DNA of 64,000 nucleotides, taken from positions 26,463 through 90,462 of the forward strand of contig SXHN01000031.1 in assembly GCA_005773635.1 (NCBI GenBank). Reading direction: 5' to 3'. Every line of letters begins with the position of its first letter. Positions within the stretch are counted from its first letter, which is position 1. The stretch comes from Actinomycetota bacterium. GTDB lineage: Bacteria > Actinomycetota > Acidimicrobiia > IMCC26256 > PALSA-610. The position numbers were made by a program, and so were the translations under genes. Below are positions 1-64,000 of the stretch, one piece after another. Below the pieces are notes generated by a model. It did not search any database, was not told the origin of the DNA, and was given only the letters and a program-made list of their open reading frames with translations.

Positions 1-5
1 ACCCG

Positions 6-896
6 ATGCGTCAACGCGCAATGCAAGACGAAGCACTTGGTGTCATCATTCGACTTCTCAATGGCGAGACCGTCACCCACGAATCGGATTGGTTCACACT
101 CGACGAAGCAGAACTTCAGATCATGCCGTTCCAAGAACGCATCCCCATGACGGTTGCTTCTTCGATATCGCCGAGTGGCATGAAACTCGCGGGAAAGTAC
201 GGCATCGGCGCACTTTCGATTGCGTCGAATTCATCGGAAGGTTTGCTCGCACTCCCAACCCAGTGGTCGTTCGCGGAAGCTGCGGCCGCCGAACATGGCC
301 AAACGGTTTCACGCGACGATTGGCGCGTGCTCATGGCCTTTCATCTTGCCGAGACCAAAGAACAGGCCCGCAACGAAGCTGTCGACGGCATGCAACGTTG
401 GAACAATGAATACAACTACAAGGTGCTCGGTCGTCCTGATGCAAAGTTCACCGAAGACAAGTGGGCATTGCTCGATCGAGCGTCTTCGAGCGGCACATCC
501 GGCGCCGGCTCAGCGATCGTTGGCACGCCCGACGAAATGATTGCGGCGATTGAATCATTGCAAGAACTGACGGGGGGGTTTGGCACCATGATCGGGTTCG
601 TGCACGACTGGGTGAACCCTGAAGCGAACCATCGCAGCTGGGAACTGTTCGCCCGCTACGTCATGCCGCATTTCCAAGGCCAACTGCGCACCTTGCACAA
701 ATCGGCGGAGCGAGTATCGGCCAACAAAGCCGAGCTCATGGCCGGTGCAGGCGCGGCGATCTTCGCACAAATCCAAGGCGACGAACGCGCAGCTGCTGCG
801 TTTGCTGTCACGATTGCTAACGCCTCGGCACAGGCCGGGCCCGGATCGTCGGCAGCAGCAGGAGCTGCGATGCAAGCCGCCGAATCCGACGAATAG
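6..896 (+). CDS. LLM-class flavin-dependent oxidoreductase (luciferase-like), 5' part probably outside window
   Basis: ORF at window edge; luciferase-like monooxygenase C-terminal character (IPMTVASSISPSGMKLAGKYGIGALSIAS, GTPDEMIAAIESLQELTG). Confidence 0.75.
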   Translation: MRQRAMQDEALGVIIRLLNGETVTHESDWFTLDEAELQIMPFQERIPMTVASSISPSGMKLAGKYGIGALSIASNSSEGLLALPTQWSFAEAAAAEHGQTVSRDDWRVLMAFHLAETKEQARNEAVDGMQRWNNEYNYKVLGRPDAKFTEDKWALLDRASSSGTSGAGSAIVGTPDEMIAAIESLQELTGGFGTMIGFVHDWVNPEANHRSWELFARYVMPHFQGQLRTLHKSAERVSANKAELMAGAGAAIFAQIQGDERAAAAFAVTIANASAQAGPGSSAAAGAAMQAAESDE

Positions 897-1607
897 TCAC
901 CCGTTCGCCAACGCGCATTCTTCAATACAAGAGATGGCATCGTCGAGCAACGCGGCGAAGCGTTGTGGCTGCTCAAGGCTTACGTAGTGGCCACAGTCGT
1001 CGACAACCTGCGCCCCACGATTCCGCAGAGATGTCCAGTCTGCGTTCGCCGCGGCGCTGGGCGTGTGATCCTGATCGCCGTTGATACTGATGATGGTGCC
1101 GCGCCAGGTTCGTGCGAAATCGGTGAAGTCGTCTCGGTTATGAAAGGCAAAGATACCGTCGACGAGATCGTCGGCACTCTGCGCAAGAGCAAGTTCGCGT
1201 GCCGCGTCGACCGCTGCATCGTCGGCGTTGCGCCCAAATATTGGTCGCCAATACTTGTCCCATGCCGCGGCAACCCCATGGGTACGTATATACCTCACTG
1301 CTTCGTCTCGAAAAGCCGGTTCGGGCCGCACGCCAGCTTTGGCGCCAATGAGGACCACACCCAGCACTTGAACGGGAGCGGCCCTTGCCACTTCGAGAGC
1401 GCATAATCCACCGACCGAACACCCAATGATGATCAATGACCCATCGTGAGCGGCGTCAAGCACACCGGATGACCAGTCGCGCAGGGAACTTCCGAATAGG
1501 TAGAGCGTCGGCGCAATTGCGCGGCCTTCGTAGCGTTCTATTTGGGCCGCCCACATTCGGCCGTCGAGCGGCAGCGCGTGAAGAAAAACGATCTGCGGCG
1601 AAGTCAT
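897..1607 (-). CDS. alpha/beta hydrolase
   Basis: ORF trimmed to MTSPQIVFLHALPLDGRMW; GCSVGG nucleophile elbow, C-terminal DCGHYVSLEQP. Confidence 0.75.
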   Translation of the reverse strand: MTSPQIVFLHALPLDGRMWAAQIERYEGRAIAPTLYLFGSSLRDWSSGVLDAAHDGSLIIIGCSVGGLCALEVARAAPVQVLGVVLIGAKAGVRPEPAFRDEAVRYIRTHGVAAAWDKYWRPIFGRNADDAAVDAARELALAQSADDLVDGIFAFHNRDDFTDFARTWRGTIISINGDQDHTPSAAANADWTSLRNRGAQVVDDCGHYVSLEQPQRFAALLDDAISCIEECALANG

Positions 1608-1752
1608 GGCCTCATTCTTGCGTCCATGCATATCGCAGAGGCGCATCCTTGGCACATGTTGCCTGCCGATGCGGTCCCGCGGGGCCGCGGAACCCGCCGG
1701 CGAGACCCGAAATCGAGCGCTTCCGCGGCGCAGCGTCGCGTACGCTCGCAAG

Positions 1753-2052
1753 ATGATTCGTGAGGTTGCCATACTGAACGTGCGTGCAGGCGATGAAACC
1801 GAATTCGAGGCGGCATTCGCGGGCGCCGTGTCCTTCATTCGGGCCACCGAAGGGTTCATTCAGTTGCATCTCGAACGCTGCATCGAAACGACCAGTCAAT
1901 ATCTGCTGACGGTCGAATGGGAGGCACTCGAAAATCACACCGTCGATTTTCGCCAGTCGGATCGGTACAACGGCTGGAAAGCGGCACTGCATCACTTCTA
2001 CGAACCCTTTCCAACCGTCGAACACTATGAGTCTGTGCTCAGGGTCGAGTGA
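1753..2052 (+). CDS. antibiotic biosynthesis monooxygenase (ABM) domain protein
   Basis: ATG at 1753, MIREVAILNVRAGDETEFEAAF...GFIQLHLERC, ABM fold pattern. Confidence 0.7.
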   Translation: MIREVAILNVRAGDETEFEAAFAGAVSFIRATEGFIQLHLERCIETTSQYLLTVEWEALENHTVDFRQSDRYNGWKAALHHFYEPFPTVEHYESVLRVE

Positions 2053-2627
2053 GCAAAGCCTCGGTAACCCCCGGTCCGTCGATTACCACCGGCCGACTGC
2101 AATTGCGGCGATGGGCGACTGCCGACCGCGCTCCGTTTGCAGCGCTGAATGCGGATCCGGAAGTGATGCGCCATTTCCCGGCACCGCTATCGCGTGCCGA
2201 AAGCGACGCGATGATCGACCGGATCGAGGCACACTTTGATGCGCACGGTTGGGGCCTGTGGGCTGTCGAGACAATCGGCAACGAAATATTCATTGGTTAC
2301 GTCGGCCTCTGGGCGCCTGCATTCACCGCCCACTTCACGCCAGCAGTCGAAATCGGGTGGCGGCTAGCACACCACGAGTGGGGAAAGGGATACGCGACTG
2401 AGGCTGCGATCGCCGCGTTGCGTTTCGGGTTCGAGACACTCGGGCTGAGCGAGATCGTGTCATTTACCTCTGTGGAAAACGTCGCATCTCAACGAGTCAT
2501 GCAACGCATAGGAATGCATCGCGATCCCGCCGACGATTTCGACCATCCGAACCTGCCGACCGGTCACCGGCTGGAACGCCACGTGCTGTACCGCATCACG
2601 CAGAAGCCCAAAGCACGGCGCACTTGA
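2049..2627 (+). CDS. GNAT family N-acetyltransferase (RimJ/RimL type)
   Basis: GTG start overlapping previous stop (GTGA); TGRLQLRRW...IGWRLAHHEWGKGYATEAA...ENVASQRVMQRIGM. Confidence 0.85.
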   Translation: MSKASVTPGPSITTGRLQLRRWATADRAPFAALNADPEVMRHFPAPLSRAESDAMIDRIEAHFDAHGWGLWAVETIGNEIFIGYVGLWAPAFTAHFTPAVEIGWRLAHHEWGKGYATEAAIAALRFGFETLGLSEIVSFTSVENVASQRVMQRIGMHRDPADDFDHPNLPTGHRLERHVLYRITQKPKARRT

Positions 2628-2633
2628 CAATCG

Positions 2634-2651
2634 CGTAACAATATGGTTACG
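2634..2651. promoter_or_regulatory. candidate ArsR operator, inverted repeat CGTAAC-N6-GTTACG
   Basis: Perfect 6-bp inverted repeat just downstream of a TTGACA (-35-like) at 2624-2629, upstream of the SRPBCC-ArsR pair. Confidence 0.5.
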
Positions 2652-2688
2652 TGTTGCTCGGGTCCAACCGCCGCAGAAGGGATTTCTT

Positions 2689-3141
2689 ATGGCCACACGC
2701 ATCAGCACCATGCACGTTCGCCGAAGCGCATTCATTCGTGCCACGCCGGAACGAATCTGGGAGGAATTCAATTCGTTCGAGCACTTTTCGGCCTGGTTCG
2801 GAATCGGCCATTTGCTACACGAATACGAATTGAAGTTGGGAGCCGCCGTGGAACTCAGCGTCGAACTCGACGGAACTCGCCAGCCATACGGTGGAGTCAT
2901 CACCGCGATTCGACCTGCGAGGGAAGTCTCGTTCGCGATCAATTGGCACGACCCGTCGATGGCTTGGCCCGTCCCGATGCTGTGGACAATTCTGCTCACG
3001 CCAACGTACGACGGCACGACTGTCGAGATCTTCCACCATGGTTTCGAACGACTCGGCGCCGATGGCGGTGCTCAGCTCGAAAGCTTCGAAGAAGGCTGGG
3101 ATAACAAACACCTCAAGGCGCTGCGAGCAATCATTGAGTAA
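2689..3141 (+). CDS. SRPBCC / AHSA1-like domain protein
   Basis: VRRSAFIRATPERIWEEFNSFEHFSAWFG...GWDNKHLKALRAIIE. Confidence 0.75.
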   Translation: MATRISTMHVRRSAFIRATPERIWEEFNSFEHFSAWFGIGHLLHEYELKLGAAVELSVELDGTRQPYGGVITAIRPAREVSFAINWHDPSMAWPVPMLWTILLTPTYDGTTVEIFHHGFERLGADGGAQLESFEEGWDNKHLKALRAIIE

Positions 3142-3454
3142 CCGCGACGCGTTTACCGCAATTGCCGACCCGACCCGGCGAGAAATTTTGCATCTCATTC
3201 ACACGCACCACAGCCTCGCGGCTGGCGAGATCGCCGAATATTTCGCCGCATCGTCTCGCCCGGGCATCTCGCGTCACCTACGAGTGCTGAAGGAGTGCGG
3301 CGTCGTACGCAGCTCGCGCCAAGGAAAGGAACAGATCTACTCTGTGAATACCGAGCCGCTCACAACGATCCGCGACGGCTATCTCGCTAGCTTCGCGACA
3401 ATGCAAACGCGAAGCCTGAATGCACTACGACGCAAAGTTGAAGGCCAGGGCTAA
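3134..3454 (+). CDS. ArsR family transcriptional regulator
   Basis: TTG start at 3134 overlapping SRPBCC stop; DAFTAIADPTRREILHLI...SRPGISRHLRVLKECGVV wHTH. Confidence 0.85.
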   Translation: MSNRDAFTAIADPTRREILHLIHTHHSLAAGEIAEYFAASSRPGISRHLRVLKECGVVRSSRQGKEQIYSVNTEPLTTIRDGYLASFATMQTRSLNALRRKVEGQG

Positions 3455-3846
3455 CACGGGTCAGTCACCGGCAATGGAGTGTGCTGGAGATCGTGTACGA
3501 AGCGTTGGAACAGTGCGCCGAACTGCTCACGCTCGATCGGATCCCAGGCTTCAAGCACATTCTGCAGATGCTGGCGACGCACAAAGTCGGCGCGGGCGGC
3601 AAGATCGCGTCCCTTCTTTGTGGGAGACACGAGCACCACCGACCCGTTTGTCGGGCTTGGCTTGCGGCGGATCAATTTGGCGTCGTCCAAAGCGTTGAGT
3701 TGCCGACTGACCGCTCCCACATCCATCTGCGCGATGCGAGCAAGCGAGGCGACCGAGACTTCATCAACGGTGCCGATCGCCCGGACCACCTGCACAGCCT
3801 GCTGCGAGAGCGCCAACCCGGCTGCATCAACCAACGCGTCCGCCAC
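3451..3846 (-). CDS. MarR family transcriptional regulator (N-terminus probably extends upstream)
   Basis: VSVASLARIAQMDVGAVSRQLNALDDAKLIRRKPSPTNGSVVLVSPTKKG; frame open up to 3951 without ATG/GTG/TTG beyond GTG 3846. Confidence 0.75.
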   Translation of the reverse strand: MADALVDAAGLALSQQAVQVVRAIGTVDEVSVASLARIAQMDVGAVSRQLNALDDAKLIRRKPSPTNGSVVLVSPTKKGRDLAARADFVRRQHLQNVLEAWDPIEREQFGALFQRFVHDLQHTPLPVTDPC

Positions 3847-3945
3847 CCGGCGGCTTGCAAGCAGGCGTTGGAGTTGGCCGAGGGCTTGAGATATTCGATC
3901 GTCGGATTCGCGGGGCTTGTCGATGCCGTGACGGTACTGTAGAGT

Positions 3946-3960
3946 CTTGACTCAGTCAAG
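3946..3960. promoter_or_regulatory. candidate MarR operator CTTGACT-C-AGTCAAG
   Basis: Perfect 7-1-7 palindrome in the divergent region between marR-like gene and amidohydrolase gene. Confidence 0.6.
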
Positions 3961-4066
3961 GCTTTGACGCAAATCCAGATGAACGACCGTGATTCACCAT
4001 CGAAACGAACAAACGGTCTGCAAGTACGCGCAGAGACCACACCAAGACCGACACGAAAGGTACAGC

Positions 4067-5284
4067 ATGTCGACTGCCACCGATCGCTACACGATCATCT
4101 CCTCGGACTGCCATGCAGGCGGATCGCACGAGCAATACCGCGAATATCTCGATAAGCAGTATCTCGATGATTTCGACGCATGGCGCAATAAGTACAAGAA
4201 CCCCTTTCGTGATCTCCAAGACGGCGGCCGGATTCGTAACTGGGATGACGTGCGTCGCATCGGCGATCAAGAAGAAGACGGCATCGTGGCTGAAGTCGTG
4301 TTCCCGAACACGATCCCACCGTTTTTTCCAAGCTTCGTGTTGTTCGCGCGTCCTCCACGCGAGGACCAGTACGAACTGCGGCTTGCGGGCATCCGCGCCC
4401 ACAATCGTTGGTTGGCCGACTTCTGTGCGCGTCACCCCGAACGCCGGGCTGGCATCGGGCAAATCTTTCTCAACAACGTCGAGGATGCGCTCGACGATCT
4501 GAAGTTCATTCGAGACAACGGTCTGCGCGGTGGGGTGCTCATTAGTGCGGTACCACCCGATGTCGATTACATCAAGCCACTCTACGATCCGTGCTACGAA
4601 CCAATCTGGCAGTTCTGCGAAGACAACAACATCATCGTCAACAGCCACGGTGGTACTGGTAACCCGAACTACGGCAAATACAGCGTCTCCGACTTGTTGT
4701 TCATCACCGAAGTGAGCTTCTATTCGCAACGGCCGTTTGTGCAGTTGTTGTTGTCGGGGGTATTCGAAAGGCACCCGAACCTGAAGTTCGTCATGACCGA
4801 GCAAGGCTGCGCATGGCTCGTACCGATGTTGAAGCATTTCGACAGCGTGATCGACAAGATCCGTCGCACGGGTCGCATGGGCGAAATGGTGTACTCCGAG
4901 GAGCACGCCTTGAAACAACTCGCAAGCGACTACTTCCGCCAGAACTGCTGGGTCGGCGTTTCGCAGCCCGGCCCCGACGACGCGAAAGCCCGTCACATTC
5001 TTGGTATCGACAAATTCATGTGGGGCAGTGACTACCCACACAACGAAGGAACCCATCCCTTCACCCGCGAACACTTACGGGCTTTGTTTAGCGACACGCC
5101 CGAAGCAGAAATGCGCCAGATCCTTGCGGGCAATACTGCCGCCCTCTACGGATTCGATCTCGAAGCGTTGAAGCCGTACGGCGACAAGGTGGGCCCGACG
5201 GTTGCGGATCTTGCCCAACCGATTACGGAACTGCCCGAAGGGGCCAACGAAGCGCTGATCAAATCGATGAAAGGCACGTACTAA
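4067..5284 (+). CDS. amidohydrolase family protein (PF04909-like)
   Basis: ATG 4067 with GAAAGG upstream; IISSDCHAGG...NSHGGTGNPNYG...MTEQGCAWLVPML...FMWGSDYPHNEGT. Confidence 0.85.
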   Translation: MSTATDRYTIISSDCHAGGSHEQYREYLDKQYLDDFDAWRNKYKNPFRDLQDGGRIRNWDDVRRIGDQEEDGIVAEVVFPNTIPPFFPSFVLFARPPREDQYELRLAGIRAHNRWLADFCARHPERRAGIGQIFLNNVEDALDDLKFIRDNGLRGGVLISAVPPDVDYIKPLYDPCYEPIWQFCEDNNIIVNSHGGTGNPNYGKYSVSDLLFITEVSFYSQRPFVQLLLSGVFERHPNLKFVMTEQGCAWLVPMLKHFDSVIDKIRRTGRMGEMVYSEEHALKQLASDYFRQNCWVGVSQPGPDDAKARHILGIDKFMWGSDYPHNEGTHPFTREHLRALFSDTPEAEMRQILAGNTAALYGFDLEALKPYGDKVGPTVADLAQPITELPEGANEALIKSMKGTY

Positions 5285-5286
5285 CG

Positions 5287-6408
5287 ATGCGGACGCCGAT
5301 CTGTGAACAGCTTGGCATCGACATTCCCCTATTTGCGTTCTCACACTGCCGTGACGTTGTCGCGGCCGTGACGCGTGCTGGTGGTTTCGGTGTGCTTGGC
5401 GCACTCGCCTTTTCGCCCGAACGGCTTGAAATCGAGCTCGATTGGATTGACGCACACTGCGACGGCAAACCGTACGGTGTCGACATCGTGATGCCCGCCA
5501 CCTATGTAGGTAAGGGCGAGGGCGACCTCGCCAGCTTCAGCAATCTGCACGACATGATCCCACAAAGCCACACAGACTTCGTGGAAGAACTCATGCGTAA
5601 ATACGATGTTCCGCCATTACCTACCGAACTTGAAGGTGAACAAGTTCCGGCCGCGGGGCTCAACGTCGATGCATTCGCGCCCGGCCACGTTGAACTTTCC
5701 ATAGCGCACCCCAACGTGAAGATGTTGGTCAATGCACTCGGGCCGCCGCCTCCAGACGTGATAGCCAAAGCTCACGAAGCAGGCTTACTCGTCGGAGCGC
5801 TCGTCGGCGCACGTCAACACGCTGAACGCCAAGTCGCGCTCGGTGTAGATGTGATCATCGCGCAGGGCACCGAAGCTGGCGTGCATTGCGGCGAGGTTTC
5901 GACCATGGTGCTCATTCCGGAGGTGGTCGATGCCGTCGGCCCCGATGTGTGCGTGCTCGCGGCGGGCGGCATCGCGACCGGAAGGCAGATGACAGCAGCG
6001 TTGGCGCTCGGAGCCCAAGGCGCATGGACGGGTTCCATGTGGCTTACCGTGGCAGAAGCCGACACCAATCCGGTGATCCTCGAAAACCTGTTGGCCGCGA
6101 ATTCACGCGACACAGTGCGGTCTCGCTCTTACACGGGCAAACCAGCGCGGCAACTTCGCAGCGCGTGGACTGAGGCATTCGACGACCCCAACGGCCCCGG
6201 CACATTGCCGATGCCGTTGCAAGGAATCTTGCACAACGAAGCATCCCGACGGTTCTCGCGCGTTGGAGCCAAACCGCTCATGGGCTTTCCAGTAGGCCAA
6301 ATCGTCGGACGCCTGAACGAAGTGCGTTCTACCAAGGACGTCATGTTTGAAATGGTCGAAGAATGGATCGCCACCACCGAACGACTCAACGGACTCATCA
6401 GCGAATAG
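5287..6408 (+). CDS. nitronate monooxygenase (2-nitropropane dioxygenase-like)
   Basis: TRAGGFGVLGALAFSPERLE...VDVIIAQGTEAGVHCGEVSTMVL...VLAAGGIATGRQMTAALALGAQGAWTGSMWL. Confidence 0.85.
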   Translation: MRTPICEQLGIDIPLFAFSHCRDVVAAVTRAGGFGVLGALAFSPERLEIELDWIDAHCDGKPYGVDIVMPATYVGKGEGDLASFSNLHDMIPQSHTDFVEELMRKYDVPPLPTELEGEQVPAAGLNVDAFAPGHVELSIAHPNVKMLVNALGPPPPDVIAKAHEAGLLVGALVGARQHAERQVALGVDVIIAQGTEAGVHCGEVSTMVLIPEVVDAVGPDVCVLAAGGIATGRQMTAALALGAQGAWTGSMWLTVAEADTNPVILENLLAANSRDTVRSRSYTGKPARQLRSAWTEAFDDPNGPGTLPMPLQGILHNEASRRFSRVGAKPLMGFPVGQIVGRLNEVRSTKDVMFEMVEEWIATTERLNGLISE

Positions 6409-6588
6409 CTCGCGACATTCGACGTCGGGGCTACGCGATGGCTGTGGTCACCGTCCATGAAGTACAGCACCAGATCGGCTTTGCGGGGTGAAGATCCATT
6501 TGTGCAGCTGTGCCCGAATGCCAACCGGCATAGGTATACGAATAACTTCCGAAACCAACGATCGTCGGCCCCGACATCACTGGCTTCA

Positions 6589-7092
6589 TTAGCCGAGGGT
6601 GCGGCCGTACATTTCGCCGAGGGCATCGCTAATGAGTTCGAGGCGCTCACCGTCGGGGCCGCGGAAGTAGAGCGACGAACCGTCGACGTGCGCGTACTCG
6701 ATCCCTTCGTGGTCGAGGCGAGCTTTCACAATTTCCCAGTTGTTACGAGCCATAGAGATTGCGAGGTGGTGATGCCCTCCCAACACCTCTTGATATTCAC
6801 CCAGCCCAAGGCCCGGAAAGTCGAAAAACGCGAGCGCGTTGCCGTTGCCAATATCGAAAAAGAAATGGGTAGAACCTTCGTAGTCGCGATTCTCGAACAG
6901 TTCGTAGAGCGGAAACCCCAATATTTCTTGATAGAACTTGATCGTCTGTTCGACGTTGCTCGACAACATCGCGGTGTGATGCACGCCGCGCGCCGTAGTG
7001 ACTGCACGCTGCGCGACAGGCTGAAGGTATCGATCTCGCAACGCTTGCCATTCCTCACGACGCGCCTTACCGTCAATGTTCTCGTAACTCAT
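6589..7092 (-). CDS. VOC / glyoxalase family protein
   Basis: Start MSYENIDG with GGAGG RBS; GVHHTAMLSSNVEQTIKFYQEILGFPLYE...FRGPDGERLELI. Confidence 0.85.
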   Translation of the reverse strand: MSYENIDGKARREEWQALRDRYLQPVAQRAVTTARGVHHTAMLSSNVEQTIKFYQEILGFPLYELFENRDYEGSTHFFFDIGNGNALAFFDFPGLGLGEYQEVLGGHHHLAISMARNNWEIVKARLDHEGIEYAHVDGSSLYFRGPDGERLELISDALGEMYGRTLG

Positions 7093-8105
7093 ATCGCCTC
7101 CTTTCTCGCCCGACTTGGCGCCACTCGGGGTGGCTCGTTCGGCATCTTCGGATATACCGGAGGCCACGGGGCGTCCATCAAGCCCGCCGCCTCGTCGATC
7201 GCAACCTGATCGAGCAACGACAACAGCGATTGCGGGGCAGCGTTGATATCGGCCCAGGCATCACCATATTCTGCGACGACGCCGGGCACGGTCGCGATGG
7301 TCAATTCCGCAGGATCGAGAGAATCAAGGTCGCTCCAGGCAAACGGGGCGGAAACCTGTCCCCCAACGCGAGCCCGAGCGCACCAGGCCGCGAATACCGT
7401 CTTGTGGGGTGCATTCTGGTTGTAGTCGATGAAGACGCGCGTGCCCCGTTCTTCTTTCCACCACGCGGCCGTCACAAGGTCGGGGCTACGCCGTTCAAGT
7501 TCGCGAGCAGTCGCGACGGCACATGCTCGCACCTGATACGAATCCCAACGTGGCTCAAGGCGGGCGTAAATGTGAAGACCCTTGCTGCCTGAAGTCTTGA
7601 TGTAGCAGGCAATGCCGTGCTCACCGAGGTATAGGCGAACGAGAGCCGCGACGTCGCGGACTTGATCGAACGTCACGCCTGGCATCGGATCCAAATCAAT
7701 GCGCAATTCGTCGGCGAAGTTCGGCTCCGCTGCCAGATACGGCCAGGTATGAAAACCGAGGCACCCCATGTTCACCGCCCACACCACGTGCGCCATGTTT
7801 GCAATCACCATCGCGTTGGAAGTTGTGCCATTCACGGTGGCGACAGTCGTTTGCTCCAGCCACTCCGGCGCACTCGCAGGGACGCGCTTTTGAAAGAAGC
7901 TCTTGCCCGAAGCACCGTCGGGATATCGCTCCAACATCGTGGGCCTTCCCTGTAAAGCATTCAGCAACGCCGGCTCAACCGACAAGTAGTACTCGATGAG
8001 ATCCATCTTGGTTTCGCCACGCTGAGGGAAAAACACCTTGCTTGGATTGGAAACCCTTATCTCGTGGCCATCAACGTTGATCGAAGTGACGTCGGAGGTA
8101 CCCAT
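7089..8105 (-). CDS. LigD polymerase/primase (PolDom)-like protein, stand-alone
   Basis: VSNPSKVFFP...YYLSVEPALLNALQGRPTMLERYPDG...FHTWP...LRIDLDPMPGVTFDQVRDVA...KTSGSKGLHIYARLEP...RVFIDYNQNAPHKT. Confidence 0.9.
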   Translation of the reverse strand: MGTSDVTSINVDGHEIRVSNPSKVFFPQRGETKMDLIEYYLSVEPALLNALQGRPTMLERYPDGASGKSFFQKRVPASAPEWLEQTTVATVNGTTSNAMVIANMAHVVWAVNMGCLGFHTWPYLAAEPNFADELRIDLDPMPGVTFDQVRDVAALVRLYLGEHGIACYIKTSGSKGLHIYARLEPRWDSYQVRACAVATARELERRSPDLVTAAWWKEERGTRVFIDYNQNAPHKTVFAAWCARARVGGQVSAPFAWSDLDSLDPAELTIATVPGVVAEYGDAWADINAAPQSLLSLLDQVAIDEAAGLMDAPWPPVYPKMPNEPPRVAPSRARKEAI

Positions 8106-8150
8106 AGCGAAAACCTAATCCGTTTGCAACCGCCGCACACCGCATCGCAT

Positions 8151-10103
8151 TCAATCGACAATTACCAGGACCGCGCCCGTTTCGACCTGATCTCCTACCG
8201 ACACTCGCACCTCGCTCACGATCCCTCCGTGAGGCGCCTTGATCGCGTGTTCCATCTTCATTGCCTCCAACGCGACGAGTACATCTCCTGCTTTCACGGT
8301 TTCGCCCACGGTCGCGTGCACCGCGATGACGGAACCGGGCAATGGCGAACGCAACGAACCGACTGCGGCTTGCAGCAGCGGCATCGGGTAACGCGACACC
8401 TCGTTCAATACACACGAGCCGAGCGCGCTATCGACGTAGGTGACCAGCCCGTAAGCATGTACCAAATAGCTGCGCCGTATCCCGTCGATCGTCAATGCCA
8501 CTTCGGAGCCGTCGACTACCGGATCAACCACCGCGATATCTATCGAGTCGATCGTCACGATGCATGAGCCATCACGAGCCCACCGATACTCGACTGTGAA
8601 CTCCGCGCCTTCGCAGGTCCAATCGCAGCGTTGAGGCGCACCGCCAACATTGCGAAACCCTGCACCGATCGGGCTTTTGCGCGCACTCGCCGCGGCAAGC
8701 GTCGCGGCTATCGCATTCGGCTTCAGCACTTCACTGCTCATGTCGCATGCGCCGAGCACGGATGGATCGTGGCGATCGTAAAACCCCGTATCGGTCTGGC
8801 CAGCTTCGAAGTCTGCGTGCTCCAGTGTGCGCACCAACAGATCGCGGTTGGTGACGACACCATGGATCTGCGCGCGCCGCAGCGCTCCGACAACCTTACC
8901 GACCGCTTCGTGACGGGTCGGCGCCCATGCGATCACTTTCGCGAGCATGGCGTCGTAGAACGTACTAACGGCAGAACCCGCTTCGTAACCGGAATCGACG
9001 CGCACACCTTCACCGTTGACTTCGAAGCGGTCCAGCGTGCCGCTCATCGGAACGAACCCCGCGGGCACGTCTTCGGCATAAAGCCGGGCCTCGACCGCAT
9101 GGCCGCTGCTCGTTGCTTGCATAGCGGCCTCAGGCAGCGCCGCTCCTTGTGCGACATCTATTTGGAGTTGCACCAAGTCCAGACCAGTGATCAGTTCGGT
9201 GACCGGGTGTTCGACCTGCAATCTGGTATTGACTTCAAGGAAGAAGAATTCTCCACTCGGAGCCATCACAAATTCAACAGTGCCCGCACCTACGTAGTCG
9301 ATCGCCTTCGCAGCCGCAACGGCCGCCGCACCAAGCTCTTCACGTCGCGCGGGAGTCACCGCTGTCGATGGTGCTTCCTCGATGATCTTTTGGTGACGGC
9401 GCTGTATCGAACACTCGCGTTCAAAGAGATGCACAACGTTGCCATGAGTGTCGCCGAATATCTGTACCTCGATGTGGCGCGGCGACTCAACGTAGCGTTC
9501 CAGAAACACCAAGCCGTTTCCAAACGCAGCCGCAGCTTCGCGTTGCGCGCCCGCAACCGCGTCAGCGAGTTCATCTATTTCGCGCACGATGCGCATTCCG
9601 CGCCCGCCTCCACCGAATGCGGCCTTCACCAAGATTGGCAACCCAATTTCTTTGGCTACAGCCACCAGGACAGCATCATTCATGGCCCCGTCGATCGTGT
9701 GGCCTCGCAACACCGGCACTCCGGCATCGGCCATCAGGCTTTTGGCGGCAACCTTGCTGCCCATGGCGTCGATCGCTTCGGGCGACGGCCCCACGAATAC
9801 CACTCCCGCGGCCGCGCACGATCGAGCGAACTCAGCGTTTTCACTCAAGAAGCCGTAACCCGGATGAATGGCGTCGACACCGAGCCGCTTGGCACCTTCG
9901 AGAATCAAGTCGCCGCGAAGATACGTATCCGCGGCAGCGTTGCCAGGTAGGCGGATGGCCTCGTCGGCGTCGCCCAAATGCGGCGCGCCCGCATCAGCGT
10001 CTGAATAGATCGCCACGGTGGCGATGTTCATCGCTCGAGCTGAACGTATGACCCGGCGAGCAATCTCTGCGCGGTTGGCCACTAACAGTTTGCGAATGAT
10101 CAT
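8151..10103 (-). CDS. acyl-CoA carboxylase alpha subunit (biotin carboxylase + biotin carboxyl carrier)
   Basis: KLLVANRAEIARRVIRSARAM...HPGYGFLSENAEFA...FLEVNTRLQVEHPVTE...LEAMKMEH biotinylation motif. Confidence 0.95.
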   Translation of the reverse strand: MIIRKLLVANRAEIARRVIRSARAMNIATVAIYSDADAGAPHLGDADEAIRLPGNAAADTYLRGDLILEGAKRLGVDAIHPGYGFLSENAEFARSCAAAGVVFVGPSPEAIDAMGSKVAAKSLMADAGVPVLRGHTIDGAMNDAVLVAVAKEIGLPILVKAAFGGGGRGMRIVREIDELADAVAGAQREAAAAFGNGLVFLERYVESPRHIEVQIFGDTHGNVVHLFERECSIQRRHQKIIEEAPSTAVTPARREELGAAAVAAAKAIDYVGAGTVEFVMAPSGEFFFLEVNTRLQVEHPVTELITGLDLVQLQIDVAQGAALPEAAMQATSSGHAVEARLYAEDVPAGFVPMSGTLDRFEVNGEGVRVDSGYEAGSAVSTFYDAMLAKVIAWAPTRHEAVGKVVGALRRAQIHGVVTNRDLLVRTLEHADFEAGQTDTGFYDRHDPSVLGACDMSSEVLKPNAIAATLAAASARKSPIGAGFRNVGGAPQRCDWTCEGAEFTVEYRWARDGSCIVTIDSIDIAVVDPVVDGSEVALTIDGIRRSYLVHAYGLVTYVDSALGSCVLNEVSRYPMPLLQAAVGSLRSPLPGSVIAVHATVGETVKAGDVLVALEAMKMEHAIKAPHGGIVSEVRVSVGDQVETGAVLVIVD

Positions 10104-10114
10104 GGTCGTTGCCC

Positions 10115-11722
10115 CTACATCCGAAATACGCCGTAGCCGCGTTGGCCTACAACTTCGTTGGAATGGATCGCGCTCAACGCCAGCCCCAGCACGGTGCGAG
10201 TATCGCGAGGGTCAATGATGCCATCGTCATACACCTTTCCGCTGTTGAAAAAGGCGTGCGACTCACGTTCGATTTGATCTTCGATGGCTTGACGTTGGAT
10301 CGCATCAGCCGCTTCATCGAAGGGCTTGCCTTGCGACTCAGCGGATTGTCTGGCAACGATCGACATCACTCCCGCAAGTTGTTGGGGGCCCATCACCGCC
10401 ATCTTGGAGTTTGGCCACGCAAACAGAAATCGTGGACCATACGCACGCCCGCACATACCGTAATTTCCTGCTCCGTATGACGCGCCCATGATGACGGTGA
10501 GGTGTGGCACTTTCGAATTCGTGACCGCATTGATCATTTTCGCACCGTCTTTAATGATGCCTGCTTGCTCATAATCTTTCCCGACCATGTAGCCGGTGCA
10601 GTTCTGCAAAAACAACAGCGGTACGTCGGTCTGATTTGCCAACATGATGAATTCCGTTGCTTTCTTGGCTTCCTCCATGAACAGCACCCCCTGGGCATTC
10701 GCGAGAATTCCAATAGGAAATCCATGCAGTGTTGCCCAGCCAGTGAGCAAACTTGTGCCGTAGGTAGGTTTGTATTCGTCGAACTGTGATCCGTCCACAA
10801 GCCGGGCGATCACTTCGCGCGCATCAAAGGGAATTCGCAGGTCAACGCCTACGATTCCGAGAAGATCGTCTTCGTCGTAGACGGGTGCACGCACGGTGCG
10901 CGTCGCTCCCGGACCACGCTTGTGCCAATTGAACGCGGCGACAATTTCTCTTCCGATTCGGAGGCAGTCGAGTTCGTCGCGGGCGAAATAGTCGGAAAGG
11001 CCGGTCACGCGCGAATGCATTTCCGCACCACCAAGCGATTCGTCGTCGCTTACTTCACCGGTCGCCATTTTCACGAGCGGCGGGCCCCCGAGAAACACCT
11101 TGGCCCGTTGATCAACCAGTACTGCATGGTCGCACATTCCGGGTACGTAGGCACCTCCGGCCGTCGAGTTGCCAAAGACCAACGCGATCGTTGGGATACC
11201 GAGCGCGGAAAGTTGTGTTAGGTCGTGAAAGATCTGGCCCGCGGGTACGAAGAGATCCGCTTGCGTCGGTAAATCGGCGCCGCCAGATTCGACCAAATTT
11301 ATGAGGGGCAACCGGTTAATACGAGCAATCTCGAGTGCCCGCAAGTTCTTCTTCAACGTGAACGGGTTCATCGTGCCGCCTCGAACGGTGGGATCGTGCG
11401 CGATAATCACGCATTCGGTGCCTTCCACAATCCCGATTCCCGTCACGATGCTCGCGCCCACATGAAACTGGGTGCCCCACGCAGCTAACGCCGAAAACTC
11501 AAGAAACGGAGCGTCGCGGTCGACGAGCAATTCGATGCGTTCGCGTGCTGTGAGTTTGCCTCGTGCCCGATGCCGAGCGACGTAAGCCTCGCCACCCCCG
11601 CCGACTGCTTTCGCGACCTCAGCTTCGTGTTGCGCCAATAGCGTCAACATGGCCTCACGATTCGCAGCAAATTGCGGTGATCCACGATCTACGAACGATT
11701 CCAAAATCGCCATACTTCGCAC
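10115..11722 (-). CDS. acyl-CoA carboxylase beta (carboxyltransferase) subunit, methylcrotonyl/geranyl-CoA type
   Basis: RARGKLTARERIELLVDRDAPFLE...LVESGGADLPTQADLF...FLQNCTGYMVGKDYEQAGIIKDGAKMINAV...GASYGAGNYGMCGRAY. Confidence 0.92.
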   Translation of the reverse strand: MRSMAILESFVDRGSPQFAANREAMLTLLAQHEAEVAKAVGGGGEAYVARHRARGKLTARERIELLVDRDAPFLEFSALAAWGTQFHVGASIVTGIGIVEGTECVIIAHDPTVRGGTMNPFTLKKNLRALEIARINRLPLINLVESGGADLPTQADLFVPAGQIFHDLTQLSALGIPTIALVFGNSTAGGAYVPGMCDHAVLVDQRAKVFLGGPPLVKMATGEVSDDESLGGAEMHSRVTGLSDYFARDELDCLRIGREIVAAFNWHKRGPGATRTVRAPVYDEDDLLGIVGVDLRIPFDAREVIARLVDGSQFDEYKPTYGTSLLTGWATLHGFPIGILANAQGVLFMEEAKKATEFIMLANQTDVPLLFLQNCTGYMVGKDYEQAGIIKDGAKMINAVTNSKVPHLTVIMGASYGAGNYGMCGRAYGPRFLFAWPNSKMAVMGPQQLAGVMSIVARQSAESQGKPFDEAADAIQRQAIEDQIERESHAFFNSGKVYDDGIIDPRDTRTVLGLALSAIHSNEVVGQRGYGVFRM

Positions 11723-11760
11723 CTACTCCTCAAGCGCCAATCGCACAAACGGCATTGGAC

Positions 11761-11778
11761 TGGACGCGATCGCATCCA
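11761..11778. promoter_or_regulatory. candidate TetR-type operator TGGACGCGATCGCATCCA
   Basis: 18-bp palindrome with 8 of 9 complementary pairs in the divergent promoter region 11723-11832. Confidence 0.3.
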
Positions 11779-11832
11779 CGCCGTATGTTATTCACCAATC
11801 ACATCGAGCGTACAAACCTTGCGAGGCTACAT

Positions 11833-12993
11833 ATGGATTTCACCGAGAGCGACGAACACGTGCTGTTACGGGAGGCTGTCCGCTCGGTCGGAGCAAAATT
11901 TGGTCACGAGTACTACGCCAAATGCACAGAGGACGATGTGCGGCCCGAAACTTTGTGGCAGGCCGTTGCCGATCATGGATTCCTCGGGGTACATCTCCCA
12001 GAGCAATACGGAGGTGGCGGTGCTGGCATCTACGAGCTGGCGATCGTCTGTGAGGAACTCGCCGCCGTCGGGGCTCCCCTGCTACTGATCTTGGTGTCGG
12101 CGGCGATATCCGCCGAGGTGATCGCCAAATTCGGCGATGAGGATCAGAAACAGCAGTGGCTACCGGGGCTCGCCACGGGCACCAAAATGGTGTTCGCGAT
12201 CACCGAGCCCGACGCCGGGTCGAACAGCCACCGCATAGCCACTACCGCGACCCGGGACGGCGATGTGTACCGGCTCAACGGCTCGAAGACCTACATCTCG
12301 GGTGTCGACGAAGCACCGCAGGTGCTGGTGGTATGTCGCACCGGATTCGATGAAGATACGGAGCGAGCAAGGCTTTCGTTGTTCGTCGTCGACACTGATG
12401 CGCCTGGTTTGCACCGCACGCTGATTCCTATGGAGATCCGGGCACCCGAAAAGCAGTTTCAGCTATTTTTCGACAACGTGGAAGTGCCCGCCAATCGTCT
12501 GATCGGCGCCGAGGGCGAAGGGTTGCGTCAGGTATTCGAAGGCCTGAATCCTGAACGCATCATGAGCGCAACAATCTGCACTGGCGTCGGGCGCTATGCG
12601 CTCGCATTGGCTGCGCAATACGCGAACGACCGAGCGGTATGGGGCACTCCGATCGGTCGCCATCAAGGCGTGGCGCATCCGCTTGCGATGGCGAAAATCG
12701 AGCTCGAACTCGCCCGTCTCATGACGCAAAAAGCCGCGTGGTCGCACGATCGCGCGACCGATCGCGTAGCTGCAGGAGAAGCCGCCAATATGGCGAAGTA
12801 TGCATCGGCCGAAGCCGGGTTGCATTGTCTTGATCAAGCGATTCAAACTCACGGTGGCAACGGGCTCGCGTCAGAATACGGCCTCGCCGATTTGTGGGGC
12901 ATCGTCCGGCTGCTGAAGATCGCGCCAGTGAGCCGCGAGATGGTGCTCAACTTCGTTTCGACTGCTTCGCTCGGCCTGCCCAAGTCGTATTGA
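11833..12993 (+). CDS. acyl-CoA dehydrogenase
   Basis: MDFTESDEHVLLREAVRSVG...FAITEPDAGSNSHRIATTATRDGDVYRLNGSKTYIS...IQTHGGNGLASEYGLADLWGIVRLLKIAPVSREM. Confidence 0.92.
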   Translation: MDFTESDEHVLLREAVRSVGAKFGHEYYAKCTEDDVRPETLWQAVADHGFLGVHLPEQYGGGGAGIYELAIVCEELAAVGAPLLLILVSAAISAEVIAKFGDEDQKQQWLPGLATGTKMVFAITEPDAGSNSHRIATTATRDGDVYRLNGSKTYISGVDEAPQVLVVCRTGFDEDTERARLSLFVVDTDAPGLHRTLIPMEIRAPEKQFQLFFDNVEVPANRLIGAEGEGLRQVFEGLNPERIMSATICTGVGRYALALAAQYANDRAVWGTPIGRHQGVAHPLAMAKIELELARLMTQKAAWSHDRATDRVAAGEAANMAKYASAEAGLHCLDQAIQTHGGNGLASEYGLADLWGIVRLLKIAPVSREMVLNFVSTASLGLPKSY

Positions 12994-13015
12994 ACATCAG
13001 GCGCTAGGTAGAGCG

Positions 13016-13597
13016 ATGACGACTGCAGCCACAGCTCGAGGTCAAAGAACCCGTGATTCGTTGCTCGCGGCTACCGTCGACCTTGTAGCGCTCCGAGGAT
13101 TTCATGCGGTTGGGATCGCCGATATCGGCGCGGCTGCGGGCGTCAGCGGAGCGGCGATCTACCGTCATTTTACCAACAAGGACGCACTGTTGGTCGCGGT
13201 GTTCGAAAGCGTCGTAGGCGACTTACTCGAAGGCGCGCGAGCCGCTGTCGATCAGCGCGCGGCTCCGAGTGAAGTCCTGCGAGCCCTTATCGATGCACAC
13301 ATTGAGTTTGCGCTTGCAAATCGCACCGTCATCAAGGTGTACGACCAAGAAGCACACAACCTTCCTGCGGCCGACCGCACACGAGTGCGGCGACAACAAC
13401 GAAGCTACGCAAACCTCTGGTTTCAAATTGTGGAGCTGGTACACCCAGATTGGTCCGATTCCGACACCGCCGCCGCGGTGCACGGCGTCTTCGGACTGAT
13501 CAACTCCGTCGCCGATTATCGCATCCGAGGCACCACCTTCGAACACGCGGCGCGCCTTCGAGCCATGGCCGAAAGCGCGCTCGCACTGTCGAGATGA
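13016..13597 (+). CDS. TetR family transcriptional regulator
   Basis: TRDSLLAATVDLVALRGFHAVGIADIGAAAGVSGAAIYRHFTNKDALLVAVFE. Confidence 0.92.
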   Translation: MTTAATARGQRTRDSLLAATVDLVALRGFHAVGIADIGAAAGVSGAAIYRHFTNKDALLVAVFESVVGDLLEGARAAVDQRAAPSEVLRALIDAHIEFALANRTVIKVYDQEAHNLPAADRTRVRRQQRSYANLWFQIVELVHPDWSDSDTAAAVHGVFGLINSVADYRIRGTTFEHAARLRAMAESALALSR

Positions 13598-13608
13598 TGA
13601 TCAATATT

Positions 13609-13632
13609 CGATTCAATCGTCGGATTGAATCG
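13609..13632. terminator. hairpin CGATTCAATC-GTCG-GATTGAATCG between convergent genes (terminator-like)
   Basis: Perfect 10-bp stem, 4-nt loop at the 3' end of the protease gene, 12 nt beyond tetR stop; no clear T-tract. Confidence 0.4.
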
Positions 13633-15106
13633 TCGCAGTCCCGGTGCTTCGCACGGTCACGACCCCAGCTCCGCTGGCTCCACTCAACTGCACAGTAAAG
13701 ACCTCATCACCCTCAGGAATCCACTCCCGCCGGATACTGATCGTTACCACTTTGCTCGTTTGTGTGGCAGTAAACGTCAGCGCGCCCGATTTCGACGTGA
13801 AATCATTCGCGCCGGCAGAACCGATGTTCGTGGCGTAGTTCACGGTCACCGTTGCGCCGGGCGCATGGTCGAGCGATACCAAGAACTGCGCCTTGACCAC
13901 AGCACCGTTATCGCCTTCGGGAACCGCAACGTCGCCAATACCGAGCTGCAACGCAGCCGAACCGTCGTCGTCGATAATCGTTGCCGTCCCAACTCCGTCC
14001 GCAACGACTGCTGTCGCTGACGGTGCACCAAGGTTGACGGTAAAGCTCTCCGTAGCTTCTAGGGCTGCGTCGCCCTTGACCGATATTGAAATCGTCTTAC
14101 TGATTGCGTTCGGTAGGAACGTGAGGACACCCGACTTTGCAGTGAAATCTGTACCCGACGTTGCGCTCCCTGCGCTCGTCGAATACGGAACAGTTACGGT
14201 CGACGCAGATTTGGCGTTGAGCACGACCGCGAACTTCATTGCTCGCGTGCCCGAATCTCCTTCGAGTACGGTCGCGTTTCCAATTGACAGTTCTGGTAGC
14301 TCTGCGTTAATCACTTGATAGACCCAGTCGGCGTAGGACGACATCCGAGCCCAGATACCAGGGAACGCGGCAAGTGCGCAGCTGTTACCCCAGCTGGTGT
14401 CGCCAACCAACACCGGCGTTGGCGTGTAGGCCACGATTGGTCCACCCGAATCCCCATCACACGCGTCTTTGCCTCCAGCCGCGACTCCTGCGCACAGCAT
14501 GTGGTCGGAGACATACGAGCTCCCGTAGGATCCGCACGCTCCTGTCGGACCGGAACGATCCACCAACTGCACGCCATGCAGATCATCGGGATACTGCGAC
14601 CCCGAGGCCGACATGTTGCCCCAACCGTACGTTGAAAGGCTTTGGTTCAAGACAGGGAAGCTTGGGTCCGTATTCCATGGAATCGTGGTAGCACCCGTCG
14701 CTGGCACCGTGAGGTGCAACAACGCAATATCGCTTGTGGTTGGCCCCGCCAAGTACTGCGGGTTCATGACAACTTGATCGATGGCTTTGCGATCGCCAGC
14801 GGTGTAGGTCGAGAGTTTCGTCTTACCCCACGCAACGTTGATGCTTGCGGCCGTACGCCCAGACACGCAGTGTGCTGCAGTGAGAACCCACTCGACGTGC
14901 ACCAATGAGCCGCCACAAAATTGGGCCGCGTACGGGTCGCTAGTCGCCGAGTTCATCAGCGCAACCGTCCACGGAACGGTGGATGCGTCGGTGATCCCAC
15001 CGCCAATGATCCGAGGCGCCATAAAGGCGGTCGCTTCTCGAGATCCGACCCCGGTCAACATCGCGGCCGTGACCGCGCTTGCTATGACTAACCGCCCAAA
15101 TTTCAT
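13613..15106 (-). CDS. secreted trypsin-like serine protease with two Calx-beta repeats
   Basis: Signal peptide MKFGRLVIASAVTAAMLTGVG; IIGGGITDASTVPWTVAL, LTAAHC, DSGGPIV; Calx-beta-like repeats ending GTATIIDDDG and GTATIQSDD. Confidence 0.88.
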   Translation of the reverse strand: MKFGRLVIASAVTAAMLTGVGSREATAFMAPRIIGGGITDASTVPWTVALMNSATSDPYAAQFCGGSLVHVEWVLTAAHCVSGRTAASINVAWGKTKLSTYTAGDRKAIDQVVMNPQYLAGPTTSDIALLHLTVPATGATTIPWNTDPSFPVLNQSLSTYGWGNMSASGSQYPDDLHGVQLVDRSGPTGACGSYGSSYVSDHMLCAGVAAGGKDACDGDSGGPIVAYTPTPVLVGDTSWGNSCALAAFPGIWARMSSYADWVYQVINAELPELSIGNATVLEGDSGTRAMKFAVVLNAKSASTVTVPYSTSAGSATSGTDFTAKSGVLTFLPNAISKTISISVKGDAALEATESFTVNLGAPSATAVVADGVGTATIIDDDGSAALQLGIGDVAVPEGDNGAVVKAQFLVSLDHAPGATVTVNYATNIGSAGANDFTSKSGALTFTATQTSKVVTISIRREWIPEGDEVFTVQLSGASGAGVVTVRSTGTATIQSDD

Positions 15107-15215
15107 TGCTTCGCCGTTTCGTTCAGTGAATTTTCTCGGAACGTAGGCACGGTAACAGAGCAGCATTCGATATTCCAGAGGTTCCGACCCATATTCCCGG
15201 CTGTGGGGCGCACAC

Positions 15216-15965
15216 CTAGCTGGCGGTGACACCGCCGTCGCTCGACACGATGGCACCAGTCATGTTGCGAGCGTCGTCGGAAGCGAGGTACGCGAACAGT
15301 CCGGCAATCTCTTGCGGGGTCGCTGCACCTCGGAACCCTACGTAGGGCTTCACGAGCTCGAAGTCGACGTCGTCGGGGAAACTGAGGCCTTTGACCAGAT
15401 TGGTGCTCACGCCAGCCGGAGCAATCGCGTTCACGCGCAGCGGGCTCTTGATGTACTCCATGGCAAGACTGCGAGTGAGTTGCACAACCGCACCTTTGCT
15501 CATTGAATACGCAACGTTGTAGGCCATTCCCATGAGACCCGCATTCGAAGCGATATTCACGATGTTGCCGTTACGCGCGAGCAAATGCGGGATCGCCGCT
15601 TGCGCCATCCACACCGGACCATTGACGTTCACGGCCATTAGCCGCTCATACTGTTGGGGTGTCATCTCGGTGAAATGCGCCATGAATACGATTCCAGCAA
15701 CGTTGCCAAGAACGTCAAGCGCACCAAGGCGATCAACGCATTCGGCCACCGCAGCGAAACACGCGTCACGATCAGTCACATCAGTGACGCCACCGGTAAT
15801 CGCACCTTCGCCAAGCTCGATCGTTTCGTTCATCGCCGCTTCATTGGCATCGAGCCCGTATACCTGGGCTCCTTCTTGCGCGAGGCGTAGCGAAGTCGCA
15901 CGACCAATCCCTGATCCGGCACCGGTGATCAGCGCAACTTTGCCTTCAAATCGTCGTTGGTTCAT
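15216..15965 (-). CDS. SDR family oxidoreductase
   Basis: KVALITGAGSGIGRATSLRLA...NVAGI...IVNIASNAG...YSMSKGAVVQLTRSLAMEY. Confidence 0.93.
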   Translation of the reverse strand: MNQRRFEGKVALITGAGSGIGRATSLRLAQEGAQVYGLDANEAAMNETIELGEGAITGGVTDVTDRDACFAAVAECVDRLGALDVLGNVAGIVFMAHFTEMTPQQYERLMAVNVNGPVWMAQAAIPHLLARNGNIVNIASNAGLMGMAYNVAYSMSKGAVVQLTRSLAMEYIKSPLRVNAIAPAGVSTNLVKGLSFPDDVDFELVKPYVGFRGAATPQEIAGLFAYLASDDARNMTGAIVSSDGGVTAS

Positions 15966-16071
15966 AGCTGCGAAACGTAGCCGCAGGCATGATGCATAGA
16001 CCCAATGCAGACCGATAAGTTGCGACGATGCAGACTCCGTACACAACCAACGACGCAGCAACGATGCTTCG

Positions 16072-18084
16072 ATGACCTACGAACATCTGCTGAGCCCTGG
16101 GCGCATCGGCTCGATGGCGTTACGCAATCGCATCCTTATGGCTCCAATGGGCGAGGAACTCGCAGAACTCGACGGCACCGTCGGTGCGCAGCAGCTCGCC
16201 TACATCGAAGCACGAGCCGCGGGTGGTGCGGCGCTGGTAACACTCGGCTCGGTCGCGGTCGGATGGCCGCTCGGCACGGCGAATAAACGCCAAAACGGCA
16301 TCAACGCACCACAATTTGAAACCGGTATTCGCGCCCTTGCCGACGCCGCACATCGCCACGGCGCCAAGCTGTCACTCCAACTTTCGCACATGGGCAAAGT
16401 CGCCCGTAACGACATCATCGCCGGGCGACCAATGTGGGTACCCTCGAAACCCAAACCTTCTGGCTTCGATCCTCTCCTCATGATGATGACGTCTGAAGAA
16501 ATGCATGATTCGACGGCCGAGATGATGGCGCCAACCGCAAAAGCATCATTTCATGAAATGAACCAAGACGACATTGGCGAACTCGTCGAGTGGTTTGCAG
16601 GCTCGGTTGCTAATGCGAAGGCATGGGGTGTCGACGGCATCGAACTCCACGCGGGCCACGGGTACATCCTGGATGAGTTCCTGTCGTCGGCGAGCAACCG
16701 ACGCGACGACGAATACGGAGGCGATCTCAAGGGACGCGCGCGGCTGCTGCTCGATGTCATCGCCGGAATTCGCGCACGAGTGGGCAACGACTATCCCTTA
16801 TGGGCGCGTGTCAATGCCATCGAGTACTTCACCGAGAACGCCAATACCTTCGATGACGCGCTGGCACTAGCGCCGATGCTCGAATTTGCCGGTCTCGATG
16901 CGTTGCATGTTTCTGCATACGCCGATTCAAACGTCGCCATTGGATTCACCGAATCGCATACCACTCACGAGCCCGCGAAACTGGTCGCGTTCGCCACCGC
17001 GATCAAAGCCACGGTATCGATTCCGGTTATAGCCGTTGGGCGAATCGAACCCGACTACGGCAATGAACTCATCGGCGAAGGCGCCGTCGATTTCATCACG
17101 ATGGGCCGCAAGCTCCTCGCCGACCCCGACCTGCCAAACAAGCTGGCCTCGGCACAACCCGAAACGGTACGGCCATGCATGTATCACTACCGATGCATTG
17201 GCAACATCTTTACGCGCCAAGGCGTGCGCTGCGTATCGAATCCTCTGGTTGGGCGCGAAGCGGATCTACGAATGGACCCTGTTGAGGCTCCCCGGCGAAT
17301 CGCGATAATCGGAGGCGGGCCCGCCGGCCTAGAGACCGCGCGTATCTCCGCACTGAGAGGGCACCAGGTGACGTTGTTCGAAGCGAACAACTACCTCGGG
17401 GGGCGACTCGCCTTTGCCGCGGCGACCTACGAACCGAACGCGGACATGTTGCGTTGGCTGGTGCGACAAGCGGAGTTGCTTGGGGTAGACCTTCAATTGC
17501 GCGCAACGGTTTCGACAGGCGCGCTCGCAGCCTTGGGCTACGAAGTCATCGTCGACGCTCGCGGCGGAGTGTGGGGAAAGCCTGATGTGCCCGGCAACGA
17601 TCTCGCACACGTACGCGATCTCGCGACTCTCGAGGGTTGGTTCCTACGTGAAGAGCCGTTGAAAGCCGACACCGTCGTGGTCATTGGAGGTGGGCGCGCC
17701 GGGTGTGGCATCGCGAAGTTGGCCAACGACCGCGGCCATCGCGTCACAGTGCTCGAACCATCGGAAGTATTCGCACCGCAATTCGGCATGCCGGGGCGTT
17801 GGCGCAATGTGCACGAACTTATGGAATCGGGAGTGGCGTTACAACGCGGTGCTGTGCCTACGTCCATCACCAAGAACACGGTGCACTACACCGATGGCCG
17901 CGGTGATCAGTCGATCGCCGCCGACATCGTGATTGCCGTTTCGAAGGTTGAGCCACGTCCTGCACTCGAAGCCGCAATGCCGCAGGGCCGAGTGCCAGAA
18001 CTCCACCGAGTTGGCGATTCCGCCGGTGCGCGTTTTCTCGAAGGAGCACTTCTCGACGCCACCGAGCTGGCAATCAAATTGTAA
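16072..18084 (+). CDS. NADH:flavin oxidoreductase (OYE-FAD/NAD fusion, 2,4-dienoyl-CoA reductase-like)
   Basis: LLSPGRIGSMALRNRILMAPMG...HAGHGYILDEFLSSASNRRDDEYGGDLKGRARLLLDV...IAIIGGGPAGLETARISALRGHQVTLFE. Confidence 0.92.
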   Translation: MTYEHLLSPGRIGSMALRNRILMAPMGEELAELDGTVGAQQLAYIEARAAGGAALVTLGSVAVGWPLGTANKRQNGINAPQFETGIRALADAAHRHGAKLSLQLSHMGKVARNDIIAGRPMWVPSKPKPSGFDPLLMMMTSEEMHDSTAEMMAPTAKASFHEMNQDDIGELVEWFAGSVANAKAWGVDGIELHAGHGYILDEFLSSASNRRDDEYGGDLKGRARLLLDVIAGIRARVGNDYPLWARVNAIEYFTENANTFDDALALAPMLEFAGLDALHVSAYADSNVAIGFTESHTTHEPAKLVAFATAIKATVSIPVIAVGRIEPDYGNELIGEGAVDFITMGRKLLADPDLPNKLASAQPETVRPCMYHYRCIGNIFTRQGVRCVSNPLVGREADLRMDPVEAPRRIAIIGGGPAGLETARISALRGHQVTLFEANNYLGGRLAFAAATYEPNADMLRWLVRQAELLGVDLQLRATVSTGALAALGYEVIVDARGGVWGKPDVPGNDLAHVRDLATLEGWFLREEPLKADTVVVIGGGRAGCGIAKLANDRGHRVTVLEPSEVFAPQFGMPGRWRNVHELMESGVALQRGAVPTSITKNTVHYTDGRGDQSIAADIVIAVSKVEPRPALEAAMPQGRVPELHRVGDSAGARFLEGALLDATELAIKL

Positions 18085-18091
18085 TGAGTGC

Positions 18092-19576
18092 CTACGGACC
18101 GCCGTGCGCGCGGATATGGGCTTGCAGTTCGGCGAGCGATCGCGGACCGATCGGAATCGAAGGCGGGAGCGACCGCCGAGCCGCTTCGATGTCCGCTGTC
18201 GACTTGCGACAAACGGGCATTGGTTCCACACCATAGACAGCCGCGGAATTCAATCCAAAGATCTGGCGCTTACCGGCAGCGGTGAGTTCGGGATACCCGA
18301 ATTCCTCGCGTGCGCTTTCGGTAATTTCGAACGCTCGGAACGCTTCGATCTGGTCTTGTGGAGTTCCGTACCAAATTGAATCTGTGCCCCAACACACGCG
18401 TTGCGGGCCGAGTTGTTTCAACAGTTTCCCAATTACATGCCCGGCTTCATCGGGGTCTTGCATCACCGCTCGCCACGTGGAACCGATTTCTGCATAGACG
18501 TTGCCGGTCGGACCGATGTCATTGGCTTGCAACGTCGCGATAAACCGATCAATCCCGTTGACATCTGTGCCGACGCGCAGCGGCCCTTCACTGTGGCCAC
18601 TCTCATACCCCGAGTGATAGACGATGAATTTGATCTCGGGATACGCGCGTGCTGCTGGACCGATATCAATAGGCGAAGCATATTGACCTGACCCCGAGCC
18701 AAGACCACCAAAGCCTTTGTGCACACAGACGACCCGAGGGCCAATCTCCATGACGGCGTCCAGGAACGCGGTGCCGCACTGCACTCCAGCCGGATCATGA
18801 TCGTCAAAAAACCAACCGCGATCAGCAGGAACATGGGTGTACGTCTTCCATGCCGCGATGTCGTGTTGGGCAACTAGTGCACGCATACCGTCGATCGTCG
18901 CGGCGACATCGCCAACGTTGGGGCTGGCTTGACCGTGCACGAGGATACGGCCGTCTCCGCACACCTTTTCAGCCGCACGTTTGGCCGCCAGCATCACTTC
19001 GAGTGACAACGGATTGGGTTCGATCACAATCGGGATCGCCGAGATAATCGCAATCGATGTGTCGGAGCGGCCGAAAATTTCTTCGAGCCAATGATCGGTG
19101 CGAAAACAGTCGAAAGCGTCGGCTTCGCCACATTGCGAATACGGAAATCCCCGGGCAAACGAAGAAATGGCCTGGCCGAGGGGCCCTTCGGCAGTCTCCA
19201 AAAGGTGCGTTTGGACATCGAAGATGAACTCGTCTCCCGTCAGCAGATCTCCCGCGACCGTCGACGATGTCGTGGCGTCGCGCGGCACGCTGAACGTGCC
19301 GGCGGTAGTACCCGATGTCGACGATCCCAGCCGGCTTGCCTTTTGTTCGCTCGAACACGCCGCGAGCATTGCCAACATCGTGGCCGAACCGGATAACCCT
19401 TTGAGAAATACCCGCCGATCCACATTGTGGCGACGGCTCTCGTGCTCAATGTGCGCAAGGGTGCGTTTCCACGTCTCGTGCACCACGGCCGAAGGTGGCG
19501 GCGCCAAAAACTCCGCGTTGCTGACGGCGTCAAGCTTGATCGGAAACGGAATCCGGTCAGGCTCGTCGGGCAACAC
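18092..19576 (-). CDS. amidohydrolase family protein with internal Tat/lipoprotein-like signal
   Basis: DRRVFLKGLSGSATMLAMLAACSS after a ~52-residue N-terminal extension; FDVQTHLLE...VCVHKGFGGLGSGSGQYASP...RVCWGTDSIWYGTPQ. Confidence 0.75.
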   Translation of the reverse strand: MLPDEPDRIPFPIKLDAVSNAEFLAPPPSAVVHETWKRTLAHIEHESRRHNVDRRVFLKGLSGSATMLAMLAACSSEQKASRLGSSTSGTTAGTFSVPRDATTSSTVAGDLLTGDEFIFDVQTHLLETAEGPLGQAISSFARGFPYSQCGEADAFDCFRTDHWLEEIFGRSDTSIAIISAIPIVIEPNPLSLEVMLAAKRAAEKVCGDGRILVHGQASPNVGDVAATIDGMRALVAQHDIAAWKTYTHVPADRGWFFDDHDPAGVQCGTAFLDAVMEIGPRVVCVHKGFGGLGSGSGQYASPIDIGPAARAYPEIKFIVYHSGYESGHSEGPLRVGTDVNGIDRFIATLQANDIGPTGNVYAEIGSTWRAVMQDPDEAGHVIGKLLKQLGPQRVCWGTDSIWYGTPQDQIEAFRAFEITESAREEFGYPELTAAGKRQIFGLNSAAVYGVEPMPVCRKSTADIEAARRSLPPSIPIGPRSLAELQAHIRAHGGP

Positions 19577-19581
19577 GAGTG

Positions 19582-19776
19582 CTACTCGCCGCCCTTTTGC
19601 ACGTAGCTGCGCACAAACTCTTCTGCATTGGTTTCAAGCACCGAGTCAATCTCGTCGAGCAAATCGTCGAGTTCCTCTTTGATCTTTTCGCCCTGCTTTG
19701 CTGGCGCCGAAACTTCTTCGACGGTCTCTTCACGCTCTCTCGGAGCAGGTTTCTGCTTGCGTTCACGTTCGGGCAT
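19582..19776 (-). CDS. pup: prokaryotic ubiquitin-like protein Pup (C-terminal GGE)
   Basis: 64 aa [64 protein letters not shown], directly downstream of dop. Confidence 0.96.
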
Positions 19777-19827
19777 CGCTGACCTCCTCCGTCGTCGATA
19801 GTCCTTCGTTCCTATCGGCATGCCACC

Positions 19828-21315
19828 TTAGGATGACAGTTGTTCTACCAGTTGTCGGGGGGTCGAACAGTCACGAAATAGTGCCTCGGTGTGAATTTTT
19901 GTGCCCCGTAATGGCTCCATCATCGGAATCCGTCGCAACGGGTCGGAACCAGTGTCGAGGATCACGCTGTCCCAGTTCGCCGCAACCACGGAATCGGGCC
20001 ACTTCTCCAACAGTTTTCCCCGGAAATATGCCCTGGTGGTCGGGGGTGGCTCCACCATGGCCACCACGACCTCGTCCTCGTCGAGAAGCCGCTCAATCTT
20101 GCCCGCACGGACCAACTTCTCGTAGATCGACTTGTCGGGCCGCACGTCGTGATATTGGATGTCGAGGAGTGCAAGCTTGGCATCCGACCACTCCAGACCA
20201 TCGCGCTCGACGTAGTTGCGTAGCAACTGATATTTCGTCACCCAGTCGAGCACACCGTCAAGTTGCCTCGGGTCTGATTCCAATGCTGTCAGCACTCGTT
20301 CCCATTGGGTCAGCACGAGTTCGCCAACCGCCTCACCGCCAGACGCATCGTGGCCACGCTCGTCGGCATACTTTCGTGCCAAGCGAAAGTATTCCCATTG
20401 CAGTTCGAGCGCGGTCGCCGAGGTGCCGTCGGCCAGCCCGAGCACCGTCCGTAAGGTCGGGTCGTGCGACACCGATCGCATCGCAGGCACTGGTCCAGTC
20501 AAGACGAATTCACGATCGAAGAAATCGTCTTCGATCATGTTGAGAACAATCGCGGTCGTGCCAACTTTCAAGAAGGTGCTTACCTCACACAAGTTTGCAT
20601 CGCCGACGATCACATGGAGCCGACGATATTTCTGAGGGTCGGCATGAGGTTCGTCGCGAGTGTTAATGATCGGTCGCTTCAATGTGGTTTCGAGCCCAAC
20701 TTCTTCTTCGAAGAAATCGGCGCGTTGCGAAATCTGGAAATCACAACGTTGGGCGCCATTCTCTGAACCGACTTTGCCCGCACCGCAAAAGATTTGACGG
20801 GTCACAAAAAACGGAGTCATATGCCGGACCAAGGAGCCAAACGGCGTGGCCCGGTCCACGAGGTAGTTCTCATGGCATCCGTAACTATTGCCTTTGCCAT
20901 CACTGTTATTTTTGTAGGTGACAACTTCTTGGCCCTGTGGAATCAAATTGCGCGCGGCCGCCATTGAACGGGCCAAGATGCGCTCACCCGCTTTGTCGTA
21001 CATCGTGCATTGCAAGGCATCAGAACACTCCGGGGCTGAATACTCAGGATGGGCATGATCCACGTAATACCGAGCACCGTTTGTGAGTACTGCGTTCACG
21101 AGGTGGGTTTCAATATCCGGCGGCTGCGCGCCTTCGCGAGCGAATCCTCGGGCGTCATGACCAGGATGCTCGTCGTCGAAATCCCATCCCACTTTGCGGC
21201 GGTCGACAAATGCATTGATCAGCACGCTCGACGCGAGCACAGGATTGGGGTCGGGGGCACCACGCAGCACCACCCCGTACTCGGTTTCAACACCAATAAT
21301 CTTGGGAAGAGCCAC
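19828..21315 (-). CDS. dop: Pup deamidase/depupylase Dop
   Basis: IIGVETEYGVV...LTNGARYYVDHAHPEYSAPEC...YKNNSDGKGNSYGCHENYL...EVGLETTLKRPIINTRDEPHADPQKYRRLHVIVGDAN. Confidence 0.95.
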   Translation of the reverse strand: MALPKIIGVETEYGVVLRGAPDPNPVLASSVLINAFVDRRKVGWDFDDEHPGHDARGFAREGAQPPDIETHLVNAVLTNGARYYVDHAHPEYSAPECSDALQCTMYDKAGERILARSMAAARNLIPQGQEVVTYKNNSDGKGNSYGCHENYLVDRATPFGSLVRHMTPFFVTRQIFCGAGKVGSENGAQRCDFQISQRADFFEEEVGLETTLKRPIINTRDEPHADPQKYRRLHVIVGDANLCEVSTFLKVGTTAIVLNMIEDDFFDREFVLTGPVPAMRSVSHDPTLRTVLGLADGTSATALELQWEYFRLARKYADERGHDASGGEAVGELVLTQWERVLTALESDPRQLDGVLDWVTKYQLLRNYVERDGLEWSDAKLALLDIQYHDVRPDKSIYEKLVRAGKIERLLDEDEVVVAMVEPPPTTRAYFRGKLLEKWPDSVVAANWDSVILDTGSDPLRRIPMMEPLRGTKIHTEALFRDCSTPRQLVEQLSS

Positions 21316-21374
21316 GTACCGAGATTACGTGGCCAAGACAAGGTTCGCGGCGACCCTCAACCCCCGTTGTTGAA

Positions 21375-22517
21375 CTAGCGCCGTAAACGACCAAAGCTGG
21401 ACCTCACGCTGCGACGCGCTGCTTGCAGAGACCGTTTCACAGCATTCACGACGGGCCGCACAAAACCGCGCGCGCTGCGAACCCCCGAGTTGCACGCGCG
21501 GGCACACGCCGTAGCTGTCGGTTTGACATGGCGCACCCACACGGCGCGAATGAACCGCGCGACACGAACGAGCACGAACGCAGTCAACCGGAAAGGAAAC
21601 GAGACAATTTTCCAAACCCAGCGCGCTATCCAGCGAGCGGTTGGCGCAATCGCCCGCCACCCGGCAGCCACGGCTGAACCAATTGCGCCAACAACTTTGG
21701 CAATGCGCCGGACGATGGCCATCAAAACGCGAACAGGCACGCGCATCAACCGTTGGATACCGCGAGCTAGACCGAGCACAGCACGCGCAACCCAGCTACC
21801 GAGCCCCTTGAGGATTGCCCACGTTGCCCGACCGATCGCACTCAGCGCGCGCCATAGCGCATTCAGCGCGCTACTAAGGAGACGAATGGGCACGCTGATG
21901 AGCCCAAGCGCGAGCATCCAGCACCAGTGCAGGAGTCGGCCTGCCGATCGCAACAGCGCAATCAACGTTCGATAGCAAATCCGCAGCGCGTTGGCACAAA
22001 GTCGCAGTGGTAACAACATCAGGTTCGCGAGTGTGTGCAACAGTCGCGCCAGCATCCGAAATGGCCAGCTCGTTAGGCGCAGCAACCACCGGACCGGAGC
22101 GGTCAACCAGCACACGATTGCGCCAATCGTGCGCCAAAAAAACAGCGCCAACCATATGAACGGTGCGACAACGAGATACAGCAACTTCACAAGGAGCCCG
22201 CCCAACCGGCGCAACGCCAACCATAACCACCGAAACGGAAGGACGACAATTGAGCAAAGCCAGGACAACACTCGCGCGCACCATCTCACAAGCACAATGG
22301 CGCATCGGCCGATCCACCGAAACGGAATCGTGATCCAAGAGATCAGCGCGCTAGCGACACCGCCGATGAAACTCGCCCCGGCAAGGACACCCCGACATAT
22401 GGCTTTGACCGCCAACCAGATCAGATAGAACGGCAACAGCAGCACCGTCAGCCCGCGATGCAGAGCCCGACTCAGCGCTGAACGGGGCACCTCATCGGTT
22501 TGCGGATAGTCCCCCAT
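21375..22517 (-). CDS. uncharacterized Arg/Trp-rich, acid-free hydrophobic (predicted membrane or long amphipathic-helix) protein
   Basis: ATG at 22517 (ORF track uses TTG 22520). 50 Arg, 7 Lys and 22 Trp in 381 aa, no D/E after residue 10, repeated P-[FVLI]-R motifs; lies between arc and dop on the same strand with short gaps. Confidence 0.7.
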   Translation of the reverse strand: MGDYPQTDEVPRSALSRALHRGLTVLLLPFYLIWLAVKAICRGVLAGASFIGGVASALISWITIPFRWIGRCAIVLVRWCARVLSWLCSIVVLPFRWLWLALRRLGGLLVKLLYLVVAPFIWLALFFWRTIGAIVCWLTAPVRWLLRLTSWPFRMLARLLHTLANLMLLPLRLCANALRICYRTLIALLRSAGRLLHWCWMLALGLISVPIRLLSSALNALWRALSAIGRATWAILKGLGSWVARAVLGLARGIQRLMRVPVRVLMAIVRRIAKVVGAIGSAVAAGWRAIAPTARWIARWVWKIVSFPFRLTAFVLVRVARFIRAVWVRHVKPTATACARACNSGVRSARGFVRPVVNAVKRSLQAARRSVRSSFGRLRR

Positions 22518-22544
22518 CAACGCACGGTACTACCCAATCTCAAA

Positions 22545-24296
22545 CTAGAGGTACTGACCGGTTGTGACTTTTTCAATTTGTCGACCGCCGCGCTGCTCAT
22601 CGTCTTTGGCAATGATCGTGCGCACGTAGACGATGCGTTCGCCTTTCTTGCCAGAGATTTTCGCCCAGTCGTCGGGGTTGGTCGTGTTGGGCAGATCTTC
22701 GTGCTCGCGAAATTCCTGTTTGATCGAATCCAAAAGATCTTGCGTGGAGATGCCGGCCGAACCGCCCGCGATCGATCGTTTGATCGACAATTTCTTGGCT
22801 CTCCGAACAATGTTTTCGATCATGGCACCCGAAGAAAAATCTTTGAAGAACAAGATCTCTTTATCGCCATTTTGGTAGGTGACTTCCAAGAACTTGTTGT
22901 CATCGCCGGTCTCGTACATGGCTTCGACTGCATCGCCAATCATCGCGACGACAGCTTTGTCCGCATTTCCACGCGCTTTTTTTAGCTCGTCATCTGCGAT
23001 CGGAAGGTGCGGCTGCAAGTACTGACGGAAGATCTGTTTCGCGGAGTCTGCATCAGGGCGTTCGATCTTGATTTTTACGTCGAGGCGGCCCGGTCGCAGA
23101 ATTGCGGGGTCAATGAGGTCTTCGCGGTTGGACGCACCAATGACAATGACGTTTCGCAGCGCTTCGACCCCGTCAATTTCTGCCAAAAGCTGGGGCACGA
23201 TTGTGGACTCGATGTCTGACGAGATGCCTGTTCCACGGGTGCGAAACAGCGAATCCATCTCGTCGAAGAACACAATGACCGGATGACCCTCCTCGCTCTT
23301 TTCGCGCGCACGTTCGAAAATGAGTCGAATTTGGCGCTCCGTTTCACCCACGTACTTGTTGAGCAGTTCAGGGCCTTTGACGTTGATGAAATAGCTTCGG
23401 GCCTTCGTGTTACCCGTCTTTTCGGCGACCCGCTTGGCAAGCGAATTCGCAACTGCTTTCGCGATCAACGTCTTGCCGCAACCTGGCGGCCCGTATAGCA
23501 AGATGCCTTTGGGCGGTTGTAGTTCATGGTCGTGAAACAATTCTCCGTACAAGTACGGAAGTTCGATTGCGTCCTTGATCATTTCAATTTGATCGTCGAG
23601 GCCACCAACATCGTCGTAGCTGACATCGGGCACTTCTTCAAGCACCAGTTCTTCAACTTCGGGCCGCGGTACTTTTTCCACTAACAACCCAGAACGGGCA
23701 TCCATCAAGAGATGATCTCCTGGACGGATATATACGCCCTTCAAGGAGTCGGCAAGTTCGGCGACGCGTTCTTCGTCGGCGCGGCCGGTAACCAGCGCAC
23801 GCTCACCATCTTCAAGCGTCTCTTTATACGTGACAACTTCACCGTGGCGCTCCCCACTGCGCACCAGCACAACGCTTAAGGACTCGTTGAGCACAACCTC
23901 GTCGCCGCGTTGCAAAGCATCAGTATCGATTTCTGGGTGCAGGGATACCCGCATTTTGCGACCTGCCGAAAACACATCAACGGTACCGTCGTCGTTGACG
24001 CCGAGGTATGTGCCGTAGGCATTGGGCGGCATCGTGAGTTTGTCGACCTCTTCACGCAAGGCCGCAATGTGGTCGCGGGCCTCTCGTAGCGTGGCTGACA
24101 GCTTTTCGTTTTGTGACATGGCCTGCTGAAGTTGGCCCTTAGTTTCGAGCAGTCGCTCTTCGAGGGTGCGCACCCGCTTTGGGGCGTCTTGGAGTCGACG
24201 GCGCAGCACCAACACTTCTTCTTCCAGGGCGGCGATCTCAGCGAGATCCTCCGCGGTGATTCCACCATCGGTATTGGTGCTGTCTTGCTGCGACAT
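22545..24296 (-). CDS. arc: proteasome-associated AAA ATPase ARC/Mpa
   Basis: Coiled-coil N-terminus, OB region, GPPGCGKT Walker [11 protein letters not shown]-terminal GQYL proteasome-docking motif. Confidence 0.96.
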
Positions 24297-24519
24297 ACCT
24301 ACCTCCTGTCAGTTTTTCGGACCCTATCTCCGGTTCAGTTGCAACTCGTGGCATCCGATACGTTGCACGTAGGTCCGTGAGATTCCCCGTATCTCGGGTA
24401 GCTTCACGGCACTGCGAGACAGATGTCCTGGGTGCTGATCGGCCATTTGGTCGGCTTCTTTGGACTTCTGAGATTCCACCCGAAGAATTCCACGATTGAG
24501 CTAAAGCGAGGATCCCAGC

Positions 24520-24756
24520 ATGAAGGTCTGGATCGATCAGGATCTGTGCACCGGCGACGGACTGTGCGAAGAAATTGCACCCGACGTATTCGCCCTTCTC
24601 GACGACGGCCTCGCCTACGTCAAAGAAGGCGCCAAGGTGTTCGATAAGCCGGGCGGAGCTGAAGGGCTCGCCAACATTCCCGAGGGCCAACTCGATGCGG
24701 TGATCGAATCCGCTGAAGAATGCCCAGGCGAGTGCATTTTTATCGAAGCTGAATAG
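24520..24756 (+). CDS. ferredoxin, single [3Fe-4S]/[4Fe-4S] cluster type
   Basis: MKVWIDQDLCTGDGLCEEIAPDVFALLDDGLAYV...EECPGECIFIE. Confidence 0.88.
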   Translation: MKVWIDQDLCTGDGLCEEIAPDVFALLDDGLAYVKEGAKVFDKPGGAEGLANIPEGQLDAVIESAEECPGECIFIEAE

Positions 24757-24800
24757 CACTTCGGTCAACGCCGGACGTACGCGGCGATAACAAATTCTTA

Positions 24801-24827
24801 GAGAGGGCACCCAATGGGTGCCCTCTC
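24801..24827. terminator. strong hairpin GAGAGGGCACCC-AAT-GGGTGCCCTCTC, probable bidirectional terminator
   Basis: Perfect 12-bp stem, 3-nt loop between convergent ferredoxin and protease genes. Confidence 0.75.
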
Positions 24828-24851
24828 CTTGCAACTACAGCTACACGAGCC

Positions 24852-25706
24852 TTAGCGGCACGGTGGCGGCGGAATTCGTTCACCAGGACCGGTGTCCAAT
24901 ACACGTTGCACTGCTGATGCTTCGAGCGCATAGCCAATCGAATCGTCATCAGGATCGATCGCGAATGTCATGGCGACAACCGCACCTTCGCTATCCACAA
25001 CCGGTGCCCCCGAATCACCCGGTTCTAGCTGTGTGGCAAGCACCATGACAGGGCGTCGATGCGATCCCTGCCCATAAATGTCCGGGCCCTGTCCGTTGAT
25101 CGATCCGGATACCAAGAGCCCGGCAGGAGCGACACGCAACGGCCGTCCGTGCGGGTGCCCAAACACGCCAAAGGTGCCAGTCTGGGGACTATCGCGCAAC
25201 TCCAACGGCGTGCCGGTCGATGAGCTACTGAGCAGCGCAATGTCGAGAACGGGGTCGAAACCAACCAGCGCGGCGCGTTGCGATGTGCCGCTGATGTCGA
25301 CGACACGCGGATCAAGCATCCCAACGACGACATGGGCGTTGGTCGCGACAAGCCCATCGCTCACAACCCAGCCGGTGCCGGTGACGAGTTCCCCACACGC
25401 GCGACCGGTGACCTTCACGACAGACCGCTCCACACGGCGCCGCACTCGATCCGAAATTCCCGACGATCTTGGCACCGGGCCGACATCGGGGATCTGGTCC
25501 GCGTCGCCGAGGATCGCGAGTCCGCTCGGAAACGAGACGTCGGAATTCGGGATGTCACGGAGCGCGCGCTGCGCAGCGGGCACCGCAGCAACCACGGCGA
25601 CGATCAATGCGAACAAAGCGAGTCGCCGCGCTGACGCACGAATCAGCAAGACCGCGGCGAGCACCGCCGCTGCGGACGCGAACAACGCAACATCGGCAGG
25701 GTTCAC
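24852..25706 (-). CDS. membrane-anchored trypsin-like serine protease (S1C/MarP-like)
   Basis: N-terminal hydrophobic segments; VSDGLVATNAHVVVG (His), FDPVLDIALL (Asp), LEPGDSGAPVVD (Ser). Confidence 0.82.
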   Translation of the reverse strand: MNPADVALFASAAAVLAAVLLIRASARRLALFALIVAVVAAVPAAQRALRDIPNSDVSFPSGLAILGDADQIPDVGPVPRSSGISDRVRRRVERSVVKVTGRACGELVTGTGWVVSDGLVATNAHVVVGMLDPRVVDISGTSQRAALVGFDPVLDIALLSSSSTGTPLELRDSPQTGTFGVFGHPHGRPLRVAPAGLLVSGSINGQGPDIYGQGSHRRPVMVLATQLEPGDSGAPVVDSEGAVVAMTFAIDPDDDSIGYALEASAVQRVLDTGPGERIPPPPCR

Positions 25707-26500
25707 AGTTCGGCGGGTACTTCCTCCGCCAGGAGCAATCGGGCAGTGGTCAAGAAACCAGTGTGAGCAACCATACGGTGGTCAGGACGGACTGATTGAC
25801 CCTCGATATGCCAGCCGCGCTGCAGAATCTCAACGGTTTCAGCCATCCCGAAATTGCTGGTCTCGAGCACTTCACGCAGCCGCATGACCTGGCCGATAGT
25901 CGGCAAATAACTCAGCAAAATACCTCCGGGACGCAATGCCTTTTCAGCGTGCGGCACGACCTGCCACGGCTCGGGAAGGTCGAGGAGAATCCGGTCCAGA
26001 TCAACGTGATCTATACCCCCGTAAATGTCGCGGACTTCCACCTCAAACGGGAGATCGTCGCCGAGGTACGCACGAACATTTTCTTGGGCGCGCTTCGAGA
26101 AGTCGTCGCGAATCTCATATCCATAGAGTCGGCCGTGGGTACCTATCGATCGCAAGATCGCCATCGTGAGGGCACCCGAACCAATGCCCGACTCGAGCAC
26201 ACGCGCGCCAGGAAACACATCGGCGAGCACCAAGATCGGACCGATGTCTTTCGGATAGATGACCTGCGCTCCGCGCGGCATCTCCAAGATGTACTCACCC
26301 AAGGTCGGACGCAGCACCAGCAACCGTTGATTCTTGGTTGTTCGCACCGTGATGCCCTCAGGGTGACCGATGAGGTCATCGTGTTTCATCGCGCCCGCGT
26401 GCGTATGAAATTCTCCACCTTCAACCAGCGTGACGAGGTGACGGCGTTTCTTGGTATCGACCACAAGCACACGTTCGCCAGCTTGGAGTTCGCGGCTCAT
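25703..26500 (-). CDS. trmI: tRNA (adenine-58-N1)-methyltransferase TrmI
   Basis: Start MSRELQAGERVLVVD; THAGAMKHDDLIG...LRPTLGEYILEMPRGAQVIYPKDIGPILVLADVFPGARVLESGIGSGALTMAILR. Confidence 0.95.
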   Translation of the reverse strand: MSRELQAGERVLVVDTKKRRHLVTLVEGGEFHTHAGAMKHDDLIGHPEGITVRTTKNQRLLVLRPTLGEYILEMPRGAQVIYPKDIGPILVLADVFPGARVLESGIGSGALTMAILRSIGTHGRLYGYEIRDDFSKRAQENVRAYLGDDLPFEVEVRDIYGGIDHVDLDRILLDLPEPWQVVPHAEKALRPGGILLSYLPTIGQVMRLREVLETSNFGMAETVEILQRGWHIEGQSVRPDHRMVAHTGFLTTARLLLAEEVPAEL

Positions 26501-27420
26501 GATGTTGTTCCAATCGTGATTCCTGTGGCTCGCACCTGCAACCGGCAGAACGCGCATACATCGTTAGTAGTTGGCGCGTCACAATGCGCGCACGGTTGCA
26601 ACGTCTGGCGTTCTTCGACCGCGACATCCGCAAATCGTTGATGGGCTCTGTCGAAAAATCCCGTAAGGAAAGCGGTTTTGGCTCCTGGCGATTGTTCTTC
26701 GAGCTGGTTCAATATTTCCTTGTAGCCAAGGTGCCGATTCCCGGCCGCCATTGGACACTCCTCGATGATGTAATCGATTCCATTCAACACGCAATACGCA
26801 GCCATTTCCCGCTCGCCGAGTTTCACCAACGGCTTGACCTTTTTGGCAAATCCTTCGCTGGCTGGCAACACGGGATATTGGCGAGCGAGGTAGCCCTCTT
26901 CCCACCGCAACACATTGCCCATCAGCACCGCAGCTTCGTCGTCAAGGTTATGTCCCGTTGCGACAGCGTCGTACTCGCCATCTATGGCGGCCTGATTAAA
27001 GAGATGGCGCTTTGAAAGCCCACACGCGCTGCATGGTGCGCGCCGGGCGGCCTCCGAGCCCGTCGGTATATCAAAACCATACTGCTGTGGAAGGTCCACC
27101 TCGATCAACTTCAAATCGCGAGATTGTGCAAAATCGCGAGCGAATCGTCCAGATTCGTTCGAGTACTCACCGATGCCCAGCCCGACATACAACCCATCTG
27201 CTTGATAGCCCGCCTTGAGCAACAGATCCCAAAGCGCCAAGGAGTCTTTACCTCCCGAAACCGCAACGAGTACGCGTTCTTCGGGTTGCAGCATCTTGAA
27301 ATCGTGGATCGCACGGCGTACTTGTTCAGTGCAGTGATGATTAAAGCAGTCTTTACAAAACGCGGCGTTGTGGCGGCGCACATCGATAACGGCAGGGCTT
27401 TTGCACCGTCGACATTTCAT
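26497..27420 (-). CDS. TtuA/Ncs6-type tRNA 2-thiolation protein (ATP-pyrophosphatase, Zn fingers)
   Basis: CRRCKSPAVIDVRRHNAAFCKDCF, PP-loop AVSGGKDSLALWDLL, ATGHNLDDEAAVLMGN, C-terminal CAHCDAPTTNDVCAFC. Confidence 0.92.
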   Translation of the reverse strand: MKCRRCKSPAVIDVRRHNAAFCKDCFNHHCTEQVRRAIHDFKMLQPEERVLVAVSGGKDSLALWDLLLKAGYQADGLYVGLGIGEYSNESGRFARDFAQSRDLKLIEVDLPQQYGFDIPTGSEAARRAPCSACGLSKRHLFNQAAIDGEYDAVATGHNLDDEAAVLMGNVLRWEEGYLARQYPVLPASEGFAKKVKPLVKLGEREMAAYCVLNGIDYIIEECPMAAGNRHLGYKEILNQLEEQSPGAKTAFLTGFFDRAHQRFADVAVEERQTLQPCAHCDAPTTNDVCAFCRLQVRATGITIGTTS

Positions 27421-27423
27421 TGG

Positions 27424-27621
27424 TTACGCGCCGCCCGATACCACTGGTCGAATTTCAATCGAGTCTTCGTCACGAAGCTGTGCATCACGAGTGACAAGTT
27501 CGTCGTTGCAGATCACGAGTACTGATTCAGGCACAATGTTCAGTTGCTTGAGCAGCTTGCTCACGCTCGTTGGGCCAGGCATTTGAATTTCTCGCCGAGG
27601 ATTCCGCAGCAATACGTTCAT
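27424..27621 (-). CDS. ThiS/MoaD/TtuB-like ubiquitin-fold protein, C-terminus GGA
   Basis: 65 aa MNVLLRNPRREIQMPGPTSVSKLLKQLNIVPESVLVICNDELVTRDAQLRDEDSIEIRPVVSGGA; 3 nt upstream of ttuA-like gene. Confidence 0.88.
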   Translation of the reverse strand: MNVLLRNPRREIQMPGPTSVSKLLKQLNIVPESVLVICNDELVTRDAQLRDEDSIEIRPVVSGGA

Positions 27622-27836
27622 TTTTTCGGGCGGTCGCGCACCGTTACTTCGAAACGGTCACCCGGCTTGAGCGATTGGCGCCACAACGTTTCCGGCTTCG
27701 GGTTTGCCAGCCGGCGCAGCACGCGTACGGTGGCGGCGGCGATGCCGACAATCATCCACGGTTGGGAACCCTGCAATCCTTTGCGGGTTCCGGTTTTCAT
27801 GAGTCGATTGACAATTGATTCCACCAGGTTGCTCAA
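27618..27836 (-). CDS. small hypothetical protein
   Basis: 72 aa; ATGA overlap with the downstream ubiquitin-fold gene; MSNLVESIVNRLMKTGTRKGLQGSQPWMIVGIAAATVRVLRRLANPKPETLW. Confidence 0.65.
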   Translation of the reverse strand: MSNLVESIVNRLMKTGTRKGLQGSQPWMIVGIAAATVRVLRRLANPKPETLWRQSLKPGDRFEVTVRDRPKK

Positions 27837-28051
27837 ATCCGGCGGATCTCAATCACGGGCGAACGCTTTTTACCCTTGCGGCGACCCATGAGATACGCGC
27901 TGACCACCAACACAGCACCCACGGCAACCGCCGCCGCGGCCACCACCGACTTCGCCTTCTCGACACCGGTTTCAACCGGGCCTGCCATGTCGCGGAGCTT
28001 GGATTCAATGTCGCCAATCGACACGCGCTTCGGGGCCTGGGGTGTGCTCAT
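27833..28051 (-). CDS. small single-TM protein
   Basis: 72 aa with TM segment VVAAAAVAVGAVLVVSAYLMG then RRKGKK; 4-nt overlaps on both sides. Confidence 0.65.
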   Translation of the reverse strand: MSTPQAPKRVSIGDIESKLRDMAGPVETGVEKAKSVVAAAAVAVGAVLVVSAYLMGRRKGKKRSPVIEIRRI

Positions 28052-28380
28052 CGAACTTCCTTCGAAGTATCAGCCTTGCTTTTGGTCAGTTTCATCGCGA
28101 CGAGGCCGAGTGCAGAGCCGAGCAGCAGCAGTACCGCGAGGTATGGAAACCAGGACGATTTGCCCTGCCCGTCAAGCAATTCCGGCAATGTCGTCTGCAA
28201 CATGCGCAACGCGCCGACGGCGAGGAATGTCATTCCTACCCCGAACGCGAGGGCGCCAGCCAACGCCCAGCCGATATAGCGACCAATATTCTTGATCGGA
28301 TCAACGGTTTCTTGTTTCGCGTAGGAAACAACCAGATCTTTCAGTTCTTGGACCTGTTGCTGAGGCGATTTGTCGGCCAT
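28048..28380 (-). CDS. phage holin-like / DUF1469-type small membrane protein
   Basis: 110 aa, two TM segments (YIGWALAGALAFGVGMTFLAVGALRML and YLAVLLLLGSALGLVAMKL). Confidence 0.65.
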   Translation of the reverse strand: MADKSPQQQVQELKDLVVSYAKQETVDPIKNIGRYIGWALAGALAFGVGMTFLAVGALRMLQTTLPELLDGQGKSSWFPYLAVLLLLGSALGLVAMKLTKSKADTSKEVR

Positions 28381-28390
28381 CGCAGGAAAA

Positions 28391-29872
28391 CTACCCGTTC
28401 ACGCGAGAGCGGCGCTGACGGTACCGAGCATCTCGCCACATGTGCTCCAGCGCCGTGACCGCCCGGTTGGCCGTTGAATAACACAAGCGCCCGGAATCAC
28501 GTACTGCTGCCGGCCCTGCGTTGTTCGGATCTGCGATACCAAGCTCGGTTGCGGTCATAATCGGCTTGCCAGTCGCGGCACTGATTTCTGCAGCCGCTTC
28601 GGCGAATCGGGTGTCTTGACGCTCGTGATAAGCGACGATTCGCTCGATCCCATGGTCGGGATAGAACCTGCCGTTACGCAAGAGTTGCGCTTGATTGGAT
28701 TGGATACCCAAGCCGAGGTACACGATGGCGTCCACATCGGGGTGCTCCGCCACGAGCTGTAACACCTCGGGAATCGTGTCGCGAGTCTCACCGCCAGCAA
28801 GATCGATCGGATTATTCCGACTCCATCGCGGCGGAAGTTTGGTGTCGATCTGAGCTTTCAAATCGTCTGGCAATACCGCCAATTCAAGCTCGCTGTTCGT
28901 AATTGCATCAGCCGTAACCACCCCCCAACCGCCTGCCGTCGTGATGACGATGGTGCGCGGCCCTTGCAACAGTGGCTGTGTCGCAAACGATGCGGCGGCC
29001 TCGAACGCTTCTTCGACATTGGCGGCTCTCGTAATACCAGCTTGGCGACACATACCGTCGAACACGCGGTCATCACTAGCAAGGCTTCCAGTGTGACTCG
29101 CCGCGGCACGTTGACCGCCGCTGGTGGCCCCGCCTTTCAGCAACACAAGCGGCTTCCGAGCGGCAATCGACCGCAGCCGTTCGAACAGCCCACGACCGTC
29201 GTTCACTCCCTCGAGATACGCAAGTGCGACTGCGGTGTGTGGATCGTTCGCGTAGTACTCGAGGTAATCAGCCACGCCCGTTGCAGCTGCATTTCCTGCG
29301 CTCACGGCCCGACTCACGCCGACGCCGCTTTGCACAGCAAGGTTCATGAACGAACTGACGAAATTGCCGCTCTGGCTCGCGATTCCAATCTTGCCTGCGG
29401 GCGGATACGGCGCAACGATCTGTGCGCAGAGTTTGGCTGGGGTGCTGACGACGCCTTGGCCGTTCGGACCCGCGAGAAGTATGCCCAACTCTGCTGCGAG
29501 CGCGACAAGCTCTTGTTGCGCGACAATCCCGGCCTCGCCCGCTTCGCCGTAGCCCGCGCTCGTCAGGAACGCTGCTTTGATGCCCTTTTTCGCCGCGGCA
29601 CGAAGCAAATCGACGTTGGCACTCGCTGGCGTGCACACAAAGACGAGGTCGTAGGTATCCGCGTCGAGGTCTGCAATGTCTTGTGCGGTCGCGATACCGA
29701 GCACCTCCCCGCCGTCTCGATTCGTTGCGGCGACTGCGCCCTCATATCCGCAAGCCAAAATGTTGTGCAGCGCCACGAAACCAAACTTGCCAGGATGGCT
29801 GCTCGCCCCAGCCACGACAACACCCTTGGGGTTGAACAGCGCCTCAAATCCGGCGGCGTTGAATGGGCTCAT
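28391..29872 (-). CDS. ADP-forming acyl-CoA synthetase-like, CoA-binding alpha subunit
   Basis: LFNPKGVVVAGASSHPGKFGF...GPNGQGVVSTP...GKIGIASQSGNFVSSFMN...KGGATSGGQRAAASHTGSLASDD. Confidence 0.88.
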   Translation of the reverse strand: MSPFNAAGFEALFNPKGVVVAGASSHPGKFGFVALHNILACGYEGAVAATNRDGGEVLGIATAQDIADLDADTYDLVFVCTPASANVDLLRAAAKKGIKAAFLTSAGYGEAGEAGIVAQQELVALAAELGILLAGPNGQGVVSTPAKLCAQIVAPYPPAGKIGIASQSGNFVSSFMNLAVQSGVGVSRAVSAGNAAATGVADYLEYYANDPHTAVALAYLEGVNDGRGLFERLRSIAARKPLVLLKGGATSGGQRAAASHTGSLASDDRVFDGMCRQAGITRAANVEEAFEAAASFATQPLLQGPRTIVITTAGGWGVVTADAITNSELELAVLPDDLKAQIDTKLPPRWSRNNPIDLAGGETRDTIPEVLQLVAEHPDVDAIVYLGLGIQSNQAQLLRNGRFYPDHGIERIVAYHERQDTRFAEAAAEISAATGKPIMTATELGIADPNNAGPAAVRDSGRLCYSTANRAVTALEHMWRDARYRQRRSRVNG

Positions 29873-30519
29873 GACGCGACCTCCACCAGCGCGTCGACGG
29901 CCAACGGGCGACCATCGAGCGGCGACACGATCAAGGGATTCACATCGACGCTCACAATTTTGGGGTCGGCCGCCGCCAGCTTCGAGAGTCCGAGCAACAC
30001 CGCAACTAACGATTCGCGGTCCACTGCTGGTTCACCACGAAATTCTCCGAGCAGCTTTTGCGTGCTGAGTTCCTCGATCATCTCATGCGCGTCGATTTCG
30101 GTAATAGGCACGAGACGAAACACCACATCTTGAATTGCTTCGGCTAGCACGCCGCCGATACCGAGCATCACCGTCGGCCCGAACTGTTCGTCGGAGAGCA
30201 TGCCCGCAATAAGTTCACGGTTGCCCTTGAGCATTGGGGCCACCAACACCTGAACTTCGCCGTCGTCGGGGGTGGCGGCGCTCAGGAGTTCGGAGGCCGC
30301 AGCGTGCACGGAAGCTGCGTCTCGGAGATTGAGCTTTACAAGACCACGCTCGGTCTTGTGGGCAATAGCATCACCGTTGAGTTTCGCAACGACCGGATAC
30401 CCCATCTCGTTGGCAGCGGCGACGGCGGCCTCGGCGGTGGGCACGATTTGCTCATCGAGCATCGGCACACCGTGCTGAGCGAGCAATCGTTTTGATTCAA
30501 CTTCCGACAGAGTAGGCAT
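29869..30519 (-). CDS. ADP-forming acyl-CoA synthetase-like, ATP-grasp beta subunit
   Basis: Start MPTLSEVESKRLLAQHGVPMLDEQ; GYPVVAKLNGDAIAHKTERGLVKLNL...DVNPLIVSPLDGRPLAVDALV; 4-nt overlap with alpha gene. Confidence 0.88.
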   Translation of the reverse strand: MPTLSEVESKRLLAQHGVPMLDEQIVPTAEAAVAAANEMGYPVVAKLNGDAIAHKTERGLVKLNLRDAASVHAAASELLSAATPDDGEVQVLVAPMLKGNRELIAGMLSDEQFGPTVMLGIGGVLAEAIQDVVFRLVPITEIDAHEMIEELSTQKLLGEFRGEPAVDRESLVAVLLGLSKLAAADPKIVSVDVNPLIVSPLDGRPLAVDALVEVAS

Positions 30520-30564
30520 CGAGGCGGCAGCGTACTGGGGTCCGCGACCGTACGGTCGACCGAC

Positions 30565-30602
30565 GGCGCGTTTGTGTACCGCCCGCGGTCGACTAACGCG
30601 CC
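30565..30602. repeat. 38-bp imperfect palindromic repeat, copy 1
   Basis: GGCGCGTTTGTGTACCGCCCGCGGTCGACTAACGCGCC; 15 of 18 arm positions complementary. Confidence 0.92.
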
Positions 30603-30648
30603 AACCCGCACGGAAATGGGTCGGCGCGGCACAGTCCCGTCGACCGAC

Positions 30649-30686
30649 GGCGCGTTTGTGTACCGCCGACGGTCGACTAACGCGCC
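30649..30686. repeat. 38-bp imperfect palindromic repeat, copy 2
   Basis: GGCGCGTTTGTGTACCGCCGACGGTCGACTAACGCGCC; 2 differences from copy 1; also shares upstream GTCGACCGAC. Confidence 0.92.
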
Positions 30687-30736
30687 GACGCGATATTTGA
30701 AGGCGCGAACGGCACGGGGCATCTACAGTCGCGCTG

Positions 30737-31339
30737 ATGGAGTGTCTGGTGCTGCAAGGTCGACACGTGCGACTGGAGCCGGTGTCGTACGAACATCTCG
30801 ATGGCCTCGTCGCGGCTGCGAACGAGGACCGCACCACCTACGGATTCACCGAAGTGCCTGCAACGGCCGCAGCGATGAGATTGCATATCGAAGATTTGCA
30901 ATTGCAACAAGCGAGGGGTGGGGCACTGGCCTTCACAACGGTGAGGGTCGCTAATGATGCAATCGTCGGATGCACAAGGTTCCTGACAATCAGGTCATGG
31001 TTCGATCGCGGCGTTCCCGACGCAGTCGAGATCGGCGGGACGTGGTTGTCTGCGTCTGCGCAACGTACAGAAATCAACACCGAGGCAAAACTACTGATGC
31101 TCACGCACGCATTCGAAACATGGCAGGTGCAACGCCTCGACCTCAAAACCGATGCCCGAAATGCGCGAAGCCGAGCAGCAATCGAACGCCTCGGCGCCCG
31201 ATACGACGGGGTTCTCCGCGGCTGGCAACCGTCGCTGGTGCCCGGTGAAACCGGACAAGCACGCGACACTGCAATGTATTCAATCATTCCTGGAGAATGG
31301 CCGTCGGTCAAAGCGACACTGGCCAAACGCCTTCGTTGA
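30737..31339 (+). CDS. GNAT family N-acetyltransferase
   Basis: LQGRHVRLEPVSYEHLDGL...EIGGTWLSASAQRTEINTEAKLLMLTHAFETW...DARNARSRAAIERLGA. Confidence 0.88.
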   Translation: MECLVLQGRHVRLEPVSYEHLDGLVAAANEDRTTYGFTEVPATAAAMRLHIEDLQLQQARGGALAFTTVRVANDAIVGCTRFLTIRSWFDRGVPDAVEIGGTWLSASAQRTEINTEAKLLMLTHAFETWQVQRLDLKTDARNARSRAAIERLGARYDGVLRGWQPSLVPGETGQARDTAMYSIIPGEWPSVKATLAKRLR

Positions 31340-31348
31340 CGTGCCGAT

Positions 31349-32911
31349 TTACACCCGCGACCCTCGATCGCGCCAGTGTTCATCGCGCAATACCCGCTTG
31401 AGGAGCTTGCCGCTGTCGGTGCGCGGCAATTCGCTCCGGGTCTCCCAAGTACGCGGCCGTTTGTACTTCGCTAAGCGTTGCGCAACGAAGTCGGCGAGCT
31501 CTTCGAGATCCAGCTTCTCATCGGCTTTCGCTTGCACGACCGCATGCACGGCTTCACCCCACTCCTCGTCGGGTACCCCGAACACGGCGGCGTCAAGCAC
31601 CTTCGGATGGGCATACAACACGGCTTCGATTTCGGCAGGGTAGATATTCACACCACCTGAAATGATCATGTCCTTTTTGCGATCACAGATGTGGACGTAT
31701 CCCTCTTCGTCGACGTAGGCAACGTCACCGACTGACTTCCACGACGATTCCTCGAGTTGCGTGAGCTGTTCGGTGGTGCGGTGGTAGCCGTCCATCGCCA
31801 GACCAGTCCGTACGAATAGCTCTCCGGCTTCGCCAGTTTCGGCGACGTCGCCATCGTCTTTCACAATACGGATCTCGATATTTCCGTACGGCTTTCCGCA
31901 CGATCCGGGCTTTCGTAGCTGATCTTCGGGACGCAGGATTGTGTCCACACCAAGCTCGGTGGATCCGTATACCTCGAAGAGAAATCCGTCGCCCAGCTTC
32001 TCGATGATCTCGCATTTCAAGGCATACGGAACGGGTGCGGCATTGGCAATGAGGCACCGCATCGATGACATATCGGCCTTGGCGAGTTCGGCATCTGGCA
32101 ACGAAACGATTCGCTTCAATTGGGTCGGGGCACTGAACGTGTTGGTCACCACATGTTCGCGTACCAAACGAATCCACGCCACCGGATCAAACTTTCGCAG
32201 CACAACAATGGGCCGACCAATTGTGTGGCTTAACGACGCAAATGCGAGTGGCCCCGAGTGATATAGCGGACCCGTCGTGAGGTGCACGTCATCGGGCTGA
32301 CCGACACCCAGCTCGGCGAGCATCGCCGCGACCAGCACCCGATCGGTGCGAGTGCGCAACGCGCCCTTTGGCTTGCCCGTAGTGCCACTCGTGTAGATCA
32401 TCTGCGCACCCGCAGTCGCCGCGTCCTCTACTGCTACAGGCTCATCAACAGATTGGCCAACCAGTAGATCAGTCCATGGCATGAGGCCCTGCGGAGCGTC
32501 GCCACCGAAAGCGACCACCGTCCGCACCTTAGGAAGATCGCTGATGATGCCCGCGACAACGTCAGCGAATTCAGCATCGATCATCACGATCGCGGCGTCT
32601 GAGTTGTCGATCACGTACGCCATTTCGTGACGGGTGAAACGGTAGGAAAGCGGCACGGCAACCAGCCCGAGTTTGCGTGCCGCATGAATCACAACGAGCA
32701 CTTCGAGTGAGTTCGGCCCGCACCAGACCAACCGCTCGCCTGCTGTCGCACCCATTGCCGCCAAGCCGTTCGCGCATTGATTTACGAGGTCGTTGAGCTC
32801 ACGAAAAGTGACACGTGAGGCTGTCGCGCCTCCACTCGCATCCACAATGACCGCGGTTGAAGATCCAGCAGCGGCGGCGTGAATCGCCAGAACGTCGGGG
32901 GTTGGACTCAT
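31349..32911 (-). CDS. AMP-binding acyl-CoA synthetase (FadD-like)
   Basis: MIYTSGTTGKPKGALRTRTD...YGSTELGVDTILRPED...GYVHICDRKKDMIISGGVNIYPAEIEAVLYAHP...ELPRTDSGKLLKRVLR. Confidence 0.95.
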   Translation of the reverse strand: MSPTPDVLAIHAAAAGSSTAVIVDASGGATASRVTFRELNDLVNQCANGLAAMGATAGERLVWCGPNSLEVLVVIHAARKLGLVAVPLSYRFTRHEMAYVIDNSDAAIVMIDAEFADVVAGIISDLPKVRTVVAFGGDAPQGLMPWTDLLVGQSVDEPVAVEDAATAGAQMIYTSGTTGKPKGALRTRTDRVLVAAMLAELGVGQPDDVHLTTGPLYHSGPLAFASLSHTIGRPIVVLRKFDPVAWIRLVREHVVTNTFSAPTQLKRIVSLPDAELAKADMSSMRCLIANAAPVPYALKCEIIEKLGDGFLFEVYGSTELGVDTILRPEDQLRKPGSCGKPYGNIEIRIVKDDGDVAETGEAGELFVRTGLAMDGYHRTTEQLTQLEESSWKSVGDVAYVDEEGYVHICDRKKDMIISGGVNIYPAEIEAVLYAHPKVLDAAVFGVPDEEWGEAVHAVVQAKADEKLDLEELADFVAQRLAKYKRPRTWETRSELPRTDSGKLLKRVLRDEHWRDRGSRV

Positions 32912-32988
32912 AGCAACAACCTTAGACAGACCACGCAGCCCCGCGGAGAGTTCCGCCTGTTCGCCCAGGGCTTCTCAGCGCTCAACGG

Positions 32989-34392
32989 GTGCCCACTAGT
33001 TTCAACGGCATGACGTTCGGTGTCCGAGGAATCGTTGAGGGGTTCTACGGCACGCCGTGGACGCACGCGCAGCGTCTCGACGCGCTCTCGTTTCTTGGGG
33101 CGCATGACATGAACGCGTATATGTACGCGCCCAAAGACGACGAGTTCCACCGCGCCCGTTGGCGCGAACCTTATTCCGGCGCCGCGATCGCGGAATTCGC
33201 TGCCCTTCGAATCGCAGGCGATGCGGCGGGAGTTCGAGTGGGCTTTGCCATTTCCCCTGGACTCGATATCAGCTACGCATCACAACCCGAGCGCATTCTG
33301 CTCATCGACAAGTGTGGGCCCCTGATCGATAACGGCATCGATTGGTTCTTACTTGCGCTCGACGACATTCCGATGTCCAACGGCCTCGCTGAGGCCCAGG
33401 CAGATCTTGCGAATTGGTTCCTGGGGGAACTGGAACAGCGCTGCGCCCGTCCGAGCCTGATGCTGTGCCCTACTGAATATCTCGGCACGACCGCCTCGAA
33501 GTACACGACGGACTTGGCAGCCGAATTATCGACCGAAGTCGCACTCATGTGGACCGGCCCAACGGTATGTTCACCCCAAATCACCACCAGCGACGCCAGG
33601 GCTTGGAAGGCGGCGCTGCCTCGCCACAACCTTGTAATCTGGGACAACTATCCGGTAAACGACGGCACAATGTCTACTCGTTTACATCTTGGCCCGTACC
33701 GCGGGCGCAGCCACGACCTGGATTCGGTCGCTCATGGCATTTTGTTGAACCCCATGAATCAAGCGCTTGCTTCGCGCATCCCGTTAGCAACCGCGGCGCG
33801 CTACCTCGTTGCACCAAGCTCCTACGACGCCGACGCTGAATTCGCAGCGGCGTGTAGCGACGATCAAACGCTGCTGTTTGCTACAGCCTGTTACGATGGG
33901 CCGCCTAACCCTCCTGCAACTAGTCCATTTCACGCGCTGATTGATTCGATCTTGGCCGCACCTACCGCGACCACCGCTTCACAGCGAGATCAGCTACATC
34001 AAGAACTGCTGCTCACCAAGACTGCAGCCAAAAAGCTCATAGCATCGCACTCCGATTTCGCAACCGAAGTAGCTCAGTGGGCTGAATGCGTAGTCGTCGA
34101 GTGCCGGGCGGGCCTATCGGCACTCAAAGTGCTCGATCTCTGTGCGCAAGATCCGCCGCCCGTCCTCGATGAGATGGGAGCAATGTTCACGATGGCTTTT
34201 CATTGGTCGGAAGCTCGTCGTAGCGAACACGTTGTGTTCGGCCCTCGTTTCGCGATCTACCCTGCCGTGGTGATGCACACCAGCGGCCAGCCTGCGTTCA
34301 ATGCCGACGCGGGAATTATCGAAGACTGCAACGCGATCGACGCACTGTGCCGTTTCGCCGCAGCAACATCCGACGAGGCGAACGCGCGATGA
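32989..34392 (+). CDS. GH84-like beta-N-acetylglucosaminidase / O-GlcNAcase family protein
   Basis: GIVEGFYGTPWTHAQRLDALSFLGAHDMNAYMYAPKDDEFHRARWREPY, catalytic-Asp-pair context LLALDDIP, LVIWDNYPVND; ATG at 33010 may be the true start. Confidence 0.85.
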   Translation: MPTSFNGMTFGVRGIVEGFYGTPWTHAQRLDALSFLGAHDMNAYMYAPKDDEFHRARWREPYSGAAIAEFAALRIAGDAAGVRVGFAISPGLDISYASQPERILLIDKCGPLIDNGIDWFLLALDDIPMSNGLAEAQADLANWFLGELEQRCARPSLMLCPTEYLGTTASKYTTDLAAELSTEVALMWTGPTVCSPQITTSDARAWKAALPRHNLVIWDNYPVNDGTMSTRLHLGPYRGRSHDLDSVAHGILLNPMNQALASRIPLATAARYLVAPSSYDADAEFAAACSDDQTLLFATACYDGPPNPPATSPFHALIDSILAAPTATTASQRDQLHQELLLTKTAAKKLIASHSDFATEVAQWAECVVVECRAGLSALKVLDLCAQDPPPVLDEMGAMFTMAFHWSEARRSEHVVFGPRFAIYPAVVMHTSGQPAFNADAGIIEDCNAIDALCRFAAATSDEANAR

Positions 34393-35102
34393 CACTCGAT
34401 CTCACGGTCGTGATGCCCGCGTTCAACGAGGCCGCAATTCTTCGTACGTCGGTGAACGAAGTCGCATCGGGGCTCCGGGAGCGAGACCTGAGTTTCGAGA
34501 TCATCGTGGTCGAAAACGGTTCGAAAGACGGCACACTTGAACTCGCCCATGGCCTACGTGCCGAGCACCCGGAGCTCATCGTCGAATCGTTGAACGCGGC
34601 CGACTACGGCGCGGCACTTCGTCACGGTCTGTTGCTCGCTCAGGGTGAAAGCGTGGTCAATTTCGACTGCGACTATTACGACCTTGACTTCATGGATCGA
34701 GCGGTGCGCCTCGTTGCGGCTCAGGACGGCCCTGCAGTGGTCGTCGGCTCAAAGCGGATGGACGGAGCCGACGATCAACGAGTTTGGATTCGCCGCCTTG
34801 TCACGATGGTGTTCTCAACGATCCTGAAGGTCGGCTACGGCCTGAAGCTCTCCGATACCCACGGAATGAAAGCAATGCGTCGCAACGTCGTCACCCAATA
34901 CGCTCGGCAGTGCCACCTCGGCCGCGATCTTTTCGACACCGAATTGATTTTGCGTGTCGAGCGAGCAGGCCTTCCGACGAGCGAGATCGCCGTTTCGGTC
35001 GAGGAACGACGCCCCGCCCGCACATCGATTATTAGGCGAGTGCCGCGCACGCTTACCGGCCTCGCCAAACTCTGGTTCGCGCTACGCGACACCGCTGTAT
35101 GA
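34389..35102 (+). CDS. family 2 glycosyltransferase (polyprenyl-phosphate mannosyltransferase-like)
   Basis: LTVVMPAFNEAAILRTSVNEV...FEIIVVENGSKDGTLELA...NFDCDYYDLDFMDRAV; ATGA overlaps at both ends. Confidence 0.85.
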   Translation: MTLDLTVVMPAFNEAAILRTSVNEVASGLRERDLSFEIIVVENGSKDGTLELAHGLRAEHPELIVESLNAADYGAALRHGLLLAQGESVVNFDCDYYDLDFMDRAVRLVAAQDGPAVVVGSKRMDGADDQRVWIRRLVTMVFSTILKVGYGLKLSDTHGMKAMRRNVVTQYARQCHLGRDLFDTELILRVERAGLPTSEIAVSVEERRPARTSIIRRVPRTLTGLAKLWFALRDTAV

Positions 35103-36193
35103 CCCCTACGCACACAGCCGGCACCACGACTCAAATCGTCGGTCGAAATGCAACTGTGCAATTCGAAGGCCCGACGATCACAAAGGTCACTTCGGGCGAC
35201 GCCAGCAGCAGAGTGTTTATCGCTCCGGGGTTCGTAGACCTCCAGGTCAACGGCGTGGATGCAGTCGACTTCGGAATCGCAAAAGATGCACGCACGATCG
35301 CTCACGCGCTCACCCAGATGGCCGAGCACGGCACGACCGCATGCCTACCCACAATTGTCACAGCCGAACTCGACCAATATGACGACACCCTCGACCGAAT
35401 TCGAGAAGCGCAAGCCCTGAGCGACGCGCAACAACGAAGCCAGATTTTAGGAGTGCATCTCGAAGGTCCGTTCCTCGGCGGCGCTACTGGCGCACACCCC
35501 CGGCATCTGATTCGGCCGGTCGATATTCGGTGGCTGACCGCATTGATCGAACGGCATAGTGATCTCATCCGGCTCGTCACGCTTGCTCCGGAAGCAGACC
35601 CTGGCTTCGAAGGCATCGCGCTACTCAAAGAACACAACATTCTTGTTGCGCTCGGCCACTCGAATTGCTCGTACGAAACTGCCGTCTCGGCAATCGACGC
35701 AGGTGCGACGATCGCGACCCACCTCTTCAATGGTATGAGTGGCCTGCATCATCGCGACCCGGGTTTGGCGACCGCAGCGTTGCTCGATGATCGCATCACA
35801 CCAACGCTCATCGCCGACCTCCACCATGTGAGCGCGCCCGCAATAGGAGTGGCACTCGCGACGAAGCAACGCATCGCGCTCATAACCGATTCGGTGGCGC
35901 CCGGTGCAGGTGAATCCGGCAGCATGAAGATCGAGCAGCGGGGCGGGGCAGTATTCCTCGAAGATGGCACGCTCGCAGGATCTGTCATTCACATGATCGA
36001 CGCAGTACGAATCCTTGTTGGCCTCGGCATATCAATCGAGCGAGCAGTGACCATGGCAGCAACCGTTCCGTGTGACCTATTAGGGCGCAATGATCTTGGT
36101 CGCCTCACACCAGGCGCCGCAGCAAACCTTGTCGAGTTGCATTTCGAATCAGCAGCGTTACAACGCGTTTGGCTTCACGGCGCACCAATCTGA
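35099..36193 (+). CDS. nagA: N-acetylglucosamine-6-phosphate deacetylase
   Basis: FIAPGFVDLQVNGVDAVDFG...HLEGPFLGGATGAHP...LGHSNCSYETAVSAIDAGATIATHLFNGMSGLHHRDPG...LITDSVAPGAG. Confidence 0.9.
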   Translation: MTPTHTAGTTTQIVGRNATVQFEGPTITKVTSGDASSRVFIAPGFVDLQVNGVDAVDFGIAKDARTIAHALTQMAEHGTTACLPTIVTAELDQYDDTLDRIREAQALSDAQQRSQILGVHLEGPFLGGATGAHPRHLIRPVDIRWLTALIERHSDLIRLVTLAPEADPGFEGIALLKEHNILVALGHSNCSYETAVSAIDAGATIATHLFNGMSGLHHRDPGLATAALLDDRITPTLIADLHHVSAPAIGVALATKQRIALITDSVAPGAGESGSMKIEQRGGAVFLEDGTLAGSVIHMIDAVRILVGLGISIERAVTMAATVPCDLLGRNDLGRLTPGAAANLVELHFESAALQRVWLHGAPI

Positions 36194-37101
36194 GCCACCG
36201 GCTCAGAGGTGCGCGACCCGACACCTCGACTCGCAACGTACGCGCCACACAGCACCAACGGAATACCAGTCAACGAAAGCCATTCAATGTGGTCGTGGCG
36301 GATCATCACGCCAACAACGATCGCAACAATTGGAGCGAAGTACGTGCTCAATACGCCGCGAGTGGCGCCCACTCGTCCAATCAGTGTTCCTGCGGCGATG
36401 AACGCGATTCCGGTGCCGAACACACCGAGCGCGAGCACGCTGAGCAAGGCGCCCCACGAAAAGTCAGAACGCGTAACGCCAACAACAGCAAACGGAGTAG
36501 TCACGACAATTGCGATGCCTTGAGCTCGCCATAGAACCGGCAGCGTTCCGTATTGCATTTGCAGCGGCACCATCACGTTGGTGGCAATGCCGTAACACGT
36601 CACTGCCACCAGACACAGCACCACACCCAGCGCGCCCGCGTTCGCGCCTCCAGCGAGTTTGGGCGCGGCGATAAGCCCGGTGCCAACAAATCCGATCAGG
36701 AGCCCCACAAACTGACGCCGCGTCGCTCGACGGTTAAAAGCCAACACCGCGATCATCGCCGTCAGGATGGGCACGCCACTATTGAGCATCCCGGCGAGTG
36801 CCGAACTAATCCATTGCCCCGCTAACGCAAAGCAGGTAAAGGGAATGGCCATCCATGTCGCCGCGACGACCGCGATGCGTGGCCACGCCTCACGTGGCAT
36901 ACGTACGCCGCGAGCTTGGCTGAACGCGCCCAACGTTGCGAAGCCTCCCGCCACTCGGCCAGTCGCGATCACCAGTGGGCTGAACTGCTCGAGGGCTCGC
37001 GCAATCAATACGAACGAGCACCCCCACATGATCGCCGCGGTCGCGAGCAAACCCCATTCCTGAATACCAAACGGATGAGACTCCGGCTGCGGCCCAAACA
37101 C
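36175..37101 (-). CDS. EamA/DMT-family transporter
   Basis: Multiple TM segments, ALEQFSPLVIATGRVAGG, FVGTGLIAAP; two EamA-like halves. Confidence 0.85.
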   Translation of the reverse strand: MFGPQPESHPFGIQEWGLLATAAIMWGCSFVLIARALEQFSPLVIATGRVAGGFATLGAFSQARGVRMPREAWPRIAVVAATWMAIPFTCFALAGQWISSALAGMLNSGVPILTAMIAVLAFNRRATRRQFVGLLIGFVGTGLIAAPKLAGGANAGALGVVLCLVAVTCYGIATNVMVPLQMQYGTLPVLWRAQGIAIVVTTPFAVVGVTRSDFSWGALLSVLALGVFGTGIAFIAAGTLIGRVGATRGVLSTYFAPIVAIVVGVMIRHDHIEWLSLTGIPLVLCGAYVASRGVGSRTSEPVAQIGAP

Positions 37102-37176
37102 GCGCTGAACCTAGGCGACGCGATCCAGACAGCTGCCGTGGTATTTCGACCGCTGGGTTGCAATAGCGTGCGGGAT

Positions 37177-37569
37177 ATGCAGATCGTTTCAGCACTGTTC
37201 ATGGACAACGTCGATTTCCGCCGCGAATTCGAAGGCGGGCCAACAAAAATCGACATCACCGGCGCATACTTCTCGACTCACGTCGACGGAGCCTTCCCGA
37301 CGACGCTCACTCCCCACCTCTTGGTATTGCTACGCGCCGAACACGAATCTGCTCGGTCTGGGACCCTCGAAGTGACCTTTTGTAAAGAAGGCACCGACGA
37401 AGAAGTTGGGCGCCATCGGGCCCCGGTCATGATTCAGGCCCCAGGCAAGTTTTTCTACCAACTGGTACGTCCCGAACTCACGTTTACCGAACCTGGCACG
37501 ATTGAGGCACGCTGCGTGATCCCCGAAACCGGCTCGGCCGTCGTCACGCCACTGACCGTGATGATGTAA
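37177..37569 (+). CDS. conserved hypothetical protein (DUF6941-like)
   Basis: 130 aa ORF MQIVSALFMDNVDFRREF...GAYFSTHVDGAFPTTLTPHLLVLLRAEHES. Confidence 0.6.
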   Translation: MQIVSALFMDNVDFRREFEGGPTKIDITGAYFSTHVDGAFPTTLTPHLLVLLRAEHESARSGTLEVTFCKEGTDEEVGRHRAPVMIQAPGKFFYQLVRPELTFTEPGTIEARCVIPETGSAVVTPLTVMM

Positions 37570-37624
37570 TTGCCCGGTTTGCCCCTTCAGCCACTCTCCG
37601 TGAGAGCCGAATCCTGATCTCGAC

Positions 37625-38815
37625 ATGATTCGCTACGCAGCATCACTTTCCCAACATCCCATCCCGGTCGAAGCAGTCGGCGAATGCGTCGGCGAGGTCT
37701 TAGAACGATTCGGATCGCACAAACCGGATCTGGTTGTCGTTTTCGCCACCGAGCATTACGTCGGCGCGATGCCCGACATCAACGACGCAATCCAGAAGTT
37801 GCTCGAACCTGAATCACTCATAGGCTGCACCGCGGCCGCGGTTGCCGGTGGTGGCCTTGAGGTCGAAGATGGCCCGGCGTTGAGTATTTGGGCAGCCCAC
37901 TGGGGCGGCGGCCGAGCCACCACCATGCACCTCGAAACTGTGGAAGAACTCGACGGCACGCGCATCGTCGGATGGCCTGAAGATCTCTCAGCCCGCGGCA
38001 CGCTGTTGTTGCTTGCCGACCCATACAGCTTTCCCACCAGTGACTTTCTCAGCATGGCAAACGCCAATCTCGATCAACTCACTGTGATTGGCGGTATTGC
38101 CAGTGCGGGCCGAGGCCCCGGCGGCAATCGATTGCTCATCGATGAACAGCAGCGCACCCACGGCGCAGTCGCAGTGCTGCTCGATGAACGAGTCCCCACC
38201 TGGACGGCGGTTTCGCAGGGGTGCCGGCCGATCGGTCAACCGATGACCATCACGAAATCTGAACGCAACGTGATTCATCAACTCGCCGGGCAGCCAGCCT
38301 TCACGCGCCTTCAAGAAGTCGCGGCCGCGATGCCCGACGAAGAACGCGAATTACTGAGCAACGGTCTGCACATAGGGATCGTGGTCGACGAACACAAAAT
38401 CGATTTCGCCCGAGGCGACTTTCTCGTTCGAAACGTGCTGGGCGCCAACCCAGCCGATGGCAGCGTCACCGTTGGCGAATTCGTCGAGGTGGGTCAAACA
38501 GTCCAGTTTCATGTGCGTGATGCAATATCGGCCGACGACGATCTTCGTATCGTGGCGGGGCGGGCAATCCGAGGGCGGCGCGACGCCACAGCAGCACTGA
38601 TGTTTACCTGCAACGGGCGAGGCCGACACCTCTTTGGAATGCCAAATCACGATGCAGAGGTCGTCCAAGAACTCGGCCATGGCTACGTCGCTATGGGCGG
38701 AATGTTCTGCGGCGGCGAAATCGGCCCCGTAGGCGGTAAGACATTTCTTCACGGCTTTACGGCGAGCCTCGCGTTATTCGGCGACGAAGTCCTGGTAGAC
38801 GACGACCCGACTTGA
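37625..38815 (+). CDS. FIST N/C-domain sensory protein
   Basis: KPDLVVVFATEHY...LIGCTAAAVAGGGLEVE...GGIASAGRGPGGNRLLIDEQ...VQELGHGYVAMGGMFCGGEIGPVGGKTFLHGFTASLALF. Confidence 0.85.
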   Translation: MIRYAASLSQHPIPVEAVGECVGEVLERFGSHKPDLVVVFATEHYVGAMPDINDAIQKLLEPESLIGCTAAAVAGGGLEVEDGPALSIWAAHWGGGRATTMHLETVEELDGTRIVGWPEDLSARGTLLLLADPYSFPTSDFLSMANANLDQLTVIGGIASAGRGPGGNRLLIDEQQRTHGAVAVLLDERVPTWTAVSQGCRPIGQPMTITKSERNVIHQLAGQPAFTRLQEVAAAMPDEERELLSNGLHIGIVVDEHKIDFARGDFLVRNVLGANPADGSVTVGEFVEVGQTVQFHVRDAISADDDLRIVAGRAIRGRRDATAALMFTCNGRGRHLFGMPNHDAEVVQELGHGYVAMGGMFCGGEIGPVGGKTFLHGFTASLALFGDEVLVDDDPT

Positions 38816-38915
38816 GTTTCCGCGGCGGTGCCAGATGGTGCTCGGCTGCGTTTTGAACCACCGTTTGTGATCTCACGGCACGTAGTCTCGGTCCAAGCGG
38901 AAGGGGTCCATCATC

Positions 38916-40910
38916 GTGTCGAACGCCGAACTCGAATCACTCGCAGTCAACGTCATCCGAGGCCTATCTATGGACGCGGTACAAACCGCGAATTCAGGCC
39001 ACCCTGGCACTCCAATGGCGTTAGCGCCGCTCGCACATGTGCTGTACACAAGGATCATGCGCTACGACGCCAACGACCCGCAGTGGTTCGACCGCGACCG
39101 TTTTGTGTTATCGGCCGGGCACGCGTCGATGTTGCTGTATTCGACGCTGTACCTCACAGGCTACGGCCTCACGCTCGATGATCTGAAGGCCTTCCGGCAG
39201 TGGGGTTCGGCCACCCCGGGACATCCGGAATACGGCCACACCGCGGGGGTCGAGGTCACTACTGGCCCACTCGGTCAAGGATTCGCGAACGGCGTCGGGA
39301 TTGCGCTCGCCGAAGCAAACCTACGAGCGCGGTTCGGTGCCGAAGTCTGCAACCACAATGTTTTCGCGATATGCGGTGATGGCGACCTCATGGAAGGCGT
39401 CACGCATGAGGCCGCGTCGCTCGCGGGCCATTTGAAACTCGGCAAACTCGTCTACGTCTACGACGACAACCACATCACGATTGACGGGCCGACCGAACTC
39501 GCCTATAGCGACAATGTTCGGCTCCGATTCGAGGGCTATGGGTGGCAGGTGATCGAACTCGGTGAGGTTGCCGAGGATCTTGACGCGCTCGAAGCAGGCC
39601 TACGAGCTGGTATCGCCGAATCCCAACGACCGACATTGCTGATTTTGCGCAGCCACATCGGGTTTCCGTCGCCGAAGGTCACCGATACCTCCGATGCACA
39701 TGGCAATCCACTCGGCAATGAAGAAATCGCCATCACCAAAGCAATCATGGGCTTGCCGGTTGATCAGTCGTTCCACGTCCCCGACGAAGTGCTTTCGTTC
39801 TATCGTGCTGCCGGGCGCCGAGGGTCCGTCGAACGCGAACGGCGTGAAGCACAGCGCGCACAATGGGCGGCCTTGCATCCGCAACGAGCTGCCGAACTCG
39901 AAGCATGCACATCGCAACGCGGGCTCGAAGGCTGGGCTGCAAAGTTGCCGACCTGGGCCGCAGGCGAATCCGTCGCTACGCGTAATGCGAGCAAGGACGT
40001 GCTCGCGGCGATCTTCGATGTAGTACCTGGGTTAGTCGGCGGCGGGGCCGATTTAACCGGCAACACCGGCACCATGATCAAGAGTGGCGGAATCTTCAAT
40101 GACACCAATGCGGACGGCCGCATCGTGCACTTCGGGATTCGAGAACACGGCATGGGCTCGATTGCCGTCGGTATGTCAGTATCCGCAATGCTTCCATTTA
40201 TCGGCACCTTCTTTGTGTTTTCCGACTACATGCGACCTCCTGCGCGAATCGCCGCACTTGCGCAACACAAAGTGGCATTCGTATGGACACACGATTCGGT
40301 TGGTGTTGGAGAAGACGGCCCAACCCATCAACCGGTCGAACAGATCGCATCGCTGCGAGCTATGCCGGGACTCAAAGTGATCAGGCCTGCCGATGCCAAC
40401 GAGACTTCCTACGCGTGGCAATGCCATATCGACGGCAACGGCCCGACGGCTTTGCTCCTCACCCGTCAAAACACGCCTGTGCTCAACGGCTCGGCCGAAC
40501 GTGGTGCGCTGGGCGTCGCCGCGGGCGCGTATGTACTGGTGGATGAATCACAGGAGGATCATCTTGATCTCGTGCTCATCGGTACCGGGTCCGAGGTTGC
40601 GCACTGCGTCGGGGCAGCCGAGGAACTCAGCGCCGCTGGCCTTTCAGTCCGCGTTGTTTCGATGCCATCTTGGGACGCATTTGAGATTCAGTCGAGCGAA
40701 TATCGCGCCGATGTACTGCCGCCAGGAGTCCCGACCCTTGCTGTTGAGGCCGGAGTCAGCTTCGGATGGTCGAAATACGCGGACGACACTGTCGCAATCG
40801 ACCGTTTCGGCGCTTCGGCTCCGGGGAACACAGTGATGGACAAGTTTGGATTCACACCAACAGCAGTCGCTGAACGTGCCCGCGCCCTACTTGCGCTCGA
40901 CGCAACGTGA
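38916..40910 (+). CDS. tkt: transketolase
   Basis: QTANSGHPGTPMALAPLAHVLYT...TGPLGQGFANGVGIALAEANL...ICGDGDLMEGVTHEAASLAGHL...DSVGVGEDGPTHQPVEQIASLRAMPGL. Confidence 0.97.
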   Translation: MSNAELESLAVNVIRGLSMDAVQTANSGHPGTPMALAPLAHVLYTRIMRYDANDPQWFDRDRFVLSAGHASMLLYSTLYLTGYGLTLDDLKAFRQWGSATPGHPEYGHTAGVEVTTGPLGQGFANGVGIALAEANLRARFGAEVCNHNVFAICGDGDLMEGVTHEAASLAGHLKLGKLVYVYDDNHITIDGPTELAYSDNVRLRFEGYGWQVIELGEVAEDLDALEAGLRAGIAESQRPTLLILRSHIGFPSPKVTDTSDAHGNPLGNEEIAITKAIMGLPVDQSFHVPDEVLSFYRAAGRRGSVERERREAQRAQWAALHPQRAAELEACTSQRGLEGWAAKLPTWAAGESVATRNASKDVLAAIFDVVPGLVGGGADLTGNTGTMIKSGGIFNDTNADGRIVHFGIREHGMGSIAVGMSVSAMLPFIGTFFVFSDYMRPPARIAALAQHKVAFVWTHDSVGVGEDGPTHQPVEQIASLRAMPGLKVIRPADANETSYAWQCHIDGNGPTALLLTRQNTPVLNGSAERGALGVAAGAYVLVDESQEDHLDLVLIGTGSEVAHCVGAAEELSAAGLSVRVVSMPSWDAFEIQSSEYRADVLPPGVPTLAVEAGVSFGWSKYADDTVAIDRFGASAPGNTVMDKFGFTPTAVAERARALLALDAT

Positions 40911-42016
40911 CTTCACCCGAGGAGCAATTCATGACCGGCCAATCGGATGTCGCCAAACTCAACGAGTTCGGTCAAAGCCCGTGGTACGACAATTTGACGC
41001 GCTCGCTCGCGCGCGGCGGGCTCCAACAACTCGTCGACCACGACGGGATCCGCGGCGTGACATCCAACCCGACCATTTTCGAAAAGGCGATGGGTACAGG
41101 AAGCGACTACGACGAACAACTGCGGTCGTTGGCCGACGCTTCGGTAGAAGATGCATATTGGACAATGGTCGTTGACGACATTCAAGGATGTTGCGACATC
41201 CTTGCCGGCGTCTACACGGCGACCAAGGGTCTTGATGGGTACGTGTCGGTCGAGGTTTCTCCAGAGCTTGCCCGCGATACCCAAGCAACGATCGAACAAG
41301 CGCGTCAACTCTGGTCTCGGATTCGTCGTCCGAACTTGATGATCAAGATTCCGGCCACGCTGGAAGGTCTCCCTGCGATCACCGCCGTTCTGGCATCCGC
41401 CATCAATGTCAACGTCACATTGATATTTTCACTTGAACGCCATCAAGCGGTGCTCGATGCGCATGTTGCAGGGCTCGAACAACTGCTTGCATTCGGCGAG
41501 CCAATCAACAATGTGCACAGCGTTGCATCGTTTTTCGTAAGCAGAGTCGACACCGAAACCGATCCTCGCCTTCCCGAAGGCCATGCGCTGCGAGGAAAGG
41601 CTGCAGTTGCGAACGCGAAGCTCGCCTACGAATTGTTTCAAACCCATTGTGCCACGCCGCGTTGGGCTGCGCTCGCGGCCGCGGGAGGCGCGGTGCAGCG
41701 GCCACTATGGGCATCGACTTCGACGAAAAACCCCGACTACTCCCCTACGCTCTACGTCGATGAACTCATAGGACCCAACACGGTGAACACGTTGGCACAG
41801 GCATCGGTTGACGCACTGCAGTCACACCAGGGATTGCGGGCCAATTCGGTCTCCGAAAACCTCGCGACCGCACACGCCGAAATCGACGGGCTCGCCGCAG
41901 CGGGCGTCGATTTTGCCGACGTGACCGCGACCCTCGAACGCGATGGGGTTGCGAGTTTCGCGAAGAGCTACCGCGACGCGCTCGCCACACTTGAGGCCAA
42001 GCGCGCCACGCTCTGA
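40907..42016 (+). CDS. tal: transaldolase
   Basis: FGQSPWYDNLTRSLARGGLQQLVDHDGIRGVTSNPTIFEKAM...LMIKIPATLEGLPAI...NVNVTLIFSLERHQAVLDA; start could be ATG 40931. Confidence 0.96.
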   Translation: MTSPEEQFMTGQSDVAKLNEFGQSPWYDNLTRSLARGGLQQLVDHDGIRGVTSNPTIFEKAMGTGSDYDEQLRSLADASVEDAYWTMVVDDIQGCCDILAGVYTATKGLDGYVSVEVSPELARDTQATIEQARQLWSRIRRPNLMIKIPATLEGLPAITAVLASAINVNVTLIFSLERHQAVLDAHVAGLEQLLAFGEPINNVHSVASFFVSRVDTETDPRLPEGHALRGKAAVANAKLAYELFQTHCATPRWAALAAAGGAVQRPLWASTSTKNPDYSPTLYVDELIGPNTVNTLAQASVDALQSHQGLRANSVSENLATAHAEIDGLAAAGVDFADVTATLERDGVASFAKSYRDALATLEAKRATL

Positions 42017-43050
42017 AAATGTCCAACGAGGTCGGTCACGTTTGTATGCGCATTGAGTCCGCTGGGGTTCGGCATGACATAGGTCGCCGCACCGCCGAAA
42101 TCTGTCGGTTGAATCCCGAGCGAGGCATGCCGATCGACCGCAACGCGATACCCAGTTACGCCAAGGAACGCGATGACCTTCGGCTCAAGCCATTCAACAA
42201 GTTCGCGTAGCCGTTCGACTCCAGCTTCATATTCATCGCGAACGAGCTCGTCAGCGCGCGCGGTCGCTCGTTTCACGATGTCGGTAAAGCCCACGCCGCG
42301 GTGCCGAAGGGCGTGCACTGGGTCTCGGTCCGCAGTGACAAGGCGAGACAGCAACGCCGCAGGCCAGAATCGGTTGCCGGGCCGGGCGAATGCCACGCCG
42401 CGGTCCGCCGAATAGACCGACGGATTCAAACCGACGACGAGGACATTCATACTCGGCCCAACCACATCCGCCAAAGTGCGCTGACGGGTTGCCGAAATAT
42501 CGAGCCACTGCCCGTGACGATGCTCACAATCCTCAATTGTGAAGCCTGCGCCATCAAATACACGCCGAAGATGTCCTTCGTTCCACAGCGAGAAGTGACG
42601 TTGCCCATACGGATCGGCTTGCCAAGTGCGTTGTAGGCGATCGGAAAGAATGCGAGCTTGCACTGCGCCGCCCACTTGGAGCACCCGTGCGATTTCATGC
42701 AGCACCATCGGCAGTGATTCATGAGGGACGTGCATCAAACACTTGTGTGCCCAGATGCCGCTGATTCTGTCGCTGCGAAACGGCAAGGCCTCAAAATCGT
42801 GTTGCACGAGCGGCGCACCTTCAGCGCCCAACACCGCAATTTTGAGCATCGAAAACGCGGCATCCGAGGCAATGACTTGCCCGCCGAGCAGGGGCGCATA
42901 CCAGCCCGGGCCGCATCCAACGTCGAGCCGAACACCTTCGCCTCCGACCCTCCGAGCAAACGCCGCTGCAAGTTCAGGCTCGTCAACAGTCCGTTCCGAC
43001 TCCCAACGCGCTGCTTGCTGCTCGTAAGCATCCACCGTCGGCTTGTCCAT
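41968..43050 (-). CDS. fusion: class I SAM-dependent methyltransferase + mismatch-specific DNA glycosylase (Mug/TDG)
   Basis: N-half VRLDVGCGPGWYAPLLGGQVIASDAAFSML...; C-half VVGLNPSVYSADRGVAFARPGNRFWPAALLSRL...GVGFTDIVKR...PNPSGLNAH. Confidence 0.88.
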   Translation of the reverse strand: MDKPTVDAYEQQAARWESERTVDEPELAAAFARRVGGEGVRLDVGCGPGWYAPLLGGQVIASDAAFSMLKIAVLGAEGAPLVQHDFEALPFRSDRISGIWAHKCLMHVPHESLPMVLHEIARVLQVGGAVQARILSDRLQRTWQADPYGQRHFSLWNEGHLRRVFDGAGFTIEDCEHRHGQWLDISATRQRTLADVVGPSMNVLVVGLNPSVYSADRGVAFARPGNRFWPAALLSRLVTADRDPVHALRHRGVGFTDIVKRATARADELVRDEYEAGVERLRELVEWLEPKVIAFLGVTGYRVAVDRHASLGIQPTDFGGAATYVMPNPSGLNAHTNVTDLVGHFQSVARLASSVASASR

Positions 43051-43070
43051 TCGCCCTTACTATCGCAACT

Positions 43071-44564
43071 GTGTCTACAGATCAACGAGTCCCTGACGGT
43101 GCCGCGCTCGTAGTTATCGGCGCGACTGGCGATCTCGCGAACCGCAAGCTGTTTCCCGCGATTGCAAGCCTTGCCCATCGAGGTCAGCTTCCGAGCAACT
43201 TTTCCCTTGTCGGCGTGGCACGTACTGAGTTCGGCGACGCGGAGTTCACAGACTCAGTATTCGCGTCGATACGAGCAGTAGACCCCGCTGCGGAGGCTGC
43301 GTTTCGCGCGCTGATGCCACGCATCCGATACGTCGCTGGCATGTTCGATGAAGCAGCCACCTGGAACACCCTGCGCGCGGTGCTCGACGGGTGTGATGCC
43401 GAACATGGCGCCTGCGGAAATCGTCTGATGTACTTGTCGACGCTCCCGCAGTTTTTCGAGGCGGCAATCAACGGGTTGAGTGAGGCCGGACTTGCGCGTG
43501 ACCCCGAGGGCGGGTACACACGCGTCATCATCGAAAAGCCGTTCGGCACCGATCTCGAATCTGGTCGCGAACTCAACACGTTCATTCATCAGCACCTCGA
43601 CGAACGCCAGATCTTTCGCATCGATCACTATCTCGGTAAAGAGACCGTGCAAAATGTCTTGGCCCTTCGCTTCGCAAATGCGATCTTCGAACCGATCTGG
43701 GATCGTCGATACGTAGATCATGTGCAGATCACCGTGGCAGAATCAATCGGCGTTGAACATCGCGGCACGTTTTATGAACAAGCCGGTACGTTGCGCGACA
43801 TTGTGCAGAACCACGCGTTGCAGGTGCTCTCGCTCGTGGCGATGGAACCACCCGCAAGTTTCGGAGCTGACGAGGTGCGCGACGAAAAGGTGAAAGTGCT
43901 CAAATCTATTGAACACATGAACACCTTTGACGTTGGGCTCGGCGTAGTACGAGGGCAGTACACCAGCGGCGAAGTCGGTGGTGAGACCGTCAATGGTTAT
44001 CTCGATGAGGAGGGTGTCTCTCCGACAAGCACGACCGAAACGTTCATCGCGATGCGGCTCGCGATCGACAACTGGCGTTGGGCGGGCGTGCCGTTCTATC
44101 TTCGAGCCGGAAAACGACTCGGTAAGCGGGTCACCGAAGTTGCGTTGCGGTTCAAATCAGTTCCTCACCTTGCGCTGCCTACCACCGCGATCGACTCGAT
44201 GGAGCCCAATACGCTCGTGTTGCGGATTCAGCCCGACGAAGGCGTGCGGCTCGAGTTCGGGGCGAAGGTTCCGGGATCAGGTTTCGAAGTCCGAACAGTC
44301 GGGCTCGACTTCTCCTTCCGCGAGGGCTTCACCGAAGTAGCACCCGAAGCCTACGAACGCCTGCTACTCGACGCACTGGTTGGCGACGCGACACTGTTCA
44401 TACGCGAAGACGAAGTGGATGTCGCGTGGCAAATCGTTCAGCCAATGCTCGATGCCATCAATTCCGGATCGGTTCCCGTGCACCCATACAAAGCAGGAAC
44501 GTGGGGGCCGTACGCATCCGATGAACTCCTCGACGCCCACTTCGATCACTGGCGCACCTTGTAA
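43071..44564 (+). CDS. zwf: glucose-6-phosphate 1-dehydrogenase
   Basis: GTG start; VVIGATGDLANRKLFPA...RVIIEKPFGTDLESGRELN...FRIDHYLGKETVQNVLALRFAN. Confidence 0.97.
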   Translation: MSTDQRVPDGAALVVIGATGDLANRKLFPAIASLAHRGQLPSNFSLVGVARTEFGDAEFTDSVFASIRAVDPAAEAAFRALMPRIRYVAGMFDEAATWNTLRAVLDGCDAEHGACGNRLMYLSTLPQFFEAAINGLSEAGLARDPEGGYTRVIIEKPFGTDLESGRELNTFIHQHLDERQIFRIDHYLGKETVQNVLALRFANAIFEPIWDRRYVDHVQITVAESIGVEHRGTFYEQAGTLRDIVQNHALQVLSLVAMEPPASFGADEVRDEKVKVLKSIEHMNTFDVGLGVVRGQYTSGEVGGETVNGYLDEEGVSPTSTTETFIAMRLAIDNWRWAGVPFYLRAGKRLGKRVTEVALRFKSVPHLALPTTAIDSMEPNTLVLRIQPDEGVRLEFGAKVPGSGFEVRTVGLDFSFREGFTEVAPEAYERLLLDALVGDATLFIREDEVDVAWQIVQPMLDAINSGSVPVHPYKAGTWGPYASDELLDAHFDHWRTL

Positions 44565-44596
44565 ACCAACGTCAATCGCATGAAAGACAGTCGTCC

Positions 44597-45697
44597 ATGC
44601 ATGTGAGATCCCCAATCCGCGTCATCGGCGTGACCGCTTTGTTCGCCCTCACGTCGTGCACCAGCAGCCAAAGCAAGCCAACTCAGCCAACCGACACGAC
44701 ACGAACCGAGACGAAACCAACCGAAGCAACAACGACCCCCACCTGCGATAAGCAACAACCAGCCCCGGCGGGCTGTCGCCGTTCATTCACAGTGGCAGGA
44801 ACCTTATTTACCGAACGATACGTAGACGCTGCAGATATGACGTGGCATGTCGTTGAAGCTGGCGACACAAAGAATCCCGCAATCTTGTTCGTGCACGGCG
44901 TCCCAGAATCTTGGTACGACTGGCACAAACAAATGGGGAGTCTCGCCAAAAATCATCATGTCGTCGCGTTCGACCTCAAAGGATTCGGGCGCAGCGCTCA
45001 TCCACAAACCGTTCAGTCGCCCTCGAGCAACGAGTACGCCGCTTCTCGGGTCGCCACCGAGGTATCAGCGCTGTTAGATCAACTCGCGCTGAAAAGACAT
45101 GTCACGCTCGTCTCACATGATTGGGGCACCATCATTTCGAGCTACCTCATCGCACAAGATGGCGAACGGTTCGCCGGCTGGGTGCGGATGTCGGCACCCC
45201 TCGGCGGCGACGGTGACGAGATCGTGACGCGCAACACGCAATTCAGCAGTTTCCAAAACCCCGAGTTCTGCAATGCGATCGCCGGAAGCCAAGGATTTGT
45301 CCGTTTACTCTACGGCTACGACGGGAGCCTGGGGATCAATACAGCTCAAGCAATACCAAACTCCGAAGTCGATCGCGTTGAAGAGGAATTTCGATTCGAT
45401 CCAGCAACACCCGTCACAATGTGTCGCTATTACCGAGACAATCCCCAGATCTCCGATCCGAATTTCTGGGCGACGGAGCTCGTCGCGATGTTGCAACCGT
45501 TTCGAGGACCTGTGTCACTAGTGCAAGCAACGCAAGACACACAACAACCACTCCGATGGTTCTCCGAAACGCCGAATCGGTTCAGCTCAAGATCGGTCGT
45601 TCTCGTTCCCATTGAAGACTCAGGCCATTTCATGATGTTTGAGCAACCGGACGCGGTGACCGCCGCGATTCAATCGCTCGTTGCACGCCAGAGCTAG
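44597..45697 (+). CDS. alpha/beta hydrolase, predicted lipoprotein (epoxide hydrolase-like)
   Basis: Lipobox LTSC; ILFVHGVPESWYDWHKQMGSLAKNHHVVAFDLKGFGRS...LVSHDWGTIISSYL. Confidence 0.88.
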   Translation: MHVRSPIRVIGVTALFALTSCTSSQSKPTQPTDTTRTETKPTEATTTPTCDKQQPAPAGCRRSFTVAGTLFTERYVDAADMTWHVVEAGDTKNPAILFVHGVPESWYDWHKQMGSLAKNHHVVAFDLKGFGRSAHPQTVQSPSSNEYAASRVATEVSALLDQLALKRHVTLVSHDWGTIISSYLIAQDGERFAGWVRMSAPLGGDGDEIVTRNTQFSSFQNPEFCNAIAGSQGFVRLLYGYDGSLGINTAQAIPNSEVDRVEEEFRFDPATPVTMCRYYRDNPQISDPNFWATELVAMLQPFRGPVSLVQATQDTQQPLRWFSETPNRFSSRSVVLVPIEDSGHFMMFEQPDAVTAAIQSLVARQS

Positions 45698-45755
45698 CCC
45701 ATCGAGGTCGTCGCAAATTCGAATGCTCGCCCATGACTATCGGCCATACTGGACT

Positions 45756-46649
45756 ATGACCACACGGATGCACCACGATGAATTTGAGGTCAATGACACC
45801 CTCGTGCGTCGACTGCTGACGTCACAGTTTCCTGAGTTTGGCTCGCTGCCGGTCACAATTGTTGAACCGTGGGGCACCGACAACGCGATCTGGCGTTTGG
45901 GTACCGATCTCGTGGTGAGGTTGCCGCGCATCCATTGGGCCGCGAGTCAAGTCGACCGTGAAGCGAATTGGCTGCCACGTATCGCTCCGCACCTCTCGGT
46001 TGCGGTGCCCAAACCAGTCGTGGTTGGCGAACCCGATTTCGGATATCCGTATCGTTGGGCCGTACACGAATGGATTCCCGGTGAATGCGCATCGCTCGAA
46101 GGAGTTAGCGACCCGGTCATCTTTGCAACCGACATTGCGAAGGTGACCGTCGAGCTTCGCAATGTACCAACGGATGCCGCACCTGCGGCTCGGAATCGTG
46201 CCCGGCCGCTCGCCGAGTACGACCGCGACACGCGCCGAGCGATCCGCCACGCAAGCCATCTCATCGATGCCGATACCGCATTGGCAATTTGGGAAGCCGC
46301 GTTGGCAGCCGATCCCTACAACGGACCCGCCGTTTGGGTACATGGTGATTTGGAGGGCAATTGTCTGATGACCGATCGGCAGCTTTGTGGCATCGTCGAC
46401 TGGGGCTCGGCGTGTGTTGGCGACCCGGCCGTTGATGTACAAGTGATCTGGTCTCCGTTGTTCACTGACGATTCTCGAGGTGCATTCGTCGAACTTCTCG
46501 CGGTCGATGATGCAACATTGGCCCGCAGCCGCGGCGCTGCGATCAACCAAGCGTGCGCTGCTTTGCCGTATTACCTCAACACGTATCCGCTGATCGTTGA
46601 ACGTTCCTGGCACAAGCTCGCAGCACTCGGCGTGCCTCGCCTCGACTAG
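45756..46649 (+). CDS. aminoglycoside phosphotransferase (APH) family protein
   Basis: GTDNAIWRLGTDLVVRLPRIHWAASQVDREANWLPRIA...WVHGDLEGNCLMTDRQLCGIVDWGSACVGDPAVDVQVIW. Confidence 0.88.
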   Translation: MTTRMHHDEFEVNDTLVRRLLTSQFPEFGSLPVTIVEPWGTDNAIWRLGTDLVVRLPRIHWAASQVDREANWLPRIAPHLSVAVPKPVVVGEPDFGYPYRWAVHEWIPGECASLEGVSDPVIFATDIAKVTVELRNVPTDAAPAARNRARPLAEYDRDTRRAIRHASHLIDADTALAIWEAALAADPYNGPAVWVHGDLEGNCLMTDRQLCGIVDWGSACVGDPAVDVQVIWSPLFTDDSRGAFVELLAVDDATLARSRGAAINQACAALPYYLNTYPLIVERSWHKLAALGVPRLD

Positions 46650-46662
46650 CTGGCACGCTCAT

Positions 46663-46965
46663 GCGGGCATAGCGGTCAGGACTGGCATCAACGCAGCGGC
46701 TACGGCGGCAGGTCTTTCTTCGTGGGAAAAGAGTCCTGCGCCCGAAACCGGTCGCGACCCGTATCAGACGCTGATGCCGCAACTCGTCGAGGCGTGGATC
46801 GCATGGGCCAGCGAGTTTGTTGCGGGACCGCCAGCGCGCCGACGAGCCGAAGCCGAAGCCGCGATCGCGATCTTGGATGGTTTGTTGCTGCTGCGCCAAC
46901 TCGCAGGCCCAAAGGCCGCCGACCGTGCCGCGCGCATTCTGGGCCTGACGGGCCCTCAACGATAG
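46663..46965 (+). pseudogene. possible C-terminal remnant of a regulator (TetR C-domain-like), no recognizable N-terminal DNA-binding half
   Basis: Frame encodes DPYQTLMPQLVEAWIAWASEFVAGPPARRRAEAEAAIAILDGLLLLRQLAGPKAADRAARILGL; N-part overlaps the APH stop and looks non-coding. Confidence 0.35.
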
Positions 46966-47002
46966 GTTTCGCTGCCGCGTTACGTCCCGTAAGCTCGCTT
47001 GT

Positions 47003-47725
47003 ATGACTGCTGTATTTATTCACGGCGTGCCCGAGACGTTTCGCATTTGGGACGGCATCCGTGCACAACTCCCGAACGCACGCACCATCGCGCTCGCGCT
47101 TCCCGGTTTCGATGCGCCGTTCCCAAACGGTTGGAATTCCACAAAGGAGGAATATGCACAGTGGTTGATCGCGGAGATCGAAGCGATCGGAGAACCCGTC
47201 GATGTCGTTGGTCACGACTGGGGATGTCTGCTCACACAGCGCATCGTTTCAACTCGGCCTGACCTATTTCGCAGTTGGGTGTGCGGCGGCGGCCCCGTCG
47301 ACGTCGAATACACCTGGCACGATACGGCGCAGGCATGGCAGACGCCCGAAGTCGGCGAACAAGTAATGGCGATGATGACTCCGGAACTCTTCGCGGCTGC
47401 ACTTGAAGGCGAACTCGGCGAGCATGCAGAGCCAATGGCCCGCCACATTGACGCGACCATGCGCGACACGATCTTGAAGCTCTACCGATCGGCGATCACT
47501 GTCGGCGCAGAGTGGCAGCCCGATGTGGATGCCTTCGGGGCGAAACTCCCCGCCCTCGTCTTGTGGGGTCGCGACGACGTGTACGCACCGCCAGCGATGG
47601 GCAAGCGGCTCGCCGAACGAGTCGGCGCCCAATACCAGGAGCTCGAATGCGGACACTTCTGGCCGGTGTTGCAACCCGAGCGCGTCGCGGAACTTCTCAC
47701 TGCATTTTGGGCATCACTCGCGTAG
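47003..47725 (+). CDS. alpha/beta hydrolase
   Basis: VFIHGVPETFRIWDGIRAQLPNARTIALALPGF...VVGHDWGCLLTQRIV...LPALVLWGRDDVYAPP. Confidence 0.9.
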   Translation: MTAVFIHGVPETFRIWDGIRAQLPNARTIALALPGFDAPFPNGWNSTKEEYAQWLIAEIEAIGEPVDVVGHDWGCLLTQRIVSTRPDLFRSWVCGGGPVDVEYTWHDTAQAWQTPEVGEQVMAMMTPELFAAALEGELGEHAEPMARHIDATMRDTILKLYRSAITVGAEWQPDVDAFGAKLPALVLWGRDDVYAPPAMGKRLAERVGAQYQELECGHFWPVLQPERVAELLTAFWASLA

Positions 47726-47793
47726 ACTCCTGACGTTCGTGTCAGGTTGCTCCCAGCAGCGTGACGAGGTTCGATGGACAAAGAGAGTCGCCC

Positions 47794-49617
47794 ATGAGCA
47801 GCGCAGACGTCGTCCGATTGGCCGCCACCCGCGGCAGGCTGTCCACTGAACCCACCATCGATCTCGTCACCGCCGAAGTGATCCGCGGCGGGATGGAAAC
47901 CATATGTTTCGAAATGGCGGCCTACGTCTCTCGAACGGCCACGACACCAATTCTCAATCAGAGCAATGAACGCAACGCCACGATCCTCGACGCGCAAGGA
48001 CGCCTCGCCGCGTTATCGGTCGGGATACCGCAGTTCATGCTCACATCAACGTTGCCAGTGCGTTTCGCACTCGACTTTCTAGGTATCGAAGAGTTTTGCG
48101 AAGGCGACGTATTTGTGGCCAACGATCCGTATCACGGGGGCGGCCACCTCCCCGATTACAACGTATTTGCGCCGGTATACGCCGACGATCCCGTGACCGG
48201 CACGCGGCGCATGGTTCTCATCGCTTCAATTCAATGCCATCACGGCGACACCGGTGGCGCGGTGCCGGGCGGGTACAACGTGACTGCGAACGACATCTGG
48301 GGCGAAGGTGTGCGTTGGCCTGTGATTAAAGTCATCGACCAAGGCGTAACGCGGCGCGACGTGTTGTATGCACTGCAGGCAAACAATCGCATTCCCGACT
48401 ATATCGGCGATATCCGTGCTCAGATCGGGGCTGCACAACTTGGAGTACGCCGACTCCAAGAGATTCTCACTCGTCACTCGGCTCGCCGCGTCGAAGAGGC
48501 CGTCGATCTGATGATCGACTACGCGGAGAAACGTTTCCGAGAAGAAGTATCAGCATGGCCCGACGGGACCTACGAAGCGGACGCTTATGTCGATCATGAT
48601 CCGCTCGGCAATCCGGACGTGCATCTGCACGTCGCCATAACTGTCGACGGCGACGACCTGACCATCGATTTCACTGGCAGCGACACGCGACCGGAGCTGC
48701 AGGCTTGGTCGACCTATGGCAATACACGCGGATACACAATCGGCCAGATCGCATCGATGATGGACCCAGAAATACCTAAGAATGAAGGGTTTTTCGAGTC
48801 CATTACATTGGTGGTCCCGCAGGGTTGCGTCTTGAATCCGCCGGCAGGGAAACCCGTGAGCGCTGGCACCCACCATCCCGGTGCTGACGTGGGCGAAGTG
48901 ATTGCCGTCGCGATGCAGCATGTGCTCCCAGGCCGCGCGGTGCCGCAAACGTACAAGACTGGAATCCCAACAGTCATCCGCGGCGTCGACCCTCGTACCG
49001 GTCGTGATTTTGTGGATCATTCCGCCGAGGTATATGCAGGTTGGTGCAACGCAGCACAAGGTATGGACGCGTGGGGTGCCCTCTCGGCAAGTTTCGGCAA
49101 CCTGTGGAAAGCAACTGCGGAGATCAATGAGAGTCTTTTTCCGCATGTGCAATGGTCTCGCGACTACCGAACTGATAGCGGTGGTCCCGGCCAATGGCGC
49201 GGAATCTGCGGATCGCACTACGAAAAGGAAGTGCGCGTGCCGTCGACTGTGTATACCTATGTCGTAGGCATGAAGTATCCGATGCCCGGCATTTGCGGCG
49301 GAGGCAATGGTTCACCGAACGAAATGATCCTGCGATACGGCAGCGATGATCCGTATCGAGTTGCCCACACCGCAAATCAAGTACCGATGGACGCGGGCGA
49401 ACGGGTGATGTTCAACTACGGAGGGGGCGGCGGCTGGGGGAATCCGTTCGCTCGTGATCCTCAAGCAGTGCTCGACGATGTGCTCGACGAATTCGTTTCT
49501 GTCGAAGGCGCTGCTCGCGACTATGGCGTCGTGCTTACCGGCTCACTCGAAGAACTCACACTCGAAATCGACGTATCGGCCACCACCGCGTTACGAGACG
49601 CGCAGGAGACAAGGTGA
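47794..49617 (+). CDS. hydantoinase B / oxoprolinase (HyuB) family protein
   Basis: IDLVTAEVIRGGMETICFEMAAYVSRTATTPILNQSNERNATILDAQGR...VANDPYHGGGHLPDYNVFAPVY. Confidence 0.92.
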   Translation: MSSADVVRLAATRGRLSTEPTIDLVTAEVIRGGMETICFEMAAYVSRTATTPILNQSNERNATILDAQGRLAALSVGIPQFMLTSTLPVRFALDFLGIEEFCEGDVFVANDPYHGGGHLPDYNVFAPVYADDPVTGTRRMVLIASIQCHHGDTGGAVPGGYNVTANDIWGEGVRWPVIKVIDQGVTRRDVLYALQANNRIPDYIGDIRAQIGAAQLGVRRLQEILTRHSARRVEEAVDLMIDYAEKRFREEVSAWPDGTYEADAYVDHDPLGNPDVHLHVAITVDGDDLTIDFTGSDTRPELQAWSTYGNTRGYTIGQIASMMDPEIPKNEGFFESITLVVPQGCVLNPPAGKPVSAGTHHPGADVGEVIAVAMQHVLPGRAVPQTYKTGIPTVIRGVDPRTGRDFVDHSAEVYAGWCNAAQGMDAWGALSASFGNLWKATAEINESLFPHVQWSRDYRTDSGGPGQWRGICGSHYEKEVRVPSTVYTYVVGMKYPMPGICGGGNGSPNEMILRYGSDDPYRVAHTANQVPMDAGERVMFNYGGGGGWGNPFARDPQAVLDDVLDEFVSVEGAARDYGVVLTGSLEELTLEIDVSATTALRDAQETR

Positions 49618-51860
49618 CCGAGAAGCTCGCAGCGCCGCACGGAGTAGGCGCAAAAGATCTCGCGGTAGGCGCAAAAGGTCTCGCGGTGACCGCAGCAGCC
49701 GAGGCGAGCGAAGCGAGTGAGTCGGTGCGAAGGAAGCTCGCAGCGCCGGACGGAGTAGGCGCAAAAGGCATGCGCGTTGGGGTTGATGTTGGGGGGACAT
49801 TTACTGATCTGATTTGTGTGACACCTGCAGGCGACGTGATCCTCGACAAGACCCCCTCGACGCTCGACGACCAATCGACCGGCGTGATGAACGGCATCGC
49901 GCAATTAGCCGAACGGTTCGCGATCCCACTGAACCAGTTTTGCAGTCAGCTCGAAATTTTGGTGCACGGCACGACGACTGGCGACAACACGATGATTGAG
50001 ATGAACGGTGCACCCACGGGCTTGCTCGTCACCGAAGGCCACCGCGACGAAATCGAACTACGTCGCTGCCACAAAGAGGAGATCTGGGACCCCTCAGCAA
50101 TCGGTCCGCAACTCATCGCGCGCCGTCGCAATCGCATCGCAATACCCCAGAGGCATAGCTACGAAGGTGAAGAACTCCTTTCACTCGACGAAGTGGCGGT
50201 GCGCCGAGGTGTGCAACGGCTCAAGCAACTTGGTGTGAAATCCATAGCCGTGATGTACCTCTTTTCGTTCGTTGATCCGAGCCACGAACTCCGCACGGCA
50301 GAAATCATCCGTGAGGAATTTCCTGAAGTCGACCACATCACGCTGAGCCACGAAGTCATGCCACGTGGTCCTGAATTCGAGCGGGTCTCGACCACGCTTG
50401 TCAACGCCTACCTTGCGCCGAAGCTCGCCCGATATATCGGGAACCTCCAGGACAAGCTGCGTTCCAGTGGCTTCTCGGGACCGCTCTTGATCATGCAATC
50501 CACAGGCGGCGTGATGCCACCCGACTACGTTGCGCGCCGCGCAGTCTCGGTGCTAGCGAGCGGCCCGACCGGTGGAGTAATGGGTGCCACGGTCACGGCG
50601 AAATCGGCGGGTGTTGACGACTTCGTTGCGGTCGACATGGGTGGCACTAGTTACGACCTTTGCTTGGTGCGCAACGGCCAGCCCGAAATCAAAACGGATT
50701 GGAATTGGCGTTACCGCTACTACATAGGTATGCCGATGGTCGATGTGCAGTCGGTGGGCGCAGGCGGCGGTTCCATCGCTCGGGTGCGCCAAGGCGCGTT
50801 GCTCGTCGGGCCTGAATCGGCAGGGTCCGCACCAGGGCCTGTGTGTTATGGCCGTGGCGGTACCCGGCCAACTGTCACCGATGCCGACGCCGTGTTGGGT
50901 TATCTCCCACCAACTGGCTTCGCCGGCGGCCGAATGAACCTCGACATCGATGCTGCACGCGACGCAATCCAACGAGAAATAGCCGGACCGCTCGACATCG
51001 ACATCGTTGCGGCGGCATGGGGCATTGAACGAATTGTCAACGCAAATATGGCGAACGCGACCCGCAAAGTGCTAGCTGGGCACGGCGCTGACCCTCGAGA
51101 ATTGGCACTCATCGCGTACGGCGGCAATGGCCCGGTCCATGCGTGGGCCATCGCACCCGAACTCGATATCGCGCGCATCATTGTGCCCAAAACTGCACCA
51201 GCATTCAGCGCACTCGGCGTGCTCGTTGCCGACTACGTGGTCGACGTTGTGAAGGCCTACGTGGCACCGCTATCGCAAGTAGATGTGGAGCGAGTGCGAA
51301 AACTACTCACCGAACTACTCGACGAATCGACGAAGGAACTCGATCCTGCAGGTCTGCCAGCAGCGTCGATCCAACAGGATCTGTTCGCACAGATGTGTTA
51401 TCCCGGGCAAAATTTCGACATGAGCGTGCCCATCCCAGATGGTACTGCGATCAACGACACGACGTTGCTCGACCTCGCAGAAAGGTTCCACGCTCAACAT
51501 GAACGCGACCGCGGCTTTTCATTCACGGCACAGCAGCCGCTGTTGCGCGGCGTGCGGATTGTGGCTCGCGGCGATACACCGAAACCGCAACGATTCGCGC
51601 ATCTCGGCGAAGTCACCAACCCCGACGAGGCCGTTACGGGGAGTCGATTGGCGTACTTCAACGACAACTTCGTCGAGACGCCTACGTACGCCGGCGCATC
51701 GTTGGGTGCTGGGGTGGTTATCAACGGGCCGGCGCTCATCGAAGAGCCGTTCACTGTTGTGGTGGTGCCCCCCACGATGACTGCCACCCTCGACGAGCTA
51801 GGTAACTACGAACTACGCCCCCGTTACCCAAACCCGACCACGAGCGTCAAGCGGGCTTGA
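49614..51860 (+). CDS. hydantoinase A / oxoprolinase (HyuA) family protein; true start may be ATG 49770
   Basis: MRVGVDVGGTFTDLICVTPAGDVILDKTPST...LVHGTTTGDNTMIE...VSVLASGPTGGVMGATVTAKSAGVDDFVAVDMGGTSYDLCLV; first ~52 aa come from repeat block. Confidence 0.92.
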   Translation: MTEKLAAPHGVGAKDLAVGAKGLAVTAAAEASEASESVRRKLAAPDGVGAKGMRVGVDVGGTFTDLICVTPAGDVILDKTPSTLDDQSTGVMNGIAQLAERFAIPLNQFCSQLEILVHGTTTGDNTMIEMNGAPTGLLVTEGHRDEIELRRCHKEEIWDPSAIGPQLIARRRNRIAIPQRHSYEGEELLSLDEVAVRRGVQRLKQLGVKSIAVMYLFSFVDPSHELRTAEIIREEFPEVDHITLSHEVMPRGPEFERVSTTLVNAYLAPKLARYIGNLQDKLRSSGFSGPLLIMQSTGGVMPPDYVARRAVSVLASGPTGGVMGATVTAKSAGVDDFVAVDMGGTSYDLCLVRNGQPEIKTDWNWRYRYYIGMPMVDVQSVGAGGGSIARVRQGALLVGPESAGSAPGPVCYGRGGTRPTVTDADAVLGYLPPTGFAGGRMNLDIDAARDAIQREIAGPLDIDIVAAAWGIERIVNANMANATRKVLAGHGADPRELALIAYGGNGPVHAWAIAPELDIARIIVPKTAPAFSALGVLVADYVVDVVKAYVAPLSQVDVERVRKLLTELLDESTKELDPAGLPAASIQQDLFAQMCYPGQNFDMSVPIPDGTAINDTTLLDLAERFHAQHERDRGFSFTAQQPLLRGVRIVARGDTPKPQRFAHLGEVTNPDEAVTGSRLAYFNDNFVETPTYAGASLGAGVVINGPALIEEPFTVVVVPPTMTATLDELGNYELRPRYPNPTTSVKRA
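49622..49767. repeat. repeat block at hyuB-hyuA junction (two 35-bp units with 1 mismatch; 13-mer GTAGGCGCAAAAG x3)
   Basis: GAAGCTCGCAGCGCCGCACGGAGTAGGCGCAAAAG at 49622-49656 and GAAGCTCGCAGCGCCGGACGGAGTAGGCGCAAAAG at 49733-49767; third 13-mer at 49665-49677. Confidence 0.85.
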
Positions 51861-52044
51861 TGTTGGCGGCTTCCCATCGACCCAGCGGCCCGGGAATTCC
51901 GTCAAATTCGACCTCGGCGCCAACGGTGATCGTCCGCGTCCCGTCGGCAATTTGCGTGCAATGAAACGGAAACTCCCGACCATCAGCTAGGCGGACGCTG
52001 CCGAGCCCGACGTGTGCGTCGAATTGACTCACTGTTCCACTCAT
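51847..52044 (-). CDS. small cold-shock-domain-like (OB-fold) protein
   Basis: MSGTVSQFDAHVGLGSVRLADGREFPFHCTQIADGTRTITVGAEVEFDGIPGPLGRWEAANIKPA. Confidence 0.55.
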   Translation of the reverse strand: MSGTVSQFDAHVGLGSVRLADGREFPFHCTQIADGTRTITVGAEVEFDGIPGPLGRWEAANIKPA

Positions 52045-52060
52045 CGGGCTCACAACAAAC

Positions 52061-52945
52061 TCAGGCGACGATCTTGCTGATCGGCAGTTCAATGATGCCG
52101 GACGCACCCGCTTCTTTGAGCGCAGGGATCAACGTGTTGATACCGGTCTTTGCGATCACGGTTTCGACCGCATACCCATCCTCGCCATAGAGCTTGCTGA
52201 CGGTGGGTGATTTCAATGCGGGGAGCAACGAGATCACAGCTTGCAGATTGGCCTCCTCAACGTTGAGCTTCACCAACACTCGGCCGCGCGCTTCAAGTGC
52301 ACCCGAGAGCAGCACTTGCAGTTGCTCCATGGCGCGTCGTTTCGACGGATCGGCGTACGCCGCAGGATTCGCGATCAGCTCGGTATACGAAACCAGAATC
52401 GTGTCGATCACCTTCAAACCCGCAGCTCGCAATGCTCGACCGGTTTCGGTGAGCTCCACTACAGCATCGGCAATTTCGGGGATCTTCGCTTCCGTCGCTC
52501 CGTACGACAATGCAACGTCGGCTTGCACACCGTGCGACTCAAAAAATCGTTTCGTGAGCCCAACATATTCAGTCTGTACGCGCACACCATTCGGCAGATC
52601 CTGTACCGACTTCCAAGGCGAGTCGCCCGCGACAGCCAACACGATATTGGTTGGGCGTGCAGTGGCTTTGGAATAATTGAGCTGCGCAAGGGTCGTGACA
52701 TCGGCTTGCGTTTCTTCGATCCAGTCTCGACCGGTAATGCCAATATCAAACATTCCCGAGGCGACATATCGCCCAATCTCCTGCGGCCGCAGGATTCGTA
52801 CTTCATTGACGTTGGGATCATCAATCGTGGCCTTGTAATCCACATCGGAGGCTCTCGTCAGTGCCAGATCCGCATCTGAGAAAAGCTGCAGTGTCAATTT
52901 TTCGAGTGAACCCTTGGGTAATACAAGACGCAACATGGCCCACAA
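52061..52945 (-). CDS. hisG: ATP phosphoribosyltransferase (long form)
   Basis: MLRLVLPKGSLEKLTLQLFSDADL...RPQEIGRYVASGMFDIGITGRDWIEE...KLYGEDGYAVETVIAKTGINTLIPALKEAGASGIIELPISKIV. Confidence 0.93.
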   Translation of the reverse strand: MWAMLRLVLPKGSLEKLTLQLFSDADLALTRASDVDYKATIDDPNVNEVRILRPQEIGRYVASGMFDIGITGRDWIEETQADVTTLAQLNYSKATARPTNIVLAVAGDSPWKSVQDLPNGVRVQTEYVGLTKRFFESHGVQADVALSYGATEAKIPEIADAVVELTETGRALRAAGLKVIDTILVSYTELIANPAAYADPSKRRAMEQLQVLLSGALEARGRVLVKLNVEEANLQAVISLLPALKSPTVSKLYGEDGYAVETVIAKTGINTLIPALKEAGASGIIELPISKIVA

Positions 52946-53028
52946 CCGTACCGGCGCATAGCCCGGTATCCCGTGTCAATTAGCGAAGGTCCCCGGGAGC
53001 GCCGTAGATCGGGCGCAGTGACCGACCT

Positions 53029-53763
53029 TCAGTTCGCGACTAGGCGATACCCACAGTCGTAACTCTGGAGTTGGCGCAGATAGCCGTGGCGGTCATCCCA
53101 GTCACCCGTTTCCAACGACAACTTGAGTCGGCGATCACCTGCTGCTCGCGAATCGTCTCCGAGCATCGCAAAACACGACATGCTGGCTTGAACTTCAGGC
53201 TGGAGGTAGGCCTCCGGCCGTCCCCAATATGCGCAGCCAAATCCATCAATACAATCCATCGGAACCGGCACGACTTCCACCCGACCGCCACCAAGCAGCG
53301 CAACAACCTGATCAGCATCGGGCGCTCGCATCTCGTGAGGTAACGATGCGATCTCGGGGTAATACTCATGTAACCAAAAACTGTGAGAGTGCCGGATGTC
53401 GAACAAAAAGATCACCTGTCGTCGACTCACCCGCCGCATTTCCTTCACCCCCGCCGCGATATCCGCCCAGTGATGCAGGGTCAGGGTTGCCATCGCAACA
53501 TCAAAGCTCGCGTCAGCAAACGGAAGCCGCTCGGCGACACCACAAACCGCTGGACCTGCACCAGTATTGCGTTGACGAATCATCAAGGCCGAGGGTTCGA
53601 GACCGATGACAATGCAATCGGGTGGTTCATAGTTGCCAGTGCCGGCACCGACGTTCAACACATTTTGAGCGTCCCCGACCGCGGCGCGGATAGCCTCAGC
53701 AATTCGGGGATCGGCTCGCCGCTGGCGCGAATAGCCCTTGCCAATACGCTCGTATTCAGTCAT
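53029..53763 (-). CDS. class I SAM-dependent methyltransferase
   Basis: YERIGKGYSRQRRADPRIAEAI...VLNVGAGTGNYEP...CGVAERLPFADASFDVAMATLTLHHWAD. Confidence 0.9.
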   Translation of the reverse strand: MTEYERIGKGYSRQRRADPRIAEAIRAAVGDAQNVLNVGAGTGNYEPPDCIVIGLEPSALMIRQRNTGAGPAVCGVAERLPFADASFDVAMATLTLHHWADIAAGVKEMRRVSRRQVIFLFDIRHSHSFWLHEYYPEIASLPHEMRAPDADQVVALLGGGRVEVVPVPMDCIDGFGCAYWGRPEAYLQPEVQASMSCFAMLGDDSRAAGDRRLKLSLETGDWDDRHGYLRQLQSYDCGYRLVAN

Positions 53764-53769
53764 GCGAAA

Positions 53770-54240
53770 CTAAATCTGCTGGATCAACCGCGCCGTTTCG
53801 ATCGCGGTATCGGCTGCCTCTTCGCCCTTGTGCCCCTCTTTGCCGCCAATACGGTCCCGCGCTTGTTGTTGCGTGTCGACAGTGAGCACACCAAAGATCA
53901 CCGGAATGCCAGTGTCGACGGCTGCCTGCACCAGGCCCTGTGTTGCGCCGCCAGCGACGAAATCGAAGTGGGCTGTGTCACCGCGCACAACCGCGCCGAG
54001 ACAGATCACCGCGTCGACTCTCCCGCTATCAGCGAGCCGCTTTGCGACAACAGGAAGTTCGAACGCTCCGGGCACCCACCACACGCTGACATCAGCATCC
54101 TCGGCACCCGCGCGTTGCAATGCCCGCACTGCACCTTCAAGCAAGCCGCCAGTGATCTCTTGATTGAACCGAGCGACAACGATTCCGAAGCGCAAACCTT
54201 TCGCGTCGAGTGCCCCTTCAAACGCGGTGTACGAACCCAC
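53770..54240 (-). CDS. ribH: 6,7-dimethyl-8-ribityllumazine synthase
   Basis: FGIVVARFNQEITGGLLEGAVRALQRAG...VPGAFELPVVAKRLADSGRVDAVICLGAVVRGDTAHFDFVAGGATQGL. Confidence 0.97.
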   Translation of the reverse strand: MGSYTAFEGALDAKGLRFGIVVARFNQEITGGLLEGAVRALQRAGAEDADVSVWWVPGAFELPVVAKRLADSGRVDAVICLGAVVRGDTAHFDFVAGGATQGLVQAAVDTGIPVIFGVLTVDTQQQARDRIGGKEGHKGEEAADTAIETARLIQQI

Positions 54241-55484
54241 TAGTGGGTACCTCCCGGCGCGGCGTCTCCCGAGCCATGGATGTCGAGAATGTGGCCCATC
54301 TTTTCCTGCTTCGTCCGCAGATACGCAATGTTTTCTGAATTGACTTGTGGCAGTAACGCAACCCGTTCGGTGATCTCTAAGCCGTAGCCCTGCAGCCCAC
54401 CGTACTTATCCATGTTGTTCGTCATGAGTCGCATTGTCGTTACACCGAGGTCGACGAGGATCTGCGCGCCGATTCCGTACTCTCGGGAGTCGACGGGCAA
54501 CCCAAGGTCGACATTGGCTTCGACCGTGTCGCGACCCTGTTCCTGAAGTGCATACGCACGCAGTTTGTGACCCAGTCCAATGCCGCGGCCCTCGTGGCCA
54601 CGGAGATACACAACAACGCCCTCGCCTTCTGCCGCGACACGTTCCATTGACAGTTGCAATTGCGGGCCACAATCACATCGAAGTGACCCGAACACGTCGC
54701 CAGTAAGGCACTCACTATGCACGCGAACGAGCACGTTGTCTTTGCCTTCGACATCTCCCATAACGAAGGCAACGTGTTCCGTGTCGTCGACAATCGATTC
54801 AAAGACATGTGCCGTAAAGTCAGCGAATGCCGTAGGTATTCGAGCCTCGGACACACGCCGTATCAGCTTCTCGCGTCGCCGCCGATAGCGGACTAAATCG
54901 GCAATTGAGATCAACACGAGGCCATGAACTTCGGCGAACTCTTCTAGTTCTGGCAAGCGCGCCATCGTGCCGTCGTCGTTGACAACTTCAGCCAGAACAC
55001 CCGCTGGGTACATCCCCGCGAGCCTCGGCAGGTCGACCCCTGCCTCGGTGTGGCCCGCCCGCCGCAGCACTCCGCCTTCTCGATACCGCAACGGAAAAAT
55101 GTGCCCCGGCTTAGCAAAATCGCCACTGCGGGCGTTGGGGTCGAGCATCCCCAATACCGTCGCGCAGCGATCAGCCGCGCTGATACCAGTCGTAGTGTTG
55201 TGTCGATAGTCGATACTGACTGTGAAGGCGGTGCGCTGTACCTCAGTGTTCTCATCCTTTTCGACCATCAACGGTATGTTGAGTTCGTCGAGACGCGAGC
55301 CTTCCATCGGCAAACAAATCACGCCGCTGGTGTAGCGAATCATGAACGCCATCTTCTCGGGCGTCATCATCTCTGCCGCAACGATGAGATCGCCTTCGTT
55401 CTCGCGATCTTCGTCGTCGACTACCACAACTATTTCGCCACGGGCGACTGCAGCGATGGCTTCTTCAATAGGAGCAAATGGCAT
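54240..55484 (-). CDS. ribBA: 3,4-dihydroxy-2-butanone-4-phosphate synthase / GTP cyclohydrolase II
   Basis: [40 protein letters not shown]...[24 protein letters not shown]...[19 protein letters not shown]. Confidence 0.97.
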
Positions 55485-56089
55485 TAGTTGCTTCTTCCTG
55501 GGAGGAGTCGTTCGACATACTTTGCGACGACATCAATTTCAAGATTGACCTGGGCTCCGATTGGTTTGAGCCCGAGTGTGGTTACGCTTTGAGTGTGCGG
55601 GATAACAGCAACGCTGAACTCATCGTCGCAAGCGTCAACGACCGTAAGGCTGACTCCATCAACGGTGATCGAGCCCTTCTCAACGACATATCGCATGACG
55701 TGCTTAGGAGCTTGAATTCGCAATTCCATCGAACCATCTTCTTGCAGATGCCTCACAAGAATCGTTCCGGTCGCATCAACGTGGCCTTGCACGAGGTGGC
55801 CACCGAGCCGATCGTTCAATCGAACGGGACGCTCAAGGTTGACGGGATCGCCAGGACGCAATTCGCCAATGTTTGTGCGGTCTAGAGTCTCGCGCACCGC
55901 GTCAGCGCACCATCGCCCAGCAGTTCTGTTGAACTCAACGACGGTGAGACAACATCCATTTACGGCAATGGACGCGCCAACCGCAACGTCATCGAGAACA
56001 AGATGGGCGTCGATCTCAACTCGCGCACCACCTTCGTTCGCGACGACATCGTGAACGGTGCCGAGTTCTTCAACAATTCCCGTAAACAT
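55484..56089 (-). CDS. ribE: riboflavin synthase alpha chain
   Basis: [15 protein letters not shown]...[16 protein letters not shown]...[15 protein letters not shown]...[28 protein letters not shown]. Confidence 0.96.
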
Positions 56090-56090
56090 T

Positions 56091-57212
56091 TCAGCGATCC
56101 CTTCGATAGTCGAGGCGCACATCGTTTTCGATTACCCGTGCTGATTCCAACGTCCAACGACGCGCATCCGCGATTGTCGACGGGCCGTCGTGTGCCAACG
56201 TGGGAAGCCCGTGCGATCCCAACAGTGTGTTGCCCAAATACACAGTGAGTTGATCAACCAAATCGGCAGCAAGTAGCGCGCCGTGAAGCGCTGCGCCTCC
56301 TTCGACCATTGCTTGGAGCACACCTCGTGCGCCGAGGATCGAGAGCACCGCGTCAAGATCCACGCCCCGCCCCGCAGCCGCACTTGCAAAATCAACGAAT
56401 GCAACTTCGGCGCCGCAAGCTTCCCATTCGCGGACCCGTTGCGCTTCTGCCCGTTTGGTACTGACGACAAGCGTTGGTGCAATTTCGACGTTGAACAACG
56501 GGCCTTCAGCCGGCACGCGCCCGTGCGCATCCAGCAACACGCGTAAAGGAGGGCTGCCCAACGCAGCGTCGTCGTCAGCAGGCAAGTCGCGAACGTTCAA
56601 TGATGGGCGATCGGCCAATGCAGTTCCCGCGCCAACGACGACGGCCTGCGAGTCAGCCCGCAGCGCATGTACATCCGCTCGCGCCGGCGCGCTGGTGATC
56701 CACTGCGAAGTACCGTCACTCGCTGCTACATATCCATCAATTGAATTAGCCGTTTTCACGATACACATCGCCCGGCCGGTGCGACGGTGGTGTAAATACG
56801 CGGCCAATTGTCGACGAACGGCTAAGGATTGGCAACCCACGCTGACTTCGATACCGGCGGCGCGCAAGTGCGCGAATCCTCGGCCCGCGACCAACGGGTC
56901 GGGGTCTTCGAGCGCACACACCACTCGAGCAATTCCGGCGCTGATGATCGCGTCGACACACGGTGGCTGGTTGCCGTGATGAGCGCACGGCTCGAGCGTT
57001 GTGTAGATGGTTGCTCCGCGAGCTCTGGATCCGGCACGGTCGAGTGCGTTCGGCTCAGCGTGACGCCCTTTGTGGTACGCATCGGTGGCGCCGACCCCGA
57101 TCAGTTCCCCATCTGCGGCGACGCAGGCTCCGACATGAGGCCACGGCGCAGCAATACGACGCGACGCGTGCGCAGCGCCAATTGCCGCGTTCATCGCATC
57201 CGTGTCGTCCAT
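56091..57212 (-). CDS. ribD: bifunctional riboflavin deaminase/reductase RibD
   Basis: HPNVGACV-like WPHVGACVAADGELIGVGAT...GRHAEPNALDRAGSRARGATIYTTLEPCAHHGNQPPCVDAII...KTANSIDGYVAASDGTSQWITS. Confidence 0.95.
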   Translation of the reverse strand: MDDTDAMNAAIGAAHASRRIAAPWPHVGACVAADGELIGVGATDAYHKGRHAEPNALDRAGSRARGATIYTTLEPCAHHGNQPPCVDAIISAGIARVVCALEDPDPLVAGRGFAHLRAAGIEVSVGCQSLAVRRQLAAYLHHRRTGRAMCIVKTANSIDGYVAASDGTSQWITSAPARADVHALRADSQAVVVGAGTALADRPSLNVRDLPADDDAALGSPPLRVLLDAHGRVPAEGPLFNVEIAPTLVVSTKRAEAQRVREWEACGAEVAFVDFASAAAGRGVDLDAVLSILGARGVLQAMVEGGAALHGALLAADLVDQLTVYLGNTLLGSHGLPTLAHDGPSTIADARRWTLESARVIENDVRLDYRRDR

Positions 57213-57325
57213 TGCAGTGTCCTTGGTCAGGCCTGCGAGACACAGCACGGCCCGCGACACATGCAGCAGCAACACCCCAGGCGAACGCCGCGCCGGAATG
57301 CCACTTCACTGTCTGTATCGAGGCC

Positions 57326-57468
57326 CTCTCCCATCCGGACTTTCACCGTCGGTCCCGGATTCTCACCGGATCGGGCGCATCCACACCGCACGCGGCACGG
57401 ACTTGCTTCGCGGACTTACCAACGTCGCCGTTGGATCACCGCCGGTCGGGACTTACACCCAAGCAGTT
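57326..57468 (-). ncRNA. FMN riboswitch (RFN element)
   Basis: Minus strand contains GTAAGTCCCGACCGGCGGTGATC, AAGTCCGCGA, GATCCGGTGAGAATCCGGGACCGACGGTGAAAGTCCGGATGGGAGAGGGC upstream of ribD. Confidence 0.93.
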
Positions 57469-57568
57469 GCTGTATCCCGAGGGTCTCAAAATTGTGAACC
57501 GAGCGTACACCCGCTGCCGCAAAATTGCAACACGTTCCATTTTTGGCCCGCACGCTCCAACGAAGGTT

Positions 57569-57606
57569 GGCGCGTTTGTGTACCGCCCGCGGTCGACTAT
57601 CGCGCC
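57569..57606. repeat. 38-bp imperfect palindromic repeat, copy 3
   Basis: GGCGCGTTTGTGTACCGCCCGCGGTCGACTATCGCGCC; 1 difference from copy 1. Confidence 0.92.
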
Positions 57607-57632
57607 AAGGGTCCGGCGCCGGAGGCCGGTGT

Positions 57633-57670
57633 GGCGCGTTTGTGTACCGCCCGCGGTCGACTATCGCGCC
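57633..57670. repeat. 38-bp imperfect palindromic repeat, copy 4
   Basis: Identical to copy 3 over 38 bp; 9 nt from the 57680 gene end. Confidence 0.92.
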
Positions 57671-57679
57671 AACCGCGCT

Positions 57680-58168
57680 TTAGTGGGGTCGACCGCCGCT
57701 CAGGAGATCTAGAGCATGCGGGATGACCGCCGCGACAGCTTCAAACGCCTCGACAGCTCCCCCGCTGCTGCCGGGCGAATTGACAATCAGGGTTGCGCCA
57801 CGAGTACCGGCGACTGCCCGCGACAGCATCCCGAAGTTGCGGCCCTCGGTATTCGAGGCAACACGGATCGCTTCCGACAACCCGGGCGCTTGCCGTTCAA
57901 TGGCCGCCAGAGTGCCTTCGGGAGTGAGATCACGAGGGCCGAAACCAGTGCCGCCGGTGGTCATGATCAGGCCAGCAAACCCGTCGCTCATTTCAATCAA
58001 TGCATCCCGCACACTGAACACCCCGTCGGCAACCACGCGCTGTTCGACGACGGCGTAGCCGGCCGCGGTCAGTGTCGCGACCAGCGCCTCACCGCTCTTG
58101 TTCTCACGCGTCCCCGCGATGACACCATCGGAGCAGGTCAACACTTTGGCGAGCAACGGATCGGTCAC
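57680..58168 (-). CDS. MogA/MoaB family molybdenum cofactor biosynthesis protein
   Basis: KVLTCSDGVIAGTRENKSGEALVATL...GLIMTTGGTGFGPRDLTPEGT...LIVNSPGSSGGAVEAFEAVAAVIPHALDLL. Confidence 0.93.
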   Translation of the reverse strand: MTDPLLAKVLTCSDGVIAGTRENKSGEALVATLTAAGYAVVEQRVVADGVFSVRDALIEMSDGFAGLIMTTGGTGFGPRDLTPEGTLAAIERQAPGLSEAIRVASNTEGRNFGMLSRAVAGTRGATLIVNSPGSSGGAVEAFEAVAAVIPHALDLLSGGRPH

Positions 58169-58821
58169 GAGCGCGCATCCAAGGCAGCTTGACGAATGCC
58201 CCTTGCAGCAGCCTGAGGATCAGGCGCTGCGAAGATGGCAGTTCCAGCAACCAAAATATCGACGCCTGCAGCAGCCGCCGCTGCCCCGGTTTCCGCGTTA
58301 ATCCCACCGTCTATTTCAATTTCGAACGACCGCCCGTGGTGATCCCGCCACGCGACCGCGCTCTTCACCTTGTCGAGAACTTCCGGGATAAACGACTGCC
58401 CACCAAAGCCGGTCTTGACGCTCATAATCAACAGAGTGTCGACGCGATCGAGAAACTTCTCAACTTCGCTCAACGGAGTTGCGGGCTCCAACGTCAAGCC
58501 GACTTTGCACCCCAAGTCGGCGATACGCCTCAGCAAGGAATCTGTGTCGCCAACCTCAACGTGCACCGTGATCCCATCGGCTCCTGCGGCCGCGAAGGCG
58601 TCCAACAGATCGCCAGGATTCGCCACCATGAGGTGACAATCCAAATACAGATCTGTCGCTTTGCGCAGCGACGCCACAACCGGCGACCCGATCGAAATAT
58701 TCGGCACGTAGTGGCCATCCATGGCATCAACGTGCAGCAAGTCAGCTTCCGAACCAACCGCCTTGATGTGGTCACCAAGATGGGCGAAATCAGCAGCGAG
58801 AATCGATGGCGCAATCTTCAT
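58165..58821 (-). CDS. rpe: ribulose-phosphate 3-epimerase
   Basis: KIAPSILAADFAHLGDHI...LHVDAMDGHYVPNISIGSPVV...LDCHLMVANP...MSVKTGFGGQSFIPEVLDKV...IEIDGGINAETG. Confidence 0.97.
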   Translation of the reverse strand: MKIAPSILAADFAHLGDHIKAVGSEADLLHVDAMDGHYVPNISIGSPVVASLRKATDLYLDCHLMVANPGDLLDAFAAAGADGITVHVEVGDTDSLLRRIADLGCKVGLTLEPATPLSEVEKFLDRVDTLLIMSVKTGFGGQSFIPEVLDKVKSAVAWRDHHGRSFEIEIDGGINAETGAAAAAAGVDILVAGTAIFAAPDPQAAARGIRQAALDARS

Positions 58822-58848
58822 CGCGTCAAACTAATTGTTTCGGCATCG

Positions 58849-60273
58849 CTACGAGGTGCGTTCCAGGATCAACACATACATGCCGTCGGTTGCCGCATCG
58901 TGAGGCAGGATGATCGCGCCGCGTCCCAGCGGCCGCCATGGCAAACTGGGCGGCGCAAGGGCAACGAAGTTAGGAAGTTCGGTGAGCGCCCATTCGTCGA
59001 TTCCGATCGTTTCGGCCCGACTCATTGTGCAGACGCTAAACACCACCCGACCCCCAATCTTTACAACTTCAGCGGAAGCTTGCAGCAGCGAGCATTGCAG
59101 CGCGGCGAGACTTTCAACTTGCTGGGGCTGCACGCGCCACCGCGCTTCCGGTCGGCGGCGCAGGACTCCAAGCCCACTACACGGAGCATCTAGCAACACG
59201 CGATCGAATGTGCCCGGCACAAAGCTCATCGCAACGCCCGACGCACACAACGCGTGTACCGAGTCGAGTTGCAGTCGCCCCGCCGCTTCGCGCACCAAGC
59301 GCAGTCGCGTCGCGTGCACATCGGCCGCGATCACAACGCCGTCATCGTTCATCCGCTCGGCCGCTGCACACGATTTACCACCAGGCGCTGACGCAACATC
59401 AAGAATAATTTCGCCTGGTCTCGGGTCGAGTAGCGCAACAATCGCTTGACTACCCTGATCTTGCGGGCTGGCGCGTCCATCGCGCACGGTGCGAAGCGCG
59501 CCAATATCACCAAACCCCTTGATAATCAGGGCCTCATCGATCAATGTGCCTCGTTCGATCGACCCCCCACGCTGTTCGAGCTCACGAATCACCGCGGCGG
59601 CATCACCGCGCATCGTGTTGATTCGCAACGTGACTGCACCGGGTTCATTCATCGCTTCGAGCGCAAGGCGCGCGTCGTCGGCTCCGAAATTACGCGTGAG
59701 TTCCTCGACAATCCAGTCGGGGTACGACAGATCAGTGGCCGCATCTTCAGCTTCCGGCCACGGCGGGCCACTACGACCCAGAGCACGCAGCACTCCGTTC
59801 ACATATTTTTGCGCACTCGGCGGAGTAGCGGCCACCGTTTCCATTACTGCCGCGTGCGGCGCGACCCCATTGACGAATTGATACGCGCCAACGCGCAACG
59901 CGGCGCGCACCGGCGGGTCGAGTTGCGACAGCGGACGCTTCGACAACGGTGCGAGTAGACCGTCGAGATACCGTTGCCTGCGCAGCGTGCCGTACACCGC
60001 GTCGGTCACCCAGTCTTTGTCGCGTTGCTCGAGCCGCGACCTACGCAACCGCACTGGTAGATCAACGTTCGCAAAGCTCCCGGTATCAGCGCGTACCAGC
60101 GCATCGATTGCAATAGACCGAGCATTCATGCGCCGTCGCGGCAGCGTCGGATCTTTGGGTACCTCGTCGCGACGAGATTGCCCCGCGTACTTGGTCCGTT
60201 TGGGTTTCTTATCAGCGCTACCGGGCCCACTGACACGTCGCCGCTGGGCCGCAGGTTGAGACTCCTCAGACAT
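58849..60273 (-). CDS. rsmB: 16S rRNA (cytosine-967-C5)-methyltransferase RsmB/Sun
   Basis: N-terminal NusB-like domain; QDQGSQAIVALLDPRPGEIILDVASAPGGKSCAAAERM...RVLLDAPCSGLGVLRRRPEARWR...FSVCTMSRAET. Confidence 0.93.
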   Translation of the reverse strand: MSEESQPAAQRRRVSGPGSADKKPKRTKYAGQSRRDEVPKDPTLPRRRMNARSIAIDALVRADTGSFANVDLPVRLRRSRLEQRDKDWVTDAVYGTLRRQRYLDGLLAPLSKRPLSQLDPPVRAALRVGAYQFVNGVAPHAAVMETVAATPPSAQKYVNGVLRALGRSGPPWPEAEDAATDLSYPDWIVEELTRNFGADDARLALEAMNEPGAVTLRINTMRGDAAAVIRELEQRGGSIERGTLIDEALIIKGFGDIGALRTVRDGRASPQDQGSQAIVALLDPRPGEIILDVASAPGGKSCAAAERMNDDGVVIAADVHATRLRLVREAAGRLQLDSVHALCASGVAMSFVPGTFDRVLLDAPCSGLGVLRRRPEARWRVQPQQVESLAALQCSLLQASAEVVKIGGRVVFSVCTMSRAETIGIDEWALTELPNFVALAPPSLPWRPLGRGAIILPHDAATDGMYVLILERTS

Positions 60274-61180
60274 CGCGATTCACTCCATCAACATTCACTT
60301 CATTGCGCTTGCCCGAGCGCCAGGCCATTCCCGACATCGGGCGTTTACCGTTGGGTTGCACCTCATCAAGCAACAGGCCACCATCGCGGCAATTCAACAC
60401 CGCTCGTTTGCTGACAGCGCCGATTCCTGGAAGGTCGCGATCCACAACATGAGCGCCCAACACCTTTAATCGCTGGCCGTCAACGACCACCCACGCTCCT
60501 GGTTTCGGATTTCCGGCCCGCACAACGCGGGCCAAATCCCCAACCGGTCGATCCGTGTCCAAGCGAAATTCCTCAACCGAAAGCTTGTGTGCGTACACAG
60601 GATCTCCGACCTGCGGACGCGGATGCATTTTGGGAACCGCGTCAATGGATTCAACAAGCAACGACGTGCCAATGTCGACGAGCTGAGACCGGAGTTCTCC
60701 AGCGGTGACATTGTCACCGATCTCCAGACGCGCCTCAGCAAAGATTCCGCCAGTATCGAGCCCCGCTTCCATCGCCATCACCGCAACACCGGTTTCATGG
60801 TCTCCTGCAATGATTGCTCGTTCAACCGGCGCTGCACCACGCCACCGTGGCAGGAGTGAGAAATGTAGGTTCACGAAACCCGAACGAGTGGCCGCGAGCA
60901 ATTCGGGCGGCAAGATCTGCCCGAACGCGACCACAACGCCGAGTTGAGCCTCCAGAGCCGCGACTTCATCAATGATTTCAATACTTTTCTGGGGTGTGAC
61001 TACGCGAAGCCCCAATTCTTGCGCACACAGTTTCACGGGCGTCGCCAGAAGCTCACCGCCGCGTCGACCTCGCCGTCGATCGGGTTGAGTCACAACCAAC
61101 GCAACGTCATCGCCGTTGGCGACCAATGCTCGCAGCGGCGTGACTGCATCAGCCGGTGACCCAAAATAGACGATACGCAT
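60266..61180 (-). CDS. fmt: methionyl-tRNA formyltransferase
   Basis: RIVYFGSPADAVTPLRALVANGDDVALVVTQPDRRRGRRGGELLATPVK...FVNLHFSLLPRWRGAAPVERAIIAGDHETGVAVMAMEAGLDTGGI. Confidence 0.96.
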   Translation of the reverse strand: MRIVYFGSPADAVTPLRALVANGDDVALVVTQPDRRRGRRGGELLATPVKLCAQELGLRVVTPQKSIEIIDEVAALEAQLGVVVAFGQILPPELLAATRSGFVNLHFSLLPRWRGAAPVERAIIAGDHETGVAVMAMEAGLDTGGIFAEARLEIGDNVTAGELRSQLVDIGTSLLVESIDAVPKMHPRPQVGDPVYAHKLSVEEFRLDTDRPVGDLARVVRAGNPKPGAWVVVDGQRLKVLGAHVVDRDLPGIGAVSKRAVLNCRDGGLLLDEVQPNGKRPMSGMAWRSGKRNEVNVDGVNRDV

Positions 61181-61200
61181 CCGCGAAATCCCTGGACGCG

Positions 61201-61716
61201 CTAGAGCGCGTTCCGCTTGCCATTGTCGATCGCGTCGCCACGCTCACGCCACTGCTTTAATGCGAGTTTGCGATCGGCGCGTTCCATGCGGTCAAACATC
61301 AACACGCCATCAAGATGATCGATCTCGTGTAAGAAACACCGCCCGAGCAATTCATCACCTACGACAATGATCTCATTGCCGTCGAGATCGTTGGCCTGAA
61401 CGGTGATGAGTTTCGGTCGCGCAATCTCAAATGACAAACCCGGGATCGACAAGCAGCCCTCTTCGTAGGTCCATTCGCCTTCACTCGCCACGACTACAGG
61501 GTTCAGCAATACTTCGGGGCCATCTCCAACGTCGTATACGAAAAATCGCTGCTCAATGCCGACCTGCGGCGCGGCCAAACCGACGCCCGACGCGTCGTAC
61601 ATTGTGTCGAACATCGCATCGACGACGTTGACGAATTTGCCATCCACATCGACCACTGGCGCGCTCTCCCGTTTCAAAACGGGATCGCCGAAAACGCGGA
61701 TCGGGTACGTGGCCAT
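61201..61716 (-). CDS. def: peptide deformylase
   Basis: PIRVFGDPVLKRESAPV...GVGLAAPQVGIEQRFFVYDV...EEGCLSIPG...CFLHEIDHLDGVLMFDRM (HEIDH). Confidence 0.97.
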   Translation of the reverse strand: MATYPIRVFGDPVLKRESAPVVDVDGKFVNVVDAMFDTMYDASGVGLAAPQVGIEQRFFVYDVGDGPEVLLNPVVVASEGEWTYEEGCLSIPGLSFEIARPKLITVQANDLDGNEIIVVGDELLGRCFLHEIDHLDGVLMFDRMERADRKLALKQWRERGDAIDNGKRNAL

Positions 61717-61755
61717 CGGCGGCCCACGCTACCCGTCTCAACGACCATTTCCCGC

Positions 61756-63474
61756 CTAGAGCCTCGGCGGGTCGACCGAGACCCGAAGCTTGCCAAGTGC
61801 TCGACCCGCGGCCACGCTGATCGACAGCGCCGCGGCCAATGCAACGGCGTCTCGCGCATGTACCAGCAGTCGCTCAGGGTCACGGTCGAAGCGAAGCTCG
61901 GGGTCGGTCACGCTCACAGCGGCGAGTTGTAGCGCACATTCCTTGAGTGCGACCTCCTCGCCACGCACTTCGGCGATCGCTGCGAACGGTGGCAAGTCGT
62001 AGAGTCGACGCCTGCTCAACTCGTTGGCAACGAATTCTGCGTGATCTCCGCCGCATACCACCCGAACTACTTCGTGATCAGGGTCGTGTGTCTGAATCAG
62101 CACCCGGCTCGATGACCGCGGTCGCCCGGACAGCACGTGCGCCGCCCGCACAACCAACCACAGCGCTTGCTCGTTCGCACGGTACCGAGCTGCGTAGAGT
62201 TCGGAGTCGAAATCGATGAATGCCACCAACGTCGGCTTGCGACGACGGATCTCGCGTCGATGCAACACCGCTTCAGTACCGACCAACACCGCGGCGTCTG
62301 GCGCATCGGCTGCTCCCGCATCGACCGCACTCACGGCAATTCCTCCGAGCCGCAACGACAAGTGCGAAGCAACGCGTTGCACGCCCGCCGCTAACACCTT
62401 GAGTTTTGTCGCGCCACAATGCACGCAAAATGACGGCCGAATTTCGATGTCGTTTGGCGTGTCGTGGTCCCAGAGTGGTTTGCCATTCGCATCCCATCGC
62501 GTGAGAGAATGACACGACGCACAGCGTAAGAGACGCACGCCCCCACGGCGATTCAGAACCAGCACCGCGAGCTCATTGCGATCAATGCACGACCGCACGG
62601 CGTCCGTCAACTCGTCGCTAATGCTGCCCGCGGTTGGGTCGGTGGCCCGCATGTCGATTACTTCGACACGGGGCCAACCATCCGCTTCGGCCTCCTTGGC
62701 GACGGTGACGACGCGATCGCTGCGAAATACTGCGGTCGCCGTTGGCGTTGGTGATACCACCACAGTGAGCGCGCCACATGAGTCAGCGCGTTCGCGCAAC
62801 ACGTCGCGAGCGTGCCAGGTGGGTGACCGCTCCTCTTGCAAGGCTTCGTCGGCATCATCCAGCACAATCGCCCGACGCAGATCAGGTACGGGAGCGAACG
62901 TCGCCATTCGCCCGCCCACCACGACACATTCACCACCGGCGGCAATTCGCCAGGCTTCTGTAAGTGCCGCACGAGATTCGTCGGAATGCAGCAATGCGAC
63001 CCGCACACCTTGCGCATTCAACCAACGCGAAAATGCTTGGGCCCGTGACCCGTCAGCAGTCAGCACGATCGTCGACCCCGAAGACGCTGCAAGCCGAGCA
63101 ACGAGCCGTCGCCGATCGAAGCGAGGTGGCCAGCGGACAACCACCAAACCGTGACCATCCACACGCGCCGAAACCCCGTCGGCGCAAGATTCAACAGCGT
63201 CCGCGGGCGGTGCGAATACCAGCTCTGGAAGCGCATCGTTGCGCCGGACGAAACCAGGCGCCACGTTGTTGAGCGGCGACGCGGCGCGCAGCAGCGGCAC
63301 CAGGGGCCCTGAGTAGCGGTGTGCAACAAGCTCAGCGAGTTCGATCACCGACGGAGGCGGACCCGCCGACGACACCGCGAGTAGCGGCCGAAGCTTGGCG
63401 GGGTTGACGTCGCTCACCACATGGTCAGCGACCACCCAACCGCGAACTCGGCGACCATGCAGGGCGATACGCAC
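61756..63474 (-). CDS. priA: degenerate primosomal protein N' (PriA-like); coding appears to continue upstream to about 63560-63570
   Basis: RIALHGRRVRGWVV N-terminal DNA-binding region, Cys cluster LRCASCH...CVHCGATKL; Walker A not recognizable; upstream in-frame ICRVLPDVIAVERAFDYIVGDVQGPDVCVGAIV. Confidence 0.85.
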   Translation of the reverse strand: MRIALHGRRVRGWVVADHVVSDVNPAKLRPLLAVSSAGPPPSVIELAELVAHRYSGPLVPLLRAASPLNNVAPGFVRRNDALPELVFAPPADAVESCADGVSARVDGHGLVVVRWPPRFDRRRLVARLAASSGSTIVLTADGSRAQAFSRWLNAQGVRVALLHSDESRAALTEAWRIAAGGECVVVGGRMATFAPVPDLRRAIVLDDADEALQEERSPTWHARDVLRERADSCGALTVVVSPTPTATAVFRSDRVVTVAKEAEADGWPRVEVIDMRATDPTAGSISDELTDAVRSCIDRNELAVLVLNRRGGVRLLRCASCHSLTRWDANGKPLWDHDTPNDIEIRPSFCVHCGATKLKVLAAGVQRVASHLSLRLGGIAVSAVDAGAADAPDAAVLVGTEAVLHRREIRRRKPTLVAFIDFDSELYAARYRANEQALWLVVRAAHVLSGRPRSSSRVLIQTHDPDHEVVRVVCGGDHAEFVANELSRRRLYDLPPFAAIAEVRGEEVALKECALQLAAVSVTDPELRFDRDPERLLVHARDAVALAAALSISVAAGRALGKLRVSVDPPRL

Positions 63475-63587
63475 GATGGCGCCGACACAAACGTCGGGGC
63501 CTTGGACATCACCGACGATGTAGTCGAAGGCCCGCTCGACGGCAATGACATCGGGCAGGACTCGACAAATGCGTTGGAAAGCAAGCG

Positions 63588-64000
63588 TTATGCGAGTGCC
63601 TCGGCGGCCTTGCGCATCTGCGAGGCGTACGGCTCAGTGTTTTCCCAAGTGAAACCAGCAATGGCAGCTTCGGCGGCGGTGTCGGTGCGACCGAAGTGAC
63701 CGTAGGCAGAGGTGCGATGGAAGATCGGGCGACGAAGATCTAGACGCGCAATCAACGCGGCAGGACGCATATCGAACGTTTCCTTCGCCAATTGCTCAAC
63801 CTTTTCCGGCGCGATTTCCGACGTGCCGAAGGTGTCGACCATGATCGACATCGGACGGGCCACACCAATCGCATAGGCGACCTGCGCCTCACATCGCTTC
63901 GCAATTCCTGCAGCCACGACGGTCTTAGCGATTTGGCACACGGCGTAGGCAGCGGACCGGTCAACCTTGGTCGGGTCCTTACCGGAAAATGCGCCTCCAC
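63588..64000 (-). CDS. metK: S-adenosylmethionine synthetase, C-terminal part (continues beyond window)
   Basis: [59 protein letters not shown]...GHFGR. Confidence 0.96.

Follow-up and report, generated by a model that had tools for sequence, protein, structure and literature searches.

An arginine-striped, almost acid-free amphipathic-helix protein encoded between arc and dop in an Acidimicrobiia genome, and its probable relatives in a rare gene pair

Gene content of the locus

The window, i.e., the whole 64,000-nucleotide stretch of Acidimicrobiia DNA analysed here, carries an open reading frame (ORF) for an arginine-striped protein between arc and dop (Table 1). As described in the initial annotation, the ORF lies on the same strand as both neighbours, 27 nt away from arc and 59 nt from dop; the three genes run in one direction and may be co-transcribed. 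The product has 381 residues if read from TTG 22520 and 380 if read from ATG 22517, and the ATG is the more likely start because the counterpart in a same-genus relative (genome G004) begins ATGGGGAGCTATCCGCAAACTGA. Counting the residues confirmed an extreme composition of 50 Arg, 7 Lys and 22 Trp, with every acid (2 Asp and 1 Glu) within residues 1–10 and none beyond, giving a net charge of about +54. The gene after pup encodes an amidohydrolase and the two 20S subunits are encoded on contig C28 of the same genome; the proteasome genes are therefore split in this genome. The closest matches to arc come nearly all from Acidimicrobiia and related actinobacterial metagenome assemblies. Elsewhere in the window, positions 13613–15256 of the reverse strand encode a probable secreted protease containing Trypsin and Calx-beta domains.

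Table 1. Features of the arc–dop–pup locus in window coordinates
Feature	Position	Strand	Description
Arg-striped amphipathic-helix protein	21375..22517	(-)	380 residues from the ATG; acid-free helix after a short acidic tail
N-terminal tail MGDYPQTDEV	22488..22517	(-)	Start conserved as MGSYPQTDV in same-genus G004
Segment LHRGLTVLLLPFYLIWLAVK	22404..22463	(-)	Candidate counterpart of the A-B family motif LAKIIAVPLAPFVALWEGGKAL
arc, proteasomal AAA ATPase	22545..24296	(-)	Upstream neighbour of the Arg-striped ORF
dop, Pup_ligase family	19828..21315	(-)	Downstream neighbour of the Arg-striped ORF
pup	19582..19776	(-)	64 aa, MPERERKQK...SYVQKGGE, from translation; directly after dop

The Arg-striped ORF is a real coding gene

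The sense frame runs for 380 codons without a stop, whereas the other five frames contain 4–21 stops, and the spectral power of Arg plus Lys (R+K) reaches 34.9 in the sense frame against 6.1–12.8 in the others. Because the helical phase appears in the sense frame only, the ORF is coding. Codon position 2 is poor in A (7%, compared to 19% at position 1). Codon preference (0.102 in the sense frame and at most 0.086 in the others) separated the frames poorly and decides little; coding is argued instead from helical phase and codon position 2. Among 1459 ORFs of at least 250 aa, a set that includes related loci in several copies, an R+K power above 17 was found only for the window ORF, its look-alikes or their antisense frames.

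That the ORF is spurious, or the gene decaying, is scarcely credible on these data. The protein was unmatched in the 13 other genomes of the same taxonomic family, its remnant in G004 is broken, and its codon preference is barely better than that of the other frames, all of which would suit this explanation; the helical phase confined to one frame, the depletion of A at position 2 and the long stop-free run speak against it. The initial annotation had named missing orthologs and an absent codon-position bias as signs of a spurious ORF. In other genera, the arc–dop junction holds no ortholog, and no intact ortholog was found in the genomes searched, but the coding signal is very strong and probable distant relatives exist elsewhere.

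A single helical phase along the whole protein

Spectral analysis of the whole protein gave an R+K power peak of 34.6 at 3.63 residues; in shuffled sequences the maxima averaged 5.2, and 99% of them stayed below 8.4. The period recurs for hydrophobic residues (power about 21) and for Pro (power 8.1, p about 0.012). The recurrence of Arg at helical spacings noted previously was reproduced, with Arg–Arg pairs enriched at +4, 7, 11, 18, 22, 25, 29, 33, 36, 40, 47, 51 and 58 and depleted at the spacings in between. Eight P-phi-R motifs are indeed present at 66, 95, 142, 153, 171, 211, 262 and 309, and their prolines, 11 to 51 residues apart, hold one helical phase. The accompanying claim of a Trp stripe had to be abandoned, as Trp is aperiodic over the whole protein (its best power, 3.0, is what chance gives). 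When the protein was divided into overlapping 60-residue pieces, the stripe kept its phase to within a range of 60 degrees. This phase coherence of R+K over the full length agrees with the earlier proposal of one very long helix, or a series of helices in phase, with a continuous Arg face.

Arg and Lys lie mainly within ±60 degrees of the centre of the basic face, large hydrophobic residues lie on the opposite side (-171 degrees), and prolines fall mostly at +120 to +150 degrees (+139 degrees overall), on the hydrophobic side. The period of a heptad coiled coil is 3.5, that of a 3-11 helix is 3.67, and a straight stripe on an ordinary alpha-helix requires about 3.63. The observed 3.630 matches a straight stripe on an ordinary alpha-helix and not a coiled coil or the 3-11 helix of perilipin. 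The mean hydrophobic moment over 18 residues is 0.40, compared to 0.216 ± 0.018 for shuffles, and the net charge per 18 residues averages +2.6 and peaks towards the C-terminus. AlphaFold2, run without an alignment, predicted helices at residues 12–61, 67–148, 154–257 and 262–379 with low to moderate confidence, and the breaks between them fall near P66, P153 and P262. As the mean pLDDT is only 65, these helices are support for the model and not proof.

Hydrophobicity is greatest in the N-terminal half (mean 1.04 around residues 61–120), where charge-free stretches of 16–24 residues occur at 22–37, 43–66 and 112–128. Such features would be expected of an integral multi-pass protein whose charge-free N-terminal stretches span the bilayer while the remainder stays at the cytoplasmic face of the membrane, with Arg providing positive-inside anchoring. 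We regard this topology as unlikely: basic residues mostly follow one another too closely for the intervening segment to cross a bilayer, and separate membrane crossings would not require a single Arg phase through 370 residues. Because of the same charge-free stretches, the arrangement may nevertheless be partly integral, with true transmembrane helices in the N-terminal half.

The arc–dop junction in relatives

The Arg-striped gene is not a conserved proteasome-operon gene, and its linkage with arc, dop and pup is not conserved. Among the 103 loci in which arc and dop could both be located, 84 have at most 92 nt between them, a count in which the window locus appears twice and a few genomes are present in two collections. 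A screen of all loci found no long acid-free Arg-rich ORF at any other arc–dop junction. The large gaps that were inspected are occupied by different ORFs, of which several run in the opposite direction, and the junction looks like a site of repeated insertion. Differing long ORFs, mostly on the opposite strand, occur at the junction in six Acidimicrobiia loci. In G004, the arc–dop gap of 296 nt holds a start reading MGSYPQTDVILDTDTAADDDGPRSFRR with a stop after 27 residues, and this start resembles that of the window gene more closely than does the spacer just upstream. Because the two starts match, the gene was probably already present when the two species diverged, with later decay in G004.

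The initial annotation had proposed that the protein serves pupylated substrates or the ARC ATPase as a scaffold or adaptor, which would bring them to a membrane or to polyanions. The shared strand, the short gaps to both neighbours and the position of pup directly after dop are consistent with this role, yet we consider it very improbable. The gene is missing at nearly all of the other arc–dop junctions, unrelated ORFs occupy some of them, and even the same-genus G004 keeps only a broken start. The six best look-alikes are located elsewhere in their genomes, beside a different conserved partner (gene A, described below) and without adjoining proteasome genes, and the 20S subunits of the window genome are not on this contig. 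Nothing except position connects the Arg-striped protein with the proteasome, and its location between arc and dop is probably incidental.

A conserved gene pair encodes proteins with the same helix geometry

A search of 396 genomes of the class yielded the first look-alikes, one in G314 (E = 6.8e-7) and one in G356 among the weak matches; the other weak single-segment matches were not counted as relatives. The proteins of G314 and G356 have a common N-terminal motif, and each is encoded directly after a homologous gene, here called A (39% identity). Searches of the families of these two genomes added G759, G795, G827 and G830, and gene A lies directly upstream of the look-alike gene, B, in all six. 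The B proteins each consist of an acidic tail, a AVPLAPFVALWEGGKAL-like motif (of the form AVPLAPfvxxWegxkAL in 6/6) and an Arg-striped helix of 370–500 residues. Their geometry is that of the window protein, with stripe periods of 3.616–3.638, Pro angles of +93 to +134 degrees and large-hydrophobic angles of -150 to -174 degrees. The product of gene A is a small protein that combines an acidic stretch with a hydrophobic, potentially hairpin-forming one, and it has no Pfam family. The surroundings of the six A-B loci are otherwise variable, and no proteasome genes were seen beside them.

The occurrence of these genes is sporadic. Gene A was found in few of the 396 class genomes, with strong scores in three, and in a 399-genome sample of the phylum B was matched at E ≤ 1e-5 only in the window genome, besides one rejected antisense match; both samples are draws from larger groups, and the counts are not prevalences. 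Gene A also occurs at a contig end in G204. The rejected match, in G446, lies antisense to a gene for a highly acidic protein containing repeats such as AVEDVGEGAG, and the antisense frame mimics a cationic helix. The A-B pair is rare in the sampled genomes, and the family is apparently undescribed.

Several comparisons bear on whether the window protein belongs to this family. Against phase-preserving shuffles, in which every residue is kept in its helical phase, the window protein scored beyond 200/200 for five of the B proteins, and 4/200 shuffles reached its score with G759; the six B proteins stand much further above their own shuffle nulls. A whole-length family profile gave 85.3 bits for the window protein against a shuffle maximum of 82.0, a bare separation. 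At the N-terminal motif LAKxxAVPLAPFvxxWegxkAL, the segment LHRGLTVLLLPFYLIWLAVKAI of the window protein aligns, with its pairwise scores reached by 0/1000 and 11/1000 phase shuffles and its motif profile score by 9/500. Its stripe period and Pro angle fall within the family ranges (3.62–3.64 and about +90 to +140 degrees). The window protein resembles the B proteins in length class, acidic tail, nearly acid-free Arg-striped helix, period and Pro angle, but it differs in having no clear AVPLAP motif, in being far richer in Trp and in its site between arc and dop. Gene A has no match in the window genome, where the gene upstream of the ORF is arc. We consider remote homology with the B proteins probable, the alternative being that the same helix arose by convergent evolution, and the window protein is probably a divergent, solitary relative of the A-B family.

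Comparison with known proteins

In line with the earlier failure to recognise a family, searches of Pfam, NCBIfam, PHROGs, PADLOC and PDB sequences assigned none to the Arg-striped ORF. Pfam gave no family at E ≤ 1 and no match to the 11-mer models of perilipins or apolipoproteins. No relative was found among the viral contigs, phages and plasmids searched or by a peptide-pattern search of genome contigs, and our searches of the open-access literature yielded no account of such a protein in bacteria. The NCBIfam LPFR motif small protein NF040918 matched weakly (E = 1.3e-4, best stretch at residues 151–161), but the score of 21.7 bits compares with a cut-off of 40, the family is only 35 residues long, and its model had no match in 14 genomes of the organism's taxonomic family. 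Phage tail tape measure proteins in PHROGs also matched weakly (20.5 bits, E = 1.5e-4) and likewise form long regular helices; however, the matches are partial and low-scoring, and the annotated neighbours of the window gene include no tail genes. Long helical proteins tend to give such partial, low-scoring matches.

In exchangeable apolipoproteins of the ApoA-I type, the amphipathic helices are long, their prolines recur at one helical position and their spacing is 11-residue-based; these proteins are secreted and carry acidic residues in the polar face. The window protein shares the long amphipathic helix, the fixed-angle prolines and the 11-residue-based spacing; in contrast, its helix is free of acids and no signal peptide is apparent. 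Perilipin-4 likewise has a very long, regular amphipathic region, which coats lipid droplets and is built of 33-mer (3 x 11) repeats that form a 3-11 helix of low hydrophobicity, with 3 positive and 2 negative charges per 33-mer, and longer constructs bind better (PMC5889406). Unlike perilipin-4, with which it has no sequence match, the window protein has a period of 3.63, is very hydrophobic and has no acids in its helix. Its mean hydrophobicity of 0.73 also exceeds that of the A-B family, two members of which have 0.34 and 0.40.

A putative coat on anionic lipid surfaces

After the short acidic tail, the approximately 370 remaining residues would form an almost unbroken amphipathic helix, kinked at a few prolines and reaching some 55 nm at full extension, with Arg and Lys on one face and Leu, Val, Ile, Phe, Trp and Ala on the remainder. 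A cationic helix that lacks acids, has a wide hydrophobic face and is rich in aromatics is expected to reside in the headgroup region of anionic membranes. Most likely, the helix would lie flat on an anionic lipid surface, either that of the inner membrane or the monolayer of a lipid droplet. Its Arg residues would be placed at the headgroups, and its length would provide many contacts in series, as for perilipin-4 (PMC5889406), allowing a coat or scaffold role there. A peripheral membrane or lipid-droplet coat protein, apolipoprotein- or perilipin-4-like but purely cationic, is the reading we favour, at somewhat better than an even chance. The analysis shows the coding signal, the phase-coherent stripe, the geometry common to the window protein and the six B proteins, and the sporadic occurrence; membrane binding, helix continuity and coat function are inferred.

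The Arg face might instead bind a polyanion (DNA, RNA or polyphosphate), making this a nucleoid or granule protein. The net charge, the near-absence of acids and the continuous basic stripe would fit, but the faces opposite the stripe are strongly hydrophobic, with much Leu and Trp, in contrast to histone-H1-like proteins, and the hydrophobic moment together with the charge suits lipid surfaces. We judge this improbable. More speculative, and given a smaller chance even than the ARC/Pup scaffold, is a two-gene membrane coating in which A, a small membrane protein, would act as anchor or regulator of a 55–75 nm, almost purely cationic helix B; in the window genus, B would have lost A, joined the pup operon and come to lay ARC or pupylated substrates along the membrane.

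The Arg-striped gene carries a caution for annotation, as its operon position gave no evidence of its function. The giant lipid-coating amphipathic helices that we found described so far are all from animals. A bacterial protein with a 370-residue, one-phase, acid-free Arg stripe, together with six look-alikes in a conserved gene pair, makes a small testable family, and the A-B family and the window protein offer a means to ask how such helices may bind and shape bacterial membranes.
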